Source: Thermoplasmata archaeon
GTDB taxonomy: Archaea > Thermoplasmatota > DTKX01 > VGTL01
DNA: 63,272 nt
NCBI GenBank assembly: GCA_038851035.1
Contig: JAWCLH010000015.1
Coordinates: 1 to 63,272, forward strand
Reading direction: 5' to 3'
Part shown: positions 1 through 63,272 of the stretch, piece by piece
Numbering within the stretch: position 1 is the first letter of the stretch
Layout: each line of letters opens with the position of its first letter
Translations under genes and position numbers: made by a program
The notes under the pieces: model-generated
Database searches by the model: none
What the model saw: the letters and a program-made list of their open reading frames with translations, nothing else
What the model was told of the DNA's origin: nothing

Positions 1-531
1 GGCATCGTTATCCTGCTGGTCGTTCTTGCCGCTGTCTTTGTGGCGGTCTCGAGGAGGCGCAGGAGGGCTGGCGAGGAGGCGGGCGCGGCCGGGGCCGGTG
101 CCGCGGGAGCCGCTGCGGCCGCTGCAGGGATTGCGGCGGCTGCGGGCGCCGCTGCGGGGGCCGGTGCAGCTGTGGCAGCCGCGAGGCCTTCTGAAAGGGA
201 TGAGGTCCTTGAAGACGCGAAGAAGCTCGTCGCTGAGGTCGAGGACGCGCTTGCGGAGCATCTCGAGAGGCATCCAGAGGGTGCAGCGCAGGTCTCGGCC
301 GCAATGGAGAAGCTCGAGCTTGCGCGCGATTTCATAAAGGAGGGGGATGGAGAGGCTGCGCTCCAGTTTGCGATAGAGGCAAGGGCTGCCCTGGGCGTCT
401 CGAGGGCCGCACCCCCCATGGCTGAAAAAAGGCCTGTGGAGCAGCCCGGCGGCCTGAAGTGCCCCTCGTGCGGGGAAGCTCTGGAGCCAGAGTGGCCCAT
501 GTGCCCAGCGTGCGGGCATGGGACGCGATGA
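1..531 (+). CDS. C-terminal part of a membrane protein with an Ala-rich linker, coiled coil and zinc ribbon
   Basis: The frame is open at the left edge, so only the last 176 codons are seen. It begins in a hydrophobic membrane segment (GIVILLVVLAAVFVAV) followed by an Arg cluster, which places the rest in the cytoplasm. A 40-residue Ala/Gly-rich linker follows, then a charged helical stretch (about residues 65-135) that looks like a coiled coil, and a terminal zinc ribbon of the CPSCG-x9-CPACG type. Several other proteins in this window share the plan of membrane anchor plus cytoplasmic zinc ribbon. The missing N-terminal part is probably an ectodomain, by analogy with the gene at 36458-38350. 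Function is not known. Confidence 0.75.
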   Translation, partial: GIVILLVVLAAVFVAVSRRRRRAGEEAGAAGAGAAGAAAAAAGIAAAAGAAAGAGAAVAAARPSERDEVLEDAKKLVAEVEDALAEHLERHPEGAAQVSAAMEKLELARDFIKEGDGEAALQFAIEARAALGVSRAAPPMAEKRPVEQPGGLKCPSCGEALEPEWPMCPACGHGTR

Positions 532-563
532 CGAGCTCCCGGCCCATCCAGTCTCCCGGGAAC

Positions 564-573
564 CATTATTAAC
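564..573 (+). promoter_or_regulatory. TATA-like box for the MobA-like gene
   Basis: The AT-rich element cattattaac lies 24-33 bases before the ATG at 597, the spacing expected for an archaeal TATA box feeding a leaderless transcript. No Shine-Dalgarno sequence precedes that ATG. Confidence 0.45.
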
Positions 574-596
574 CCTCACAGTAATTACATCAAGGA

Positions 597-1202
597 ATGA
601 ATCTCTCTATGGTTATTCTCGCTGGCGGCACCCTCAGGAAGCCCGGTTCAGTGAGGCTCAGGGCGCTGCTCCCGCTCAAAGAGAAGCCCATCATTCTCTG
701 GACTCTGGAGGCGCTCTCCAGATTCCCGGACGAAATTATTGTAGCGACCGCCCATGGATGGGTTGATGAACTCAAACGCAGGCTGCCCCGGCGCGTCAGG
801 GTAGTCGAGGACGAGCTCGTCGGCTTCGGAGCCCTCGGAGGGATGCACGTAGGCGCTAGGGCAGCGCGGGGCCGGTGGATGGCGGTATCTCCTTCAGAGG
901 CACCCTTCTCATCTCCCGAAATTTACAAGCTTCTGCTCAGGGAGGCCCGAGGAAAAAAGGGCGCTGTGCCTCATTCCGGGGGGGTCAGGAGATACCTACA
1001 CGCTGTCTATGCCCGCGACGCTCTCTTAGCCCGAATTGAGAAGGCATTTCTAAAGGGCGAGAGCGAGGTGTCGGCCGCTCTCAAAGGTATGGGCTTAGCG
1101 GTTGTCGGACCCCGCAAGCTCGCCAGAGTTGACAATTGGGCAAGGAGCTTTGTTGTTCTTAAATCAATGGATGCGATAAGAGCCGTGGAGGCCCGTTTAT
1201 GA
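597..1202 (+). CDS. MobA-like nucleotidyltransferase
   Basis: A 201-residue protein of the MobA/NTP-transferase type. The N-terminal nucleotide-binding loop reads ILAGG (residues 7-11) and is followed by RALLPL, where the family usually has a Lys and this protein has Arg22. The GALGGMHVGARAARG stretch (78-92) matches the G-P-L-G region of MobA. The metal-binding C-D-x-P motif is changed to SEAP (100-103), so the acid is Glu instead of Asp. The substrate cannot be read from this: molybdopterin guanylylation is the best-known role, but CobY-like or sugar-phosphate transfer is possible. It stands alone between two envelope genes. A second ATG at 609 is an alternative start. Confidence 0.72.
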   Translation: MNLSMVILAGGTLRKPGSVRLRALLPLKEKPIILWTLEALSRFPDEIIVATAHGWVDELKRRLPRRVRVVEDELVGFGALGGMHVGARAARGRWMAVSPSEAPFSSPEIYKLLLREARGKKGAVPHSGGVRRYLHAVYARDALLARIEKAFLKGESEVSAALKGMGLAVVGPRKLARVDNWARSFVVLKSMDAIRAVEARL

Positions 1203-1220
1203 AAGTAGCGCTCCTCTAGC

Positions 1221-4200
1221 CTACTTTCCTTCCCGAATTTTTCTCAGAACGGCCTCTAGCTCGTCGTAGCCATCACCGGGCGCGCTGCGAGCGGCTGCGT
1301 CCACCTCGGGTCTAGTGCGACCGGCCGGAGATGGGAGCCTAGCTTCAGCGGGGTCCGGAGGAGCAGGGTGGTGTGTTGCGGCGGGAGCGGCTCGCGTATG
1401 AACGGATGCCTGTGCCGGCTGACGGGGGCTCCAGCCGATGGGCTGGAGGGCTGGGATGCTCGGCCTCCGGTCCTCCAAAGAGACCCACGCGGGGCCCTGT
1501 GTACGAACCTGAGGAGGAGGAGTGGGCTGGCGCGGCGCTGCCACCGGCCAGGGCTCTATTGGCTCTGCAGGAGCTTCGGGAATCTCTTCATCGAGCAGGC
1601 TCCGAGGCCGGCTTTGCGCCCCTGTTGTGGGTCTGGGGATGCGGCCCGCCGGGCCTCTGGCCTCGTGAGCAGGGACAGTGGTCATCTGGCCCCAGAGCTT
1701 CACCCCCCTGAAGTCCGGCTCCGTGGAATACTCCGGTTCGGGGCGCGGGGGCGGGGCGCTCTCCTCCCACCTAACGACGGCTCCTCCGGGCGCGATATCA
1801 TATGTGTAGGCTACCGACCCGGGTGGTCCAGCCGGAGCGCCGAATGGGTCGGCGGCGATCTCCTTCCTCAGGCTGGTCGCCTCGAGCTCGTCGAGTTCCA
1901 TCGTGTGCCTGCGCTCCCTCTCCTCCTCTGCCCTCTCCACCTCTTTGTAGAGCCTCCTGCGGCGTCTCTCCTTAAGAACCCTTCTCACGAGAATTCCGGC
2001 GATCACGAGCGCCACTAGCCCGGCTATTAAATAGTAAAGCGCCGGGGGCAGTCCTGATAGGAAGCCGAGAATGTCGGGACCCCCTGTGCCAGGAGAGCGC
2101 GCGGGGGGAGCTGTGATGGTGAGCTCGAGCTCCTTCGAGACACTCTCGAGCCCGGAGCCATCCCTGACCCTGACCTTGATCAAGTACGTACCGGGATATG
2201 GGAAGCGCTGGATCCGTCTGCTCTCGTTTGTCCAGCCGCTCGTGCTTCCGTCGCCGAAATCGTACATATACTCCTGAATTCCATTGTCGTCTTCGGCTGT
2301 GACCGATATTTCAATATAGTCAAGCGTTGTCGCCCTTGTCCTGCTGATATTAAACAGCAAGATCGCGGGCGGGAGCGTGTCTACTCTGAAAGTCCGTTCG
2401 GAGCGCGGCTCCACATTCCCTGCAGCGTCAGTCGCAAAGAATGAGAGGGTGTGCCTGCCCTCAGGAATCTCGATAGGCTTCATGTAGCGGAGGAGTGCCC
2501 CGCTGTCCAAGCTGTACTGAATCACAGCCCCTTCCTCGGAAGAGAGAGTCACCTTCGGCCTCACATGGAACCAACCCGTACCGACGTCCCTCGGCACCAC
2601 ACTCGCGACCGTCAGTGGAGGGACGGAATCGAGCCTGAAGGCCCTCGAGAAATCAGGCCCTTTGTTGCCAGCCTCGTCTATCCCGTACCAGCCCAATGTG
2701 TGGGTGCCCTCGGGCATTGGGAAGGGCTCTGCGTACTGAACCATCGGGCCGCCATCCCATCTGTAAAATATCGTCACATTTCCGGTCTCATTTGCAATGA
2801 GTGTGATGTTGAAGGGAGTGATGTACCAGCCGTTGAGCCCATCGGGCTCCGAAATATCGGGCAGGGCCTCGACACCCGGAGGGCTTCCATCAACTTTTAT
2901 GACGGTCGAAAACGCAGGTCCGCGATTGCCCGCGGCGTCAACGGCGTAATATGTCAGCGTGTGGGCACCGGCGGGGGCTTTCAAATCCCTCGCGTACTGC
3001 TCTAGAGGGCCATCGTCCCAGCGATAATAGATTCGGGGGTCCGCAGGGTCGCTGGAGCTCAGGTTTATCCAGGGAGTCCTAAGGTACCAGCCCATTAGTC
3101 CGTCGGGCTTCTCTGGCCTAACAATGATGTCAACGGTCGGTGGAGTGGTATCCATTCTTGTCTCGAGAGTCCTCACGGTCTCGAGGTTCCCTGCCTGGTC
3201 CTCCGAGCGATAGTTGAATCTATGGTATCCCTCAAGTATCTCCACCGGGCCGTCGTAGCTACTGAATGGTTCATTGTCCCAGGACCAAAGGGTCCTGGCT
3301 TCTGGGGTGTCGCAGGTGAGCGATACTGCGGCGGAGCTATTGTACCAGCCATTCTGCCCAGTGGGCTCGGGGGGATTTATCGACGCGGTGGTCACGGGCG
3401 CGATTGTGTCGACGAGGAAGCACTTGCTCTTCTCCTGCTCGACGTTTCCCGCTCTGTCTACTGAGTGATATCGAAGTGTGTGGTTGCCTTCGGGCGGTCT
3501 GAGGCTCTTGTTGTACCTCTCAAAAGGGCTCGCGTCCCAGGCAAAGTATATCGCAGAGCCGGGTTCGTTGACGCTCAGAGTTATGGTGGGCGGTGTTGTG
3601 TACCACCCATTCTTGCCGTTAGGCGATGATGGAACCACAGATATTCTCGTCGAGGGTGGTGTAATGTCCACGACCCGGGCCTCGTATGTGTAGCCCACCG
3701 GACCCGAGAGCCCGCTGATGGCGATGCACGCGACAGCGTAGTCGCCCCCGAGATTCGGGACGAGCGCTGTGGCCCTACCTCCGGAGATCGCGGGCACCTC
3801 GACTCTGTCGGGCACGCTCCCGCCCACCTTCCCCACCATCGCCACGGCGCAGTACCCCGTCCCACCTGTGAATGTGAGGTTAATCTCGAGGTCGCCCATC
3901 AGCTGGTTCCAGACCGTGGGCTCGAATCGGATGTAGTCCGCGCTCCACCCCTCCTCCACTCGAGAGGAGCAGAAGAGCGGATAGCTCTTTTCAAGGAACG
4001 TGTGGCCCACGTAATTGAACACTCCCCTGTAGCCCCACTCCCCACTGTCCACGCTGGCGTTGTTGAGCCAATTGGCCATTACCCATTTCTTAAACACCGA
4101 CTCGAAGCTCTCTCCCTTCGGAGCCAGACGGTTGTTGTAGCTCTGAACTCCATCCGCGGTGTCGGCAACGAGGGCCCGGGTGAAGTCATTGCCACCGAAG

Positions 4201-4913
4201 CGCTCGTAGCAATAAATCGTGTAGAGCGCTGCACCGCCGTAGTCGCTGACGGTGTTCCAATCGATAAAGGAGTTGTCGGTGCCGGAGCCATATGCCGAGA
4301 AATGTGATGTTAGGCCGGGCCTCCCTCCGCCGTAGCAAACGTAGATACCGCACTCGGAGCACCCCTCGTTCAGCCATATCGCCTCGCTCGGGTCTTTAGA
4401 GTAGTGAATTAGGTGCTGGAACTCGTGGGCCGTTACGTCGAGGTCGACGTGTAGGTCATCGTAATCGAGGTATATCGCGTCCGGGTCGGATGAGCTGAAG
4501 TAGCCCGCAACGCCGCCCATGCCATCGTGGGACACAATGATGATGTCGATTTTCGAGAAGGGGGGGGTGCCGAAGGCCGCGGTGTCGTTTGGCCAGATGG
4601 TCTGAGTGAAGTTCTCATCTAGGCTGCGCACGGTCTCATAAGGGATGTTTCGGCCGCTGTTGTTTATTATATTGCAGTAGGGGCCACGGGCCAGATTCGA
4701 TTTCTCCGCGCTGGAGAGCTCTGGCAACGAAAAGTCCACAGGTGTGGAGTACAGAGCACCATCCGGGGAAAACCTGAGGGCGCAAGAGAAACCTGGCGAT
4801 GGCTCATCAACCGGGGCGGCCGGAAACACCGGCATGGCGGCTAGGAGCAGGATACCGAGCACTGAAAGGGCGGCAGGCCTCAGCCCCCGTCCATCACCAT
4901 CGACTGCTCCCAT
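1221..4913 (-). CDS. Large surface-anchored metalloprotease-like protein with five OmpL47-type repeats
   Basis: This 1230-residue protein starts with a signal peptide (hydrophobic core at about 14-33). The N-terminal domain carries a zinc-metalloprotease motif, HEFQH at 163-167, with a downstream WLNEG that supplies Glu183, in the gluzincin style. Then come five repeats of about 95 residues, each opening with a Gly-Trp-Tyr/Phe turn (NGWY, MGWY or TGWF) and closing with an A-V/T-D-A-A-G-N type strand, as in OmpL47-type beta domains. A PKD-like domain (YDFGDGS) follows, then a membrane segment (YYLIAGLVALVIAGILV), a basic stop-transfer and a cytoplasmic Pro-rich tail of about 250 residues. The active site should lie outside the cell. 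Peptidase activity is inferred from the motif; the substrate is unknown. Confidence 0.82.
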   Translation of the reverse strand: MGAVDGDGRGLRPAALSVLGILLLAAMPVFPAAPVDEPSPGFSCALRFSPDGALYSTPVDFSLPELSSAEKSNLARGPYCNIINNSGRNIPYETVRSLDENFTQTIWPNDTAAFGTPPFSKIDIIIVSHDGMGGVAGYFSSSDPDAIYLDYDDLHVDLDVTAHEFQHLIHYSKDPSEAIWLNEGCSECGIYVCYGGGRPGLTSHFSAYGSGTDNSFIDWNTVSDYGGAALYTIYCYERFGGNDFTRALVADTADGVQSYNNRLAPKGESFESVFKKWVMANWLNNASVDSGEWGYRGVFNYVGHTFLEKSYPLFCSSRVEEGWSADYIRFEPTVWNQLMGDLEINLTFTGGTGYCAVAMVGKVGGSVPDRVEVPAISGGRATALVPNLGGDYAVACIAISGLSGPVGYTYEARVVDITPPSTRISVVPSSPNGKNGWYTTPPTITLSVNEPGSAIYFAWDASPFERYNKSLRPPEGNHTLRYHSVDRAGNVEQEKSKCFLVDTIAPVTTASINPPEPTGQNGWYNSSAAVSLTCDTPEARTLWSWDNEPFSSYDGPVEILEGYHRFNYRSEDQAGNLETVRTLETRMDTTPPTVDIIVRPEKPDGLMGWYLRTPWINLSSSDPADPRIYYRWDDGPLEQYARDLKAPAGAHTLTYYAVDAAGNRGPAFSTVIKVDGSPPGVEALPDISEPDGLNGWYITPFNITLIANETGNVTIFYRWDGGPMVQYAEPFPMPEGTHTLGWYGIDEAGNKGPDFSRAFRLDSVPPLTVASVVPRDVGTGWFHVRPKVTLSSEEGAVIQYSLDSGALLRYMKPIEIPEGRHTLSFFATDAAGNVEPRSERTFRVDTLPPAILLFNISRTRATTLDYIEISVTAEDDNGIQEYMYDFGDGSTSGWTNESRRIQRFPYPGTYLIKVRVRDGSGLESVSKELELTITAPPARSPGTGGPDILGFLSGLPPALYYLIAGLVALVIAGILVRRVLKERRRRRLYKEVERAEEERERRHTMELDELEATSLRKEIAADPFGAPAGPPGSVAYTYDIAPGGAVVRWEESAPPPRPEPEYSTEPDFRGVKLWGQMTTVPAHEARGPAGRIPRPTTGAQSRPRSLLDEEIPEAPAEPIEPWPVAAPRQPTPPPQVRTQGPAWVSLEDRRPSIPALQPIGWSPRQPAQASVHTRAAPAATHHPAPPDPAEARLPSPAGRTRPEVDAAARSAPGDGYDELEAVLRKIREGK
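2375..3675 (-). repeat. Five tandem protein-level repeats inside the surface protease gene
   Basis: Five successive blocks of roughly 285 bases encode beta domains sharing a G-x-G-W-Y/F start, a Y-x-W-D-x-x-P-like centre and an H-T-L-x-Y/F-x-x-x-D-x-A-G-N end. They have diverged at the nucleotide level, so this is an old internal expansion, not a recent tandem duplication. Confidence 0.7.
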
Positions 4914-4981
4914 ATGAATTAATTCATTGCATTTTAAAATATATAATTATTGGTCTTTTTGGCGCTAAGGCGCGCTATCGC

Positions 4982-5989
4982 TCACTTCTCCTTTAGCACC
5001 AGGTTGTTTATCACGAGCTCGGCGATGTCGGCAGCGTACTCGCCAGTCCTTCTGACGCTCTCGCCTATATCCGTTACCGGAATGGAGGTGGCGCTCTTAA
5101 CATGCTGCGCCGCCTGATTGAGTTGCTCCACTTTCGAAATTAGGACCGGCAGGAGGTCGAGGCTCTCGTTTGCCCTCCGGATGTCCTGGGCAAACCAGCT
5201 CTCCAGGCTCGAGTTGAGTAGCTCGAGAGAATCTTTGCTGGCCTGCTTCAGGGACCCATAAAGCTCCTTCTCAAGCTTTTTGTCGAGGAGTTGGGTTACT
5301 GCGCGGGAGATTCTCACGCCATGGTCGCCGATGCGCTCCAGTATGCGGGCAATGAGGAAGTAGTGGGAGGCGTCCTCGAGCGTTATTCCCATCCGGCGCG
5401 CTAGTGTAACGTCAGATAGCATAATGCTGTGCTGGCGGGCTGCCAGCCAGTTCAACCGGTTGATTTCCATATCCCGGCGTTGTACGTCCTCCGCTAGGGC
5501 CCGTTCCCGCTTCTCAAGAGCTGTGAAGGCGTCCTCGTGCATGGTGCGGACAAGGATGTACATCCTCCGGATGGTCTTGTCAAAAGGCATTTCGGCGGGG
5601 TTGAGAAGATCCTTTATTGTGATGGATGATGGGCTCTCTTCCATGACCTCCGGACCGATTGTCATCTGAGAGAACTTCATTACTGTTTCGCGCACCTGTG
5701 CTGGCATGCGCCCGGAGGAGCGCAAAGTGATTGTTGTGTAGCCCATGATATAGGCAGCAATGAGTACGCGGAAAAGGTGTGTCTGGTCCCGGAGCTCCTC
5801 GACCTTTATGTCCTTGTTCCTCTGGGGACGGACCTCGGTTGTGCGCGTCGTCACGAGCAGCGTGCCGTCAGGCTGGGTGATGAGGCCAAGAGGATCGTTC
5901 TTCTTGACGTTAAGGGCTTTGATCCACTCTTTGGGGAGCGTGAGCACATAGGACGAGCCTCCCGTGAGCTGGACCTTGCGTATCTCCAT
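4982..5989 (-). CDS. AbrB-PhoU phosphate-uptake regulator
   Basis: A 335-residue protein with an N-terminal SpoVT/AbrB swapped-hairpin DNA-binding domain (residues 1-50; SSYVLTLPKEWIKALNV is the typical strand-turn-helix) followed by two PhoU helical repeats (about 120-330). This architecture is common in archaea next to phosphate transporters, where the protein is thought to link transporter state to transcription. It is divergent from the pst operon, and the shared 367-base spacer carries one copy of the same sequence element for each gene. It differs from the second PhoU protein at 10130-10780, which lacks the DNA-binding domain. It is the best candidate for the local regulator; direct binding is an inference. 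Confidence 0.88.
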   Translation of the reverse strand: MEIRKVQLTGGSSYVLTLPKEWIKALNVKKNDPLGLITQPDGTLLVTTRTTEVRPQRNKDIKVEELRDQTHLFRVLIAAYIMGYTTITLRSSGRMPAQVRETVMKFSQMTIGPEVMEESPSSITIKDLLNPAEMPFDKTIRRMYILVRTMHEDAFTALEKRERALAEDVQRRDMEINRLNWLAARQHSIMLSDVTLARRMGITLEDASHYFLIARILERIGDHGVRISRAVTQLLDKKLEKELYGSLKQASKDSLELLNSSLESWFAQDIRRANESLDLLPVLISKVEQLNQAAQHVKSATSIPVTDIGESVRRTGEYAADIAELVINNLVLKEK

Positions 5990-6048
5990 ATTGTTCCCTG
6001 AATGACCTATTGCTATTGTGTTTAATATTATTTTCTATAGTATATAAG

Positions 6049-6062
6049 TTGTCATATATATC
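6049..6062 (-). promoter_or_regulatory. Shared promoter element, copy facing the AbrB-PhoU gene
   Basis: Read on the minus strand this is GATATATATGACAA. Its last base is 60 bases before the ATG at 5989. The copy facing pstS is GATATATGACAA, ending 61 bases before that start. Same orientation relative to transcription and same distance suggest a common regulator site overlapping or flanking the TATA box. Confidence 0.55.
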
Positions 6063-6284
6063 GCTATATTCATATTGTATCTTACTATATTCCATATATA
6101 TTTGAGCGGCAGGACCGCCGGTCTTTATCGGGATGCCATCTGAATGAAAAACGGGTCAATCTTTTATCGTCCACGGTTCTGAGCGGGAGCCCGCGCCCTG
6201 CGCCTGCGTGCCGTCGATAGGAGATGGAGGGTGCCAATAGATATGATAGATATTATAGAGGCCTATGTATACACCATTTCTCCA

Positions 6285-6296
6285 GATATATGACAA
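6285..6296 (+). promoter_or_regulatory. Shared promoter element, copy facing pstS
   Basis: GATATATGACAA on the plus strand, beginning 72 bases before the ATG at 6357. The gatatatg part could itself be the TATA box, which would put transcription start near 6315 and leave a short leader containing ggtgaaa. The matching copy for the divergent regulator begins 73 bases before its start. Confidence 0.55.
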
Positions 6297-6356
6297 TAGT
6301 TTCTTTCGGACAGGTTAATCAGCCGGAGCGCCGGTCGGGCCCATGGTGAAATCAAT

Positions 6357-7202
6357 ATGGTGGGTGAAAAAATGAGAATCGGGGGCGCGGCGGCGGCCCT
6401 TGTGCTTGCGGCCGTGCTGCTCGGGGGGTGCGTGAGCCAGCCATCGGACGGAAAGAGAGAGACGCTGAGGATAGAGGGTTCAACGACCGTGTTCCCGATA
6501 GCCCAGAAGGCTGCCGAGGCCTACATGAACAAGAACAGGAACGCGGACATTCAGGTGAGCGCAACGGGCTCGGGCGCCGGGATAACCGCGGTCGGGCAGG
6601 GCCGGGCGGGGATAGGGATGTCCTCCCGGGACATCAAGAGTTCCGAGATGACGACATATCCCGACCTGCGGCCGGTGACCGTGGCGAAGGACGGCATCGC
6701 GCTCATCGTGCACAAGAGCAACCCCGTGTCGGCGCTGAACCTGTCCCAGATACGCGGCATTTACAACGGCACGATAAAGAACTGGAATCAGGTCGGCGGG
6801 GCCGACGCATCCATCGTGGTCATCGGCCGGGACGCGGCGTCCGGGACGCGGGAGTTCTTCTGGGAGCACGTGATGGCCAAGGAGAACTTCACGGAGGGCA
6901 TGCTGGAGAAAAACTCCAACGCCGCCATCAAGGAGTCGGTGATCTCGACGCCGGGTGCGATAGGCTATGTCGGCCTGGGGTACGTTGACAGCTCGGTCAA
7001 GGCGCTGAAGATATCCACCTCAGCCGGGGATGTCGAGGCCAGCGTGGCCAACGTGCTGAACGGGACCTACCCGATCTCGAGAAGCCTCTATTTCATAACG
7101 AAGGGCGAGCCCAAGGGCCTCGCGAAGAAGTTCATAGACTTCCTGCTGAGCGCGCAGGGGCAGAAGATAGTGCAGGACGAGGGCTTCGTACCGATAAAGT
7201 GA
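6357..7202 (+). CDS. pstS: Phosphate-binding lipoprotein PstS
   Basis: A 281-residue extracytoplasmic phosphate-binding protein of the high-affinity Pst ABC transporter. It has a lipoprotein-type signal with LLGGC at about 21-25, so the mature protein is probably lipid-anchored at Cys25. Phosphate-binding loops are recognisable: IEGSTTVFPIAQ near the start of the mature chain, TGSGAGITAVGQG, MSSRDIK and the DAASGTREFFWE loop. The start is either the ATG at 6357 or the in-frame ATG at 6372 (MRIGG), which gives a more usual signal-peptide length and has ggtgggtg before it. It is the first gene of the operon, and its stop overlaps the GTG start of pstCA. Confidence 0.95.
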   Translation: MVGEKMRIGGAAAALVLAAVLLGGCVSQPSDGKRETLRIEGSTTVFPIAQKAAEAYMNKNRNADIQVSATGSGAGITAVGQGRAGIGMSSRDIKSSEMTTYPDLRPVTVAKDGIALIVHKSNPVSALNLSQIRGIYNGTIKNWNQVGGADASIVVIGRDAASGTREFFWEHVMAKENFTEGMLEKNSNAAIKESVISTPGAIGYVGLGYVDSSVKALKISTSAGDVEASVANVLNGTYPISRSLYFITKGEPKGLAKKFIDFLLSAQGQKIVQDEGFVPIK

Positions 7203-9262
7203 GGAAGGCTGAGAGGAAAGGAAGCTGTACGAGCGGAAGCAGAAAAAGAAACGAGAATAAGAGCCGGGGCCCCCTCATCAGGGGGTCCCGGACCAGATGG
7301 GGCGAGCTCGGCATCCGCTCCGCCCTTTTTGTTTCGGCAATTCTGGCCATCGTCATCGTGTTCTTCATCATCGTGTTTCTTTTCCGGGAGGCCTATCCGG
7401 CCTTCACCGGCATAGGAGCGGGCGAGGTTGTCGCGGGTGACAAGTGGAACCCGACCGGTGAGCCACCGGCATACGGCGCCCGCCCGCTCATCGCCGGCAC
7501 ACTCCTGGTCACGCTGGGGGCAATGGTCTTCTCCGTGCCAATAGGAATCGGCTCGGCCATATTTATCGCGGAGCTGGCCCCGCCGCGCCTCCGCCAAGTC
7601 CTGAAATCCGTCTCCGAGATACTCTCGGGGATACCGTCTGTGGTTTATGGCTTCTTTGGGCTCGTGGTGCTCACGGACTTTTTACGCGTGAGCTCTGGCC
7701 AGCCGACGGGGGAGAGCTGGCTGGCCGGCTCCCTTATTCTGGGCATCATGGCTCTGCCCATGATAGTGAGCGTCTCGGAGGATGCGATAAGCTCCGTGCC
7801 GAGGGAATATGTGGAGGCGTCGCTCGCGTCTGGCGCCACGCGCTGGCAGACCGTGAGCCGCGTCGTTCTCCCGGCCGCGATGTCCGGCATCGCCGCGGCC
7901 ATCATACTGGGTATGGGCCGCGCGATAGGCGAGACCATGGCGGTCATGATGGTGTGCGGCAACTCGCCCCTCATCCCCCAGCCCATCACCAATGTCTTTT
8001 CACCCATACGGACCATAACCAGCACGCTGGGAATCGAGATGGGCGAGGTCGCCTGGGGCGGCGACCACTACAGCGCCCTTTTCGCGCTGGCGGTCATCCT
8101 GTTCATCATTACGATAGTGATGAACAGCATCGCCAACTACATACTAGGCCGGCTCAAGCAGAAGTTCAGACCGTCGGCGCGCACCGGCGCCCGCGGAACC
8201 GCTTTCTGGCGGCCCCGCCTTCCCGTCCTGGCCCGGACGGTTGACCGCGTCTGGAAGAAACTGGCGCCGCGCCTCCCGACCCTCAGACTGTGGGCCGGCC
8301 GGGCGTTCAAGGCGCTGGGGGCGCTCGTCCTTGCGTGGCTCCTCGTCTCATGGTTCGGCTGGCTCTACGCCCCCGGGCTCATCGCCCTTCTGGTGCTCAT
8401 GACCTTCCTCTGGAGGAGGGCAAGCGAGAGGCTCAAGCAGCTGGTGGCATTCGGCATGGTCACGGCGGCGGTTCTGACGCTCCTCTTCCTTCTTGGCATT
8501 ATCTTGTGTTATATAATTATCAACGGCGCCCCGGCGCTGAGCGCGGAGTTCCTGACGACGCCGCCGCGCGACATCGGCCGCGCGGGAGGCATATTCCCAG
8601 CCATAGTCGGGACACTGTACCTGGTTGCTGGGGCCCTTCTCCTCGCGGTCCCTGTGGGCATCGGGGCTGGAATCTACCTTAACGAATACGCCCAAACCGG
8701 AAAGCTCACAAAGTTCATCCGGGCCGGAATAGACAACCTCAACGGCACGCCTTCCATCGTGTTCGGGCTTTTCGGCCTGTCCTTCCTGGTGCTCTACCTG
8801 AAGCTCGGCGTGTCCATGCTCGCCGGCCAGCTCACGCTAGGCTTCATGATTCTCCCCACCGTAATACGAACCACGGAAGAGGCGCTCAAGACGGTCCCTC
8901 AGCCCATACGCGAGGGGAGCCTCGCAACGGGCGCGACCAAGTGGCAGACCATCCGTAAGGTAGTGCTGCCCAACTCGGCCCCGGGCATCCTGACGGGCAT
9001 TGTGCTCGCGATGGGTCGCGCCGCCGGCGAGACGGCTCCTATAATGTTCACGGCGGTGGTGTTCAGCACCCGCTTCCTTCCCGAGTCTCTGCTGGACCCG
9101 GTGATGGCCCTTCCGTATCACCTCTTCGCGCTGGCCACCAGCGTGCCCGGCGCAAAAACCAACGCCTACGGTACGGCGCTCGTGCTGCTCCTGGTGGTGC
9201 TGCCGATGTACGCAGCAGCCACAATTCTCAGGCTAAAATATGTGAAGAATGTCAGGTGGTGA
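7199..9262 (+). CDS. Fused phosphate permease PstC-PstA
   Basis: A single 687-residue frame holds both membrane subunits that are usually separate in the Pst transporter. Residues of about 20-330 match PstC (a TM start, then the EYVEASLASGATRWQTV cytoplasmic coupling loop that contacts the ATPase). About 330-430 is a linker with two or three extra hydrophobic segments. About 430-687 matches PstA, with its own coupling loop (PIREGSLATGATKWQTI) and the terminal segments. The GTG start at 7199 overlaps the pstS stop (GTGA). The N-terminal 35 residues are basic and poorly conserved. The frame is continuous with no stop between the two halves, so the fusion is real in this sequence. Confidence 0.93.
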   Translation: MRKAERKGSCTSGSRKRNENKSRGPLIRGSRTRWGELGIRSALFVSAILAIVIVFFIIVFLFREAYPAFTGIGAGEVVAGDKWNPTGEPPAYGARPLIAGTLLVTLGAMVFSVPIGIGSAIFIAELAPPRLRQVLKSVSEILSGIPSVVYGFFGLVVLTDFLRVSSGQPTGESWLAGSLILGIMALPMIVSVSEDAISSVPREYVEASLASGATRWQTVSRVVLPAAMSGIAAAIILGMGRAIGETMAVMMVCGNSPLIPQPITNVFSPIRTITSTLGIEMGEVAWGGDHYSALFALAVILFIITIVMNSIANYILGRLKQKFRPSARTGARGTAFWRPRLPVLARTVDRVWKKLAPRLPTLRLWAGRAFKALGALVLAWLLVSWFGWLYAPGLIALLVLMTFLWRRASERLKQLVAFGMVTAAVLTLLFLLGIILCYIIINGAPALSAEFLTTPPRDIGRAGGIFPAIVGTLYLVAGALLLAVPVGIGAGIYLNEYAQTGKLTKFIRAGIDNLNGTPSIVFGLFGLSFLVLYLKLGVSMLAGQLTLGFMILPTVIRTTEEALKTVPQPIREGSLATGATKWQTIRKVVLPNSAPGILTGIVLAMGRAAGETAPIMFTAVVFSTRFLPESLLDPVMALPYHLFALATSVPGAKTNAYGTALVLLLVVLPMYAAATILRLKYVKNVRW

Positions 9263-9268
9263 GAGGAG

Positions 9269-10105
9269 ATGGGCGAAGCTGGGGTTGACGGTCGGGGGGG
9301 GCTGGTGGGCGCAGCCGGTGTCGCGAGAAGAAAGAGGGGCTGCGGCACCAACGGCGTGGCCATCGAGTGCCGGAAGGTGAATCTGTGGTACGGGGACACG
9401 CAGGCGCTGTTCGACATAGACCTCAAGATTGTGAGGAACGCCGTTACGGCGCTCATAGGCCCCTCGGGATGCGGAAAGTCCACGCTCATCAGGACCCTGA
9501 ACCGGATGAACGACGTAATCGAGGGCTGCAGGACCACGGGAGAGATTCTGTTCTGCGGTGCCAATATACTGGACAGGGAGACCGAAGTCACGGAACTCAG
9601 GAGGAGAATAGGCATGGTATTCCAGAAGCCCAACCCCTTCCCGATGTCGGTCTACGACAACGTGGCCTATGGACCGCGCGTCCACGGCCTCCGGAACCGG
9701 AAAGAGCTTGACGCCGTCGTGGAGAGGAGCCTGAAAGAGGCCGCGCTGTGGGAGGAGGTCAGGGACAGGCTCAACGAGAGCGCACTCGGCCTCTCCGGAG
9801 GCCAGCAGCAGCGCCTCTGCATCGCCAGAGCGCTAGCGGTTGGCCCCGAGGTCATCCTGATGGACGAGCCCTGCTCCGCCCTGGACCCGATCGCCACCGG
9901 CAAAATCGAGGACCTCATTGACACCCTGAGGGAGAGGCTCACGGTGGTCATCGTGACCCACAACATGCAGCAGGCGGCGAGAATCAGCGACTTCACGGGC
10001 TTCATGTACATGGGCAGGCTGATAGAGTATGGTGAGACGGAACGGATGTTCAAGAGCCCGAAGGAGGAGCTGACCGAGAGGTATATAACGGGGAGGTTCG
10101 GATAG
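9269..10105 (+). CDS. pstB: Phosphate transporter ATPase PstB
   Basis: A 278-residue ABC ATPase that powers the Pst transporter. Walker A is GPSGCGKST (64-72), the Q-loop is in [11 protein letters not shown] (118-127), the ABC signature is LSGGQ (175-179) and Walker B is VILMDEP (195-201), followed by the switch His in VIVTHNM. The [10 protein letters not shown] string and the NRMND region after Walker A are typical of PstB among ABC ATPases. The first 28 residues are a Gly/Arg-rich extension not needed for the fold; an internal start nearer to [11 protein letters not shown] is possible but no better codon is evident. It begins 6 bases after pstCA. Confidence 0.95.
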
Positions 10106-10129
10106 GAGGCCGAGAGGACCGGTGAGAAC

Positions 10130-10780
10130 ATGACCGAGAAGTTTCATACGGAGCTTGATGCGCTCAAAAGGGACATGATGGAGATGGGGCGCCTCGCAAC
10201 GGGAATGCTGAGGGACGCCATTCGAGCCCTGAAGGAGAGGGACGCGGGACTGGCGCGCGATGTGCAGGCCAGGAAAAAGGAGCTGGCCGAGTGGGACGAC
10301 AGAATAGAGGACAGGGCGCTGAAGCTGATCGCGCTCCACCAGCCGGTCGCGAGCGACCTGAGGACCCTCGCCTGCATCCTGAAGATGGACACCTATCTGG
10401 CCCGCGTTGGCAGGTACGGCAAGGACATCGCCCAGGTGGCGGAGGAGCTTGCAGAAAAGCCGCATCTCGCGAAGCTGGTCAGCATACCGCACATGAGCGA
10501 GGTGGCTGCCGGCATGGTCGAGGACGCGCTCAAGGCATTCGAGAGTTGCGACCTGTCGCTCCTGAAGGACTTCAGCGAGAAGGACGACGCCCTCGACGCC
10601 CAGAGGTGGGCGATATTCAGGGAGTGCGTGACCTACATGATGGAGGACCCGAAGAACATAACCCAGTGCGCCCACTACATCATGGTTGCAAAGTACCTCG
10701 AGCGCGTGGCCGACCACGCCTGCAAGATGGCCGAGAAAATTCATTACATGGTCACGGGAGAGAGAATAGAGATAAAATGA
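10130..10780 (+). CDS. phoU: PhoU phosphate transport regulator
   Basis: A 216-residue all-helical PhoU protein made of two three-helix bundles, each with the acidic metal-binding signature (first around DDRIEDRALKLI and YGKDIAQ, second around YLERVADHACKMAE). In bacteria PhoU damps Pst transport and signals phosphate sufficiency to PhoR. No PhoR-PhoB pair is seen here, so it more likely acts on PstB and on the AbrB-PhoU regulator at 4982-5989. It starts with a ggtgagaac leader 24 bases after pstB, in the same operon. Confidence 0.93.
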   Translation: MTEKFHTELDALKRDMMEMGRLATGMLRDAIRALKERDAGLARDVQARKKELAEWDDRIEDRALKLIALHQPVASDLRTLACILKMDTYLARVGRYGKDIAQVAEELAEKPHLAKLVSIPHMSEVAAGMVEDALKAFESCDLSLLKDFSEKDDALDAQRWAIFRECVTYMMEDPKNITQCAHYIMVAKYLERVADHACKMAEKIHYMVTGERIEIK

Positions 10781-10815
10781 GCGGCAGCGCAAAAGGGTGA
10801 GCGGGTGATGGGGAA

Positions 10816-11364
10816 ATGTCTGGTGGGAGGCAGGGGGAGCTGAGCCCCGATGAAGGGGTGCCCAGAGACGACCGCGCGAAAGGAGAAGCGGGAGAGCAGG
10901 GAAGCGGGAGGAAGAGCGTTCTGTTCATATGCACCCACAACTCCGCCCGCTCGCAGATGGCGGAGGGCCTTCTCAGGGCGCTTCACGGGGACCGCTACGA
11001 GGCCTTCAGCGCCGGGACGGAGCCTGCCCGGGTCCACCCCCTCGCTATCAGGGTGATGGCTGAGGTCGGGGTAGACATCTCCGGCCAGCGCTCCAAGAGC
11101 CTCGAGGAGTTCAGGGGGCGGGAGTTCGATTGGGTCGTGACGGTCTGCGACCGCGCCCATCAGACGTGCCCCTTCTTCCCCGGAGGGAAAATCCAACTCC
11201 ACCGGGGCTTCGATGACCCGGCCGGAGCCGGCGGCAGCGAAGAGGAGAGGCTGGCCGCCTTCAGGCGCGTCAGGGATGAGCTCAGGGACTGGATTGACTC
11301 CACCTTTGGAAAGACCCCCTCTGGAGAGCGCAGGAGGACCCGCCTCCCCGAGTTCCGTATCTGA
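10816..11364 (+). CDS. arsC: Thioredoxin-coupled arsenate reductase
   Basis: A protein of the low-molecular-weight phosphatase/ArsC family, 182 residues with a nonconserved 30-residue N-terminal extension. The P-loop is CTHNSAR (Cys39 to Arg45). Two more cysteines, Cys111 and Cys118 (VCDRAHQTCPFF), lie 72 and 79 residues after Cys39, the spacing of the Cys10/Cys82/Cys89 relay in Staphylococcus aureus pI258 ArsC. That supports arsenate reduction over a pure tyrosine phosphatase role. It follows phoU by 35 bases at the end of the pst operon; since Pst transporters also admit arsenate, co-expression would make sense. No arsenite pump gene is in the window. Confidence 0.87.
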   Translation: MSGGRQGELSPDEGVPRDDRAKGEAGEQGSGRKSVLFICTHNSARSQMAEGLLRALHGDRYEAFSAGTEPARVHPLAIRVMAEVGVDISGQRSKSLEEFRGREFDWVVTVCDRAHQTCPFFPGGKIQLHRGFDDPAGAGGSEEERLAAFRRVRDELRDWIDSTFGKTPSGERRRTRLPEFRI

Positions 11365-11460
11365 GGGGCCCCGCCGGCCATCAGGCCCTCCTCGTGTTTA
11401 TCCTGTCAGCGCTACGTAGCTCGAGCTAATCGGGTCCGTCTGGAGGTGGAAAAAAGGTAC

Positions 11461-11487
11461 ATCATACGCAAAGCTTTTAGACTGCCG
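11461..11487 (-). repeat. 3-prime half of the pre-23S bulge-helix-bulge processing stem
   Basis: As RNA (minus strand) this reads CGGCA, GUCU, a three-base bulge AAA, then the 15-base outer stem AGCUUUGCGUAUGAU. It pairs with 14426-14452. The two 3-base bulges on opposite strands separated by a 4-base-pair helix are the substrate form of the archaeal splicing endonuclease. Confidence 0.82.
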
Positions 11488-11499
11488 GACCGACAGAGC

Positions 11500-14420
<2,921 letters not shown>

Positions 14421-14425
14421 CGATT

Positions 14426-14452
14426 CGACAGACGTCCAGCTTTGCGTATGAT
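14426..14452 (-). repeat. 5-prime half of the pre-23S bulge-helix-bulge processing stem
   Basis: As RNA this reads AUCAUACGCAAAGCU (outer stem), GGAC (central helix), the bulge GUC and then UGUCG (inner stem). It pairs with 11461-11487: 15 perfect outer base pairs, a 4-pair central helix with one G-U, and 5 inner pairs with one G-U. Confidence 0.82.
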
Positions 14453-14589
14453 TCGGTGGTCATCGACCTCCCGGGCAAGGGCCCGGAAGCCTGTGTCTCC
14501 ACCACTTCCCCGGCGAGCCTATGTACCCTCGGCCTCTTCGTCGGGTGCATGATACCTCCTTTCGGAGGTACAAATGGCTTATGTAAGAA

Positions 14590-14602
14590 CTTATATATAA
14601 AA
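14590..14602 (-). promoter_or_regulatory. Promoter TATA box of the 23S rRNA gene
   Basis: The minus strand carries TTTTATATATAAG, a near-ideal archaeal TATA box, about 140 bases before the processing stem. Transcription would start near 14565, giving a leader that includes the 5-prime half of the stem. The surrounding 70 bases are strongly AT-rich in an otherwise GC-rich region. Confidence 0.7.
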
Positions 14603-14617
14603 TTATCATTTAAATTT

Positions 14618-14637
14618 ATTAAGATTTTTATCTTAAT
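14618..14637 (-). terminator. AT-only palindrome between glyS and the rRNA promoter
   Basis: ATTAAGAT, TTTT, ATCTTAAT forms a perfect 8-base-pair inverted repeat. It lies 44 bases after the glyS stop and just upstream of the rRNA TATA box. With its T-rich surroundings it could end glyS transcription, or act as a binding site for the rRNA promoter. Confidence 0.4.
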
Positions 14638-14680
14638 CATTTTATAATTCCCACATCCGGTCGCACCGGTGTCTGGCGTC

Positions 14681-16564
14681 CTACTCTATTCTCTCTCGCC
14701 CCGCGATTAAAAGGTGAATGAAGTCGGCGAGTCCATCCTTTCCCTTCCTCACCTGCTTTGTTGTGTCCCTGTCCCTGACAGTCACGGTTCCGTTTTGGAG
14801 GGTGTCAAAGTCCACCGTGACGCAGAAAGGTGTCCCGACCTCGTCCATGCGAGCATAGCGGCGGCCGATTGAGTCGGTTGCGTCTGTGTGGGTCCGGAGC
14901 CCGGCAGACCTGAGCCCTTTCTCGATTTCATTCGCCAATTCGACTAGCTCGGCCCTGTTGATGAGAGGAAAGACCGCAACCTGAATTGGCGCCACGGCCG
15001 GTTTGAGTTTGAGAACCACATAACTATCCTTTCCCGAAACACCCTCTCCAGTCTCCCCACCACCGCCCACTCCCCCATTCCTTCGATTGCCATCCCTCTC
15101 CGCCCGCCCCGCCATATCCATTCTCCCATCCCCCTCGCCCGCGTCCGCTCCTTCGCCCCTTTCCTTTTTCCTTCCTCCCCTCCCATCGAAATTTTCTCTA
15201 TCCGTCGCCTTTCCTTCGGTATAGGCGTGCTCGAGAATTGTGTAGATGATGCGGTCTATTCCATAAGAGGGCTCGATAACGTGGGGGGTGATCCACCGAC
15301 CGCTCTCCGTGACCGTGACTTTTTTTATCGTGAAGCAGTCGCTTGCCACCCTCAGCTTCCTCCCCTCAACCTCCAGCTCCACCTCATCCCTGCCATCCAC
15401 GGAGGCGGGCTCGAGTGCCTCAAGAGCCGCCGCTATCGCCTTCGCATCCTTTCTGTAGCGCGGCCCGAGCACCGCGTGGTTGGGCGCCACGACTCTCTTC
15501 TCGACGGTCCTAGGCTTCTCGTACCTCGCGAACGCGCGCAGGTCTACTCCGGAGTGCCTCATATGGGCCTCAAGGTCATAGCAGGTCCTGTCCGCTATCC
15601 CCACGAGTTCTGTCCAGCCGAAGGAGAGGAGAGCCTCGGCGTCCCAGCAGTCCGCGGCGTAGTGGGCCATCTCGCTTCTGGCGTGCTGCCTGAACCTTAG
15701 CCTTCCGGGGTCCACTCCCGCGTCGAGGAGGAACTGGGCCGTCAAGCCCATGTAGTACGCCACCCACTCACTCCCGATGAGACCCGACGCTACAGCCTCA
15801 CCGAGGCGGATCAGCATCTCCTCGCGTCCGTCGGGCAGGAGCCTGAGCCCCATGTCCCTGACCTCTGAGAAGCGCGGGTGGTGGGCCTTCTCCTCCGGGT
15901 CCAAAAATATCTCGGCCTCGGCCATGTTGAACTCGCGTAGGCGGATGAGCCCTTGGCGTGGCGCGATCTCATTCCTGTAGCCGCGACCGAGCTGCACCAC
16001 GCCGAACGGCAGCTTCTCCCTGAAGTAGCGGTAGAGTAGTCCGAAATCGAGGAACATCGCCTGGGCCGTCTCGGGTCTGAGGTAGCCCGTTCTTTTCACA
16101 CCCGGGCCTATTGATGTGCGGAACATCAGGTTGAATGGAAAGGGCTCCGACAGGGCTCCACCGCACTCCGGACAGCGCGCCCCGCTTTCTTTCAGCGCTC
16201 TCGAGATCTCCTCGAGCTCCGCCGGGGGCATGCCCCCCGACGTCTCTCGAAGAAGGTGGTCCGCCCTGAAGGCTTCGCCACATTTAGAGCACTCAACCAT
16301 TATATCGGAGAACTTGTCCAGATGGCCGGAGGCCCTGAAAACGATTTCTGGCGCTATCGCGGGCGCGGAGAGCTCCGCGAAGCCCTCGCCCCTGACATAA
16401 TATTCACGCCAGAGCTCCTCCACGCAGCTCTTGAGCCTACAGCCCAAGGGGCCGTAGTCATAAAAGCCCCCAGCCCCGCCATATATCTCGAAAGAGGGCC
16501 AGAGGAAGCCCCGGCGCTTGGCGAGCGCCATCACTCTGGAGAAGAGGTCCCCGGGCGCGCTCAT
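14681..16564 (-). CDS. glyS: Glycyl-tRNA synthetase, archaeal class II type, with a low-complexity insertion
   Basis: A 627-residue alpha2-type glycyl-tRNA synthetase. Motif 2 is seen in GRGYRNEIAPRQGL, followed by REFNMAEAEIF. A zinc-binding pair (CSKCG and CPECG) lies in the insert after motif 1, and motif 3 is in EPSYGIDRIIY. The C-terminal anticodon-binding domain runs from VAPIQVAVFPL (524) to the end. Between motif 3 and that domain, residues 451-513 form a Gly/Arg/Glu-rich stretch with no homology I recognise; other GlyRS proteins have a short link there. The frame stays open through it and the flanks are normal, so it is an insertion and not a frameshift. It is followed downstream by the 23S gene. 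Confidence 0.94.
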   Translation of the reverse strand: MSAPGDLFSRVMALAKRRGFLWPSFEIYGGAGGFYDYGPLGCRLKSCVEELWREYYVRGEGFAELSAPAIAPEIVFRASGHLDKFSDIMVECSKCGEAFRADHLLRETSGGMPPAELEEISRALKESGARCPECGGALSEPFPFNLMFRTSIGPGVKRTGYLRPETAQAMFLDFGLLYRYFREKLPFGVVQLGRGYRNEIAPRQGLIRLREFNMAEAEIFLDPEEKAHHPRFSEVRDMGLRLLPDGREEMLIRLGEAVASGLIGSEWVAYYMGLTAQFLLDAGVDPGRLRFRQHARSEMAHYAADCWDAEALLSFGWTELVGIADRTCYDLEAHMRHSGVDLRAFARYEKPRTVEKRVVAPNHAVLGPRYRKDAKAIAAALEALEPASVDGRDEVELEVEGRKLRVASDCFTIKKVTVTESGRWITPHVIEPSYGIDRIIYTILEHAYTEGKATDRENFDGRGGRKKERGEGADAGEGDGRMDMAGRAERDGNRRNGGVGGGGETGEGVSGKDSYVVLKLKPAVAPIQVAVFPLINRAELVELANEIEKGLRSAGLRTHTDATDSIGRRYARMDEVGTPFCVTVDFDTLQNGTVTVRDRDTTKQVRKGKDGLADFIHLLIAGRERIE

Positions 16565-16568
16565 CCCC

Positions 16569-17420
16569 TCACCGCAGCAGCACTTGTATCAGGTCCATGT
16601 CGAAGAGCATCGCCTGTAGTTTCTCCTGAGAGTCCTTCACTGGCAGCTGGCGGAAGTTATGCTCCCGCATCTTGCGCGCGGCGAGGCTCACGCCGGTCTT
16701 TTTCGTCACCGTCAAAGGGTTCTTGACCATCACCTTCTTGACAGGAATTGGGGGGAGTTCCTGCTCGGATATCTCATAATATAGCCTCATCAGGTTCCTC
16801 ACGCCCTCATAGTTCCACTGGTCCTCATCCTCGCCGAGGCCCATCGACGAGAGAACGCGCTTCGAGTCTATCTTGCTCATCCCGTATAGATCCTGGTCGG
16901 TTACGATGCCCACGATTCTGGCCTTCTCGTCCAGAACGGGGAGGGCGTAGGCTCCGGAGAGATGGAATACGGTCGCGACGACGGGGAGGGGCGTTCCCTC
17001 GAAGACCGGAACGCACGGGCCCTTCAGAAATGGCTCTATCGGTAGCTCGAGGTCCATTTTGTCTATTATCTTGAGAATGTCCATGCAGGTCAGGATGCCG
17101 GTGAGCCTTCCTCCCCGGACCACAGGGAGACGCCGGAGACGCTTCTCCACCATCGTTCTCACCGCTTCCTTCAGATCCGTCTCTGGGCTCACCACCACTG
17201 GCTCCCTGGTCATCACGATCGCAAGCTGGTCCTCGTGTGGGTGGTTGAAAATGTCCCTGCGCGTCACGATGCCGACAAGCTCTCTAGTTCCCTTCCTCAC
17301 GACAGGAAGGCCCGAGATTCCATGCCTCATCATGAGCCTCAGGGCCTCGGCCTTCTTTCCGGGCGCTTCGGCATAGATGACCTCCTCGGTCATCGCCTCC
17401 CTCACCTTCATCTCTCTCAT
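16569..17420 (-). CDS. Four-CBS-domain protein
   Basis: A 283-residue protein made almost wholly of four CBS domains (about 3-60, 62-122, 128-190 and 215-283), each with the G-(I/L)-x-x-x-x-D signature (GIVTRRDI, GILTCMDI, GIVTDQDL, and AMLFDMDL at the end). CBS pairs bind adenine nucleotides and act as energy or ligand sensors. No enzymatic domain is attached, so the partner is unknown. Its ATG overlaps the stop of the amidohydrolase gene, and glyS starts 4 bases after its stop, so the three genes are probably one transcript. Confidence 0.9.
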   Translation of the reverse strand: MREMKVREAMTEEVIYAEAPGKKAEALRLMMRHGISGLPVVRKGTRELVGIVTRRDIFNHPHEDQLAIVMTREPVVVSPETDLKEAVRTMVEKRLRRLPVVRGGRLTGILTCMDILKIIDKMDLELPIEPFLKGPCVPVFEGTPLPVVATVFHLSGAYALPVLDEKARIVGIVTDQDLYGMSKIDSKRVLSSMGLGEDEDQWNYEGVRNLMRLYYEISEQELPPIPVKKVMVKNPLTVTKKTGVSLAARKMREHNFRQLPVKDSQEKLQAMLFDMDLIQVLLR

Positions 17421-18526
17421 GGCCTCACCACTTTCCCTGCCCAGAGACGGTCTCCGAGCACTGCCAGCAGTACTCTCGCCCTCTCTCCTTTCGAGACCAG
17501 GGCCCTCGCGGGGTCCCTCGCCGCGTATAGTTCCTTACCTCCCGCAACGAAGAACCGGGCGGGCTCCCCCGGTCTCAAGGAAATGTCCCCTGCGCCATTT
17601 ATAACTTTCCGAAAGCCTAGTATGGCACACCTGAGTAGTTCGAGCGGCTTGGCGCCCTCCTGGCTTGAGAGTTCCCAGGCGCTCTGAAGGGTGGGGAGGA
17701 GCGAGGGGTGGGAGAGCATGGCGTTGTCCGTGCCCAATGCCACGTCTATTCCGAACGAGAGCATTCTTGGGATCTGGGGCCGGAGGCCGAAGAAAGCGTT
17801 AGCGCGCGGGCAGACGACCACCGGAATACCAGCCTCGGCGACCTTCTCAAAGTCGTAGCCCTCTGCCTTTATCATGTGGACGAGGAAATCCGGCCTTAGG
17901 TCGAGAACCATGTCGATGTTCTCCCTCACCACCTCACTTGCATGGAGCGCAAAGAGCTTTCCCCGGGAGTGAACGTGGGCCGAGAGGCTGCGGAGCTCTC
18001 CATAGTCCCAGTCCGCCGCCGCGCTGACCCCGATCCCATCGCAGAGCCGGAGAATTGCGTCGACTTCCTCTTTATTGTAGCTGAGACCCGTGGGACGACC
18101 GAGCACGAGACCGTTGAGGGGGAGCCCCGCCCGGGCCCGTTTCATTACAGCGACCCCCCGCACCCCACCTTCCCTGAAGTCGCAGAACGCCCTCACGCCA
18201 CTCCGGAGCATTTCCACTATCGAGCTCCGGATGCCGCGCTCGAGCGTGCGAGCGGGGACACGGGAGAGCTCTCTGTGCTTGAATCCAGTCGGAGGCGCGA
18301 GGAGGGCCTCCACGGTCCTCTCTCCCCGGTACCTCCACAGTCGGGGCCTGAGGCACGAATCCCCCAGATGGGTATGGGCGTTGACAAGCGAGGGAATGAT
18401 AAGGCCCTTTGCCAGTGCGCCTTCCTTCTGCCCCCTCCCGACCTCCTTTATCACGCCATCCTCGAAACCGACGTGCCCGGAGACAAAGCCCTCCTCGGTC
18501 AGGAGCTTGCCTGTGACGTATTTCAC
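17417..18526 (-). CDS. Metal-dependent amidohydrolase or deaminase
   Basis: A 369-residue amidohydrolase-superfamily enzyme (COG0402-like). The metal ligands are complete: HTH at 51-53 (NAHTHLGDS), His195 (ALHASE), His217 and Asp267 (GTDNAML). The N- and C-terminal strands (residues 1-40 and 325-369) make the usual small beta sandwich. At 369 residues it is shorter than typical SAH/MTA or guanine deaminases (about 430-450), so the substrate is open; a purine or related ring is the class expectation. It heads the run with the CBS protein and glyS. Confidence 0.83.
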
Positions 18527-18670
18527 GGGCCCCTAATCCACGAGCCTCTTATATCTCTTGTTGTGCCCCCGTAGCTGAAATCGGGCTCCGGTTTACTGCC
18601 ATGCCCTCCCGCCCCAATCTACGCGCTGCGGCCCCTGCATTTCCGTTATACCGTTCGACCCGCTCCCGGC

Positions 18671-18685
18671 AAAAATATTATTATC
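18671..18685 (+). promoter_or_regulatory. TATA-like box upstream of the B12-subunit gene
   Basis: The run aaaaatattattatc lies 21-35 bases before the GTG at 18706. Its position argues that the in-frame ATG at 18601 is upstream of transcription and not the true start. Confidence 0.5.
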
Positions 18686-18705
18686 GGTTCCTATTATCTC
18701 CTCAG

Positions 18706-19119
18706 GTGGAAAGTTTGCCGATAAGGGTACTAATAGCGAAGCCCGGTCTCGATGGCCACGACCGCGGGGCTAAGGTCGTCGCGAAGGCGCTCCGGGACGC
18801 GGGCATGGAGGTCATCTACACGGGCCTGAGGCAGACACCGGAGCAGATAGTCGAAACCGCCATTCAGGAGGACGTGGACGTCGTCGGCCTGTCGTGCCTG
18901 TCCGGTGCCCATCTGACCCTATTCCCGCGGGTCGTGGAGCTTCTCAAGGAGAGGGGGGCCGGGGATATCCTTGTTGTTGGCGGCGGAATAATTCCTCCCG
19001 AGGACGTCCCGAAGCTGAAGAAGTCGGGCATAGCCATGGTCTTCGGGCCGGGAACTCCCTCCGAGGAGATTATCAGCTTCATAATGAAGAGCGTGGGGCC
19101 CGGTCAGAGCGAGGGCTGA
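18706..19119 (+). CDS. Methylmalonyl-CoA mutase, B12-binding small subunit
   Basis: About 137 residues, the size of a free-standing cobalamin-binding subunit. The B12 motif is DGHDRG ([15 protein letters not shown]), with the SCLSGAH and GGGIIP elements following in order. The GTG start at 18706 (V-E-S-L-P-I-R-V) puts the family's first strand near the start and lies just after a TATA-like box; TTG at 18715 is also possible. An ATG at 18601 would add 35 residues with no resemblance to the family. The catalytic large subunit is not in this window, so the mutase type (methylmalonyl, isobutyryl or other) is not certain. The mutase chaperone gene begins one base after it. Confidence 0.88.
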
Positions 19120-19120
19120 C

Positions 19121-20068
19121 ATGGGACTGGCGGAGAGGGTGGCCTCGGGCGACCGCAGGGCGGCGGCTCGCCTCATCTCATTAATCGAGGATGGCGACGA
19201 GAGCGCCTGCATCGAGCTCGCCGAGCTGCACAGGCGTGGCGGCAGGGCCCATGTGATAGGCGTGACCGGCTCCCCAGGGGCCGGGAAGAGCACCTTGATT
19301 CACAGAATGGCGAAAATCTGGAGGGGGAGGGGGAGAACGGTTGGTATCGTTGCGGTCGACCCGAGCAGTCCATTCTCGGGTGGAGCACTTCTTGGGGACA
19401 GAATTCGGATGCAAGAGCTCAGCACAGACCCCGGCGTCTTCATCAGGAGCATGAGTTCCCGAGGGTGCCCCGGAGGGGTGGCGCGGGCCAGCTCTGACGC
19501 GATACGCGTTCTGGACGCACTCGGCATGGACAAAGTAATCGTCGAGACCGTCGGCGCCGGCCAGAGCGAGGTTGCGGTGATGGATGTCGCCCAGACAGTC
19601 GTGGTTGTGGTTGTTCCCGGATTGGGCGACGACATTCAGGCGATCAAAGCCGGAATTCTGGAGATTGGGGATATTTTTGTTATAAACAAGGCTGACAGGG
19701 AGGGCGCTGACCAGACCCAAAGGGAGCTGGAGGTAATGCTGGAGCTGGGGGGTAACCAGAGGTGCTGGAGGCCACCAATACTGAGGACAGTCGCCCGGAC
19801 CGGAGAGGGGGTTTCTGAGCTGGTGGACAAAATAGAGGAGCACAGGGAGGCTCTGAAGAGGGAGGGAGTGCTTGAGGAGGCGGAGAGGAGGCGATGCCGA
19901 AGGGAGGTTCTCGAGCTCCTGAAGCACAAGGCCGCGCTCTCGCTCATATCGGAGTATGGCCCGGAGAACTTCGAGGCCCTGATTCGCGACGTGGCTGAGA
20001 GACGAATCCACCCACACGAGGCCGTGGAAAGGGTGCTGAAGAGGGGAATTAGGAAGAACCGGTGGTGA
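19121..20068 (+). CDS. meaB: MeaB/ArgK-type GTPase, mutase chaperone
   Basis: A 315-residue G3E-family GTPase. Walker A is GSPGAGKST, and the family's AVDPSSPFSGGALLGDRIRM string follows directly. ETVGAGQSEV (switch region) and the NKAD guanine-specificity motif come later. The C-terminal helices form the dimerisation arm. MeaB protects and reloads B12 in methylmalonyl-CoA mutase, matching the preceding gene, from which it is separated by one base. The older name ArgK (arginine transport kinase) does not describe its role. Confidence 0.93.
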   Translation: MGLAERVASGDRRAAARLISLIEDGDESACIELAELHRRGGRAHVIGVTGSPGAGKSTLIHRMAKIWRGRGRTVGIVAVDPSSPFSGGALLGDRIRMQELSTDPGVFIRSMSSRGCPGGVARASSDAIRVLDALGMDKVIVETVGAGQSEVAVMDVAQTVVVVVVPGLGDDIQAIKAGILEIGDIFVINKADREGADQTQRELEVMLELGGNQRCWRPPILRTVARTGEGVSELVDKIEEHREALKREGVLEEAERRRCRREVLELLKHKAALSLISEYGPENFEALIRDVAERRIHPHEAVERVLKRGIRKNRW

Positions 20069-20196
20069 AGGGAGGGTTGGAGCCCCACCCACTTTTCAGG
20101 CTCGCTCCGCCTTCTTCCCTCTCTCCACTATCCAGCCCTGCTAGCCCCTTGCCCCTTCGTCCCTCTCCCGCTCTCATTTCTCCCGCTCCCTCCGGC

Positions 20197-21156
20197 TCAG
20201 CGGCCCAGCGCCGCTCCGGTGCCGGCCCCGTCGCCCCCGTCGAAATCGGAGAGCTTCGGCGCGCGGAACTCCAGCAAAAACTCCCTTATCCTCCCTTTCG
20301 CCAGCCGCACATAATCCTCGCGGATTTCATAGCCGACGTAATGCCGCTTGCACTTTATCGCCGCAATCGCGGTCTGGCCGCTCCCCATGAAGGGGTCAAG
20401 AACCACCTCGCCTTCGTATGTGTAAAGCTGTATCAACCTCCGGGGCAGCTCGATGGGAAATGGGGCCGGATGGCCGACCTTCCTCGCAGGCTCGGCGGGA
20501 AATGTCCATACGCTCTTCGTTAGTTCGAGGAACTCCTCCCTCGTCAGCGTGCTCTTTCGATTCTCCGGCTTCTTCCTCGAGAAAGTGCCTTTGGAGAATA
20601 TGAGAATGTACTCGTGTATGTCCCGGAGAATGGGGTTCTTTGGCGAGAGCCAGCTCCCCCACGCCGTCGAGGGGCTCCCGCTCGAGCCCTTGTTCCAGAT
20701 CAGCTCGCCCCTCATCAGGAAGCCCTGATTCAGCATGTCCTCAATGATGTAAGCGTGAAGTGGTATGTACGGCCTCCTACCTAGGTTAGCTATATTGATG
20801 CAGACCCTCCCACCCGGCACTAGCACCCTCCCGACCTCGGCCCAGACCCTCCTCAGGAAAGCCCTGTACTCGCCCAGCGTCAGGTCCTGGTCGTATTCCT
20901 TTCCCGCGTTGTAAGGGGGCGAGGTTACCACCAAGTGCACGCTATCATCGGGCAGCTCCTCCATTCTCTCGCTCGATTTGCATATAATTTTATCGAGGAT
21001 GTCGGGTGGGACCGGCCTTTCGGAGTATTCGATGTCACCATCACCCGGCTGCCCTTCATAGAGTCTGCTCGCATAGAACCTAGTTGAATCGTGGCTGATT
21101 CGGCCCGGAGATCCGAAAGCGCTCGAGCTTGTGCCGGTCTTTCCACGTCTCGTCAC
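20197..21156 (-). CDS. Orphan DNA methyltransferase, beta-type motif order
   Basis: A 319-residue amino-methyltransferase. The catalytic motif TSPPYN comes first (about 79-84) and the SAM-binding DPFMGSGQT comes near the C-terminus, giving the beta-class order. The SPPY form is usual for N4-cytosine methylases, though N6-adenine enzymes with it are known. HPAPFPIELP before the SAM site is also typical. No restriction nuclease or specificity subunit is nearby, so it is probably a solitary methylase. The first 45 residues are not conserved, so an internal start is possible. Confidence 0.88.
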   Translation of the reverse strand: MTRRGKTGTSSSAFGSPGRISHDSTRFYASRLYEGQPGDGDIEYSERPVPPDILDKIICKSSERMEELPDDSVHLVVTSPPYNAGKEYDQDLTLGEYRAFLRRVWAEVGRVLVPGGRVCINIANLGRRPYIPLHAYIIEDMLNQGFLMRGELIWNKGSSGSPSTAWGSWLSPKNPILRDIHEYILIFSKGTFSRKKPENRKSTLTREEFLELTKSVWTFPAEPARKVGHPAPFPIELPRRLIQLYTYEGEVVLDPFMGSGQTAIAAIKCKRHYVGYEIREDYVRLAKGRIREFLLEFRAPKLSDFDGGDGAGTGAALGR

Positions 21157-21199
21157 GTCTGCTCACCAATGGAGCATTCACCACCGCCGTCCGGAGGGC

Positions 21200-23476
21200 T
21201 CATCTTCTCCCACCTCTCCTCTCCCTCCCTTGCTTTCTGGCGCGTCTGGACTTTTCTTTTATCTTCCTCAGCGCCCTCTTGCGCTCGACCATTCTTCGTA
21301 TGAGGAGGGCGGTAATGAGAACCACCACGGTTGTGGCGGCGAGCGCGAGTGCCACCGGACCCCACTCCACACCCGGCCCTCCATTTTCTACAACCCTCAA
21401 GGTGACAGACGCCTGGGCGCTCCTCATAGGGTCGTCGCGCTTCATAGCCTGCACCGTTACCCTGATTTTTCCAGCTGGCAGCTCGGTGGTGTTGAACGAG
21501 TTGAGCTCGGAGAGGACCCTGCCGTCGAGGTACCACGTGAATAAGTAGTCCCGCTGCTGGGCGGAGGGTAGGCCCGGTATCATGGCATAGAAGCTCACGG
21601 TCTCCCCCCGCCTGACTATAGTGTTGTTCAGGGGGGTGATTATCGTCACCCGGAGGGGCGGTGGCGGGGTACAGGTCACGTTCCATTGTGCCGTGGTCGA
21701 GGTCTGGCCGTTGGAGACGATGACGGATATCCGGACCACTCCGCTCTCCGCCGGAACCCTCCACACAATCGACGCCGTGGTATTGAGGAGCTCCCTTGCG
21801 CCCTCGAACCACCGGTATGTCAGGGGCAGGTGCTCGGGGTCAGTCGCCTCAACGACGAAGTTGATTTCGATGCCGCAGGAGGCGGTTAGGTTCTCAGCCT
21901 CTGGAATCCGGGAGGTTATCTCCGGGGGCAGCGCCACCCTCCTTACAGTAATATCGACCCATGCGGTCACACGGGCGTCATAGGGGTCGGTCGCGGTCAG
22001 GGTGATGTTCTCGCTTCCGTACCAGTTCCGCGAGGGAATGAGAGTGGCGGTGTTCTGCTCGCTAAAAAGGACTCGCACTTTCACAGCCCCTGAGGCAGAG
22101 TAGCTCAGCCTGTCCCCGTCCGGGTCTCTGAAGAGAGTCGTCAGGTTGAGAATATACTCAGTGTTCCGATCGAACTCCACACTGATGCCTGGCACCAGCG
22201 CCTCTGGGGGCCGGTTGGCCGGAGGCGGGGGGTGCATGGAGAACTCTATGCTCAGCACATAGTCACTACGCGCATTCCTGTCTGAGAGGTCGGCAGGGTT
22301 TGACTTCAGGCCGACCTTGGCCATCACAACAATATAATAGGTGCCGCCAGAGATAAGAGTCTTGGAAATGGTGATTACGGGTGCGAGAGAGGGAGGATTT
22401 CCGCTGACGAAGTTAGTCCGGCTCTCCACTGTGCTTAGGTCTGAGGAAAGGATGGACAGTGAGAACATATCCACGGGCTGGGGCTCAAGCCTCAGCGAGG
22501 CCCTGAGCTCTTCGCCGGCGCCTACCTCGACTACGTACCAGTCGTAGTGGTCGAGGGACTGGTCGACTGTTCCGCGGTAGCTACTGTTCCAGCCAACCTG
22601 TTTCGCCGACCCCGGCTCGCTGTCCCCGTCGCCTGTTCCGGGTGCTATCAGGACCCTCAGAACATAATTGCCGTAGCCCGCGTATGCATTCACCTGCAGA
22701 TAGTACCAGCCCGTGTAGGTCGCCACGGCCTCCACTCTCTCCTCCGGGTCCCCCCACCAGGAAATGTCGTACCAGAAAGAATAGCCGTTCCAGAGGTCCA
22801 TGAAGTAGAGATCGAAAAAGGCCGTGCTGTCCTCCTCCATCGTCGCCACAAAGCGGTCCGGGTTGACCCCGCCGGTTAGATTCACTCTGTACCAGTCGGA
22901 GTTACGGTTCCCGCTGTCCGTCAGATATCCATGAATCTCCTGGCCGTCTTCGACAATCTGCGCCTCGCCCACACCGTAGTCCATCGTGTAGCCGCTTGCC
23001 CCGCTCCCGGGAGCGAGCTCCACTCTGAGGTAGTAGATTCCTCCGGAAACAGCGAGAGCCCTGAACGACTCGTATCGGTAGCTGCTCCTAGACGCCACGA
23101 TTTCCCTCTGCTTAGAGTCAAGCAGAACAAGGCTCAGGTTTGCCCTATCGGGGCTGGAGGAGTTGTAATCGATTATGTAAATCGATGCACTGATTATCTT
23201 CCCACTCTCAGCTTCCAGTCTGAAAATATCGACTGGGTCGTCTAGGGGGTCGAGGCTGTCAGTCACGAATCCCGCTCTCGCGAGCGGGGTGGCAGTGTCG
23301 ACGGAGTTGTTCGAGTCGGCCGCCCGGCCGCCATCGCCGGCTTGGGGTGATGCCGTAGCAGGAGGGATGATAGAAAGTAGGATGGGAATGGTGAGCAAAA
23401 GGGCGTGCTTTTGGAAGAGCGCCCTGAGGGTAACGGGTCCGAAAGGCGCCGTTTTGGCGCGCCATGGCAGGGCCAT
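21200..23476 (-). CDS. Surface protein with PPC and cadherin-like domains, membrane-anchored
   Basis: 758 residues from the ATG at 23476. That start gives a signal peptide (hydrophobic core HALLLTIPILLSIIPPATA) and lies 5 bases after the upstream stop; a start at 23545 would overlap the upstream gene and disrupt the signal. Three bacterial pre-peptidase C-terminal (PPC) beta domains follow (DSLDPLDDPVDIF, SDWYRVNL and DHYDWYVVEV are the typical strands), then cadherin/Ig-like domains (RDPDGDRLSYSASG), a membrane helix (WGPVALALAATTVVVLITALLI) and a very basic tail. It is a likely adhesin or cell-wall component. It is the downstream partner of a similar gene. Confidence 0.8.
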   Translation of the reverse strand: MALPWRAKTAPFGPVTLRALFQKHALLLTIPILLSIIPPATASPQAGDGGRAADSNNSVDTATPLARAGFVTDSLDPLDDPVDIFRLEAESGKIISASIYIIDYNSSSPDRANLSLVLLDSKQREIVASRSSYRYESFRALAVSGGIYYLRVELAPGSGASGYTMDYGVGEAQIVEDGQEIHGYLTDSGNRNSDWYRVNLTGGVNPDRFVATMEEDSTAFFDLYFMDLWNGYSFWYDISWWGDPEERVEAVATYTGWYYLQVNAYAGYGNYVLRVLIAPGTGDGDSEPGSAKQVGWNSSYRGTVDQSLDHYDWYVVEVGAGEELRASLRLEPQPVDMFSLSILSSDLSTVESRTNFVSGNPPSLAPVITISKTLISGGTYYIVVMAKVGLKSNPADLSDRNARSDYVLSIEFSMHPPPPANRPPEALVPGISVEFDRNTEYILNLTTLFRDPDGDRLSYSASGAVKVRVLFSEQNTATLIPSRNWYGSENITLTATDPYDARVTAWVDITVRRVALPPEITSRIPEAENLTASCGIEINFVVEATDPEHLPLTYRWFEGARELLNTTASIVWRVPAESGVVRISVIVSNGQTSTTAQWNVTCTPPPPLRVTIITPLNNTIVRRGETVSFYAMIPGLPSAQQRDYLFTWYLDGRVLSELNSFNTTELPAGKIRVTVQAMKRDDPMRSAQASVTLRVVENGGPGVEWGPVALALAATTVVVLITALLIRRMVERKRALRKIKEKSRRARKQGRERRGGRR

Positions 23477-23480
23477 TGCC

Positions 23481-26234
23481 CTATTCCTCCTCTTCCGTCC
23501 AACTCCATCTCGGCGGCGAGAATGCAAGAGCAAGGGCCACCACAATCACGATCAGAATTCCGAGGCTCAAGTAGAGGAGCGTGTTGTCGGCGCTCCCGGG
23601 CCCGACCTTAAGCTCGTAGCTCTTTGTGGCTGTGCCAGCAATCCCGTCGCTCGCGAGGAAATAGTAGGTGTTCTCGCCCTCACGTAGGGTCGTACTGACC
23701 TGAAAGACCGCACCGGACGCGAGGCTGCCCGAGGCTCTCTCCATTGGGATGGACCGGCGCCCGATGACCAGGCTGACCGAGACCGCCTCGCTGTCGATGT
23801 CGCTGCAGAGAACCTTAAATGTGAATCTTGTTCTGATGTCTCCTTTCGACGGAGAGACCGAGGGCTCGGCGAGCACCGGCGGATCGTTGACGGGCTCAAC
23901 AGTGAGGTTGAAGTCAATATACGCCCGGAGGCCTGTGGAATCTTCGGCGAGGAAGCGGAGAGCCTCGGTGCCGCTCCAGTTCGCTTCGGGTGTGAATGTC
24001 ACCCATCCCTCTGCCGAGATATTTACCTGAATTCTCACCTGACCGGCGGCGCTGAAGCTCAGGTTATCGCCGTCCGGGTCCCTGAAATAACTGTTGAGGT
24101 TGAAAAGGGTGGTGGGCTGGTCCTCCTTGATAGACTGGTCCGGGAGGCGCCTCCACACCTGAGGTGGGTCTTCGACGGGGGTGGCTGTGATGTTGAGCGA
24201 GAAGCTCGCGCTCGTTCCCGATGGATCGCGCGCAAAAAAGGTGATTTCTTCTGTCCCGAACCAATCGGGGTAAAAGCTCCGAATCGCGGCCACCCCATCG
24301 TGAATTACCACCCACAATGCCATTCCGCCAGCGGAGCTGTAGTTGAGGGTGTCCCCGTCCGGGTCGTAAAAGAAACGGCCAATCTCGAGAGAGGTTGAGG
24401 TATCCTCAGGGAAAGATATGTCCTCCGGTGTCTGTGCAACGCGGGGTGCATCATTCACAGGGGTGATGGTCATAGTCACTCTCACGCGAGCCTGCGCACC
24501 CGACGGGTCCTCAGCGACGATGGTGAAGTTCTCCATACCCCACCAGTCCTCCATCGGAACCACGCGGACCCTGGCCTCGTCGAGGAAGCTGACAGTGAGG
24601 TTTTTGGCCCCCTCCGAAGCGAAGCTGAGCTCATCGCCGTCAACGTCGGTGAACAGGGTGTGTGCGCTCATCTGTAGTTCGAATGGCTCGTCTTCCGGTG
24701 AGGAGAATCTGAGCTCCGGGTGGAGTGCTACTGGGGGGTCGTTGATTGGCCTTACGGTGACTCCCACCTCGGCTCTGGCGGTCTTTTCCTCTATATTAGT
24801 TGCACTCACCGTAAATGATTGCCTCCCGTTCCAGTTCGGAAGGGGTTCTATGTTCAGAACACTGCCTTCCAGAGATATACATAGGAACTGAGGGGGCTCA
24901 AAGCCGAAGGAGAGCGGTCTGGAGAAGGGGTCCCTGAAGATTGTGTGCAAGTCCAGCTGGGCGGAGGTATCCTCGTCCAGTATCACCTCGGGGGTCGGGT
25001 TAAGGACCTCCGGCGGCTGGATTGTGGATAGCTCTAGTGTATAGTTCCCAGCACTGTTCCTCCCCGCCCCCACTTTTATGTAATACCAGCCGGCGACCGT
25101 GCTCAAGTGACCGACCCTCTCTTTAGGGTCAAAGGATGTTGAGGAGTTTACCACGGTCCCCTCTGGCTCGAACAGCCAGAGGTTCAGATTGGGGAGGCCG
25201 AAATCTGAGTCGTAATCCATCGAGGTGAGGAGAACGCTCAGGGTGGTCTCCGGTCTGAGGTAGATTTTATAATAGTCGCTGTCGTCGTAGCCCTGGGCGA
25301 CGCCTCCGCTCAGGGAGAGGTTCTTCCCCACGTCCGTTGCGTTTTTAATATCGTTGTCGGTATCAGCGATGGCCCTGTAAAGCCTGAAGACGATTAGGTA
25401 ATCGCCGGAGCCGCGCTCGGCCCAGACCCGAACTATATAGTCCCCGCTCTCCGCAGGGATGAAGTGGATGGTCTCATCGGCTCCATAGTCGGGATTGAAT
25501 ATGTCGCCGGCGTCGGAATAGGCGATGTGGGAGCTCTCGCCCAGTCTGAAGAGCTCGAGCATGTAATCACCGGTATCCGGCGTCGCGAGCGAGACTGTGA
25601 GGACGTCCCTGCTTTCCTGTAGTACATCCAGCCGGACAGCGTAGTAGTCCGCTGCGTCGAGGAGAGAGTCGAGGCCGGAAGTGTTTCTGTATCCCTGGAG
25701 CGCCCGGATCGCCTTTCCGGGAGAGTTGTTTTCGTCGAGCTCTCCCGGCTGAATCGTGCGGTTCTCCTTTTTAACATCGAGGGTGTATTCGAGAGCCGGG
25801 CTTCCTGGGCCAATGAGGACAGAGAGAAAAACATATCCAGTGAAGGGCGCTGCGGCTTCAACCCATATCGCGTTTGTTCCCACGGTGGCGTTCCACGCGA
25901 GTCGATACCCGAGGGAGTCATACACATACACTCTTATCTGCCCGGCCTCCTCCGTCTTGTTGAGGCGGGCCCGGACCAACTCTATGGAGTTCTCTGTCCT
26001 ATTTAGCATGAGCTTGTAGATATCTGCGCTGTCCGTAGTGTCGAGGGTGTCAAGGAACACCCCGCCCTCTCCTGGGATTTCCGTAGCGTTGCCGAAGTCG
26101 TTGTTGGGCTCGCCTAGGAGAAGACCCAGGTTCCCCCGCACAGGAGCGGTTGCTGGGCTCCCTGCGCTACCAGCGCCGTTGGTGACCAGCAGAAGAACGA
26201 TTCCTACGACCCAGGCTTTCCCATCGCATCTCAA
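23481..26234 (-). CDS. Surface protein with PPC and repeated cadherin-like domains, membrane-anchored
   Basis: A 917-residue paralogue-like partner of the next gene. A signal peptide (VVGIVLLLVTNGAGSAGSP) is followed by PPC domains (TTDSADIYKLML, ADYYAVRLDV, SDYYKIYL) and then at least four tandem cadherin-like domains with F-x-D-P/V-D-G-D-x-L-x-F/Y-S strands and PVNDAP/PVEDPP/PVNDPP linkers that bind calcium in related proteins. A C-terminal helix (TLLYLSLGILIVIVVALALAF) anchors it with a short acidic tail. On the minus strand a TATA-like CTTAATATATCC (26305-26316) and a GGAGGG ribosome site precede the ATG. It ends with TAG. Confidence 0.82.
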   Translation of the reverse strand: MRCDGKAWVVGIVLLLVTNGAGSAGSPATAPVRGNLGLLLGEPNNDFGNATEIPGEGGVFLDTLDTTDSADIYKLMLNRTENSIELVRARLNKTEEAGQIRVYVYDSLGYRLAWNATVGTNAIWVEAAAPFTGYVFLSVLIGPGSPALEYTLDVKKENRTIQPGELDENNSPGKAIRALQGYRNTSGLDSLLDAADYYAVRLDVLQESRDVLTVSLATPDTGDYMLELFRLGESSHIAYSDAGDIFNPDYGADETIHFIPAESGDYIVRVWAERGSGDYLIVFRLYRAIADTDNDIKNATDVGKNLSLSGGVAQGYDDSDYYKIYLRPETTLSVLLTSMDYDSDFGLPNLNLWLFEPEGTVVNSSTSFDPKERVGHLSTVAGWYYIKVGAGRNSAGNYTLELSTIQPPEVLNPTPEVILDEDTSAQLDLHTIFRDPFSRPLSFGFEPPQFLCISLEGSVLNIEPLPNWNGRQSFTVSATNIEEKTARAEVGVTVRPINDPPVALHPELRFSSPEDEPFELQMSAHTLFTDVDGDELSFASEGAKNLTVSFLDEARVRVVPMEDWWGMENFTIVAEDPSGAQARVRVTMTITPVNDAPRVAQTPEDISFPEDTSTSLEIGRFFYDPDGDTLNYSSAGGMALWVVIHDGVAAIRSFYPDWFGTEEITFFARDPSGTSASFSLNITATPVEDPPQVWRRLPDQSIKEDQPTTLFNLNSYFRDPDGDNLSFSAAGQVRIQVNISAEGWVTFTPEANWSGTEALRFLAEDSTGLRAYIDFNLTVEPVNDPPVLAEPSVSPSKGDIRTRFTFKVLCSDIDSEAVSVSLVIGRRSIPMERASGSLASGAVFQVSTTLREGENTYYFLASDGIAGTATKSYELKVGPGSADNTLLYLSLGILIVIVVALALAFSPPRWSWTEEEE

Positions 26235-26482
26235 GAGCAGGCGCTTCCCTCCTTTATACGGCCGGATTGGACGCGGCCATTCTCTGTTAAATCTGAAGAA
26301 CTGTGGGATATATTAAGGATTGTGTAATAGCCCACTACCACGGATACAGGTCGAATAGAAAAGGGCTTCTCTCTCCCCACGCAGCTCTCAACATGCAGTA
26401 AATGATGGAACGCAAGCGCGGAGCGGTTGCGGGAGGGGGCTCTAGATCTGTGTGATTGCTATTATTGGTGGGATGCGGGACC

Positions 26483-27667
26483 CTACTGGGGCGGCCTATA
26501 TTGAGGTGTCTGGCCGGGTGGGGGATACTGAGCTGGCTGCTGGGGCGGCGGGTAGGGGTATGGCTGGGGCGGCTGCTGATATGAAGGGGCTGAGCCCGGG
26601 GGCTGGTAGGGTTGGAGGGGCGGCTGGGAGGGCTGGGTGGGGTACTGGGGTGGCGCTGGTTGGGGCGGGGCGGTCGAGGGCGGCGTAGTGGGTGGCTGGG
26701 GTTGCGGAGACACAGGCGGCGGGGCTGGAGCACCAAACTGGGGCTGGGCTGGCGCGAATGGCGGGCCGGGGGGCAGATGGGCGCCCGGGGGTAGAGGAAC
26801 TATCTGATTGGTGCTCATCTTACCGAGTATGCTCTTGTAGCCCTGATAGAATAGGAAATATCCGCCTGTGCTCACGATGTAGCCGACCTGGGGCGCCAAT
26901 GAGATCGCACCCCAGGCGTTCCAGAGGTCTTCGGGCTTTATGCCTTTCGGCGTGCTCATCGTCAGGGCGACGACGGCGATGAGGCCAACTATGGGTCCGA
27001 CCACAATCAGAATCTGGCCGAGTTTGAATTTGGAGGCCTCCTCACGGGTGAAGGCCTTAACGAAGTACATCAGGGAGAGCGTCATGAATATGGCCCCGAC
27101 AATCGCCAACGCGCAGGAGATAATCATCGATGTCCTTATGGTGGCGTAGTAATTCTCGAGGCTGGTGCCGAAGCTGTAGCCGGGCGAGAAGGCACCACCT
27201 ATCCACGGGATTACAATGCCGAGAATCAGGAATAGTATGGCCATCTGGAAGTTCTTTGCATGGACAGGGCCAAACTCGTCCTTGCCCTGGTAGAACTTGA
27301 TCAGACCGATTATGAAAAGTATAAAGGCGATTAGTCCGACGAGAGCGATGAGCATCGCCACACCGGCCAGAGCAAGGAGACTGCCGAGGGAGCCCTCGAT
27401 GTTCCCGCTGACTAAGCTGGAGAACAGCGCAATGGCGACTAGTGCGAGCAGGAAGCCGAGAAGAGCCGCTATCACCTGAAGAAGCAGGCCGTAGCTGAAG
27501 AACTTCACCCCTTCCCTCGTGTGGAACGCCGGCGGGGGCGGTGGGGGTGGCGGGTAGTATGCGGGCGCGGGCCCGAAGGCCGGCGGGGGCCCCGGGGGCG
27601 GGGTCGCCTGGGGTGGGGGAGCCGGATATCCATAGGCTGGAGGCGGATACTGCGGTTGAGGCTGCAT
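26483..27667 (-). CDS. DUF973-like multi-spanning membrane protein with Pro-rich ends
   Basis: 394 residues. The first 48 residues are nearly all Pro, Gln, Tyr, Ala and Gly. Five or six membrane helices follow between about 57 and 300, with the FYQGKDEFGPVHAKNFQMA stretch after helix two resembling archaeal DUF973 proteins. The last 90 residues are again Pro/Gln/Tyr-rich and end in RPPQ. The Pro-rich ends are probably cytoplasmic or surface-exposed disordered tails. The family's function is unknown. The 248 bases between this gene and the surface protein at 23481-26234 hold only that gene's promoter. Confidence 0.72.
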   Translation of the reverse strand: MQPQPQYPPPAYGYPAPPPQATPPPGPPPAFGPAPAYYPPPPPPPPAFHTREGVKFFSYGLLLQVIAALLGFLLALVAIALFSSLVSGNIEGSLGSLLALAGVAMLIALVGLIAFILFIIGLIKFYQGKDEFGPVHAKNFQMAILFLILGIVIPWIGGAFSPGYSFGTSLENYYATIRTSMIISCALAIVGAIFMTLSLMYFVKAFTREEASKFKLGQILIVVGPIVGLIAVVALTMSTPKGIKPEDLWNAWGAISLAPQVGYIVSTGGYFLFYQGYKSILGKMSTNQIVPLPPGAHLPPGPPFAPAQPQFGAPAPPPVSPQPQPPTTPPSTAPPQPAPPQYPTQPSQPPLQPYQPPGSAPSYQQPPQPYPYPPPQQPAQYPPPGQTPQYRPPQ

Positions 27668-27834
27668 GGGTCCCGAATTCGCACCTTCCTAATAATAATT
27701 TATCTCCTCTGGCATGCAGGTTCTCCCTTATTCAATTCGCGCGTCAATTGAATGCGCACGCGCGCATACGATTGAGCACTGATTCGCAGGGCCATTCTTC
27801 AGGGGTCAATCGCCTAGTTTTTTATGCCAGAAAT

Positions 27835-27844
27835 CTTTTTAAAC
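27835..27844 (+). promoter_or_regulatory. TATA-like box of the small membrane protein gene
   Basis: ctttttaaac lies 33-42 bases before the ATG at 27877, and the sequence between it and the start has no reading frame in use. This supports the ATG at 27877 over longer in-frame starts that would run back into the Pro-rich gene on the other strand. Confidence 0.45.
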
Positions 27845-27876
27845 GCTTGTTAATATTCGCACCCGAGGTAGGTCCC

Positions 27877-28326
27877 ATGGGTGGGTTTACAGGGTTAGTG
27901 ATAAGAGCCTTAGCCGCACCGGGAACGCCAGCGACGCCTCCTCAGGCTGCACCGCCTCCGCCCCCTGCAACGGTCCAGCCTGTGCCGGCCTCCAAGCCCG
28001 CAAGGCCGCTCGGGGTAACGATTCTTGCGGTGCTCTACATAATCCAGGCGATATTGTGGTTCGCTGGCTCCGTAATGATGGGAATGTTTCTTGGCCCGAT
28101 TCTGGCGTTCTTACCCGTACTGGGCGCCTGTGTCTACATCACCATCATCTTCGGGGTAATATATCTCCTTGTGGGCATCGGGCTGTTCACACTGAAGAAG
28201 TGGGCCCGCATACTGGCCATAATTTTCGCCATCATCGGCCTGCTGAACCTACCCATCGGCACAATCATCAGCATTATCATCCTATGGTATCTGTTCAGGG
28301 CGGATGTGAAGGCTGCGTTCACGTAA
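27877..28326 (+). CDS. Small four-helix membrane protein with a Pro/Ala-rich N-terminus
   Basis: 149 residues from the ATG at 27877. The first 47 residues are Pro/Ala/Thr-rich; then come about four membrane helices (VTILAVLYIIQAILWFAG onward) with a KKWAR turn between the third and fourth. The layout of small helices separated by short polar turns is common in uncharacterised archaeal membrane proteins. No function can be assigned. A strong hairpin lies ten bases after its stop. Confidence 0.7.
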   Translation: MGGFTGLVIRALAAPGTPATPPQAAPPPPPATVQPVPASKPARPLGVTILAVLYIIQAILWFAGSVMMGMFLGPILAFLPVLGACVYITIIFGVIYLLVGIGLFTLKKWARILAIIFAIIGLLNLPIGTIISIIILWYLFRADVKAAFT

Positions 28327-28335
28327 GGCCAGAAC

Positions 28336-28374
28336 CCCTGCCCTCCCCGATTTCTAATGCAGGGGAGGGCGGGG
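28336..28374 (+). terminator. GC-rich hairpin after the small membrane protein gene
   Basis: CCCTGCCCTCCCC pairs with GGGGAGGGCGGGG over 13 positions (one T-G wobble) around a 13-base loop. It begins 10 bases after the stop codon. No T-run follows, so if it ends transcripts it does so by RNA processing or 3-prime stabilisation, not as a bacterial-type terminator. Confidence 0.45.
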
Positions 28375-28531
28375 TCCGGAGAACAGCCGAAGGGGTTCCT
28401 CCTCCATCAGCCCGGCCTATTGACTTTCATCATTGCCTGTGAGACCGCTTTACCACTAGCAGTTACGCCAGCAGGTTGCAAGCGCCATATAACATTCAAA
28501 TATTGAAGAGACGTATCCGGATGCCGGTGAT

Positions 28532-28942
28532 GTGTTGCTGGAAAATGTGGCTGGCCCTCCGTTTTTGTCCGTCAGCCCGGAGCTTCTCCGGGCGCAGGCC
28601 GAGTTTCTTCTGTTGGGAGGGTTCTGCCTCATACCCATTATCCTACTCATCATCTCAATCCTAATAGCGATATGGGTCTACAAGGACGCCGAGAGCCGCG
28701 GGATGAGCGGGGTTCTCTGGCTTATAGTCGTGCTCCTCGCCGGAATCATCGGCCTCATTATATATCTGGTCGTTAGAAAGCCCAAGGTCGCTCCGATACC
28801 GGCCTATGGAGCACACCCTCCGGTCTACGCACCCCCTCCGTCCTACGGCGGCCCGCCACCAATGGGCACCAACTGCCGCTACTGCGGCGCCCCGCTGGCT
28901 GCTGGCTCACCGGTATGCCCAAATTGCGGCGGGAGGTTCTGA
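28532..28942 (+). CDS. Two-helix membrane protein with a cytoplasmic zinc ribbon
   Basis: 136 residues. Two hydrophobic helices (about 24-50 and 60-82) are joined by WVYKDAESRGMSG, a turn seen in PLDc_N-like membrane proteins. A Pro/Tyr/Gly-rich linker and a C-terminal zinc ribbon (CRYCG-x9-CPNCG) follow. The start is the GTG at 28532. The same plan of membrane anchor, Pro-rich linker and zinc ribbon recurs at 36458, 46742 and 47696. No function is known. Confidence 0.7.
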   Translation: MLLENVAGPPFLSVSPELLRAQAEFLLLGGFCLIPIILLIISILIAIWVYKDAESRGMSGVLWLIVVLLAGIIGLIIYLVVRKPKVAPIPAYGAHPPVYAPPPSYGGPPPMGTNCRYCGAPLAAGSPVCPNCGGRF

Positions 28943-29092
28943 GCGATTTCCGCCCCAACGGCTCCCGCTACGGCGTCGCCGCTCTTTACTCCATGTCCCG
29001 GTCCATTCTCAGGGAGTTCTCCTCTTCTGGAACCAACGAACTTCCCCTCCACAGCAACCCTTATTAGACAGACCGCTAAATCCCGCGGTTGG

Positions 29093-29404
29093 ATGTCGAG
29101 CTTATCATTAGCGCTCCGCGCTGCTGGCGTGCTGACCTCGGTTCTCGGAGCTCTCCTCCTCGTCCTCTTCTGGGGCCTGAACCTGAAGTTCTGGACACTC
29201 ATCGGCATTGTGCTCGTGATTATGGCCCTCGCATCGGCCTACTATATAGCGCGTAAAGATTACATTGGTGGAGCCGTGCCCTCCGGCCTCGCCGGCGTCC
29301 TGATACTGTTCATCGCTCTTCCGCCACTTGGGTGGATACTGCTGGCCGCTGTTCTTTTATTCATCTCCAGCGGCCTCGCCTTCGTTCTGTATGAGGTGGA
29401 GTGA
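29093..29404 (+). CDS. Small four-helix membrane protein
   Basis: 103 residues, nearly all hydrophobic, with four predicted helices and only short polar turns (YYIARKDYIGG between the second and third). The leader cccttattagacag contains a weak TATA-like stretch. It overlaps the start of the radical SAM gene by 14 bases, so the two are probably co-transcribed. Not recognised. Confidence 0.6.
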   Translation: MSSLSLALRAAGVLTSVLGALLLVLFWGLNLKFWTLIGIVLVIMALASAYYIARKDYIGGAVPSGLAGVLILFIALPPLGWILLAAVLLFISSGLAFVLYEVE

Positions 29405-30473
29405 GTTGGGAGCAGGTGCCCTTAAGGCCCGCCTTCTCTCGTGGGGGAGAATTTATATTCCACCTGGTGCCCTTCCTCCTTTCTCTCTGTCGCTTTCGAC
29501 GGCAGGGCCGGGCGCCGGCTCGATTTCCGTATTTCTGGAGGTCAGAGGGAGTCTGGTCAGGCTGGATGCAGTGAGGGTTCCCGGAGCAAGTGGGGACATC
29601 TCGCTCAGACCTAGTAAAAGGGGATGCCACGACCCCCCGGTTCTGGAAAGAAAAACGGGAAAATTCAGGCTGATTCAGGGAGGAGCTGTGCTCGCCGGCG
29701 ATGTTAGAGTCCTACCCCCGGGTCTTCATGCGCCCCGTCAGGCGTTCATTAGCATCCATAATGTGTGCAGATACCGATGCGCGTTCTGTGCCTTGCCACA
29801 TATCCCCCGGAAACCTAGAACCTCCCTCAATAGGTGGCTCGAAATCGTCTTGGATGCCGTGAGTCGCAAGCGCGTGGATGCGATAGCGCTGACCACAGGA
29901 ATTCCGGCGAGCCCTGCCGCGGCCTCACTGGAACTCGCACGCTTCGTTCGGAGCCTTCGCGCCTCCCTGCCGGAAATACCAATAGGTGTCGAGCCCTATA
30001 CGACCTCAAGAAAGGATATTGAAATGCTGTACTCGGCAGGGGCCACCGAGTTGAAGCTGAACATCCAGTGCGCAACGGAACGCCTGATGAAAAGGATTTG
30101 CCCCGGACTCGACTGGAAGGGGGTCTGGAGGGCTCTGGAGGTGGGTACGGCGACATTCGGAAAAAACAGGGTTTGCTCCAATCTAATTCTCGGCCTTGGA
30201 GAGACCGACCAAGAGGTGACGGAAGCCGCCGAGCGGCTCGCCGGAATGGGAGCCCTAGTCAATCTAAGGCCGCTAAGAATCAATCCTCTTAACATTCGGC
30301 CCCTGAGAAATGCTCTTGGACGTAAGCCCGCGCCGGTTCCTGCCCAGAGGATTCTCAGATTGGCCGCGGTCCAGAAGGGAATCTTCTCAGAGCACTCCCT
30401 CAGGCCCTCTCTCTTCCGGACTATGTGCCACCGTTGTACCGCTTGCGAACTAGAGCCGTTCCGGGATGTCTGA
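29391..30473 (+). CDS. Radical SAM protein of unknown substrate
   Basis: About 360 residues. The iron-sulphur motif is CRYRCAFC, a C-x3-C-x2-C radical SAM signature, introduced by HAPRQAFISIHNV. The TTG-x-P barrel strand and the NLILGLGETDQEV element (SAM and cofactor contacts) follow. The C-terminus has a second cysteine cluster, MCHRCTACEL, which may hold another metal or cluster. The N-terminal STAGPGAG region precedes the barrel. The ATG at 29391 keeps this region; an in-frame GTG at 29571 would lose it. The neighbours are small membrane proteins and surface proteins, so a peptide- or lipid-modifying role is conceivable but unproved. Confidence 0.8.
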   Translation: MRWSELGAGALKARLLSWGRIYIPPGALPPFSLSLSTAGPGAGSISVFLEVRGSLVRLDAVRVPGASGDISLRPSKRGCHDPPVLERKTGKFRLIQGGAVLAGDVRVLPPGLHAPRQAFISIHNVCRYRCAFCALPHIPRKPRTSLNRWLEIVLDAVSRKRVDAIALTTGIPASPAAASLELARFVRSLRASLPEIPIGVEPYTTSRKDIEMLYSAGATELKLNIQCATERLMKRICPGLDWKGVWRALEVGTATFGKNRVCSNLILGLGETDQEVTEAAERLAGMGALVNLRPLRINPLNIRPLRNALGRKPAPVPAQRILRLAAVQKGIFSEHSLRPSLFRTMCHRCTACELEPFRDV

Positions 30474-30583
30474 AGCTCCTAAGCATTGAGTGGGTTTCTC
30501 TCCGACTGACTGGTCGAGAGGGGAGAGCGTCCACCCTGATGCCCGGGTTGCGGTGCTCCTCGGTCGCTGGCCCCGGGCCAACC

Positions 30584-33500
30584 TCATCCCTCTCCCCCGC
30601 CCTCCCTCCTCCGTCTTCTCAATATGAATAGAGCCATCGCAGCTGCGGCGATAATTGCCATCGATGCTCCGGCGATTACCAACCCACAGGATGGACACTC
30701 TGTTGTGGGGGGCTGCGGGGGAACCGGTCTTTGCATCACCGTCAGAGAGAAGTCGACGCGGTTGTCTTGAAGGTTGAGCTCCATCCTCTCGGGCTCCGCT
30801 AGGAGCTGGAGCTCGTGGTGGCCAGCGCGCGGCGTCCAGCGCAGGACCGCCTGAGTTTCCTCGCCGGAGCTCAGCTCCTCAACAGTGGTGTAGGTTAGAA
30901 CCGCCCCCCTCTCAATCAGCGTGAGGGTCACGCGCCCCGAGTGACCGGGACCGTGATTGGCGAGCCTGAGGCTGATGCAGACCTCGCTCCCCTCGACCGG
31001 CGACGGAGGCGTGACAACGACGCTCCCGTTCACCACCTTGATATCAGGCCTGAGTATGTCGACTACTAGCTCGAGCACCAGTGAGATACCGCTCCCGCTC
31101 GTTATATATATCTGTAGGTCAGTCGTCGTCTCGGAGAATCTCACAGGCGCTCGGACGCGCAGGGTTGCGCGGCTTGAGGAGTAGGGCTCTAGCTCGAGCT
31201 CAGGCGGGAGAAGCTCGACCAAGAGGCCGCTCTGCGATACTGTGAGACTCACCCGCTCCACCCCATTCCCGGTGTTGCTGATCCCAACAGTTACTTCTGA
31301 GGTCTCCCCTAGCTCGAGAGCGATTCGCTTCTCGGAAAGAGAGGCGTCTAGGCCCGTCACGCGAATGACCTCGACCTCCACGGTGGTGGAGAAACGGGAG
31401 CCGTCGCCCGCGACCGCAATTATATCTACGACACCCACGTCCCCCGCAAGCGCCCTCTGGGGTGGAGCGACCTGGAGCCGGAGCTCAGTCGCGCACGCGT
31501 GAGGTAGCTCGAGGGTCTCACGCTCCAGTTCTGTAATCCAGCCAGCGGGCGCCTCGCACATCACGCTCACGCGGTCGGGCCCGTTGCCGAGGTTATATAT
31601 TTTGAAGTTGAAGGAAAACACTTCGCCAGGAGCGGCCGCCCCTTCTGGAGATTCACAGACGACTCTCAGGGAGTGAATCTGGGTCACATTGAGGGAGACC
31701 GACACACCCCTCCTAAGTCCGCTGGTGACACCCTCGGCGATTACTGCCAGCTCGCAGCTCTCACTGACTAGGGCGCCGGGCGGCAGTGAGATGGTCATGG
31801 TGCAGTTGATTGTGCTCCCAGGCTCGAGCGTGGCGCTATCTGGTTCTAGGGCACATTCCCAGAAATGCGGCAGACCAGAGACCCTGAACACGACGGTCTC
31901 GGGCGTGTTCGAAAAGGACTCGAGCGTCAGATTGAGGACAGCCGAGCCGCCGGGAGCGCAGGATAGCGCGGAGGCGCTGGTTCTGAGCTCGAAGCCAAAC
32001 ACCCTGACGAATAGCCAGATGGAGAGCTCGTTGTTGCTCAGGTTTGCCTCCAGCTCCACGGGTGCGACCCGGAGCGTCAGGCGCCTGGCACCGGCGCGGC
32101 CGGTGCTATTCCACAGAAAGCTCTCAGTTGAGAATTCCTTTTCTCCGAGTTTTAATGGACGCGACACGTCAGAAACCCCGTCGGTCAGGAGCTCGAGCAA
32201 AGTCTCGGCCTCCGATTCTCCAGCGTTCGCGACCATCACCTCGACCCTGACCTGCACACCTTCGACAGGCGAGAGGTCGGAGACTTTCAAAGATTCGGGC
32301 CTGAGCACAAGCTCAGGCCTCCCAAGCACAAGGACCTCGGTGGAGGCTTCGTCATTTCCCTCCCAGAGCTGGGGCCTATCCTTCGAGGGAGTCAGCCTTA
32401 CGTATATCTTCCTAATACCGGCGAGGCCTGCGGTGTTCCAGGGCATCCTGACCTCTGCCCTCCCGCCAGGCCCGAGGCGCTCAACGGTCACATCGGGCCC
32501 GAGCCGGGTTCCCCCTGAGGCTGGATTGCCGAGGTAGAAGGAAATGCTCGTGTTCAGGGCGTCCGAGCCACCCTCATTGGTGACGACCGCACTGATGTTG
32601 ACGACCATCCCCTCGACCACCCGAGCGGGCTCAATTGTTAGGTTCTCCGGGAGGATGGATGGGTCCGGGTTGTCGGCGTAGGGTCGAATCTTCGGGTCGC
32701 CCACAATGCAGTTCTGCCAGGAGGAGGTGGCCATGGATGCGGAGAAGGACTCCGCAAGATTCCAGCCGCGTGTGTAGCGCTCGAGAAGTATGTGGGGCCT
32801 CGCGCAGGCGGTCAGGTAAGGCTCGTAGACGTTACCGTGGATGCCGGTTATCCCCTCTCTGATATTGTCCGCAATCAGGGACTGGCCGTAGGATGGGGGG
32901 TAGGAAAAGGAGCGAGCGCTTGTTGATACGTATGTTGTGCCGACCGCTCCCGGCACCCACGTGAAATTGGTGATGGCGTTGTTGGGGGCGTTGCCGTCAT
33001 TTGATCCCCAGGACGCGTAACCTGCCACGTCCTTCAGGTTCTGGAGATAGAGGCTAGTGGATTCCAGAATCACATTATAGCCCCTCCGGGTCAGGGTTCG
33101 GTTCGCCTCCCTGCACCAGTCGTTTCCGGCCTGATAGCCGCTGCCGTCCTTGTTTGGATTCATGTCAAGCACGAATGTCCCCCTCGCGCCCGTGCTGTTG
33201 AGGGCGTTGTCAACGAGCCTGAGGCAATCAGTAAGGTCATACCCGATGAGTCGCGTGGTGATGAAAACACCAAATGTTTTCCGCGAGAATCGCTGCTCGC
33301 TCCCAAAGAAAGGGTTGGTGAACCAGTAATTACCGCCGATGTACCCAGCGTAGGGTCCGAGAATCAGCGATATCTCGTCATCGAAGGAGGCGTAGTACTC
33401 CGCGGCTCCGGAAACTCTATGCGGAACGCCCTTCGTGGTGACTATGTAGTTAAGCGAATCATTCAAGCCGCGCTCAATTATAAACCTCTCAACCTCGCTT

Positions 33501-33856
33501 CTGATCGCGCTGAACTGCGAGAAAGAGATGGTCTCTGTGGTCGGCATTGATATATTGCAGACGTTTGTATCCGGAATTCGTCTCTTTTCCTTGAAATACC
33601 TCCCTATCTCCATCGAGAGCGAAGACTGGTTGTTGATGAGGAGGAGCACGTCCGAGTAGTTCATCTCATCTCCTGACTGACGGGGAATAGTGAGAAGGAA
33701 ATTCACGCTCGCGCAACTTATCGCCTGTGCTCCCCCGTCCGCTTCCATATTCAGTGCCATGCCGGAAGAGGCAACATCGCCAGCCCCTCCCAGCACGGGC
33801 GGGGTTACCGAAATCAGGAGGGCAAGCGGGAACGCTAAAATTCGGGCGCAGCGCAT
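30584..33856 (-). CDS. TIGR03790-type surface protein with CARDB and NEW3-like domains
   Basis: 1090 residues. After a signal peptide the N-terminal 350 residues match the TIGR03790 family of secreted proteins (YSDVLLLINNQSSLSMEIG, TTKGVPHRVSG and the HPP-free GxNxWFTNPFFG loop are of that kind), whose function is unknown. The rest is a string of Ig-like domains: CARDB near 400-640 and again near 950-1060, with NEW3-like domains between (P-P-G-A-L-V, LEPYSSSRATL). A C-terminal membrane helix (LVIAGASMAIIAAAAMALFIL) and an Arg cluster end it. A CPSCG lies just outside the membrane. Likely an anchored envelope protein. Confidence 0.78.
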   Translation of the reverse strand: MRCARILAFPLALLISVTPPVLGGAGDVASSGMALNMEADGGAQAISCASVNFLLTIPRQSGDEMNYSDVLLLINNQSSLSMEIGRYFKEKRRIPDTNVCNISMPTTETISFSQFSAIRSEVERFIIERGLNDSLNYIVTTKGVPHRVSGAAEYYASFDDEISLILGPYAGYIGGNYWFTNPFFGSEQRFSRKTFGVFITTRLIGYDLTDCLRLVDNALNSTGARGTFVLDMNPNKDGSGYQAGNDWCREANRTLTRRGYNVILESTSLYLQNLKDVAGYASWGSNDGNAPNNAITNFTWVPGAVGTTYVSTSARSFSYPPSYGQSLIADNIREGITGIHGNVYEPYLTACARPHILLERYTRGWNLAESFSASMATSSWQNCIVGDPKIRPYADNPDPSILPENLTIEPARVVEGMVVNISAVVTNEGGSDALNTSISFYLGNPASGGTRLGPDVTVERLGPGGRAEVRMPWNTAGLAGIRKIYVRLTPSKDRPQLWEGNDEASTEVLVLGRPELVLRPESLKVSDLSPVEGVQVRVEVMVANAGESEAETLLELLTDGVSDVSRPLKLGEKEFSTESFLWNSTGRAGARRLTLRVAPVELEANLSNNELSIWLFVRVFGFELRTSASALSCAPGGSAVLNLTLESFSNTPETVVFRVSGLPHFWECALEPDSATLEPGSTINCTMTISLPPGALVSESCELAVIAEGVTSGLRRGVSVSLNVTQIHSLRVVCESPEGAAAPGEVFSFNFKIYNLGNGPDRVSVMCEAPAGWITELERETLELPHACATELRLQVAPPQRALAGDVGVVDIIAVAGDGSRFSTTVEVEVIRVTGLDASLSEKRIALELGETSEVTVGISNTGNGVERVSLTVSQSGLLVELLPPELELEPYSSSRATLRVRAPVRFSETTTDLQIYITSGSGISLVLELVVDILRPDIKVVNGSVVVTPPSPVEGSEVCISLRLANHGPGHSGRVTLTLIERGAVLTYTTVEELSSGEETQAVLRWTPRAGHHELQLLAEPERMELNLQDNRVDFSLTVMQRPVPPQPPTTECPSCGLVIAGASMAIIAAAAMALFILRRRRREGGGEG

Positions 33857-34153
33857 GTGCGACTTATAGCTCTGAGGAATTAAATAGAGGTTTTGGTATG
33901 AGCGCGTGGGGTTAAGCTTTATCCTGTTGGGATGGGGCTACTGTCTGTGGGGTTGGGACGGAGGGTGCTATGGAGGATGAGGGGAGGGTGAGGCCTGTGG
34001 TGGCGGGGCCGGATAAAAAGGCGGGGGATGCGCGGGCTGATAGCAGGGGGCGGGCGGCAGAAGGTAAATATATGGCTACTGGGGGGAGGGCTGCGGGTCC
34101 ATCGGCGCGGGCAGGTTGGCTGTCCCATCCGACGGTGGGGTACCAGCTTGTTT

Positions 34154-34525
34154 TTACATCTGATTTTCCTTCCTTGTACGCGTCAGTTCCAGCGAACGAG
34201 GAATATAGGTGGGAGTAGTTGAACTGGGAGCTCCCCCATCCACTGACCAGTCGTCTCTGAAGGCTCTGGGGTGCATTCCGAGGTAGACAAAGGGCGACAG
34301 CGCGCTGAAGACGAACGCCAGAATTCTAAATATCAGAGCGATGAATTTGGTGAAACCGACGATAATGATTATCGCACCCAAAACCACGAGTATGTTTATA
34401 ATGAGCGCTAGCCAGAGCAGCGCACCGGTGGTCCCGTAGAGGTCCTTCACCTTGTGGGTGTTCGGAGCGAGCCAGCTCCGGGACTCCTGTTGCCCGTCTG
34501 TGTTGGTGCCGCGGCCATAGCTCAT
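34154..34525 (-). CDS. Two-helix membrane protein fragment
   Basis: 123 codons from ATG to TAA with two hydrophobic helices (LLWLALIINILVVLGAIIIIV and FIALIFRILAFVFSALSPFVYLG). It could be a small protein in its own right, but it lies in the same frame as the pieces before and after it, so it is more likely the middle of the decayed gene at 33968-34768. Confidence 0.45.
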   Translation of the reverse strand: MSYGRGTNTDGQQESRSWLAPNTHKVKDLYGTTGALLWLALIINILVVLGAIIIIVGFTKFIALIFRILAFVFSALSPFVYLGMHPRAFRDDWSVDGGAPSSTTPTYIPRSLELTRTRKENQM

Positions 34526-34570
34526 TGTCTACTTCATCTCGATGCCAGAAAAGTCCTCGCTCCATTCCAT

Positions 34571-34768
34571 TCAGGAGGTCCCAAAGGATTTCCCCTCTCC
34601 GCTGCTCGATTCCTCTACCATCAGGTACCATGAAAGGACCCTTGAGACAGCGATTAAAACGATGGCCACAATCGCCGTTATCATCGAAATAGAGGGCGTA
34701 TTCGGAATTCTCAGGGGCTGACCAGGGGGCTGGTAGGGCGGGGCCTGAGCAAAGGGCTGCTGATACAT
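34571..34768 (-). CDS. Single-helix membrane protein fragment with a Pro/Gln-rich N-terminus
   Basis: 65 codons: MYQQPFAQAPPYQPPGQP, then one membrane helix and a short polar end before TGA. It is in frame with the next piece and looks like the N-terminal part of the decayed gene. A TATA-like GGTTTAAAAATG on the minus strand lies near 34840. Confidence 0.4.
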   Translation of the reverse strand: MYQQPFAQAPPYQPPGQPLRIPNTPSISMITAIVAIVLIAVSRVLSWYLMVEESSSGEGKSFGTS

Positions 34769-34949
34769 CTACTGCGGAGGTCCGAGGTGGGGCTGGGCGG
34801 GGGCAGAGCGTATCCTATTAAAGCCCGTTTCATTTTTAAACCTCTTCAGACGAGTAATGTGATGTGGACATAACTAATCGTGCTTCGTGGCTGGAAGAGG
34901 CGCTGCGGCTGGGAGCCTTCCGCTGCGCAACCCGGCGGCCTTCCTAGCT

Positions 34950-35855
34950 CTAGCTTCGTCCGGTGTCTGGGCCATCGACATTGCCTGCTGAGTCGGGGAC
35001 TTGTCCGGCGTGAGCTGCTTCGCTTGCGCGCTCGCCCGAGCCCTCCTCCGGCGACCGTACGGTGCTCTCGGGCTCCCAGCTCAGGACAGGGGCTGGGAGC
35101 TGAGGAGACACGGCTGGCTGGGGGGTAGGGGCTTGAGGCGGGGGTGAGGGGCCGGGTGCGGCACTGGATGGAGGAGGGGCAAAATTCGCAGCTGGGGCGC
35201 GGGACCGAAGAGCCGCTCTTACCGCCGCAAAACTCCAGCCGAGTTCGTGGGCGGCCCAGCTAAGGAATGAGGAGAATAGAAGAAAAAAAGCCACGAGGGC
35301 CAAGACCCACCCCGCGCCCGGTCCCCAGCTCGACCTCTCGCCTCTTTCGGCCGACGAGCCCCAGAAGGAAAGCTGCATTCCGGAGGGCGGTGTTGAGTCG
35401 GCTTTGAAGGCGCCGGGGAGGAGGGCAGCAAAGACAACTGGGGCCAGGAAAAGGAGGAGGCAGGCGATTGAGCCGAGCGCGAGGGGGGCCCATCGCCTAC
35501 CCGGGCCGCATAGATATCCTGCGCCGGCGCCGAAGAGGAAGCTTAGAACAATGCCAGAGAGCGAGAAAGCGAGAGCCATCTGGAAAACAACCCTCGCGTT
35601 CTCGGCCCGGCTCACACTTTCCCATCCCGTGAAGGTCGAGACGGTGGATATACCATCGCCGGTCCAGCTCTCGAGCCTAGTACTGAGCCCCCAGAGGGTC
35701 CAGGACCTCTCCACCGTGGTCCTCGGTGCCACCGTGCCCGACGAGAACCATGGGGTCCCGAGAGAGGCGAGGGCAGTAACTAGGGCAAGAGCGAGGAGGA
35801 AAAAGGGCAGGAGCCGGCGCCATTCCGTCTGCCGTTTCTCCGTCTGGGTGCTCAT
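34950..35855 (-). CDS. Four-helix membrane protein with a Pro-rich tail
   Basis: 301 residues. The first helix (RLLPFFLLALALVTALASLG) is followed by an extracellular domain of about 70 residues with the TPWFSSG motif and several Trp residues, then three more helices, the last ending in AAHELGW. This is a claudin-like or DUF-type four-helix layout. The C-terminal 95 residues are Pro/Ser/Ala-rich and probably cytoplasmic and disordered. Not recognised. It is transcribed with, and 50 bases after, the nitroreductase gene. Confidence 0.65.
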   Translation of the reverse strand: MSTQTEKRQTEWRRLLPFFLLALALVTALASLGTPWFSSGTVAPRTTVERSWTLWGLSTRLESWTGDGISTVSTFTGWESVSRAENARVVFQMALAFSLSGIVLSFLFGAGAGYLCGPGRRWAPLALGSIACLLLFLAPVVFAALLPGAFKADSTPPSGMQLSFWGSSAERGERSSWGPGAGWVLALVAFFLLFSSFLSWAAHELGWSFAAVRAALRSRAPAANFAPPPSSAAPGPSPPPQAPTPQPAVSPQLPAPVLSWEPESTVRSPEEGSGERASEAAHAGQVPDSAGNVDGPDTGRS

Positions 35856-35905
35856 GCCAACCTCGCAACCCTCCGAGAATCCTTCGTCCGCACCGCGCCT
35901 CGCCC

Positions 35906-36433
35906 CTACTCATATTTCTCGTAGCAAACAATCTCGGAGAGATTCTTCCTTCCATCCGGCTCTTCAAACTCCTCGGGTGTTCCGACCGCCAAGAGGAAGC
36001 AGACCTTGATGTCGGGAGGAATTCCGAGAACCTCCTGCACCTTCTCGCTGTGGAATTGATACACCCAGTGCGTGCCAAGCCCCTCCGAAATTGCAGTCAG
36101 CTCGCCGCAATTGAGGGCCATGGCGAGGTCCATTGGATAGGAGCTCATGAACATGCCGAGGTAGGGGTAGGCCTCGGCGATATTGGCGCAGCCCACGACG
36201 AGCACGGGGGCTTCGGTAATGAACTTCTGGCCACCGCACACAGCGGCGAGTTTTTGCTTAACCGCCTCGTCCCTAACCACAATGAACTTCCAGGGCTGGG
36301 TGTTGGCGGCGCTTGGGGCCAGCCTCATCGCGTTAAGCACCTGGGTCAGCTTCTCATCAGGAATCGGCGCCCTCCTGAATCTCTTAACCGGGCGTCTCTT
36401 CTTCATCGCTTCTAGAACATCCATGGGCTTCAC
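35906..36433 (-). CDS. Nitroreductase-family flavoprotein
   Basis: 175 residues, the usual size of a compact FMN-dependent nitroreductase. The FMN-phosphate contact KRRPVKRF (8-15), the APSAANTQPWKFIVV strand-helix (36-50) and the C-terminal GTPEEFEEPDGRKNLSEIV element are all present in order. These enzymes reduce nitro, quinone or related compounds with NAD(P)H; the natural substrate here is unknown. Neighbours are envelope genes and give no clue. Confidence 0.85.
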   Translation of the reverse strand: MKPMDVLEAMKKRRPVKRFRRAPIPDEKLTQVLNAMRLAPSAANTQPWKFIVVRDEAVKQKLAAVCGGQKFITEAPVLVVGCANIAEAYPYLGMFMSSYPMDLAMALNCGELTAISEGLGTHWVYQFHSEKVQEVLGIPPDIKVCFLLAVGTPEEFEEPDGRKNLSEIVCYEKYE

Positions 36434-36457
36434 CCTATTGGCGTATTCTTCGTTCCA

Positions 36458-38350
36458 TCAGCCATTGAACATGATTTTTTTGCAGTCAGCGCACTTCACA
36501 TGACCGTCTGGAAATCCAATCAGATTCGTCGAGCCGCAGCGGGTGCATGCGGTGATTGCCGCTCGGGGCTTAGGTTGTGGGGGAGGGGAGTAAGTCAGCT
36601 GATACGGCGCGGGCCCGGGCGCGGGTGCTCCACTATAGGGCGGTGCCGGTGTGCCGGGCTGGGGAGCGGTCCTTCTCGCTATCGCTCTCGCAGCGAACAC
36701 TATTAGGGCGATTATAATAAGTAAAAGGCATATTATGTTAATTATATTAGATATCAGGCCGGCGTCGAACTGCTCCTTCTCGATGATGTCTATTTCTCTT
36801 ATGAGGGTCAGGTTGGAGTAGCTGTCGGATACGGCGACAGTAACACGGTAATTACCGGCGGATCTGTAGATGTGATAAGGGCTCTTTTCACTGCTGAAGG
36901 CTCCGTCGCCAAAGTCCCAGCGGTAAGAAAGTCTATCGCCGTCGGGATCAGTCGCGTCCACATCGAAGTGGATCGCCTCCCCCACATAGGCTTGCCGGGG
37001 GGAGATTATCCCCGCTCCTTTTGCAGGGGGAGAGTTGAGAATAATAACCGCTTTTTGGTATGTAGCGCTCGCATCCTCCCAGTCAGTGACAGTGCAGGTC
37101 ACGGTGTATTCCCCGGGCGCGCGGTACCTGTGGGTCAGCTCGAAGCCCTCGGCCGTGGCTCCATCTCCAAAGTCCCAGTTGTATGTGAGCAAATTGTCAT
37201 CGGGGTCGGTGGCACAGGCCCTGAAGCTCACCTCGCGACCCCTGACCTCAATTATAATCCCTGATATCACCGGGGGATGGTTGACCTTCAGCAGCGATTT
37301 TATGGTGGTCGTGGCCCCGTTGTCATCAGTGATATTCAGAATAATATAATAGTATCCGTGGGAGGAGTAGCTGTGAGTCACGTTCACACCCTCGGCCCGG
37401 TTGCCATCACCGAAGTCCCAGAGGTACAATACTATCTCTCCGTCCGGGTCTGAGCACTCGCATGTGAAGTTCACGGGAGTTTGGATGTTTACTATCAAGG
37501 GATGGTAAATGATTCCGCTCGGTGGCTGGTTGGGAAGTACGGTGACGAGAATTCTATCACTGTCCTCAAAGTATTTCCAGCGAATGCGCAGCGTCACATT
37601 ATGGATTCCGGGGCAATTGAAAAGCGCTTCAACAACCCTTCCGGACAATTTTGTCATGCATCCGTCTGGGGCCTCCAGCTCCCACTCATAAGTGGTCTCC
37701 TCCGGCGCGATGGATAGCGATGCCGAGCCATTCAGGATGGTGGTCCTGTTGACGCTCACGAGCAGGTTCTGCCCTGCGTCCGCCACCAGTGGGCGTGAGT
37801 AGGGGACCCAGAGGGTGCTAGAGTTTGTCATCCTTCCGCAACACACCCTGAGCCAGCCGTCGAGCTCATCCGTTCTGATGATGCGAAGCCTGATGGAACC
37901 ACCCTTAATGTCGGAGAGATCCCCCGGCAACTCCTGAGCTCCCCTCTGGACTCTCTCCGGCACGATGGGCTGCTCGCTGGTGTAGTTCTCGAAATGGACC
38001 ATGGCATCGTCGGTCCCGTCCCCAGTCAAGTCGAGGAAAAGCTCAAAGGCGACGGTGACGCCACTGATGTTCAGGGATATGAAGACGAGGTCGAGACCGA
38101 AGCCCTCCGATTGGACCAGGAGCCCGTAGAATTCCCGAGCCACGAACTCAGCGGCCTCACTTTTATAAATATCAACATAACCTTCACTAACCGGGACAAG
38201 GGGCGTCAGATTGTGCGGGCTGGAGGCATTGGCCTCAAGGAAGAGCCCTGTTGGCGTGAGGGGTGGGGCCCGTTGAGACACGCTCGCCCCAGGCTGAGCC
38301 CCCCAACTCATCAGCAGAACCACCAGCGCCAGAAGCGCTCGAGCCCTCAT
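36458..38350 (-). CDS. PKD-domain surface protein with an intracellular zinc ribbon
   Basis: 630 residues from the ATG at 38350, which gives a normal signal peptide (MRARALLALVVLLMSWGAQPGAS); the in-frame ATG at 38407 would put 19 residues before it. A 200-residue N-terminal domain is followed by three PKD domains, each with WDFGDG (and H-x-Y near the end). A membrane helix (IINIICLLLIIIALIVFAA), a Pro-rich linker and a C-terminal zinc ribbon (CTRCG-x12-CADC) complete it. The ribbon must lie inside the cell while the PKD domains lie outside, which is an unusual pairing and suggests transmission of an outside signal or anchoring to a cytoplasmic partner. Confidence 0.8.
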   Translation of the reverse strand: MRARALLALVVLLMSWGAQPGASVSQRAPPLTPTGLFLEANASSPHNLTPLVPVSEGYVDIYKSEAAEFVAREFYGLLVQSEGFGLDLVFISLNISGVTVAFELFLDLTGDGTDDAMVHFENYTSEQPIVPERVQRGAQELPGDLSDIKGGSIRLRIIRTDELDGWLRVCCGRMTNSSTLWVPYSRPLVADAGQNLLVSVNRTTILNGSASLSIAPEETTYEWELEAPDGCMTKLSGRVVEALFNCPGIHNVTLRIRWKYFEDSDRILVTVLPNQPPSGIIYHPLIVNIQTPVNFTCECSDPDGEIVLYLWDFGDGNRAEGVNVTHSYSSHGYYYIILNITDDNGATTTIKSLLKVNHPPVISGIIIEVRGREVSFRACATDPDDNLLTYNWDFGDGATAEGFELTHRYRAPGEYTVTCTVTDWEDASATYQKAVIILNSPPAKGAGIISPRQAYVGEAIHFDVDATDPDGDRLSYRWDFGDGAFSSEKSPYHIYRSAGNYRVTVAVSDSYSNLTLIREIDIIEKEQFDAGLISNIINIICLLLIIIALIVFAARAIARRTAPQPGTPAPPYSGAPAPGPAPYQLTYSPPPQPKPRAAITACTRCGSTNLIGFPDGHVKCADCKKIMFNG

Positions 38351-38449
38351 GTCGACGAAAGAGTAAACGATTAGCCAGTATAAAACCTTTCCAACCCCGC
38401 TCCACAATTGTTATAAACTCATGGACCTGATAGAAGCCCGGGTTGCGAG

Positions 38450-39145
38450 TTGCGGATTCATAGGGAGCTCAGGTGCCCATCGTGCGGGCGGCTGAGCCCG
38501 CTCAGCAGTAAGACATGCCCCGGCTGCGGCCGTTCTCTGGTCAGGGAAAGGGACGCTGTCGAGGTCGAGAGCATTTTTTCCGAGATTAGGGAACTGATTC
38601 AGATAATTGAGGCGGAGGGGAGGCAAGAAGGCGCTGAGGGTGGGGGGAGCGACGAGGGTTTGGTGGCGGATGGATGGGGTGGAAAGGGCGCCGCCGGAGC
38701 GGGACGGGAGGGGGGCGAGGGGAAGGGCTGCGAGGGGCTCCGGGCACGCACAGGCGAGAACACTGCTGGATTTCGTGCTGACTTGTCCGTAAGCCCGGAC
38801 GCCCCAGTCCAAACGGTCAAGGACGAGGAAATGTTCAGATGTGCCATCTGCGGGAGCAGGGTCGCCGCCGAGGCCACCGTCTGTAAGATATGCGGCACGG
38901 TGCTCGATATACAGCCCGTGCCCAGACTCGTGATTAAGAGGATTGGAAGGACTGCGGGAGAAATAGCTCCCGGAGAGGTGGAGCTCGCTCAGGGACCGGG
39001 TCATCCGGATGGAAGGGGCCCGAACAGGCCGCTTGACGAGGCGCGAGCACCGCCCACCGTCCAGACCCACACCCCCGACACACCTTTCGCAAGGGGGCCT
39101 GTCATGAAGAAAAGGGTGGTCAGGAGGGTCCTGAAGGGAGGATAG
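38450..39145 (+). CDS. Soluble double zinc-ribbon protein with a low-complexity spacer
   Basis: 231 residues from a TTG at 38450, just after a TATA-like stretch (attgttataaac, 38407-38418). The first zinc ribbon is CPSCG-x10-CPGCG (9-27) and the second CAICG-x10-CKICG (about 130-147). Between them is a helix (VESIFSEIRELIQIIEAEG) and a 50-residue Gly/Glu-rich spacer. The C-terminus is Pro-rich and ends in a basic cluster (MKKRVVRRVLKGG). No enzyme domain is seen. It is convergent with pheT. Confidence 0.65.
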   Translation: MRIHRELRCPSCGRLSPLSSKTCPGCGRSLVRERDAVEVESIFSEIRELIQIIEAEGRQEGAEGGGSDEGLVADGWGGKGAAGAGREGGEGKGCEGLRARTGENTAGFRADLSVSPDAPVQTVKDEEMFRCAICGSRVAAEATVCKICGTVLDIQPVPRLVIKRIGRTAGEIAPGEVELAQGPGHPDGRGPNRPLDEARAPPTVQTHTPDTPFARGPVMKKRVVRRVLKGG

Positions 39146-39150
39146 AGCTC

Positions 39151-40785
39151 CTACCACCCGCCTAGTTCGAGCTCCATGGCGACGACAGGGCTAGAGAGCT
39201 CGAATGCTGTTATCACCTCAGGGTGGAGCTCTCCGAACCACCCGATTTCGGTTCCGCTCTCTTCGAGATGGAGCGTGGCGCACCGTCCTTTTATGAATCC
39301 GGGTCTTTCCGCAGGCTGGAGCCTGTACCGCTCCCAGAGGCCGAACTCCCTCAACACAGCCAGAGCTATACTCTTCGCTTCCGTGAAGCTTGCCCTAGGG
39401 TGGGTCAGGACCGCTGCGAGGCGCTTCCTGTTGCGATGGCTGAGCACGATCTCACCAACCTCGAATACCCTCTGGGGGAGGTCATGGTGCCTGTTTATTC
39501 TCAGAACCTCGAGGAGCGACGGGACAAGCTCTGTCCTGAGAATCGTTTGCTCCTCCGTGACGGGGTTGAGAAGCTCGGTCATCTCCTGCCCCAAAGCCCG
39601 GTTGAGCTGCTTTGAAGGGGAGGTGAGGGTGAAGGTCATGACTTCGATGAAGCCCAAACCAATCATAGTCTGGCGGGCCCTCTCGACCCTGAGCTCCGAC
39701 TTCAGCTCCCGGCCAAATGTCATTGCATACGGGAGCTCGCCCTTGAACTTAGAATAGGAGTAGCCAATGGCGACATCCTCGACGAGGTCAATCTCGTGCA
39801 GAATGTCTCCCCTGAATGCGGGCGTTCCGACATCGATTCTGTCGCCGGATGGGGAGGCGTCATGCATCATTTTACGTAGGCTCTCCACCATTTCTCCGAT
39901 GGAGAGCTCCGTGCCGAGTAGCGCGTTAGCGTAGGAAGGGTTGAGCGACCTCTTCCTCGACACGAGGCTAGGGGTGCGGAAGGGCGCCTTGTCAGGGTAG
40001 CGCATCACCACAGTCTCCAGCCTTCCTCCCCTCTCGGCCAGAGCCGAGGCTATGATTGTCAGGGCCCATGAGATTCCGCTATAGTCGGTCCCTGTGACAT
40101 CGATGAAGACGCTCCGGGTGTCCTCTGTGAGCTGGGTCAGGGTACCGTTTATTATTGGGGGAAATGAGAGCACGCTCCCCTCCCTGTCCACAATCAGGGG
40201 ATAGCGGGGCTTGCCACGAACGAGACGTCCGTACTCGATACCCTTCTCGTGCCTCTCAATAATTTCCTCAAGGTCCATCTCCTCGCTGTGGCCCAGAGGT
40301 ACAAAGCGAACGCTACGAGGTTCAACGGCCCTGTATACGAAAGGGGGTTTGACATTGTCGAGGTCGTGGAGGCCTATTGATACTTTGCTCCTCCGTCTTC
40401 CGATGGTCGTGTGGAGCTTCTCCTGAAGGTCCATCAGGGAACGAATAATGGTGCTCGAGAGCTCGAGGTCCCTCGCAACTCCGCATACCACGAAGGGCCT
40501 GATGTCCTGCACACTCTCCTCAACTGTCATTTCAATGTTGGAGTCATTCAGCTCGTACCTGGGCATTCCTGGATTGAGTCCCATGAAGGCCCTCATCGCC
40601 CTCGCCAGCCCTTCGACGCTGTACAGATCCGGCCTATTGGGGAAGAACTCGAGAGAGACTTCGTCTCCATCGACACGCTCGAGACTGCATCCGAGCATGG
40701 GGGCGGTCTCTAAAAGCGTCTCCAGACCGACGTCCCTGCCCAGCAGACGAACGAAATCGGAGTAACTGAACGACACCACCGGCAT
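39151..40785 (-). CDS. pheT: Phenylalanyl-tRNA synthetase beta subunit, archaeal type
   Basis: 544 residues, the size of the short archaeal/eukaryal-type beta subunit, which lacks the bacterial N-terminal tRNA-binding extension. Recognisable pieces are the LGCSLERVDGDEVSLEFFPNRPDL region near residues 30-50, the B3/4-type editing domain (VVCGVARDLEL onward), the B5 domain (LNPSYANALLG and HDASPSG) and the C-terminal catalytic-like domain (FIEVMTFTL, NPVTEEQTILRTELVPSLL). pheS is not nearby. A TATA-like box (40806-40815) lies 21-30 bases before the ATG, so the mRNA is probably leaderless. Confidence 0.94.
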   Translation of the reverse strand: MPVVSFSYSDFVRLLGRDVGLETLLETAPMLGCSLERVDGDEVSLEFFPNRPDLYSVEGLARAMRAFMGLNPGMPRYELNDSNIEMTVEESVQDIRPFVVCGVARDLELSSTIIRSLMDLQEKLHTTIGRRRSKVSIGLHDLDNVKPPFVYRAVEPRSVRFVPLGHSEEMDLEEIIERHEKGIEYGRLVRGKPRYPLIVDREGSVLSFPPIINGTLTQLTEDTRSVFIDVTGTDYSGISWALTIIASALAERGGRLETVVMRYPDKAPFRTPSLVSRKRSLNPSYANALLGTELSIGEMVESLRKMMHDASPSGDRIDVGTPAFRGDILHEIDLVEDVAIGYSYSKFKGELPYAMTFGRELKSELRVERARQTMIGLGFIEVMTFTLTSPSKQLNRALGQEMTELLNPVTEEQTILRTELVPSLLEVLRINRHHDLPQRVFEVGEIVLSHRNRKRLAAVLTHPRASFTEAKSIALAVLREFGLWERYRLQPAERPGFIKGRCATLHLEESGTEIGWFGELHPEVITAFELSSPVVAMELELGGW

Positions 40786-41014
40786 TGGACGCTGAATAGC
40801 CTTCCGGTATTAATGAGTTTGCCGAGGTGGTGGGGTGGGGGTGGATGTCCGGGGATATATCTCTTTATATTTACTCCCAGATTGAGGGTCTATGGACACG
40901 AGCCCAGGGGGGATTAGGGAGCGGTGCGAGGGGAAATAATGGATACGATGGCGAGGATACAATGGCGGGCGCCGGTGGCCACCGAGACGGTGGGATAGTG
41001 CCAGGAGGCGAGGT

Positions 41015-43114
41015 ATGGAGGGAAAGAGACGGTTAAAAGCCTGGCATGAGCGGATGCCATCTCAAGGCATCTTCTGGTGCCGTCGCTGCGTTCTTCCCCT
41101 GCTGGGCAGGCGCTGCGGAATCTGTGGAATGCCGGGGTGCTTCATCCCGCTATCACCCCCCGGAGACATCAGACCCGCGATGCGGGAGGGAAGGGCTCTT
41201 GTGGACAGGCTCCTGCGCCGCGATTTCGGCATAGGGCTGCCTCCTGGAATTCTACTGTTTAACAAGCTGTCGGGACTGGACAGGAGGGATCAGCTGATAT
41301 TTAATGGTTATATTATCGGGACGCTGGCCTTCGACCCAGTCTCACGACAACATGGGCTGCGTCTCACCGCAGCCGGCGCATCCATGCTGATAAAGGCAGG
41401 AGCGGCCCATCTCGTGATTGCCGAGAGGCACGCCCGGAGCCACATAAAGGGCAAAGTACTCCCGTTCTCTGAATTCAGTGGGCCTTGCGGGGGGGAATTG
41501 AAAGGAATTCCCCAAAGCGGCGATGGAGGAGGGTCTCCGGAACCACTGCCGGGTCGACAGAGCTACCTATGGGAAGGGACCGGCGAAGTCTTGATCGCGG
41601 GACGCGCCCTCGCCGCTGTGGGAGAGCTTCGGCCGGACAGGGGCGGAGTGAGGATACGGGACGCTTGCGCCCCGGGACCGAGCTTCAGTGGAAGAGCTGC
41701 CACAATCGAAGAAGCTGTCAGGGCCAATCTAAGCGAGCTCCGGAAGCTGGAGGCGGCGGCGGTCCGTGAGATTCGGTCGGCAGTTTCAGAGAGACGAGGG
41801 TTGCCACTCGCGGTCTCCTTCTCCGGAGGAAAGGACAGCCTGGCCGCACTGGTACTGGCCGTGACCGCCCTAAAATCTTTTGACGATAGAGAAGACTCCA
41901 CCGGAGTGGATAATCGGAGAGAGAGCCACACGCCGAGCGATGGAATCGGTGGTGGGGAAAATAAGACCGCCAGAGTGGAGGGCGGCTCAATGGGGCGCCG
42001 CCCCGTGATTATTTTCTCTAACACCGGCATCGAGTTTCCCGAGACAGTAGAGTATGTGCGCGGAATCGCCCGGAAGCTCGGCCTTCCTCTTCTCGAGAAA
42101 GACGCAGGCGATGCCTTCTGGGAGAACCTGCCCCGATTCGGAATTCCTGCAAAGGATTTCCGCTGGTGCTGCAAGGTGTGTAAGCTTGCGCCGATGAGCG
42201 CCCTCCTATCCGAATACTTTCCCGCGGGCGTTCTAACTGTCGAGGGAAGGAGGAGGAGGGAATCCTTCGCACGCCAGAGAATAGGCCTCGTGGAGGAGAG
42301 CCCCTTTGTGCCGAGGCAGGTCAATCTGGAGCCAATACGAGATTGGAGGTCGCTTGATGTCTGGCTCTATAACACATGGAAAGGGCTTCCGCACAACCCG
42401 CTCTACGACGAGGATTTGGAGAGGGTCGGGTGCTGGATGTGCCCCTCGAGCCTAGAGGCAGAGCTAGAAGTGCTGAGGCGGCTCCATCCAGAACTCCACG
42501 CGCGCTGGAGCGCCGCTCTGGAAGTCGAAAGTAAGAGAAGGGGCTGGGACGCAAGGGCTGTGCGGGCGGGTGCGTGGCGCTGGCGGGTTCCGCCCCCGAA
42601 AATATTGGAGCTGGCTCGGGCCAAGGGGTGGACACTTCCCGGCATGGCGGGGGGCGAAGCCTCGCTTGAGGTGTCTGAGGGGCCGCAACCATGCGCTAGC
42701 GGCGGCCACTCACTCGAGGCAGTGATAAAGATGCCGGCTCCAACGCCGATGGACAGGATTGCGAACCTCCTGAATACGGTCGGAGAAGTCAGATGGTCCG
42801 GGGAGCTGGGGGTGGCAATGGTGAGGCGGGGTGTCGCGTCTGCGAGGTTTTTCGAGAGTGGGCACCTCTCTGTTAACGCACCTGACCCTACTAAAGCCCG
42901 CAAGTTCCTGCGCCACGTCGTTGGCGCGCTCCTGAGGTCCTCCCGCTGTTCCGCCTGCGGAGTGTGCGAGAGGGGCTGCCCCAGGAAAGCAATCAGGGTG
43001 GGCGATTTCCCGGTTGTGGACCTACGCAGATGCACGCACTGCATGAAGTGCGCCGCCGGGTGTGTGGTGGTTCACTATGCCGAGAGGCTGATTCACGGGC
43101 GCGGCCTCCCCTAA
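41015..43114 (+). CDS. PAPS-reductase-like protein with zinc ribbon, PUA-like and ferredoxin domains
   Basis: 699 residues with four parts. An N-terminal zinc ribbon uses CRRC and CGIC (Cys22, 25, 34, 37). A PUA-like domain (about 80-165) precedes the PP-loop enzyme domain, whose ATP loop SGGKDS is near residue 270 and which carries CKVCK and CWMCPSS cysteines. A C-terminal ferredoxin holds two four-cysteine sets (CSACGVCERGC and CTHCMKCAAGC). Archaeal proteins of this type are annotated as phosphoadenosine phosphosulfate reductases, but the PUA domain suggests an RNA target, and the real reaction is not settled. A polar insert of about 40 residues sits inside the enzyme domain. The ribosome site aggaggcgagg precedes the ATG. 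Confidence 0.82.
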   Translation: MEGKRRLKAWHERMPSQGIFWCRRCVLPLLGRRCGICGMPGCFIPLSPPGDIRPAMREGRALVDRLLRRDFGIGLPPGILLFNKLSGLDRRDQLIFNGYIIGTLAFDPVSRQHGLRLTAAGASMLIKAGAAHLVIAERHARSHIKGKVLPFSEFSGPCGGELKGIPQSGDGGGSPEPLPGRQSYLWEGTGEVLIAGRALAAVGELRPDRGGVRIRDACAPGPSFSGRAATIEEAVRANLSELRKLEAAAVREIRSAVSERRGLPLAVSFSGGKDSLAALVLAVTALKSFDDREDSTGVDNRRESHTPSDGIGGGENKTARVEGGSMGRRPVIIFSNTGIEFPETVEYVRGIARKLGLPLLEKDAGDAFWENLPRFGIPAKDFRWCCKVCKLAPMSALLSEYFPAGVLTVEGRRRRESFARQRIGLVEESPFVPRQVNLEPIRDWRSLDVWLYNTWKGLPHNPLYDEDLERVGCWMCPSSLEAELEVLRRLHPELHARWSAALEVESKRRGWDARAVRAGAWRWRVPPPKILELARAKGWTLPGMAGGEASLEVSEGPQPCASGGHSLEAVIKMPAPTPMDRIANLLNTVGEVRWSGELGVAMVRRGVASARFFESGHLSVNAPDPTKARKFLRHVVGALLRSSRCSACGVCERGCPRKAIRVGDFPVVDLRRCTHCMKCAAGCVVVHYAERLIHGRGLP

Positions 43115-43116
43115 AC

Positions 43117-43126
43117 CCTTATATCC
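43117..43126 (+). promoter_or_regulatory. TATA-like box of the glmU-glmS pair
   Basis: ccttatatcc lies 19-28 bases before the TTG start at 43145, with no ribosome site between, suggesting a leaderless transcript for the two-gene unit. Confidence 0.5.
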
Positions 43127-43144
43127 GGAGATGTCCTTTTTCGC

Positions 43145-44359
43145 TTGGTGAGCCCATTGAAGGCTGTGGTCCTTGCGGCCGGCGAGGGGCTGAGGCTGAG
43201 GCCTCTCACGCTGTACAAGCCAAAAGTAATGATAAAAGTCGCAAACAGACCCATTCTCGAGTATGTGGTCAGGGCGCTCGCCGGGTGCAGGGTTCGCGAG
43301 ATAGTGATGGTCGTCGGCTACAGGCGCGAGCGCATAATGACCTATTTTGAGGAGGGCTCCAGATTCGGCGTGAACATAGAGTACAGGGTGCAGGAGAAGC
43401 AGCTCGGCACCGCTCACGCTCTCTCGCTCGCCGAGGGCGCCACGGGCGAGAGCTTTCTCGTGCTTCCGGGTGACAACATAATGGACCCCTCGCTCATTAG
43501 GGAGCTCCTTTCCCTCGAGCAGCATGAAGCGCCATACGCAATCGTGGTAACGGAATCACAGCAGCCGTCCAGATACGGTGTGGTCCTGCTCCGTGGCAGG
43601 GAGGTCACACGCATCGTGGAGAAGCCAGAGACCCCCATAGGCAATCTGATAAGCACGGGCATATGTAGACTCTCGGACGATGTATTCAGCTCCATTCGGA
43701 GCTGCGCTGCAAAGGAGATACACGACCTCACGGCCGTCCTTCAATCGCTCATAGACAGAGGGGAACGGGTCGAGGCTGTGAAGACATCAGCAAAATGGCA
43801 CGACGTAGTCTTCCCATGGGATCTCCTCGACGTAAACGCACAGGTGCTCAAGGAGGCCACTGAAGCCCTCTCTGGCACGGTGGAGCCTGGGGTCCACATC
43901 AAGGGCCGTGTCGAGGTCGGGGAGGGCTCATTGATTCGGTCGGGCACTTATATTGAGGGGCCGGTGAGAATCGGCAGGGGATGCGACATCGGCCCGAACG
44001 TGTGTATCCTCCCGGCGACCGCCATTGGCGATAATGTGACGATTCAGTCCGGGACGGAGGTTCGCAACTCAATTCTGATGAGCGATGTCAGCATCGGCCC
44101 GAGCAGCTTAATATCGCACTCCGTCGTCGGCGACGGCTCTAGGCTAGGCGCCCACTTCGTGGCGGCTGCTGAAAAAGCCCAGGTTTTTCTTGAGCGGGAG
44201 CTTCACACCGTCCCCTGTCTTGGTGTGATCATGGGCGAGGACACCATTGTGGGGAACTGTGTGAATGTGGAGCCGGGGGTTCTGATTGGAACCAACTGCA
44301 GAATCGGTTCCCTCAAGAACATTTCAAAGGCTGTCCCGGACAACACGAGCGTGGTCTAG
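43145..44359 (+). CDS. glmU: Bifunctional sugar-1-phosphate nucleotidylyltransferase/acetyltransferase (GlmU-type)
   Basis: 404 residues. The N-terminal half is a nucleotidyltransferase (VVLAAGEGLRLRPLTLYKPK at 8-27, then PGDN for the metal site). The C-terminal half (from about 240) is a left-handed beta helix of hexapeptide repeats, as in acyltransferases. Archaeal homologues such as those of Methanocaldococcus and Sulfurisphaera make UDP-GlcNAc from GlcN-1-P. The gene is two bases before glmS, which makes the GlcN-6-P precursor, and this supports that role. The start is TTG at 43145 or GTG at 43148. The mutase that links the two steps (GlmM) is not in the window. Confidence 0.9.
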   Translation: MVSPLKAVVLAAGEGLRLRPLTLYKPKVMIKVANRPILEYVVRALAGCRVREIVMVVGYRRERIMTYFEEGSRFGVNIEYRVQEKQLGTAHALSLAEGATGESFLVLPGDNIMDPSLIRELLSLEQHEAPYAIVVTESQQPSRYGVVLLRGREVTRIVEKPETPIGNLISTGICRLSDDVFSSIRSCAAKEIHDLTAVLQSLIDRGERVEAVKTSAKWHDVVFPWDLLDVNAQVLKEATEALSGTVEPGVHIKGRVEVGEGSLIRSGTYIEGPVRIGRGCDIGPNVCILPATAIGDNVTIQSGTEVRNSILMSDVSIGPSSLISHSVVGDGSRLGAHFVAAAEKAQVFLERELHTVPCLGVIMGEDTIVGNCVNVEPGVLIGTNCRIGSLKNISKAVPDNTSVV

Positions 44360-44361
44360 CC

Positions 44362-46164
44362 ATGTGTGGGGTAGTGGGATATATAGGCTGGCGGGAAGCA
44401 CTCCCGGTGCTGCTCGACTCCCTCAAGAGGCTTGAGTACCGGGGGTACGATTCTGCAGGGGTATCTGTAATCGATATCAAGAGGGAGCTCTTCAGCTCCA
44501 AGGTTGCGGGACGCATAGGCGAACTGGAGAAGAGGCTGCCGAACGTGGTGGGTAATGTTGGAATCGCACACACTAGGTGGGCGACCCACGGCCGGCCTGA
44601 GGACCGCAACGCCCACCCTTTCGTCGACTGTAGAGGGGAGCTCGCCCTCGCCCACAATGGGATAATAGAGAACCACAGGGAGCTCAGGGAAGCGCTGGAG
44701 AGGGAGGGCCACAAATTCTCCTCCGACACGGACACAGAGACCCTAGTTCACCTCATCGAGAGGAATTACAAGGGGGATCTGAAGGCCGCTGTGGCCGAAT
44801 CGCTCAAGAAGGTCAGCGGGTCTCTCGCGATAGTGGTGATTCATAGGTCCGAGCCCGACAAGGTTGTCGCGGCAAGGGACGAGAGCCCACTGGTCGTGGG
44901 TCTCGGGCAAGGGGAGAACTTTGTTGCCTCCGACCTCCCCGCCATTCTCAAGTATACCCGACGCGTGGTATATCTCGAGAACAAGGAGCTGGCGGTCCTG
45001 ACGCGGGAAGGGGTGAGCATCGAGAGATTCACCGGTGAGAGAGTGGAGAGGAATCCCACAGCAGTGGATTGGACGCCCGAGGATACTGAGAAGGGGGGAT
45101 ACCCCCATTTCATGCTGAAGGAGATTCATGAGCAGCCCAGAGCGATTTTGGAGTCACTCATCGGAAGAATTCCGGACCTCAACCTCGATATTGGAGGCAT
45201 TGAGAAAGAAGAGTTCGACTCGATAAAAATCGTGGCCTGTGGGACCTCCTATCACGCTGGCCTTGCGGGGAAGTACATTCTCGAGGAGCTCACTGGGGTC
45301 CCAGTGATGGTCGAGCCCGCCTCGGAATACCGGTATTCGTCCCCCTCCCGCCAGCTTCCCCTGATGATTCTAATATCCCAGAGCGGCGAGAGCGCCGACA
45401 CTCTTCAGGCGGCCAGAGAGGCACGAAGACGTGGATGCAGAACCCTAGCCATAACCAACGTCGTCGGGAGCAGCATAACCCGGGAGGTTGACACAACTTT
45501 CTTCACCCGTGCGGGGCCTGAGATAGGAGTTGCGGCGACAAAAACCTTTGTCACCCAGCTCGTCGCCCTGGTACTTCTAGGTGCCGCGATGGGGAAGCAC
45601 AAGGGCACTTTGCTTCCGAACAGAATATCGGAACTCATCGAGGGCCTCCGGCGCCTCCCGAGAGATGTACAGGCGGTGCTGAACAACAGCGGGGCGATCA
45701 AGCTGACCGCCGAATGGATGTCTAATGCAAAGGACGTCTTTTTCATAGGCCGTAATATCAACTATCCCATCGCTCTCGAGGGCGCGCTGAAGCTCAAGGA
45801 GATATCCTATCTGCATGCGGAGGGCTTTGCCGCCGGAGAGCTCAAGCACGGGCCCAACGCCCTTCTCACAAAGGACACACCGGTGGTGGCCATCGCCGTC
45901 CGCGACCACACATACGAGAAGCTCCTTTCAAACATCGGTGAGGTCAGCGCCCGTAACGCTCCTGTTGTGGCTATAGGATTCGAGAACGACAGGGAGCTCA
46001 AGAAGGCCGCGGACCTGACGCTGTTCATTCCAGAGGTTTTGCCCATACTCTCTCCAGTCCCTGTCATCGTGACCCTCCAGCTCCTAGCCTACTATGTCGC
46101 CCTGGCCCGCGGTTGCGAAATAGACAAACCCCGCAATCTGGCCAAGAGCGTGACGGTGGAGTGA
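44362..46164 (+). CDS. glmS: Glutamine-fructose-6-phosphate aminotransferase
   Basis: 600 residues, full length. The catalytic Cys2 (MCGVVGYIG) opens the glutaminase domain, with the HTRWATHG and NGIIENH elements in place. Two SIS domains follow (CGTSYHAG, SQSGESADT, then the second half with the C-terminal KSVTVE end that forms the sugar-binding tail). The enzyme makes glucosamine-6-phosphate, the first step to UDP-GlcNAc for glycans on the many surface proteins. It follows glmU by two bases. Confidence 0.96.
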   Translation: MCGVVGYIGWREALPVLLDSLKRLEYRGYDSAGVSVIDIKRELFSSKVAGRIGELEKRLPNVVGNVGIAHTRWATHGRPEDRNAHPFVDCRGELALAHNGIIENHRELREALEREGHKFSSDTDTETLVHLIERNYKGDLKAAVAESLKKVSGSLAIVVIHRSEPDKVVAARDESPLVVGLGQGENFVASDLPAILKYTRRVVYLENKELAVLTREGVSIERFTGERVERNPTAVDWTPEDTEKGGYPHFMLKEIHEQPRAILESLIGRIPDLNLDIGGIEKEEFDSIKIVACGTSYHAGLAGKYILEELTGVPVMVEPASEYRYSSPSRQLPLMILISQSGESADTLQAAREARRRGCRTLAITNVVGSSITREVDTTFFTRAGPEIGVAATKTFVTQLVALVLLGAAMGKHKGTLLPNRISELIEGLRRLPRDVQAVLNNSGAIKLTAEWMSNAKDVFFIGRNINYPIALEGALKLKEISYLHAEGFAAGELKHGPNALLTKDTPVVAIAVRDHTYEKLLSNIGEVSARNAPVVAIGFENDRELKKAADLTLFIPEVLPILSPVPVIVTLQLLAYYVALARGCEIDKPRNLAKSVTVE

Positions 46165-46199
46165 ATTCTGGAAGTGAGGAGAGGAACATCAAAGGTGGG

Positions 46200-46724
46200 A
46201 TGGAAATGACTCCTGATAGCGGGGAGCAGAGTTTTGGGCCCACAGGTCCAGCTGGCTCATGTCAGGACCAGTCGCCCTCCACGCCCTCCACCCGGGAGCT
46301 TCCCCCGGAGCTCAGGGGTGTGGTTGAGGACGTGGGTTTCTTTATCAGATTAGGCATTCTCCTATTTCTTATAGCGGCCGGCGTCTACTTTCTCGCCGCT
46401 CTTATCAGCTTCGCCTCAGCTCTCGGAAGCGCTTTTCTTTTCTGGCGAGTCGGAAAAGCCATAGAAGCAGCGGTCGGGGGTGTGGTGCTTCTCATCCTAT
46501 CGACCGGGTCCCTGTTCTGCTTCTCTCTTGGCCGGAGTAAGCTAATTGTCGCTCATACGGAAGGAGATTTCCCAGCGCTCCGGAGGAGACTGCTACCAGC
46601 CATCTTCGCAGGCCTCCTCTTCGGTTTCGTGCTTGGAGGCCTTTTCTTTCTCCTGAGCTTTCTGAAGCTGGAGGAGCTTCCCGAGCGGTACAGAAAAGAA
46701 GGGGGGGGCTTGGGAGGGCGCTGA
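46200..46724 (+). CDS. Three-helix membrane protein with a polar N-terminus
   Basis: 174 residues from the ATG at 46200, which has aaaggtggg before it; an earlier in-frame ATG at 46113 would overlap glmS. The N-terminal 45 residues are polar and Ser/Pro-rich. Three membrane helices follow (GILLFLIAAGVYFLAAL, VGGVVLLILSTGSLFCF, ILPAIFAGL-type last one), and the protein ends with a basic tail. The last helix plus its FLKLEELPERY end resemble the end of the protein at 47696-48238 (LLLLSLVRLKDAM), so the two may be related. No function known. Confidence 0.6.
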   Translation: MEMTPDSGEQSFGPTGPAGSCQDQSPSTPSTRELPPELRGVVEDVGFFIRLGILLFLIAAGVYFLAALISFASALGSAFLFWRVGKAIEAAVGGVVLLILSTGSLFCFSLGRSKLIVAHTEGDFPALRRRLLPAIFAGLLFGFVLGGLFFLLSFLKLEELPERYRKEGGGLGGR

Positions 46725-46741
46725 CGCGGTCCCCTCAGCCC

Positions 46742-47599
46742 TCAGAGATATATTCTACAATTTGCGCAGTAGTACTTCTTATACTGGGCGTTCCACTCGA
46801 CCTTCTGCCTGCATCTCTCGCACACCGGCACAGGCGGTGGAAGGGTACGGAGGTAGAAGGGATGGGTGCGCATTTTTTTGCTTATCTGGAAGAGCAGAAC
46901 CCCGGAGATGCCTAGGCCGAATATGAACCCCGGTATCCCAATCAGAACAGAGCTGTCCACGGCGGTGTCCCATTTGTCGGCCTTCATAGCGCCCCGGACC
47001 TTCCAGAGAACAACCAGCGCCAGAATCACCGCGAGCGTGCCGAAAACATACAGTGTCGAGATGAAACCCCACATTGCCGACTCGTCCACGGGCTTGTTGG
47101 AACTCAAGGCGTCTTGGAGAATCATCAACAGATAACTCCCGATGGCAAAGAATATCGCAGCGGAGACGATGAACCAGATAATAGCGACATTGGCGTTTTT
47201 CTCGGCCTGCTTGGGGAGGGCGTCGAGCTTGGCGACGACAGATGGTGGTTGTGGAACCCTGGGTCTGGGCACCGGCACGACGCCCGGAGGCCCAGAGGGC
47301 GCTCTGGCGACGGGCGGGGGGGCCGGGGGCCGGCCGGCGGGTGGGGGGGCCCGTGGCTGCGAAGTAGGTGGAGAGGGTGTTTCTTGGGATGTGGGCTGCT
47401 GTTTAGGTGGGGGGGGTGGGGGCGTAGGTGCGGGGGAGCTCTCTAGTTGCGGACTTTCACTCGCGGGCTGATGCGCGGGGCTCCCGACTGGTTCGGAGGA
47501 ATTCCCTCCCTGGCCAGAATGAGGACCTCCCTCTGCTTCCTGCGCCACTCGAGCCTCGTGACTTTTTGCTTCACCCTCCTCAGGTTTGGAGAAACTCAT
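46742..47599 (-). CDS. Membrane protein with a long Pro-rich N-terminus and terminal zinc ribbon
   Basis: 285 residues. The first 120 are Pro/Ser/Gln-rich and disordered. Three membrane helices follow (IIWFIVSAAIFFAIGSYLL, FISTLYVFGTLAVILALVVLW, SVLIGIPGFIFGLGISGVLLFQI), then a zinc ribbon of CERC-x12-CANC form at the C-terminus. The layout is that of archaeal zinc-ribbon membrane proteins whose function is unknown. Its neighbours on both sides share the membrane-ribbon or membrane-tail plan. Confidence 0.65.
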   Translation of the reverse strand: MSFSKPEEGEAKSHEARVAQEAEGGPHSGQGGNSSEPVGSPAHQPASESPQLESSPAPTPPPPPPKQQPTSQETPSPPTSQPRAPPPAGRPPAPPPVARAPSGPPGVVPVPRPRVPQPPSVVAKLDALPKQAEKNANVAIIWFIVSAAIFFAIGSYLLMILQDALSSNKPVDESAMWGFISTLYVFGTLAVILALVVLWKVRGAMKADKWDTAVDSSVLIGIPGFIFGLGISGVLLFQISKKMRTHPFYLRTLPPPVPVCERCRQKVEWNAQYKKYYCANCRIYL

Positions 47600-47695
47600 C
47601 CTTTCTCCCCCCGCTCACCGCGTCTGGATAAGGTTTCGCATAATTATATTTTCCCCAATTCTTATCCTGAAGCTCGGGGTCGTGGGCTGCACAGG

Positions 47696-48238
47696 TCAGA
47701 GGTATCTGGCGCACTGGTCGCACCGCCACCTCTGCGCCCCGTGGATGAACCTGGCGGGGCTTCCACACGTCGGGCAGAGGGGCGTGGCTTCGGCCAGGGG
47801 GACCTCGGGTTCTTGGAGAGATGCGGAGACGCGCATGGCATCCTTAAGCCTGACCAAGCTCAGCAGTAGCAGGGCACCTCCTAGGCCGAACCCGAATACC
47901 ACACCGAGCCCCCCGAAAAGCAGGATATGTCGAGCTGCGAGCTCATATTCCATCTTCAACAGATTCTCAAGAACCCGCCAACGAATTAGGAGAGCGAGTA
48001 CAAGCGCCACGATCGCAAAAACGATGAAAAGCCCAGCGAGGGTGGCCGCGAGATACATCTGCTCCGAGGGGTTGGTCACGCCGGGCGGCGCCTTCTCGGG
48101 ATGGTAGAAATAGTCTTCGAAACGGAAGTACTCCGAAATCTGCCATATCCCGAGTAGAATCCAGACCAGCACCGCCACGAGCTGCGTTATCCATCCATAG
48201 GACGCAATTTCATAGGCTTGCTTTGAATCAGCCATCAT
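47696..48238 (-). CDS. Three-helix membrane protein with terminal zinc ribbon
   Basis: 180 residues. Helices are at ITQLVAVLVWILLGIWQI, MYLAATLAGLFIVFAIVALVLALLI and LLFGGLGVVFGFGLGGALLLLSL. A loop of about 25 residues between the first two is Tyr/Phe/Glu-rich. The C-terminus is a zinc ribbon of CPTCG-x12-CDQC form ending in ARYL, close to the CRIYL end of its neighbour at 46742-47599. The two are probably distant paralogues. Role unknown. Confidence 0.65.
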   Translation of the reverse strand: MMADSKQAYEIASYGWITQLVAVLVWILLGIWQISEYFRFEDYFYHPEKAPPGVTNPSEQMYLAATLAGLFIVFAIVALVLALLIRWRVLENLLKMEYELAARHILLFGGLGVVFGFGLGGALLLLSLVRLKDAMRVSASLQEPEVPLAEATPLCPTCGSPARFIHGAQRWRCDQCARYL

Positions 48239-48404
48239 ATTGGATGGATAAATGCTCTATTACCAATTTAATCTTTGGCCTCTGGGACACGTCCCGATGC
48301 GTCCCGCGCCTCCAGAGCCACGTATGCAGGACAATCCTTTAATATCATCAAACTATACGGGGACAGCTACTAGGGTAGTAGCGAGGTTCCATGGGGGACG
48401 GAGA

Positions 48405-49607
48405 ATGCTGGACTACACATTTACGGAAGAGCAGGAAATGTTCAGGCAGAGCCTAAGGGAGTATCTGCAGAAGAAAGTCGTGCCGTACCTTCCGGTGATG
48501 GAGGAGAAGCAGGAGATTCCGCCGGAGATTGTGAAGGCCCTGGCGGAGTTCGAGCTCCTCGGACCCTGCGTCACGGAGGAGTACGGGGGCCCTGGCATGG
48601 ACATGATAATGGCGGGCCTGATCGGCGAAGAACTCGGGCGCGTTGATCCGACCGCCTCCACGGCGGTTTTCTATCTCGTCGACGCATCCTGGAGTCATGT
48701 TTTCTGCAGGTATGGGAAGGAGGAGGGGAAGAAGGAGATTCTTCCTGATGTGTGCAAGGGAAAAAAATACTGCGGGATCGCCACGACAGAGCCCGATATT
48801 GGATCAGACCTTGCAAATATGAGAACGACGATCAAGAAAGAAGGGGACCATTTCATAGTTAACGGCGATAAGCTCTACATTAGTGGGGTGCGCGAGGCGA
48901 GCAAGATGGGCGGAGGCCACGTGACCCTCGCCCGCCAGGACCTCGCCGCGGGGACCAAGGGAATGACCCTTTTCTTCCTGCCCTTAAAGGACAACCCCGG
49001 TATCACGATCACTGTGGACAGGGAGCTCGGCAGAGAAGGCATGTCCACGGGCGGATTCAATATGAAAAATGTGATAGTCCCCTCTAAATACATCATAGGC
49101 GAGGAGAACAGGGGATTCTACATCGTCCACGAAGGTTACGAGCTCGCGCGAGGAATTATATCACTCGTTTGTTGCGGCGCGGCGATGAAGGCCCTTGAGA
49201 ACGGGATGAACTACCTCAAGCAGAGGAAGGCCTTCGGAAGGCCAATAGGAAAGTATGAGGCCCTCCAGTTCCAGCTCGCGGAGGACTACACAAAGATTCA
49301 GTTTGTCCGCGACTGGGCATACAAAGCGCTCTGGCTATACACGAAGGAGGCGAGAGAGGGCAAGGCCAACAGATTCGAGGTCAGCAAGTGGATAGCGATG
49401 GCGAAGATGATGGCGCCGACCTGGGCCTTTGAGGCCATCAACCACTCGATGCAGTGGCAGGGGGCGTTTGGCTATACCTGGGAGTGCCCGGAGGTCAAGG
49501 CCTTCAGGGCGATTCGCTCATTCACACTTGCAGAGGGCTCAACCGAGATAATGCACCTCATAATCGCCCGCGAGCTGCTGGGGAGGGAGTTCATAGCGTA
49601 CAAGTGA
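48405..49607 (+). CDS. Acyl-CoA dehydrogenase
   Basis: 400 residues from the ATG at 48405, where the typical opening MLDYTFTEEQEMFRQSLR begins; 51 upstream codons in the same frame are not conserved. The FAD-binding region includes CGIATTEPDIGSDL. The C-terminal domain has the catalytic-base region GYTWECPEVKAFR, whose Glu aligns with the general base of medium-chain enzymes, followed by LAEGSTEIMHL. It oxidises an acyl-CoA to enoyl-CoA and passes electrons to ETF, whose genes follow in the same direction 186 bases on. Chain length cannot be read from sequence. Confidence 0.93.
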   Translation: MLDYTFTEEQEMFRQSLREYLQKKVVPYLPVMEEKQEIPPEIVKALAEFELLGPCVTEEYGGPGMDMIMAGLIGEELGRVDPTASTAVFYLVDASWSHVFCRYGKEEGKKEILPDVCKGKKYCGIATTEPDIGSDLANMRTTIKKEGDHFIVNGDKLYISGVREASKMGGGHVTLARQDLAAGTKGMTLFFLPLKDNPGITITVDRELGREGMSTGGFNMKNVIVPSKYIIGEENRGFYIVHEGYELARGIISLVCCGAAMKALENGMNYLKQRKAFGRPIGKYEALQFQLAEDYTKIQFVRDWAYKALWLYTKEAREGKANRFEVSKWIAMAKMMAPTWAFEAINHSMQWQGAFGYTWECPEVKAFRAIRSFTLAEGSTEIMHLIIARELLGREFIAYK

Positions 49608-49746
49608 GACAGCTCCCGGCTCCTCGCATCCATCATCCGCACCTCATTCCCGCAGGCCTCGCCACGTGACACGAAACAGAGGGATTGGATAGGAGAGGGG
49701 TGTCCTGGCCTGTGGGACCAGAAAACCCCGTGGGCTTTTTCGTTAT

Positions 49747-49759
49747 CCTATTATATAAG
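49747..49759 (+). promoter_or_regulatory. TATA-like box of the etf genes
   Basis: cctattatataag lies 35-47 bases before the TTG at 49794, and agggggat lies just before that start as a ribosome site. The box suggests the ETF pair has its own promoter even though it follows the acyl-CoA dehydrogenase gene. Confidence 0.5.
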
Positions 49760-49793
49760 AAATTCATTCCGGCCATCGAAAGGGGGATGTCCG

Positions 49794-50582
49794 TTGAGGA
49801 TAGCGGTCTGCGTCAAGCAGGTGCCCGATACTACCGAGGTGAAGATTGACCCGAAGACCGGCACCCTCATCAGAGAGGGTGTGCCGAGCATCATCAACCC
49901 CTTCGATCAATTCGCGGTCGAGGAGGCCGTGAGGCTAAGGGACGCCGCCGGGGGAGGGGAGGTTATAGCAATTTCCATGGGACCCCCACAGGCAAGGTCG
50001 GTGCTCGTCCACTCGATGGCGCTGGGCGCCGACCGGGGAGTTCTGCTGTGCGACAGGGGTTTCGCCGGCGCGGACACATGGGCCACTGCCCTCTCGCTCT
50101 CGCTTGCCATCAAAAAGTTGGGTGAGTTTGACCTCGTTTTGTGCGGAATGCAGGCAATTGACGGTGACACGGCGCAGGTGGGACCCGAGCTCGCCCAGCT
50201 TCTTAGCCTCCCCCAGATCACTTATGTAGACAAAGTTGAAATTGAGGGGAGAAAAGTCGTGGCGCGCAGGCAGCTCGACGAGGGCTACGAGGTTGTTGAG
50301 GCAAGGATGCCCGCGCTCCTAACCCTGATGACCCCCTCCGACTTCGTCCCGACCAACCCGCCATTTTCAAAAATAAGCAGGGCCCAGAAGAAGCCGCTAG
50401 ACACATGGGGAATCTGTGACGTTGGAGGCGACCCCGAGAAATTGGGGCTGAAGGGTTCTTTCACCACCGTCACAAGAGTCTACACACCTCCGAAGAGGGA
50501 AAAGGCGGTGATGCTCGAGGGAACTCCGACCGAGATCGCTAGGAAGCTCGCGGACGTTCTGGCAAAAGAGGGCTTTATTTAG
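49794..50582 (+). CDS. etfB: Electron transfer flavoprotein beta subunit
   Basis: 262 residues beginning with a TTG codon (MRIAVCVKQVPDTTEVKID), with agggggat before it; no ATG or GTG in this frame fits. The AMP/nucleotide-binding fold is shown by the first strand and by CGMQAIDGDTAQVGPELAQLL, a typical ETF-beta signature. Residues 190-230 form the recognition loop region that contacts dehydrogenases. It forms a heterodimer with the next gene product and accepts electrons from acyl-CoA dehydrogenase. It ends with TAG five bases before etfA. Confidence 0.93.
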   Translation: MRIAVCVKQVPDTTEVKIDPKTGTLIREGVPSIINPFDQFAVEEAVRLRDAAGGGEVIAISMGPPQARSVLVHSMALGADRGVLLCDRGFAGADTWATALSLSLAIKKLGEFDLVLCGMQAIDGDTAQVGPELAQLLSLPQITYVDKVEIEGRKVVARRQLDEGYEVVEARMPALLTLMTPSDFVPTNPPFSKISRAQKKPLDTWGICDVGGDPEKLGLKGSFTTVTRVYTPPKREKAVMLEGTPTEIARKLADVLAKEGFI

Positions 50583-50586
50583 GGAG

Positions 50587-51792
50587 GTGAGGCTGGTGAC
50601 GGAACCGATTCAGGTCAATTTTGAGAAGTGCACAGGCTGCGGGCTGTGCTCGAAGAGCTGCCCCTTCGGAGCGATCACGATTGTGGAAAAGAAGGCGAGG
50701 ATAGGCGAGCTCTGCACCCTCTGCTCAGCATGTGTGCAGATCTGCCCGGTCCAGGCGATAACGATAGAGAGGCGTGAGGTCAAGGTGGACCTCTCGCTCT
50801 ATAGGGACGTCTGGGTCGTGACCGAGGTTGGAGAGGGCTGCATGAAGGGCGTGAGCTTCGAGCTATTGGGGAAAGCTCGGGAGCTAGCCGCCGAGCTAGG
50901 CCAAAAGGTCTGCGCCCTTCTGCTAGGCCACGGCGTCAGGCAGTACACCGATTCGCTCGCGGAGTATGGCGCAGATGTGGTCTATTTGGCCGAGAGCGAG
51001 GCTCTCGCCCGCTACACCACAGACGCTTATTCGCCAGTTATTTCAGGTCTCATCGCCAAGCATAAGCCCAATATTGTTCTTTTCCCGGCGACCAGGATGG
51101 GGAGGGACCTAGCCCCAAGAGTGGCCGCAACGCTCGGGCTGGGCCTCACCGCCGACTGCACCGGTCTTTCTATAAAGGACGGGATGCTGCTCCAGACCAG
51201 GCCCGCGTTCGGCGGAAATATTATGGCCGATATTCTCTGCCCCTACACGCGACCTCAGATGGCTACGGTCAGGCCCAACGTGATGCCAAAGCCAGAACCT
51301 CAGAGGGGGCGGAGAGCTGAAGTCGTGGAGGTCCCTGTCAAGCTCGACCCGAAGAGCGCACGCGTCCACCTGCGCGAGCAGGTCAGGACCTGCGCTGCGG
51401 GAGGGAAGAAAATAGACGAGGCCGACGTCGTTGTGACGGGCGGGCGGGGCGCCTGCGACGCGAATGGTTTCGAGCTTCTCCAGGCTCTCGCCGACGAGCT
51501 CGGCGGCGTTGTGGGGGCCTCCCGGGTGGCGATTGATCTGGGGAAGAAGCCGAAATCTGTCCAGGTGGGCCAGAGCGGTATCACCGTTTCTCCGAAGTTA
51601 TACATCGCGTGTGGTGTTTCGGGGGCCATCCAGCACACCGTGGGAATGAGGGGCTCGAAGCTGGTCATCGCCGTCAACACGGACCCCGGAGCCCCCATAT
51701 TCGAGTTCGCCCAATACGGTGTTGTGGGCGACCTCTTTCAGATCGTGCCCGCGCTAACCGAGGAGATTCGGAGAAGGAAGGCTTGCAAATAA
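50587..51792 (+). CDS. etfA: Electron transfer flavoprotein alpha subunit with N-terminal ferredoxin domain
   Basis: 401 residues from a GTG at 50587. The first 65 residues are a two-cluster ferredoxin (CTGCGLCSKSCP and CTLCSACVQICP), then the ETF-alpha nucleotide fold, then the FAD domain (GRGACDANGFELL, VGQSGITVSPKLYIACGVSGAIQH). The bulk of ETF-alpha proteins lack the ferredoxin; the extra clusters let electrons go to a membrane or soluble iron-sulphur partner. No ETF-quinone oxidoreductase (fixC/fixX type) is next to it. Confidence 0.94.
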   Translation: MRLVTEPIQVNFEKCTGCGLCSKSCPFGAITIVEKKARIGELCTLCSACVQICPVQAITIERREVKVDLSLYRDVWVVTEVGEGCMKGVSFELLGKARELAAELGQKVCALLLGHGVRQYTDSLAEYGADVVYLAESEALARYTTDAYSPVISGLIAKHKPNIVLFPATRMGRDLAPRVAATLGLGLTADCTGLSIKDGMLLQTRPAFGGNIMADILCPYTRPQMATVRPNVMPKPEPQRGRRAEVVEVPVKLDPKSARVHLREQVRTCAAGGKKIDEADVVVTGGRGACDANGFELLQALADELGGVVGASRVAIDLGKKPKSVQVGQSGITVSPKLYIACGVSGAIQHTVGMRGSKLVIAVNTDPGAPIFEFAQYGVVGDLFQIVPALTEEIRRRKACK

Positions 51793-51827
51793 AGGCCCGG
51801 GAGAAAGCGGGTAGGTGACCGGCGGGT

Positions 51828-52373
51828 TCATCCTTGCGCGCGCCGCTGCTGGCCGTAATATAACCCTGTCTGGCTCTGGCCGTTCCGGGTTAGGCCGTGT
51901 AGGCTCATCGGCTGGGGGAACGCGTGGTTGCCCTGGGCGGGCCTCGGCGCTCTGTTATCGACAAAACTCATTTTGAACACGCATCTGGTCTTTCCACAGC
52001 TCTCGCATTCAATCTCAGTGCAGTGTGTGACCTTCCCGAAGTAGCCCTCGTATATCTTGGAGAGGAGGCCCCGAAGCATGTTGCAGGTGGTCCTGTCACA
52101 CTTTTCCGTCTCGATGGAACCAATGGTAAAAACCGTGTCGTTCACGAACTGAATCTCCCTCACCCAGCCCTCGTCCACCAGTATCTTTCGCACCATCTCG
52201 AAGTACTGTTGCTTGTAGGGTCGGGCCGCGCGCGCAATTCTGGAGCCAAGTGCCTGCCCCGTTCTAAACTGGAGGGCCGGGGCCGCCTCATGCATCACGC
52301 TCTCCTGAAGATTCCGCACAGAGGCGATGTCTGACTTACGAAGCTTGATGAACCTCGCGTCTTCCTCGGCCAA
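51828..52373 (-). CDS. V4R-like domain protein
   Basis: About 181 residues from a TTG at 52373; a longer frame to 52496 overlaps the upstream gene, and its first 41 residues look non-coding. The central part resembles the V4R (4-vinyl reductase) small-molecule-binding domain: helices VMHEAAPALQFRTGQALGS, then the strand pair ending in THCTEIECESCGKTRCVFKMSF, where the cysteines recall the family's metal or thiol site. The last 45 residues are polar and Gln-rich. V4R proteins bind small hydrophobic ligands or act as sensors. It lies just downstream of the DUF116 fusion gene in the same direction. Confidence 0.62.
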   Translation of the reverse strand: MAEEDARFIKLRKSDIASVRNLQESVMHEAAPALQFRTGQALGSRIARAARPYKQQYFEMVRKILVDEGWVREIQFVNDTVFTIGSIETEKCDRTTCNMLRGLLSKIYEGYFGKVTHCTEIECESCGKTRCVFKMSFVDNRAPRPAQGNHAFPQPMSLHGLTRNGQSQTGLYYGQQRRAQG

Positions 52374-52431
52374 ACCAAACCACTCTTTCTCTCCGCCTTG
52401 GGTATTCTCGGGGGTGATAAAATAATTTCGG

Positions 52432-53736
52432 TCACCCCTGCACCATGGTGCTGTCCAGGGGTGAGGAGGCGCTGCCCTCAAAAAGCTCGACGACAAAGGT
52501 GGGTCGTCCTGGGTCGAGGTCGTTGACGTCCAGAACTACCGAGCAGGACCAAGTCTGGTTGAGCGCAAGCGGGGAGGGCTGGGAGACCTCGACCGTGTCC
52601 CAGGCGGAGTTCCTGTTGAAGGAGGAGTAGCAGCGCAGCACGAGCCTCAGGCTCCCGGGAGGCCTGACGGGCTGCTCATTAAACACCTCGACGGTTACGT
52701 TGGCCGCTCTGCCCGATGGAATCATGGTCACGTACTCGGAGAGACGGGCTTCAGCAATGAATACCGAATTCGGGGACCTCACGTATCTTGATGAGACAAC
52801 TCGGCCGTTTGAAATCACTTCGATAAGCAAGGAGGTGTCGTTTTGGTCGTGGACCCTAACATTGACAAAAGCCTCGGAAGTTTCTCCAGTGCGCAGCGTC
52901 ATATTGAGCGGCACTTCAACTGCTCCCCCTTCCTCTGGCAGGTAGGGCTGGCCGGTGAAGAAAGCGGTCACCCTGACCCTGATAGATGTCGCTGGAATCT
53001 GACCGCTGTTCTGGAGAGCTACCCGGACCTCCGCGGTCGGGCGGCCGTCTGCGTCCTTTATATAACGCACGGATGTCTGTTCTGTAATCAGCAGTGATGC
53101 CAATGATTCATGCGAGGACAGGCCAGAGGGAGCGAAAAGCGATGGCGAGAGTAGAAGAGCACAGAGCACTGCGGCGATCGCAATAGCCGAGCCCGCCGTG
53201 AATGCAAGCCGCTTCCGGAGAGGGGGACGGGAGCTCTGGACGGGCCCGACCTTTACCGCCGTGGCAGAGGCATCGAGCTCTATGACCTCCTTGACAGCCT
53301 CAACATCGACCTGAGTGCCCACACAACCGCTCCTGAGGAGGGCAACGCCTTGGTAGGCAAACCCCAGTGCTCCTTTACTCCCAGCGATTCTCTCGGCCGC
53401 TTGGGCGAGCTCGTGCCTACAGGCCACCCCCAGGACGGCCCCGGGACGGTACTTCTCGATGATGTTGAAGACCATCTCTCCTCCCGGCACTACAAAAACC
53501 CTATAGCCCCTTGAGCGCGCGTGGGTGGTGAGGCGGTTTATGCTACAGTCCGGCGAGCAGTGCCTGCACACTAGGCCTTCGTCAGTGCTCTCGGCCCTGC
53601 ATTGTTTTGGATTTCTCAGGCAGTGGGGCAGGAAGAGAATTCTCTCCGATGGGGGGACCCGGCTGAAGTTGTCTCTTTGAAGGAGGTTGAGGAGGGCCAG
53701 TTTTGCATCGCTGATGCCCCCTTTTTTCTCCGCCAA
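52432..53736 (-). CDS. DUF116 domain fused to a membrane helix and CARDB-like ectodomain
   Basis: 434 residues. The N-terminal 160 match DUF116, with its cysteines at 39, 46, 57, 60, 64, 106 and 138 (LPHCLR, CRHCSPDC, GVACRHEL, SGCVGT). A basic stretch and one membrane helix (about 176-198, LAFTAGSAIAIAAVLCALLL) follow. The C-terminal 230 residues are two Ig-like CARDB-type domains (VRVALQNSGQIPATSIRVRV; LNQTWSCSVVLDVNDLDP). With the DUF116 part inside the cell, the Ig domains face outward. DUF116 proteins are normally cytoplasmic and of unknown function, so this fusion is unusual. Confidence 0.75.
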   Translation of the reverse strand: MAEKKGGISDAKLALLNLLQRDNFSRVPPSERILFLPHCLRNPKQCRAESTDEGLVCRHCSPDCSINRLTTHARSRGYRVFVVPGGEMVFNIIEKYRPGAVLGVACRHELAQAAERIAGSKGALGFAYQGVALLRSGCVGTQVDVEAVKEVIELDASATAVKVGPVQSSRPPLRKRLAFTAGSAIAIAAVLCALLLSPSLFAPSGLSSHESLASLLITEQTSVRYIKDADGRPTAEVRVALQNSGQIPATSIRVRVTAFFTGQPYLPEEGGAVEVPLNMTLRTGETSEAFVNVRVHDQNDTSLLIEVISNGRVVSSRYVRSPNSVFIAEARLSEYVTMIPSGRAANVTVEVFNEQPVRPPGSLRLVLRCYSSFNRNSAWDTVEVSQPSPLALNQTWSCSVVLDVNDLDPGRPTFVVELFEGSASSPLDSTMVQG

Positions 53737-53893
53737 CGCAAACCTCTCCGGAAAACCTATTCCCTACCTCCCATAAAAGGATATTGGTATGTTGGGATGA
53801 GCGAAAATCTCGGATAGAGTTATACAGACAAACCAGTGCCCACTCGTGTAGAGCAATTGGATACATATTGCTGGGGAGTTCCGGTTCTTAGGG

Positions 53894-53906
53894 CAATATT
53901 TATTAT
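53894..53906 (+). promoter_or_regulatory. TATA-like box of the thiamine gene
   Basis: caatatttattat lies 26-38 bases before the GTG at 53932, with caaggaga between. The position supports that GTG start over the upstream ATG at 53836. No thiamine riboswitch was recognised in this leader. Confidence 0.45.
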
Positions 53907-53931
53907 CTCCCAACAAGGAGATACACGTTGT

Positions 53932-55293
53932 GTGACGGGCGAGAGAAGGGAGGAATCGGTCCTCACCATCGCTGGCTCAGACCCTTCGGGGGCTGCGGGA
54001 ATTCAGATGGACCTCAAGGCCTTCGCAGTCGCCGGAGTCCATGGGTGCTCCGCGGTGACCGCCCTGACTGCCCAGAATACCAAGCGCTTCGTCGAGCTGC
54101 ACCCCCTGACCCCGGCCCAGGTCAGGTCCCAGCTCGAGGCCCTCTCAGAAGATTTCAATATAAGACACGCTAAAACAGGTATGCTCTATGAGGCCTCGAT
54201 TGCGGAGATTGTTGCGGACTGGCTTGCCGAGGAGGGCATCAGACCCGTGGTCGACCCAGTTCTGAGGGCAACGGTTGGCGCCAGCCTCTCAAAGGCCGAT
54301 TTAGTGCAAGTTCTGCGGGAGAGACTTATTCCAAAGGCCGCCCTCGTCACACCCAATATACCAGAGGCGTCAGAGCTCGCGGAGTTCGAAATTCGCGGCA
54401 TCGAAGGAATGAAACGCGCCGCCGAGGTGATCCACGGAATGGGGTGCGAGAGTGTTCTCATCAAAGGAGGTCACCTCGGGGGGGCGGAGGCTATTGACGT
54501 ATTCTATAATGGTAGGTTTAAATTACTGAGAGCTCCGAGACTGGAGAAGAGCGTGCGCGGGACGGGCTGTATGTTTTCGGCCTTCGCAACAGCTCTTCTC
54601 GCGAAAGGGAACACGGTGCTCCAAGCTGTTGAGACGGCAAAAAGCTACGTTACTGAAGCAATTCGCTTTTCATCAGAACCCGGCAGAGGGGCGGCTGTCG
54701 GGAACCCTTTCGCCATACTTCACAATATGGCAGAAAGATACGGGGTGATGGAGGAGGTCCACCGATGGAGCTCTTATCTCGAGGAGCTTCTGCCGCCCTC
54801 GCTCGTGCCGGAAGTCGGCACCAACTTGGTTTTCGCCCTCCCCTACGCATCCGGAAGGGAGGATGTGTGCGGCATTGAGGGCAGGCTAATTCGCGCTGGA
54901 AGCCGGGTCAGACGCGCGGGCCATCCCGTCTTTGGCGCGTCTAAACACCTCGCCACCGTTGTCCTCACTGCTATGCGGCGGGACAGGAGATTCCGCTGTG
55001 CAGTGAACCTGCGGTTCTCGCCTGGGCTCGTTGAAGTATGCAGGGAGTTGGGGCTGAAAATCGGCAGCTTTGACAGATCCCGTGAGCCCCCCCACTCAAC
55101 CTCTACGATGGAGTGGGGAACAGAAGTGGCAATCAGGGCGCTCGGCTTCGTGCCGGACGTGATTTTCGATGAGGGCGGCCACGGCAAGGAGCCCATGGTC
55201 AGGGTCCTGGGCGAGAGCCCTTCAAATGTGGCCGATAAGGTGACAAGAATCGTCAGGGCACTGAAGGGCCTCACTGAAGCGACCGATGGGTAA
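53932..55293 (+). CDS. thiDN: ThiD-ThiN fusion: HMP-P kinase and thiamine-phosphate synthase
   Basis: About 453 residues from GTG at 53932 (V-T-G-E-R-R-E-E-S-V-L-T-I-A-G-S-D). Residues 10-270 are ThiD: AGSDPSGAAGIQMDLK opens the fold, and the KSVRGTGCMFSAFATALL anion-hole and catalytic loop is complete. Residues 290-453 are ThiN (NLVFALPYASGREDV; MEWGTEVAIRALGFVPDVIFDEGGHGKEPM), which couples HMP-PP with thiazole phosphate in archaea in place of ThiE. One protein therefore does two late steps of thiamine synthesis. It is divergent from the DUF116 gene. Confidence 0.92.
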   Translation: MTGERREESVLTIAGSDPSGAAGIQMDLKAFAVAGVHGCSAVTALTAQNTKRFVELHPLTPAQVRSQLEALSEDFNIRHAKTGMLYEASIAEIVADWLAEEGIRPVVDPVLRATVGASLSKADLVQVLRERLIPKAALVTPNIPEASELAEFEIRGIEGMKRAAEVIHGMGCESVLIKGGHLGGAEAIDVFYNGRFKLLRAPRLEKSVRGTGCMFSAFATALLAKGNTVLQAVETAKSYVTEAIRFSSEPGRGAAVGNPFAILHNMAERYGVMEEVHRWSSYLEELLPPSLVPEVGTNLVFALPYASGREDVCGIEGRLIRAGSRVRRAGHPVFGASKHLATVVLTAMRRDRRFRCAVNLRFSPGLVEVCRELGLKIGSFDRSREPPHSTSTMEWGTEVAIRALGFVPDVIFDEGGHGKEPMVRVLGESPSNVADKVTRIVRALKGLTEATDG

Positions 55294-55351
55294 TATTCGG
55301 AAGGACACTCCCTTTTCCATGGGCCGACCGTGGTCCCGCTCCCGCGCGCTC

Positions 55352-55942
55352 CTACTCGCCCTCAATCAGGTCCACTGCCGCGGCGATGGCTCCGTCTTCC
55401 GCGGCGCGCCTACTCCTCGCAGAACCGATGACAATGGCGTCGCCCTCCTCCAGCTCAAACGCGGCCCTCACCTCTTTCGCGAGTTCCGGACATGATGACT
55501 CGATGTCCGTTTTGGGGGGCATCAACAGTCTCCCACCCCTGAAAACGAGGGTCGTCGCGCCATCCGCTCCTGCCATCACCGCCGCGTCCCTCTGCCTCAG
55601 ACCATCCTTTACTCTACGCGCTGCACCCCTGACGCGCACCGCAACATCGCACTCTCCCACAGAGAGCTCGCGTGCGTTTACCGAGGCGGTCTTGAGGCCT
55701 GTTGCCTCAAGCTCCCGAATTCCCCTTTCATTAAGCCTTACCCCTACTTTGTCGATCACAAGTAGATTCCTCGATCGGAGAAATGAGAGCAGGGTCCTTA
55801 CGCTCCCCTCCCCCAACCCTAGAACTTCGCTGAGCCTCTGTCGGCCCATCGGACCCTTCGTACCGAGCACTAGCATGGTCTTCCAGAGATGGAAGTTCCT
55901 GAACCTCGGCGCGGGACCAAACCTGCTCTGTGGAAACTTCAG
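55352..55942 (-). CDS. DUF4443-like winged-helix regulator, likely CTG start
   Basis: 174 residues from the ATG at 55876, but the frame stays open upstream and encodes FGPAPRFRNFHLWKT, which looks like the family's normal N-terminus. No ATG, GTG or TTG exists before it; a CTG at 55942 does, preceded closely by GGTGAGGTGAG, which would give 196 residues. The wing region is GRQRLSEVLGLGEGSVRTLLSFL, a helix-turn-helix. The rest is a small ligand-binding-like domain with DAAVMAGADGATTLVF. It follows the diadenylate cyclase gene by four bases, so they are probably one unit. Confidence 0.68.
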   Translation of the reverse strand: MKFPQSRFGPAPRFRNFHLWKTMLVLGTKGPMGRQRLSEVLGLGEGSVRTLLSFLRSRNLLVIDKVGVRLNERGIRELEATGLKTASVNARELSVGECDVAVRVRGAARRVKDGLRQRDAAVMAGADGATTLVFRGGRLLMPPKTDIESSCPELAKEVRAAFELEEGDAIVIGSARSRRAAEDGAIAAAVDLIEGE

Positions 55943-55946
55943 ATGC

Positions 55947-56825
55947 TCACCTCACCCTAACCCTGTACGCTGGCTTTCCGTCCATGAAAAGGGTGACCTC
56001 CCCCTCCTGAGAGGCACAGACAGCGACCGCTCCGGCCGCGAGGGTAGCGACGATTGCTGCGCTGTGCCTCCCGCCCTCGCCCTGGAGGAGGGTCGCCCAG
56101 TGCTCGCTCACATTGACATACCTTCCCGCCGCCACAACGCTCCCCTCGCGGTCTATGACACAGGCCCCGTCCAGGGCCGCGAAGTTCTTTATCGTTCTCC
56201 AGTTCCTACGGTCGGCCACGTTTCTGGACCTCGGTGGGTGGCCCTCGAATGGATTGGCGATGCCCTCACGGGTCATGGCCATAACTTTATCTGGCTCACC
56301 GATGATGAAAAGGGCCCCAACCGGATAACCCTCCCTCCCCTCCCGGAGAAGCTCAGTGGCAAGGTCAAGAACTGCCTCGACGACGTCGACACGGACCCTC
56401 CCATCCAGAATCTCCTCAAGGCGACTCCGGCGGAGTTCACGAGCTTCGAAGAAACCCCAGCCCCAAACGGTTGTGTATATTAAGAAAAGGACCCGGTCGC
56501 TTGTGGACATCAGCCTGCTTGCGTGGGCGGACAGTAGCAAGGCCCTCGCCTGTGAGAGAACGCTGAGGTCGGGCTCGAACTCCTCATGGATATGATGGAC
56601 GCGGACGCCGGCCTTCTTGAGAGAGCTCGCAAAAAGCTCACCTCCAGGCGCGCTTGTCCTGACGGGGACGACGAGAGAAACATCACCGAGAGCCGTCTGG
56701 ACGGCGCGAACAATCTCAGGGTCCTCACAAATGAGATAGGCCAGCGTCGGCCCGAGTCTTTGCTTCAGCAAGGCGCATACTTCGACGAAGGTCCGGTCCA
56801 TCGTGGTAGGTAAAGGACCTCCCAA
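55947..56825 (-). CDS. DacZ-like diadenylate cyclase
   Basis: 292 residues. The C-terminal half is a DAC (DisA_N-type) domain: YPVGALFIIGEPDKV, the DGA motif at 219-221 (AALDGACVIDREG) and the second active-site motif at 251-257, which reads GGRHSAA where the family has G-x-RHR-x-A. The last Arg of RHR is Ser255 here. The N-terminal 155 residues form the accessory alpha/beta domain seen in archaeal DacZ. The expected product is cyclic di-AMP from two ATP. Whether the Ser change allows activity is open. An internal ATG at residue 9 is an alternative start. Confidence 0.82.
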   Translation of the reverse strand: MGGPLPTTMDRTFVEVCALLKQRLGPTLAYLICEDPEIVRAVQTALGDVSLVVPVRTSAPGGELFASSLKKAGVRVHHIHEEFEPDLSVLSQARALLLSAHASRLMSTSDRVLFLIYTTVWGWGFFEARELRRSRLEEILDGRVRVDVVEAVLDLATELLREGREGYPVGALFIIGEPDKVMAMTREGIANPFEGHPPRSRNVADRRNWRTIKNFAALDGACVIDREGSVVAAGRYVNVSEHWATLLQGEGGRHSAAIVATLAAGAVAVCASQEGEVTLFMDGKPAYRVRVR

Positions 56826-56845
56826 AGATAATCTTTGCCGCCCTA

Positions 56846-57784
56846 TTATTCGGGGAGGGGGACCTCCAGCTCCATTAGGTCAGAGGCCAGAATCGTGGAT
56901 GGAAAAACGCGCCGTGCCTCTTCAAGGAGGCGGGGCCAGTCTTCCTGTCTGTATCTCGGGCTTATATGCAGCAGAATAAGCGTACCGGCTCCTGCTTTCC
57001 TAGCGGTCTCCGCAGCTTGAGCCGCGCTGCTGTGCCCGTACCGGTTGGCCTTCTCCGCAAGGCTATCGTCGGAGGTTGCATCGTGAAGCAGCACATCCGC
57101 CCCGCGCGCCAGCTCCTCCACAGCCCGGCAGGGGCTGGTGTCGCCGGTGTAGACGATTTTTCTTCCCCTGCGAGGGGGACCCAGAACCATGTCCGGTGTA
57201 AACCTTTTTCCCCTCAACACAACCGTCTCGCCAGATTGAAGCCTGTGATAGATTTTCCCCTCGGGAATTCCAAGAGCCCTTGCCTTCTCTAGATCAAACC
57301 GGCCGGGTCTCTCCTTCTCTTCGACAGCGTATGCAAGGGAAGGTACGTTGTGGCTCGCTTCTGCGGCTGTTATTCTGTAGCGTCCGCAATCCACGGTGTC
57401 GCCGCCTTTCATGTCACTCAGCGCTATTGGGAAGGAGGCCGAGAAGTAACCGGAGCTGAAGAGCCTTCGGAGCCTCTCTGAGGTACCGGGCGGGCCGTAA
57501 ATGTGAAGACCCTCCCTCCTATCGTTGAGCGCCATTGTCTCGACAAGACCTGGAAGGCCTAAAAAGTGGTCGCCGTGGAGGTGGGAGAGCAGGATGCGCT
57601 GGACCTGCATGAATGAGAGCGACGAGAGCATAAATTGTCTCTGGGTGCCCTCGGCGCAGTCGAACAGAAGGACCTCTCCGTCGAGCTTCAGGGCTACTGC
57701 AACAGTGTTACGCTCCCTGGAGGGCCAGGAGCCCCCAGAACCCAGAACGACGAGCTTCACATTGGACCAGAAAGGAGCAGACAT
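56846..57784 (-). CDS. rnz: Ribonuclease Z
   Basis: 312 residues, the length of the short RNase Z form. The metallo-beta-lactamase motif is HLHGDH (68-73), and the upstream FDCAEGTQRQ (41-50) is specific to RNase Z. The exosite arm appears around 155-185, followed by VYTGDTSPC, LLHDATSD and HSSAAQAAETA. It cuts the 3-prime trailer from tRNA precursors, which archaea need because their tRNA genes often lack CCA. It ends 21 bases before the diadenylate cyclase gene begins. Confidence 0.93.
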   Translation of the reverse strand: MSAPFWSNVKLVVLGSGGSWPSRERNTVAVALKLDGEVLLFDCAEGTQRQFMLSSLSFMQVQRILLSHLHGDHFLGLPGLVETMALNDRREGLHIYGPPGTSERLRRLFSSGYFSASFPIALSDMKGGDTVDCGRYRITAAEASHNVPSLAYAVEEKERPGRFDLEKARALGIPEGKIYHRLQSGETVVLRGKRFTPDMVLGPPRRGRKIVYTGDTSPCRAVEELARGADVLLHDATSDDSLAEKANRYGHSSAAQAAETARKAGAGTLILLHISPRYRQEDWPRLLEEARRVFPSTILASDLMELEVPLPE

Positions 57785-57787
57785 AAA

Positions 57788-60334
57788 TTATTCTGTCGGC
57801 CGCCTCCGAGTGGCAACATGGAGGGCAGTTATCAGGAGCAGGACGAGTGCCATGAGCATCTCGAAGCCGGGAAGCCCGCCCCCGCCCTTTCCCGGAAGGC
57901 TCTTCACGACTTCCAGACCCAGCTCGCTCCTCGCTTCGTCCCTGCCGTCAGAAACTATGACAGTTATTATATAGCCCCCGGTCTCCTCAAACTTCAGCTT
58001 GACCTCTGGGCCGTACCCGAGTACCCTGTCGGCATGAAGCCACGTTATGTTTAAAGCATCTAAATCGGGGTCAGACGCCGTCGCAGAGAGCGTAACCTCT
58101 TTTCCGACTAGTATTTTCGTTCCGTTCTTAGGACTCAGGGAGATGATCCGGGGCGGGGCATTCGCCCTGACGATTGTCAGACGGAAGGTCACGGTATCGG
58201 CAAGCCCCTCACTGTCCCGGACCGTGATTGTGATGTTGTGTACGCCGACGCTGCGTCTGTCCGGAACGAAAGAAATCGTCCCGTTCAGTGGACCTATCTT
58301 GAAAAGCGGGGAGTTGTCAGAGAATGTGAGCACATCGCCATCCTCAAGGTCTGGGTCAGTGGCGGCAACGGTATAGATGAAAGGCCTGCCCTCATGAGCG
58401 GTCAACTCTGGAATTGGCTCGAGGGTGGGATACCGGTTTAGGGTCCCTTTAGGGTTGAGAACTGTCAGGAGGAAATGCTTTCTGTCCTGGCCACCGCGGG
58501 CGTCCCTCACCGTGATATTGATGTTGTGGATACCAATGTCGGTCTTGCCGGGGATCCACTCCATTATGCCGGTCTCGGGGTGGATGTCGAAGAGGGGGGT
58601 GTCATCGCTGAAAATCAGGGTGTCGCCGTAGGCCAGGTCGGGGTCGTGGGCATTGGCCTGATAGGAGAAGAGCTGGCCCTGGACGATTGTCTGGTCTGGA
58701 ATGGGGTCGAGAGATGGGGGGTCCTCGGCGTCCTCGACAGTGAGGGTGAAGTTCAGGGAGCCGGTGGCTCCGACTCTGTCGGTCACCGTCAGTGGAATCT
58801 CGTGCACACCGACGTGCTCCTGAGCAGGTGTGAACTCGATGAGGCCCGTCACCGGGTTGATGTCGAAAAGCCCCGTCCCATCGGAGAAAGTTATGGTCTC
58901 AGTTGGGTCGAGGTCCATATCCACATCCCTCGCCCTCACCTGAAGGGTAAATAGCTCCCCTTGCCGGGCGGTCTGGTTTCCAATGGCCAGAATCTGAGGA
59001 GGGTCATTGACCGGGAGGACCACAACCCTGAACGTGGGGCACTCGAACATGAGACCATCGGAATCGAATGCTCTGACCCTGAACCCGGCTCGACCCCACC
59101 AATTGCGGGTCGGAGTTTTGAAGTCGAGGCTATGACCGTCCGGGTTCAATTCCGCTCTAAGCTTTTTTGAGTCCTCCTGATAACTTATTTCATAGGTTAG
59201 GTTGGTGGTCTCGTCATCGACGAAGAAAAGATTCAGGTCGATCAGTGCAGTCGCTGTGCTGTCCTCGTCAAGTGTGTACTCGGGTATCTGGCCGCACCAG
59301 GGCGGCGCCTTGTATGAAACCGTGATGTCGCTGACCGCAACCCTCCCGGTTGTCGTCGAGATGAATTTCAGCGGCACCATGGCGAAACGGGTACTGGCGT
59401 TGCGCGCGCCTGCCTCGAGAGCCGCTGCTAGTGTGGGGTCGCCGAAAGTGACGGTGTAGTTGAACTTCTGCTCCACGAGGTTCCACTCGACCTTTCCATC
59501 ACCCCCCACATCTAGTGCTGGGTCAGTCGGGTATATCTGCGGATAGCCTTTTACAAAGATGCTAACAAAGTCTGTCCTTATCTCGTTGCCATCGTAGCAG
59601 GTCGCGAGTATCTGGACCCATCTGTCGGCGATGTAGCCAGGGCCATTGAAGGTGTTCGTGACCAGAACGTCCGTGGCCGACTGCCCCCCGCCCACGCTCT
59701 GCCAGGTCCCGGTCGCCTCGAACCATATGTAAACATTGTAATGCCAGGCGTTGCCCCAGAAATCGCTCGCGTGGCCTTCCCACTGCACGGTGACTTCGGC
59801 GGAGATGTCTATCGGGACTTTAAATCTGAAAAGGTGGAACCCGTCCTCGGTCCCACTGGGTGAGTTATCGCCGGCCTGTCTCGCGTATGTGTTGTCGCTC
59901 TGGGATACCGCAGTGTATTCGGCGCTCGTGAACTCGTTGAACATGAGTTGGGAGGGCCTTGGAGAGGTCGTGGGGCGGTCGGGGATTGCCACGGCGCCTT
60001 TGTAGGCTTTATGACCCACGCCGCTCTGGTTGAAGCTGCAGTCCACGAGCTCCAGGGCACCCGTGACGGGATAACCGGTGATGTTCATGCTAGCTTGGAG
60101 GACCGTGGCGTTAGATGGTATGGGAATTGTGAGGGTGGAGTTGGTATAAACCCCACCAGAGAACCTGAGCTCTGCTTCCTGAGGCGCGAACCGCCTGTAC
60201 TCGCCCCTCGAGGAAGTAGCGTCGCCGCCCCCATCGCTCACCATGCCGCTATAAATCGGAGCCCATGAGCAAGCCATTAAAAGAAGAATAGTGAGCGCCC
60301 CAGCGCACCTCCAGTACTTCCAGTACTTACTCAT
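57788..60334 (-). CDS. Giant surface protein with cadherin-like repeats and a PGF-CTERM-like end
   Basis: 848 residues. A signal peptide opens it (WRCAGALTILLLMACSWAP). A 280-residue N-terminal region shared with the next gene follows, then about four cadherin-like repeats with a D-D/N-x-P-L-F-x-I-x-P-x-T-G core (IGNQTARQGELF, IPDQTIVQGQLF, IPELTAHEGRPF) and a final Ig-like domain. The C-terminus is LPGFEMLMALVLLLITALHV and a basic end, which looks like a PGF-CTERM signal for archaeosortase processing. RNase Z begins 3 bases after its stop. Confidence 0.83.
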   Translation of the reverse strand: MSKYWKYWRCAGALTILLLMACSWAPIYSGMVSDGGGDATSSRGEYRRFAPQEAELRFSGGVYTNSTLTIPIPSNATVLQASMNITGYPVTGALELVDCSFNQSGVGHKAYKGAVAIPDRPTTSPRPSQLMFNEFTSAEYTAVSQSDNTYARQAGDNSPSGTEDGFHLFRFKVPIDISAEVTVQWEGHASDFWGNAWHYNVYIWFEATGTWQSVGGGQSATDVLVTNTFNGPGYIADRWVQILATCYDGNEIRTDFVSIFVKGYPQIYPTDPALDVGGDGKVEWNLVEQKFNYTVTFGDPTLAAALEAGARNASTRFAMVPLKFISTTTGRVAVSDITVSYKAPPWCGQIPEYTLDEDSTATALIDLNLFFVDDETTNLTYEISYQEDSKKLRAELNPDGHSLDFKTPTRNWWGRAGFRVRAFDSDGLMFECPTFRVVVLPVNDPPQILAIGNQTARQGELFTLQVRARDVDMDLDPTETITFSDGTGLFDINPVTGLIEFTPAQEHVGVHEIPLTVTDRVGATGSLNFTLTVEDAEDPPSLDPIPDQTIVQGQLFSYQANAHDPDLAYGDTLIFSDDTPLFDIHPETGIMEWIPGKTDIGIHNINITVRDARGGQDRKHFLLTVLNPKGTLNRYPTLEPIPELTAHEGRPFIYTVAATDPDLEDGDVLTFSDNSPLFKIGPLNGTISFVPDRRSVGVHNITITVRDSEGLADTVTFRLTIVRANAPPRIISLSPKNGTKILVGKEVTLSATASDPDLDALNITWLHADRVLGYGPEVKLKFEETGGYIITVIVSDGRDEARSELGLEVVKSLPGKGGGGLPGFEMLMALVLLLITALHVATRRRPTE

Positions 60335-60507
60335 CAGTTATACATTATGCGTTCTTCGATAATAATTTTATGGAGGAATCGATGGTGCGGATGTGTTGGG
60401 GGGACATGCTAGGGAGCGTGTATGGCTCCTCCGTACCTCCTTGGTCGCGGGCTTTCGGAGAGGAATTCGAAGCTTCACCAACCCCGCTCCGGCTCCTTTT
60501 TGGCTCC

Positions 60508-63102
60508 TCACCCTGCCCGATGGGATGCTCCGGGTATTTTCCTGCGCCCCAGGAGGATGAGTGAAACAAGAGCTACCGCGACCATAGCTGCTGGCCCGAA
60601 GCCTGGGGTGTTCGCTCGGTTTCTGCCGGCCTGGCCGGGCTCGACCACCTCGATGATAGTCTCATTGACAACCTGAGCCTTGCCATCACTCGTTATGATT
60701 GTGATAACGTATGTCCCGCTCTCGCCAAATGAGTAGGTAATGTTGGGGCCGTAGCCGATGACGATGTCCCCATCCATCCATGTGATGTTGAGGCTGTCAT
60801 GGTCCGGGTCAAACGCTCTCACAGAGAGTAAAACCCTCTTGCCCAAGCTCACCTGGGTGCCCTCCTTGGGCGATATCTCTGTGACAATAGGGGGCCTGTT
60901 GGCCTTGAGAATCGTCAACCGAAACTCCACAATTGCAAAGAGCCCCTCTCGGTCCTTCACGGTAATTTTCACAGTGTACTCACCCGCGTCGCGTGCGGTC
61001 GGTTTAAAAGAGATTCTACCAGTGCTCGAGCCGATTTCGAAAACCGGGCAGTTGTCGGAGTAGGTAAGGAGGTCCCCGCTGTCCAGGTCTGGGTCGGTTG
61101 CCCTTATCTGCAGCTCAAAGTAGATACCTTCGTACGCTGTCTGGTTCTCCACAGGCTCAACGCTCGGGGGTCTGTTGGTGGTACCCATGATGTTAAGGAT
61201 GAGGAGGGTGAAGCTGCGACTGTCAGTCCCTCCTCTTGTGTCGGTTACGGTTATTGTTATCCTGTGTTCACCGATGTCCTTCGCCTGGGGAAGGAACGCT
61301 ATCTCGCCTGTCTCCGGGTTTATCTGAAACAGCGGTGAGTTGTCTGAGAAGGTCAGCTTGTCACCATAAGGGATGTCAGGGTCGCTTGCTATTACGAAAT
61401 AGCTGAACGGCTGGCCTTCTGTGGCGGTCTGATCGGGAATGGGCTCGAGTATTGGCGGATCCTGGGCGTCCTGAACTTCCAGCGTGAATGTCTCAGTGTC
61501 AGTCGCTCTGTCCCTGTCCTCTGCCGTTATCTGAATCGTGTAGATTCCGACCTGGTCCTGCCTGGGGGTGAACTCCGCCAGACCTGTGTAGGGGTCTATG
61601 TCGAAAAGGGGCGTGTCGTCTGAGAAACGGACCTCCTCCTCCGGGTCGAGCTCCATATCGACGTCACGACACTTCACCTGCAGCGTCCATTTTACGCCCT
61701 GCATCGCAAGCTGCTTCCCTATCGGGGTTATGACTGGTGGGTCGTTGACGGGGTCTACAGTCACCCTGAAATCGTTGCTCTCTCGTGTCAGGCTGTCCGA
61801 GTCTGTCGCCATCACCCTGAACCTCAGGGAGCCCCACCAATTCTTCGTCATAGTCTTGAAGCTCATGCTGTGGCCGTCGGGGTCTATGTCGGCGTCGAGT
61901 TTCTTCGGGTCTTCTTCGTAAACGATTGTGAAGGTCAGCCTGTTCTTGTCCCTGTCGTCGGTGAAATAGTTGTTGAGGTCGATCAATTTCGGGACGTTTG
62001 TGTCTTCTTCAATATGGAATGTGTCGGGAACTCCCGTGCACCACGGGGGAGCATTGTAGCTGACCGTGAACCTTGAGACCAGAATCTTTCCGGGGGAATT
62101 GGAGCCAAACTTCACCTTGATTTCAACGTACTGGGTTCTGGCGCCCTTCACGAGCTTGTCGAGCTCGTTCATTATCGATACGTCTCCGACCGTCACTCGG
62201 TCGTTGAATTTCTCCACGGGCAGCTTCCACTCGATTGCTCCATTGGCTCCGATGTCCATGGTGGGATTCTTCGGATATGTCAGGGTCTTGCCCTCGACCA
62301 CGATTTTGACATAGTCTGTAAGTATTCCAAGATAATATTGCCCAGACGTGCACATGGCCAGAACATAGACATAGTTACCGTTCGGGGTGCTCGCGATATA
62401 AGAGCTACCCGAGAATGTGTTGGTTAGAGTCTTGTCCGAGGATGCGGGGCCGTGGCTCCCCACTGTCTCCCAGCTCCCCTCCCCCCCGGTGCCGTTGTTC
62501 CAGAGAAAGACTGTGGCGACGCCTGGGTAGTAAGACCCGTAGGGGTAGCCTCCGTAGCCCTCCCACTCAACGCTCACCTTTGTTGAAATGTCCACCGCCA
62601 CCTTGAACCTGAACAGGTGATAGCAGTAGGTCGGGGGGCTGTAGGAATAGACCGCGTAAACCGCACGGTTGTTGTCGCTGCTGGCAATCGCGCTGTATTC
62701 CGCTCCGGACAACTCAGCGCCCTGAAAGGTCGAGGGTTTCTTAGTGCCGGGACTATTGGACGATGTCTCGCCCTCATAAGCCTTGTGCTCGCTATAGTCC
62801 GAGAAGTCGTATGTGAAGCTCTGCAGTGAGCTCTCCACGGGCTTCCCCTCGAGTTCTACGGAGGCGGAGAGCACTGTGGCGTTGGAAGGAAGTGGTATGG
62901 TGAAAGAGGAGTTGGAGAAAGTGGTCCCGGAACCTTGGAGCTCTAGCAACTGGTCGGCGGGCTGAGTCCACTCTCCGCGAGGGGCCACCGTGCCCTCGAG
63001 CCGTACGGGCATTTCCTCATTCCCTCCGGAAGCAGCTGTGGCGGCGGGAAGGCAAAGCAGGCAAACCAGCATTAGCGAGCACAGGTTCCTGCCCGGGACC
63101 AT
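60508..63102 (-). CDS. Giant surface protein with cadherin-like repeats and a PGF-CTERM end
   Basis: 864 residues, a paralogue of the next gene over its whole length. A signal peptide opens it (NLCSLMLVCLLCLPAATAASGG). The N-terminal region carries a PPWCTG motif before the repeats, which share the FSDNSPLFQINPETG core. The end is TPGFGPAAMVAVALVSLIL with GRRK after it: the PGF motif, hydrophobic helix and basic cluster of PGF-CTERM proteins, which archaeosortase cleaves and re-anchors to lipid. A minus-strand TATA-like GTTTAAAATACC lies near 63141-63152 and GAAGGGGGT lies before the ATG. The shared layout shows an old tandem duplication. Confidence 0.85.
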   Translation of the reverse strand: MVPGRNLCSLMLVCLLCLPAATAASGGNEEMPVRLEGTVAPRGEWTQPADQLLELQGSGTTFSNSSFTIPLPSNATVLSASVELEGKPVESSLQSFTYDFSDYSEHKAYEGETSSNSPGTKKPSTFQGAELSGAEYSAIASSDNNRAVYAVYSYSPPTYCYHLFRFKVAVDISTKVSVEWEGYGGYPYGSYYPGVATVFLWNNGTGGEGSWETVGSHGPASSDKTLTNTFSGSSYIASTPNGNYVYVLAMCTSGQYYLGILTDYVKIVVEGKTLTYPKNPTMDIGANGAIEWKLPVEKFNDRVTVGDVSIMNELDKLVKGARTQYVEIKVKFGSNSPGKILVSRFTVSYNAPPWCTGVPDTFHIEEDTNVPKLIDLNNYFTDDRDKNRLTFTIVYEEDPKKLDADIDPDGHSMSFKTMTKNWWGSLRFRVMATDSDSLTRESNDFRVTVDPVNDPPVITPIGKQLAMQGVKWTLQVKCRDVDMELDPEEEVRFSDDTPLFDIDPYTGLAEFTPRQDQVGIYTIQITAEDRDRATDTETFTLEVQDAQDPPILEPIPDQTATEGQPFSYFVIASDPDIPYGDKLTFSDNSPLFQINPETGEIAFLPQAKDIGEHRITITVTDTRGGTDSRSFTLLILNIMGTTNRPPSVEPVENQTAYEGIYFELQIRATDPDLDSGDLLTYSDNCPVFEIGSSTGRISFKPTARDAGEYTVKITVKDREGLFAIVEFRLTILKANRPPIVTEISPKEGTQVSLGKRVLLSVRAFDPDHDSLNITWMDGDIVIGYGPNITYSFGESGTYVITIITSDGKAQVVNETIIEVVEPGQAGRNRANTPGFGPAAMVAVALVSLILLGRRKIPGASHRAG

Positions 63103-63182
63103 ACGCTACCCCCTTCTCTTGTATTTAACAATGAGAGATGGGTATTTTAAACCTTTGGGATAGCTACCATTATTGTGATATC

Positions 63183-63193
63183 CCATAAATACT
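63183..63193 (+). promoter_or_regulatory. TATA-like box of the gene at the right edge
   Basis: cataaatactt lies 27-37 bases before the ATG at 63220, again the leaderless spacing. The divergent surface protein gene has its own AT-rich box about 40 bases away on the other strand. Confidence 0.4.
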
Positions 63194-63219
63194 TGCTCTC
63201 GGAGAAATTACCTGGGGCC

Positions 63220-63272
63220 ATGAGCAAACTTTCATATAGAGATGTCCGAGAAATCATCAGGCGCTCCAATAA
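63220..63272 (+). CDS. Start of an unidentified gene, cut by the window edge
   Basis: An ATG followed by an open frame (MSKLSYRDVREIIRRSN) that runs off the right edge. The helical, charged sequence reads like the opening of a soluble protein, but too little is present to identify it. Support comes from the TATA-like box at the expected distance. Confidence 0.5.
   Translation, partial: MSKLSYRDVREIIRRSN

Follow-up and report, generated by a model that had tools for sequence, protein, structure and literature searches.

Do the two near-identical short sequences that lie between the divergent genes of an AbrB-PhoU protein and a pst operon in a Thermoplasmata archaeon form a regulatory element of phosphate uptake, and if so, which protein reads it? 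The original prediction took them for a site through which the AbrB-PhoU protein controls both promoters. We examined them in the whole 63,272-nucleotide contig on which they lie (hereafter the window, 63 kb), in the 2,687,448-base genome to which it belongs (2.69 Mb; G000) and in related archaea. The twin element between the regulator gene and the pst operon is real. We put at roughly 0.6 the probability that the two sites belong to a phosphate-responsive operator/promoter element, the form that an archaeal Pho box takes in this lineage, with the adjacent AbrB-PhoU protein as its likely reader.

The AbrB-PhoU regulator and its neighbours

The AbrB-PhoU gene is divergent from pstS, a fused pstC-pstA gene, pstB and phoU:

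4982..5989, minus strand: AbrB-PhoU regulator, with an N-terminal AbrB/MazE-type domain, a weak Alba-like middle and a C-terminal PhoU (PF04014, 2.3e-10; PF01895, 3.8e-20)
6357..7202, plus strand: pstS, with ATG 6372 as alternative start (TIGR02136, 1.2e-76)
7199..9262, plus strand: pstC and pstA joined in one 687-aa frame (TIGR02138 and TIGR00974 on the single frame)
9269..10105, plus strand: pstB (TIGR00972, 2e-123)
10130..10780, plus strand: phoU (TIGR02135, 3.3e-55)

That the regulator combines an AbrB domain with PhoU, as had been proposed, was borne out: PF04014 and PF01895 both score above cut-off, the AbrB/MazE domain first and PhoU after it, and for the C-terminal part of an AlphaFold model the best structural matches in Foldseek are solved PhoU structures (TM of about 0.8 to the target). 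Residues ~58-130 are modelled as beta-alpha-beta-alpha-beta-beta, for which Foldseek gave weak matches to Alba proteins (1udv, 8xap; E 0.1-0.8), and the model suggests an AbrB / Alba-like / PhoU architecture. This was the only AbrB-PhoU gene found in the G000 genome. By sequence, pst, Pit or Na/Pi genes adjoin the regulator in many relatives, indicating a genomic association with phosphate transport.

The surroundings of the locus show several other features. An ArsC-type low-molecular-weight phosphatase gene follows phoU (10816-11364); in G073 (L251) a gene of this kind comes after pstS. An archaeal 23S rRNA gene (11492-14418, minus strand) adjoins the pst operon; neither 16S nor 5S rRNA was found in the 63-kb window at Rfam gathering scores. 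Downstream of the regulator, positions 1221-4913 encode a large predicted secreted protein of 1230 aa with repeated Ig/PKD-like domains.

Position and rarity of the twin sites

6062..6049, minus strand: site 1, GATATATATGACAA, facing the AbrB-PhoU gene (genome rarity; inverted counterpart before the orthologous regulator in G001)
6285..6296, plus strand: site 2, GATATATGACAA, facing pstS (genome rarity; ATATATAACAATATAG at the same place in some relatives)

Both sites exist as originally described, in the same orientation relative to the gene that each precedes, and the distances given for them were confirmed: 73 nt separate the first base of site 1 from ATG 5989, and 72 nt separate site 2 from ATG 6357. 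The agreement between the two distances is soft, however: pstS could equally well start at ATG 6372, which is in frame and has a GGTGA of its own, and site 2 would then be 87 nt away. Given this ambiguity of the pstS start, we have dropped the idea that the distance of 72-73 nt to the start codon is meaningful, and it is probably incidental. What probably matters instead is how far the sites lie from the BRE/TATA box (13 and 11 nt).

Three copies of ATATATGACAA exist in the G000 genome, two of which are at the AbrB-PhoU/pst locus, and the reversed pattern has none. The third (C26:8560; L010:1501) lies ~48 nt before a Gar1 gene followed by tfb, at no phosphate locus; it is the sole other intergenic copy in the genome and has a TATA-like context. 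TATATGACAA has six copies, and the three that fall outside the AbrB-PhoU/pst locus and the gar1-tfb intergenic region are all inside ORFs. Sites with a single mismatch were inspected elsewhere in the genome; several of them fall inside ORFs, and no recognised phosphate gene adjoins any of them. The window taken alone offers weak evidence, with 4 matches at up to two mismatches against 1.6 expected.

A single relative among the 60 genomes searched, G001, belongs to the same family. Its 3.4 Mb contain one copy of TATATGACAA, which is inverted and lies 66 nt upstream of the start of the orthologous regulator (80% identical); no homolog of the window PstS was seen in this genome. The motif search suggested with the original prediction hence gave a divided answer: the rarity of the motif, its concentration at this locus and the G001 copy upstream of the regulator speak for the prediction, while the inversion of that copy and the occurrence at the unrelated gar1-tfb genes speak against it. 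As the conserved core GATATATGACAA was not upheld: it is a fragment of the wider element described below, in the form that this family shows, and it is inverted in G001, absent from the Pit promoter of G000 and present once at gar1-tfb.

A near-palindrome and a promoter box conserved in other archaea

The upstream regions of 54 homologous regulators were gathered from Thermoplasmatota, Methanomicrobiales, Asgard and other archaea. A 20-bp near-palindrome, acTATATAtataTATATAgt, is common to the promoters of about 50 homologous regulators, and next to it stands a pst promoter box, TATAtTcTATgTCGAaAAagTATATAT. The near-palindrome reached an EM log-likelihood of 233, as compared with 55-60 on shuffled input, and in the conserved promoters this putative operator is located just upstream of BRE (GAAAAA) and TATA. 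The exact 12-mer was ruled out as the conserved unit, as it is not retained outside the window's family.

Shorter motifs are also enriched. TATAGAAA is found in 14 of 51 related regulator promoters versus 0.96 expected (its reverse complement in 1). Of 32 related pst promoters, 4 carry TATAT[AG]ACAA in the orientation of site 2, versus 0.06 expected. Where the window has ATATATGACAATAG, several relatives show ATATATAACAATATAG, facing pst. The presence of ATATATAACAATATAG and TATAT[AG]ACAA at the same place in relatives ties the motif of the twin sites to the conserved operator.

Since shuffles do not preserve local AT-rich islands, we added a cross-clade test, training on Methanomicrobiales and Asgard and testing on the remainder (mainly Thermoplasmatota), and the reverse, with column-permuted matrices of unchanged composition as controls. 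The palindrome and the pst box were both recovered across the clade sets (0/400 permuted matrices in all four comparisons). A simple IUPAC palindrome pattern was no commoner than its reversed control and is not specific as a regulon finder.

The conserved element in the window

When the window was scanned with matrices trained on other archaea, the window's family being excluded, the following positions emerged:

6053..6072, no strand: near-palindromic operator candidate CATATATATCGCTATATTCA, overlapping site 1; best position of the palindrome matrix in the 63-kb window, equalled by 17 of 2000 permuted matrices
6025..6046, minus strand: regulator promoter box TATATACTATAGAAAATAATAT (probable BRE and TATA), directly downstream of site 1; best position of the pst matrix
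6252..6271, no strand: second near-palindrome ATTATAGAGGCCTATGTATA; rank 4 of the palindrome matrix in the window, with 53 of 2000 permuted matrices as good
6295..6316, plus strand: pst promoter box AATAGTTTCTTTCGGACAGGTT (degenerate BRE, TATA region), directly downstream of site 2; second-best position of the pst matrix (2 of 2000 permuted)

The two best of ~126,000 window positions for the pst-box matrix are thus 6046..6025 (minus) and 6295-6316 (plus), each in the same orientation relative to its own gene as the twin site that it follows. None of 600 column-permuted matrices placed both promoters in the top 5 of the window. The box TATATACTATAGAAAATAATAT alone is not significant, 189 of 2000 permuted matrices being as good. 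Part of the second near-palindrome, ATAGGCCTCTATA, is found in the G009 regulator promoter as well. In the G000 background (~110 kb of loci chosen for AT-rich matches) other sites score equally high, and the matrices alone would therefore not single out these promoters genome-wide; the fit of the conserved matrices to this genome is only moderate.

Recurrence at other phosphate-uptake promoters

An Infernal model of the box, R1, was built from 27 promoters, excluding the window's family, and run on whole genomes. Match loci were checked by sequence for training sites and only loci without one were counted; genes at the matches were identified with Pfam if a scan had been run, and by inspection of the translations if not. 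Six of the seven strongest matches at such non-training loci are phosphate-uptake promoters, and exceptions occur further down. The phosphate-related matches (E values) are:

before DUF47 (usually found together with Pit): G066, 3.6e-9 (top match of that genome)
at a second regulator/pst pair: G077, 3.9e-8
before pstS: G073, 1.4e-6; G068, 1.4e-4; G078, 2.3e-4; G067, 0.007; G072, 0.058
at regulator/pstB: G067, 4.3e-4

Matches with no evident phosphate link precede the gene of an Ig-like secreted protein (G069:C28:71516, L265; 2.5e-5) and a HAMP receptor gene (G063:C2:388269, L268; 1e-3), and these two are either chance hits or unexpected members of the regulon. Further matches with no evident phosphate link are in G006, G073 and G082. 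R1 gave no match at E<=1 in the G000 genome. Genome-wide in G001, its best match is the promoter of the DUF47-Pit operon (E 0.037), where the site, AATATATATTAATATATAGA, is an imperfect palindrome.

The palindrome with one mismatch stands before a Na/Pi cotransporter gene in G009 and before this DUF47-Pit operon in G001 (0/2000 and 1/2000 permuted matrices, respectively). In both cases the gene upstream runs in the same direction, and divergent TATA boxes therefore do not explain these palindromes. That sites precede non-homologous genes speaks for a regulatory element and against common ancestry as the source of the likeness. The DUF47-Pit promoter of G000 itself has a marginal element (73/2000 permuted), without TGACAA.

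The element is located in pst, Pit and Na/Pi cotransporter promoters of several archaeal groups and, judged by the strongest R1 matches, is enriched at phosphate-uptake genes relative to other promoters. The broader part of the original prediction, a shared regulatory element of the phosphate promoters flanking the AbrB-PhoU gene that is comparable to an archaeal Pho box, is supported by the near-palindrome and box at corresponding positions in several phyla and again before other phosphate transporters.

Alternative explanations

The core of the twin sites is AT-rich, and one may ask whether they are plain TATA boxes (ATATATGA), each in an unremarkable promoter with a leader of ~45 nt, and alike only as any pair of TATA boxes is. 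The third exact copy, ~48 nt before Gar1, fits this explanation, since TTATATATATG, which follows AGAAAG there, resembles BRE/TATA. However, the BRE/TATA of the relatives lies downstream of the corresponding place, and the window has candidate boxes there; an inverted copy, as in G001, would hardly be tolerated for a directional TATA box at the same place; and if ATATATGACAA were a plain TATA box, more than three copies of it would be expected in 2.69 Mb. We consider this explanation unlikely. An accidental likeness of two AT-rich boxes is far less probable still: the count within the window is only mildly above expectation, but the genome-wide rarity, the retention in G001 and the match to the element derived from other archaea have largely refuted it.

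The sites may instead be a genuine phosphate operator that is read by another protein, with AbrB-PhoU only modulating that protein or the transporter. In favour of this, the element also stands before Pit and Na/Pi transporter genes that are remote from the regulator gene. Against this, the regulator has a DNA-binding domain and often adjoins phosphate-uptake genes, and a near-palindromic site suits a dimeric AbrB protein. This possibility appears to us quite improbable, somewhat more so than that of plain TATA boxes.

Proposed mechanism

The sequence itself shows the two sites and how rare they are, as well as the conserved element, which recurs at other phosphate-uptake genes. With a phosphate operator read by AbrB-PhoU as the preferred explanation, one may propose the following model. 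Each of the divergent promoters would have a near-palindromic AT-rich operator that includes TGACAA and immediately precedes the BRE/TATA region of the respective gene. A dimer of AbrB-PhoU would bind this operator through the AbrB domain, while its PhoU domain, perhaps in touch with the Pst transporter, would make binding depend on phosphate status; AbrB-PhoU would in this way control both pst and its own gene. As to the sign of the regulation, we infer that activation at low phosphate fits better than simple repression, because the operator sits just upstream of BRE/TATA. Activators in archaea are reported to bind upstream of BRE/TATA and repressors downstream (PMC4158304). In Methanosarcina mazei, pst transcripts rise on phosphate starvation (PMC6864096).

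Relation to known phosphate control systems

A Pho box as such is already known in Halobacterium, and the element described here would be a variant. In the pst promoters of Halobacterium salinarum, the Pho box was reported as a PhoU-regulator binding motif that is essential for upregulation (Furtwangler et al. 2010, as cited in PMC6560208). By description, it resembles the window element in being a cis element of archaeal pst promoters. Haloferax volcanii PhoU2 (HVO_2374), again likened by description, differs from the AbrB-PhoU candidate of the window in that no operator is described for it in the accessible text of PMC6267482. Palindromic sites upstream of BRE/TATA at activated promoters are known also for archaeal activators of the TrmB family (PMC4158304), whereas the protein family and the motif are different. 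We found no operator for AbrB-PhoU regulators outside the haloarchaea in the openly accessible literature.

The Pho box of bacteria is, like the window element, a repeated element before phosphate-uptake genes, but it consists of direct repeats, and PhoB, which reads it, is the response regulator of a two-component system, where the window has a near-palindrome and a candidate AbrB-PhoU fusion. More speculatively, one ancestral operator (acTATATAtataTATATAgt plus a TCGAAAAA box), read by AbrB-PhoU fusions, may control pst, Pit and Na/Pi genes across Thermoplasmatota, Methanomicrobiales and Asgard, as a pan-archaeal Pho regulon that works without a two-component system; we hold this wider idea tentatively, its chances being slightly below even.

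Phosphate control in archaea is little understood. As one lineage's version of an element that occurs in many archaea, the twin element is a good candidate for a switch of phosphate uptake. A conserved operator with testable targets would turn its function into a simple binding or reporter question in culturable methanogens, and the matrix may be used to predict phosphate regulons in uncultured archaea.
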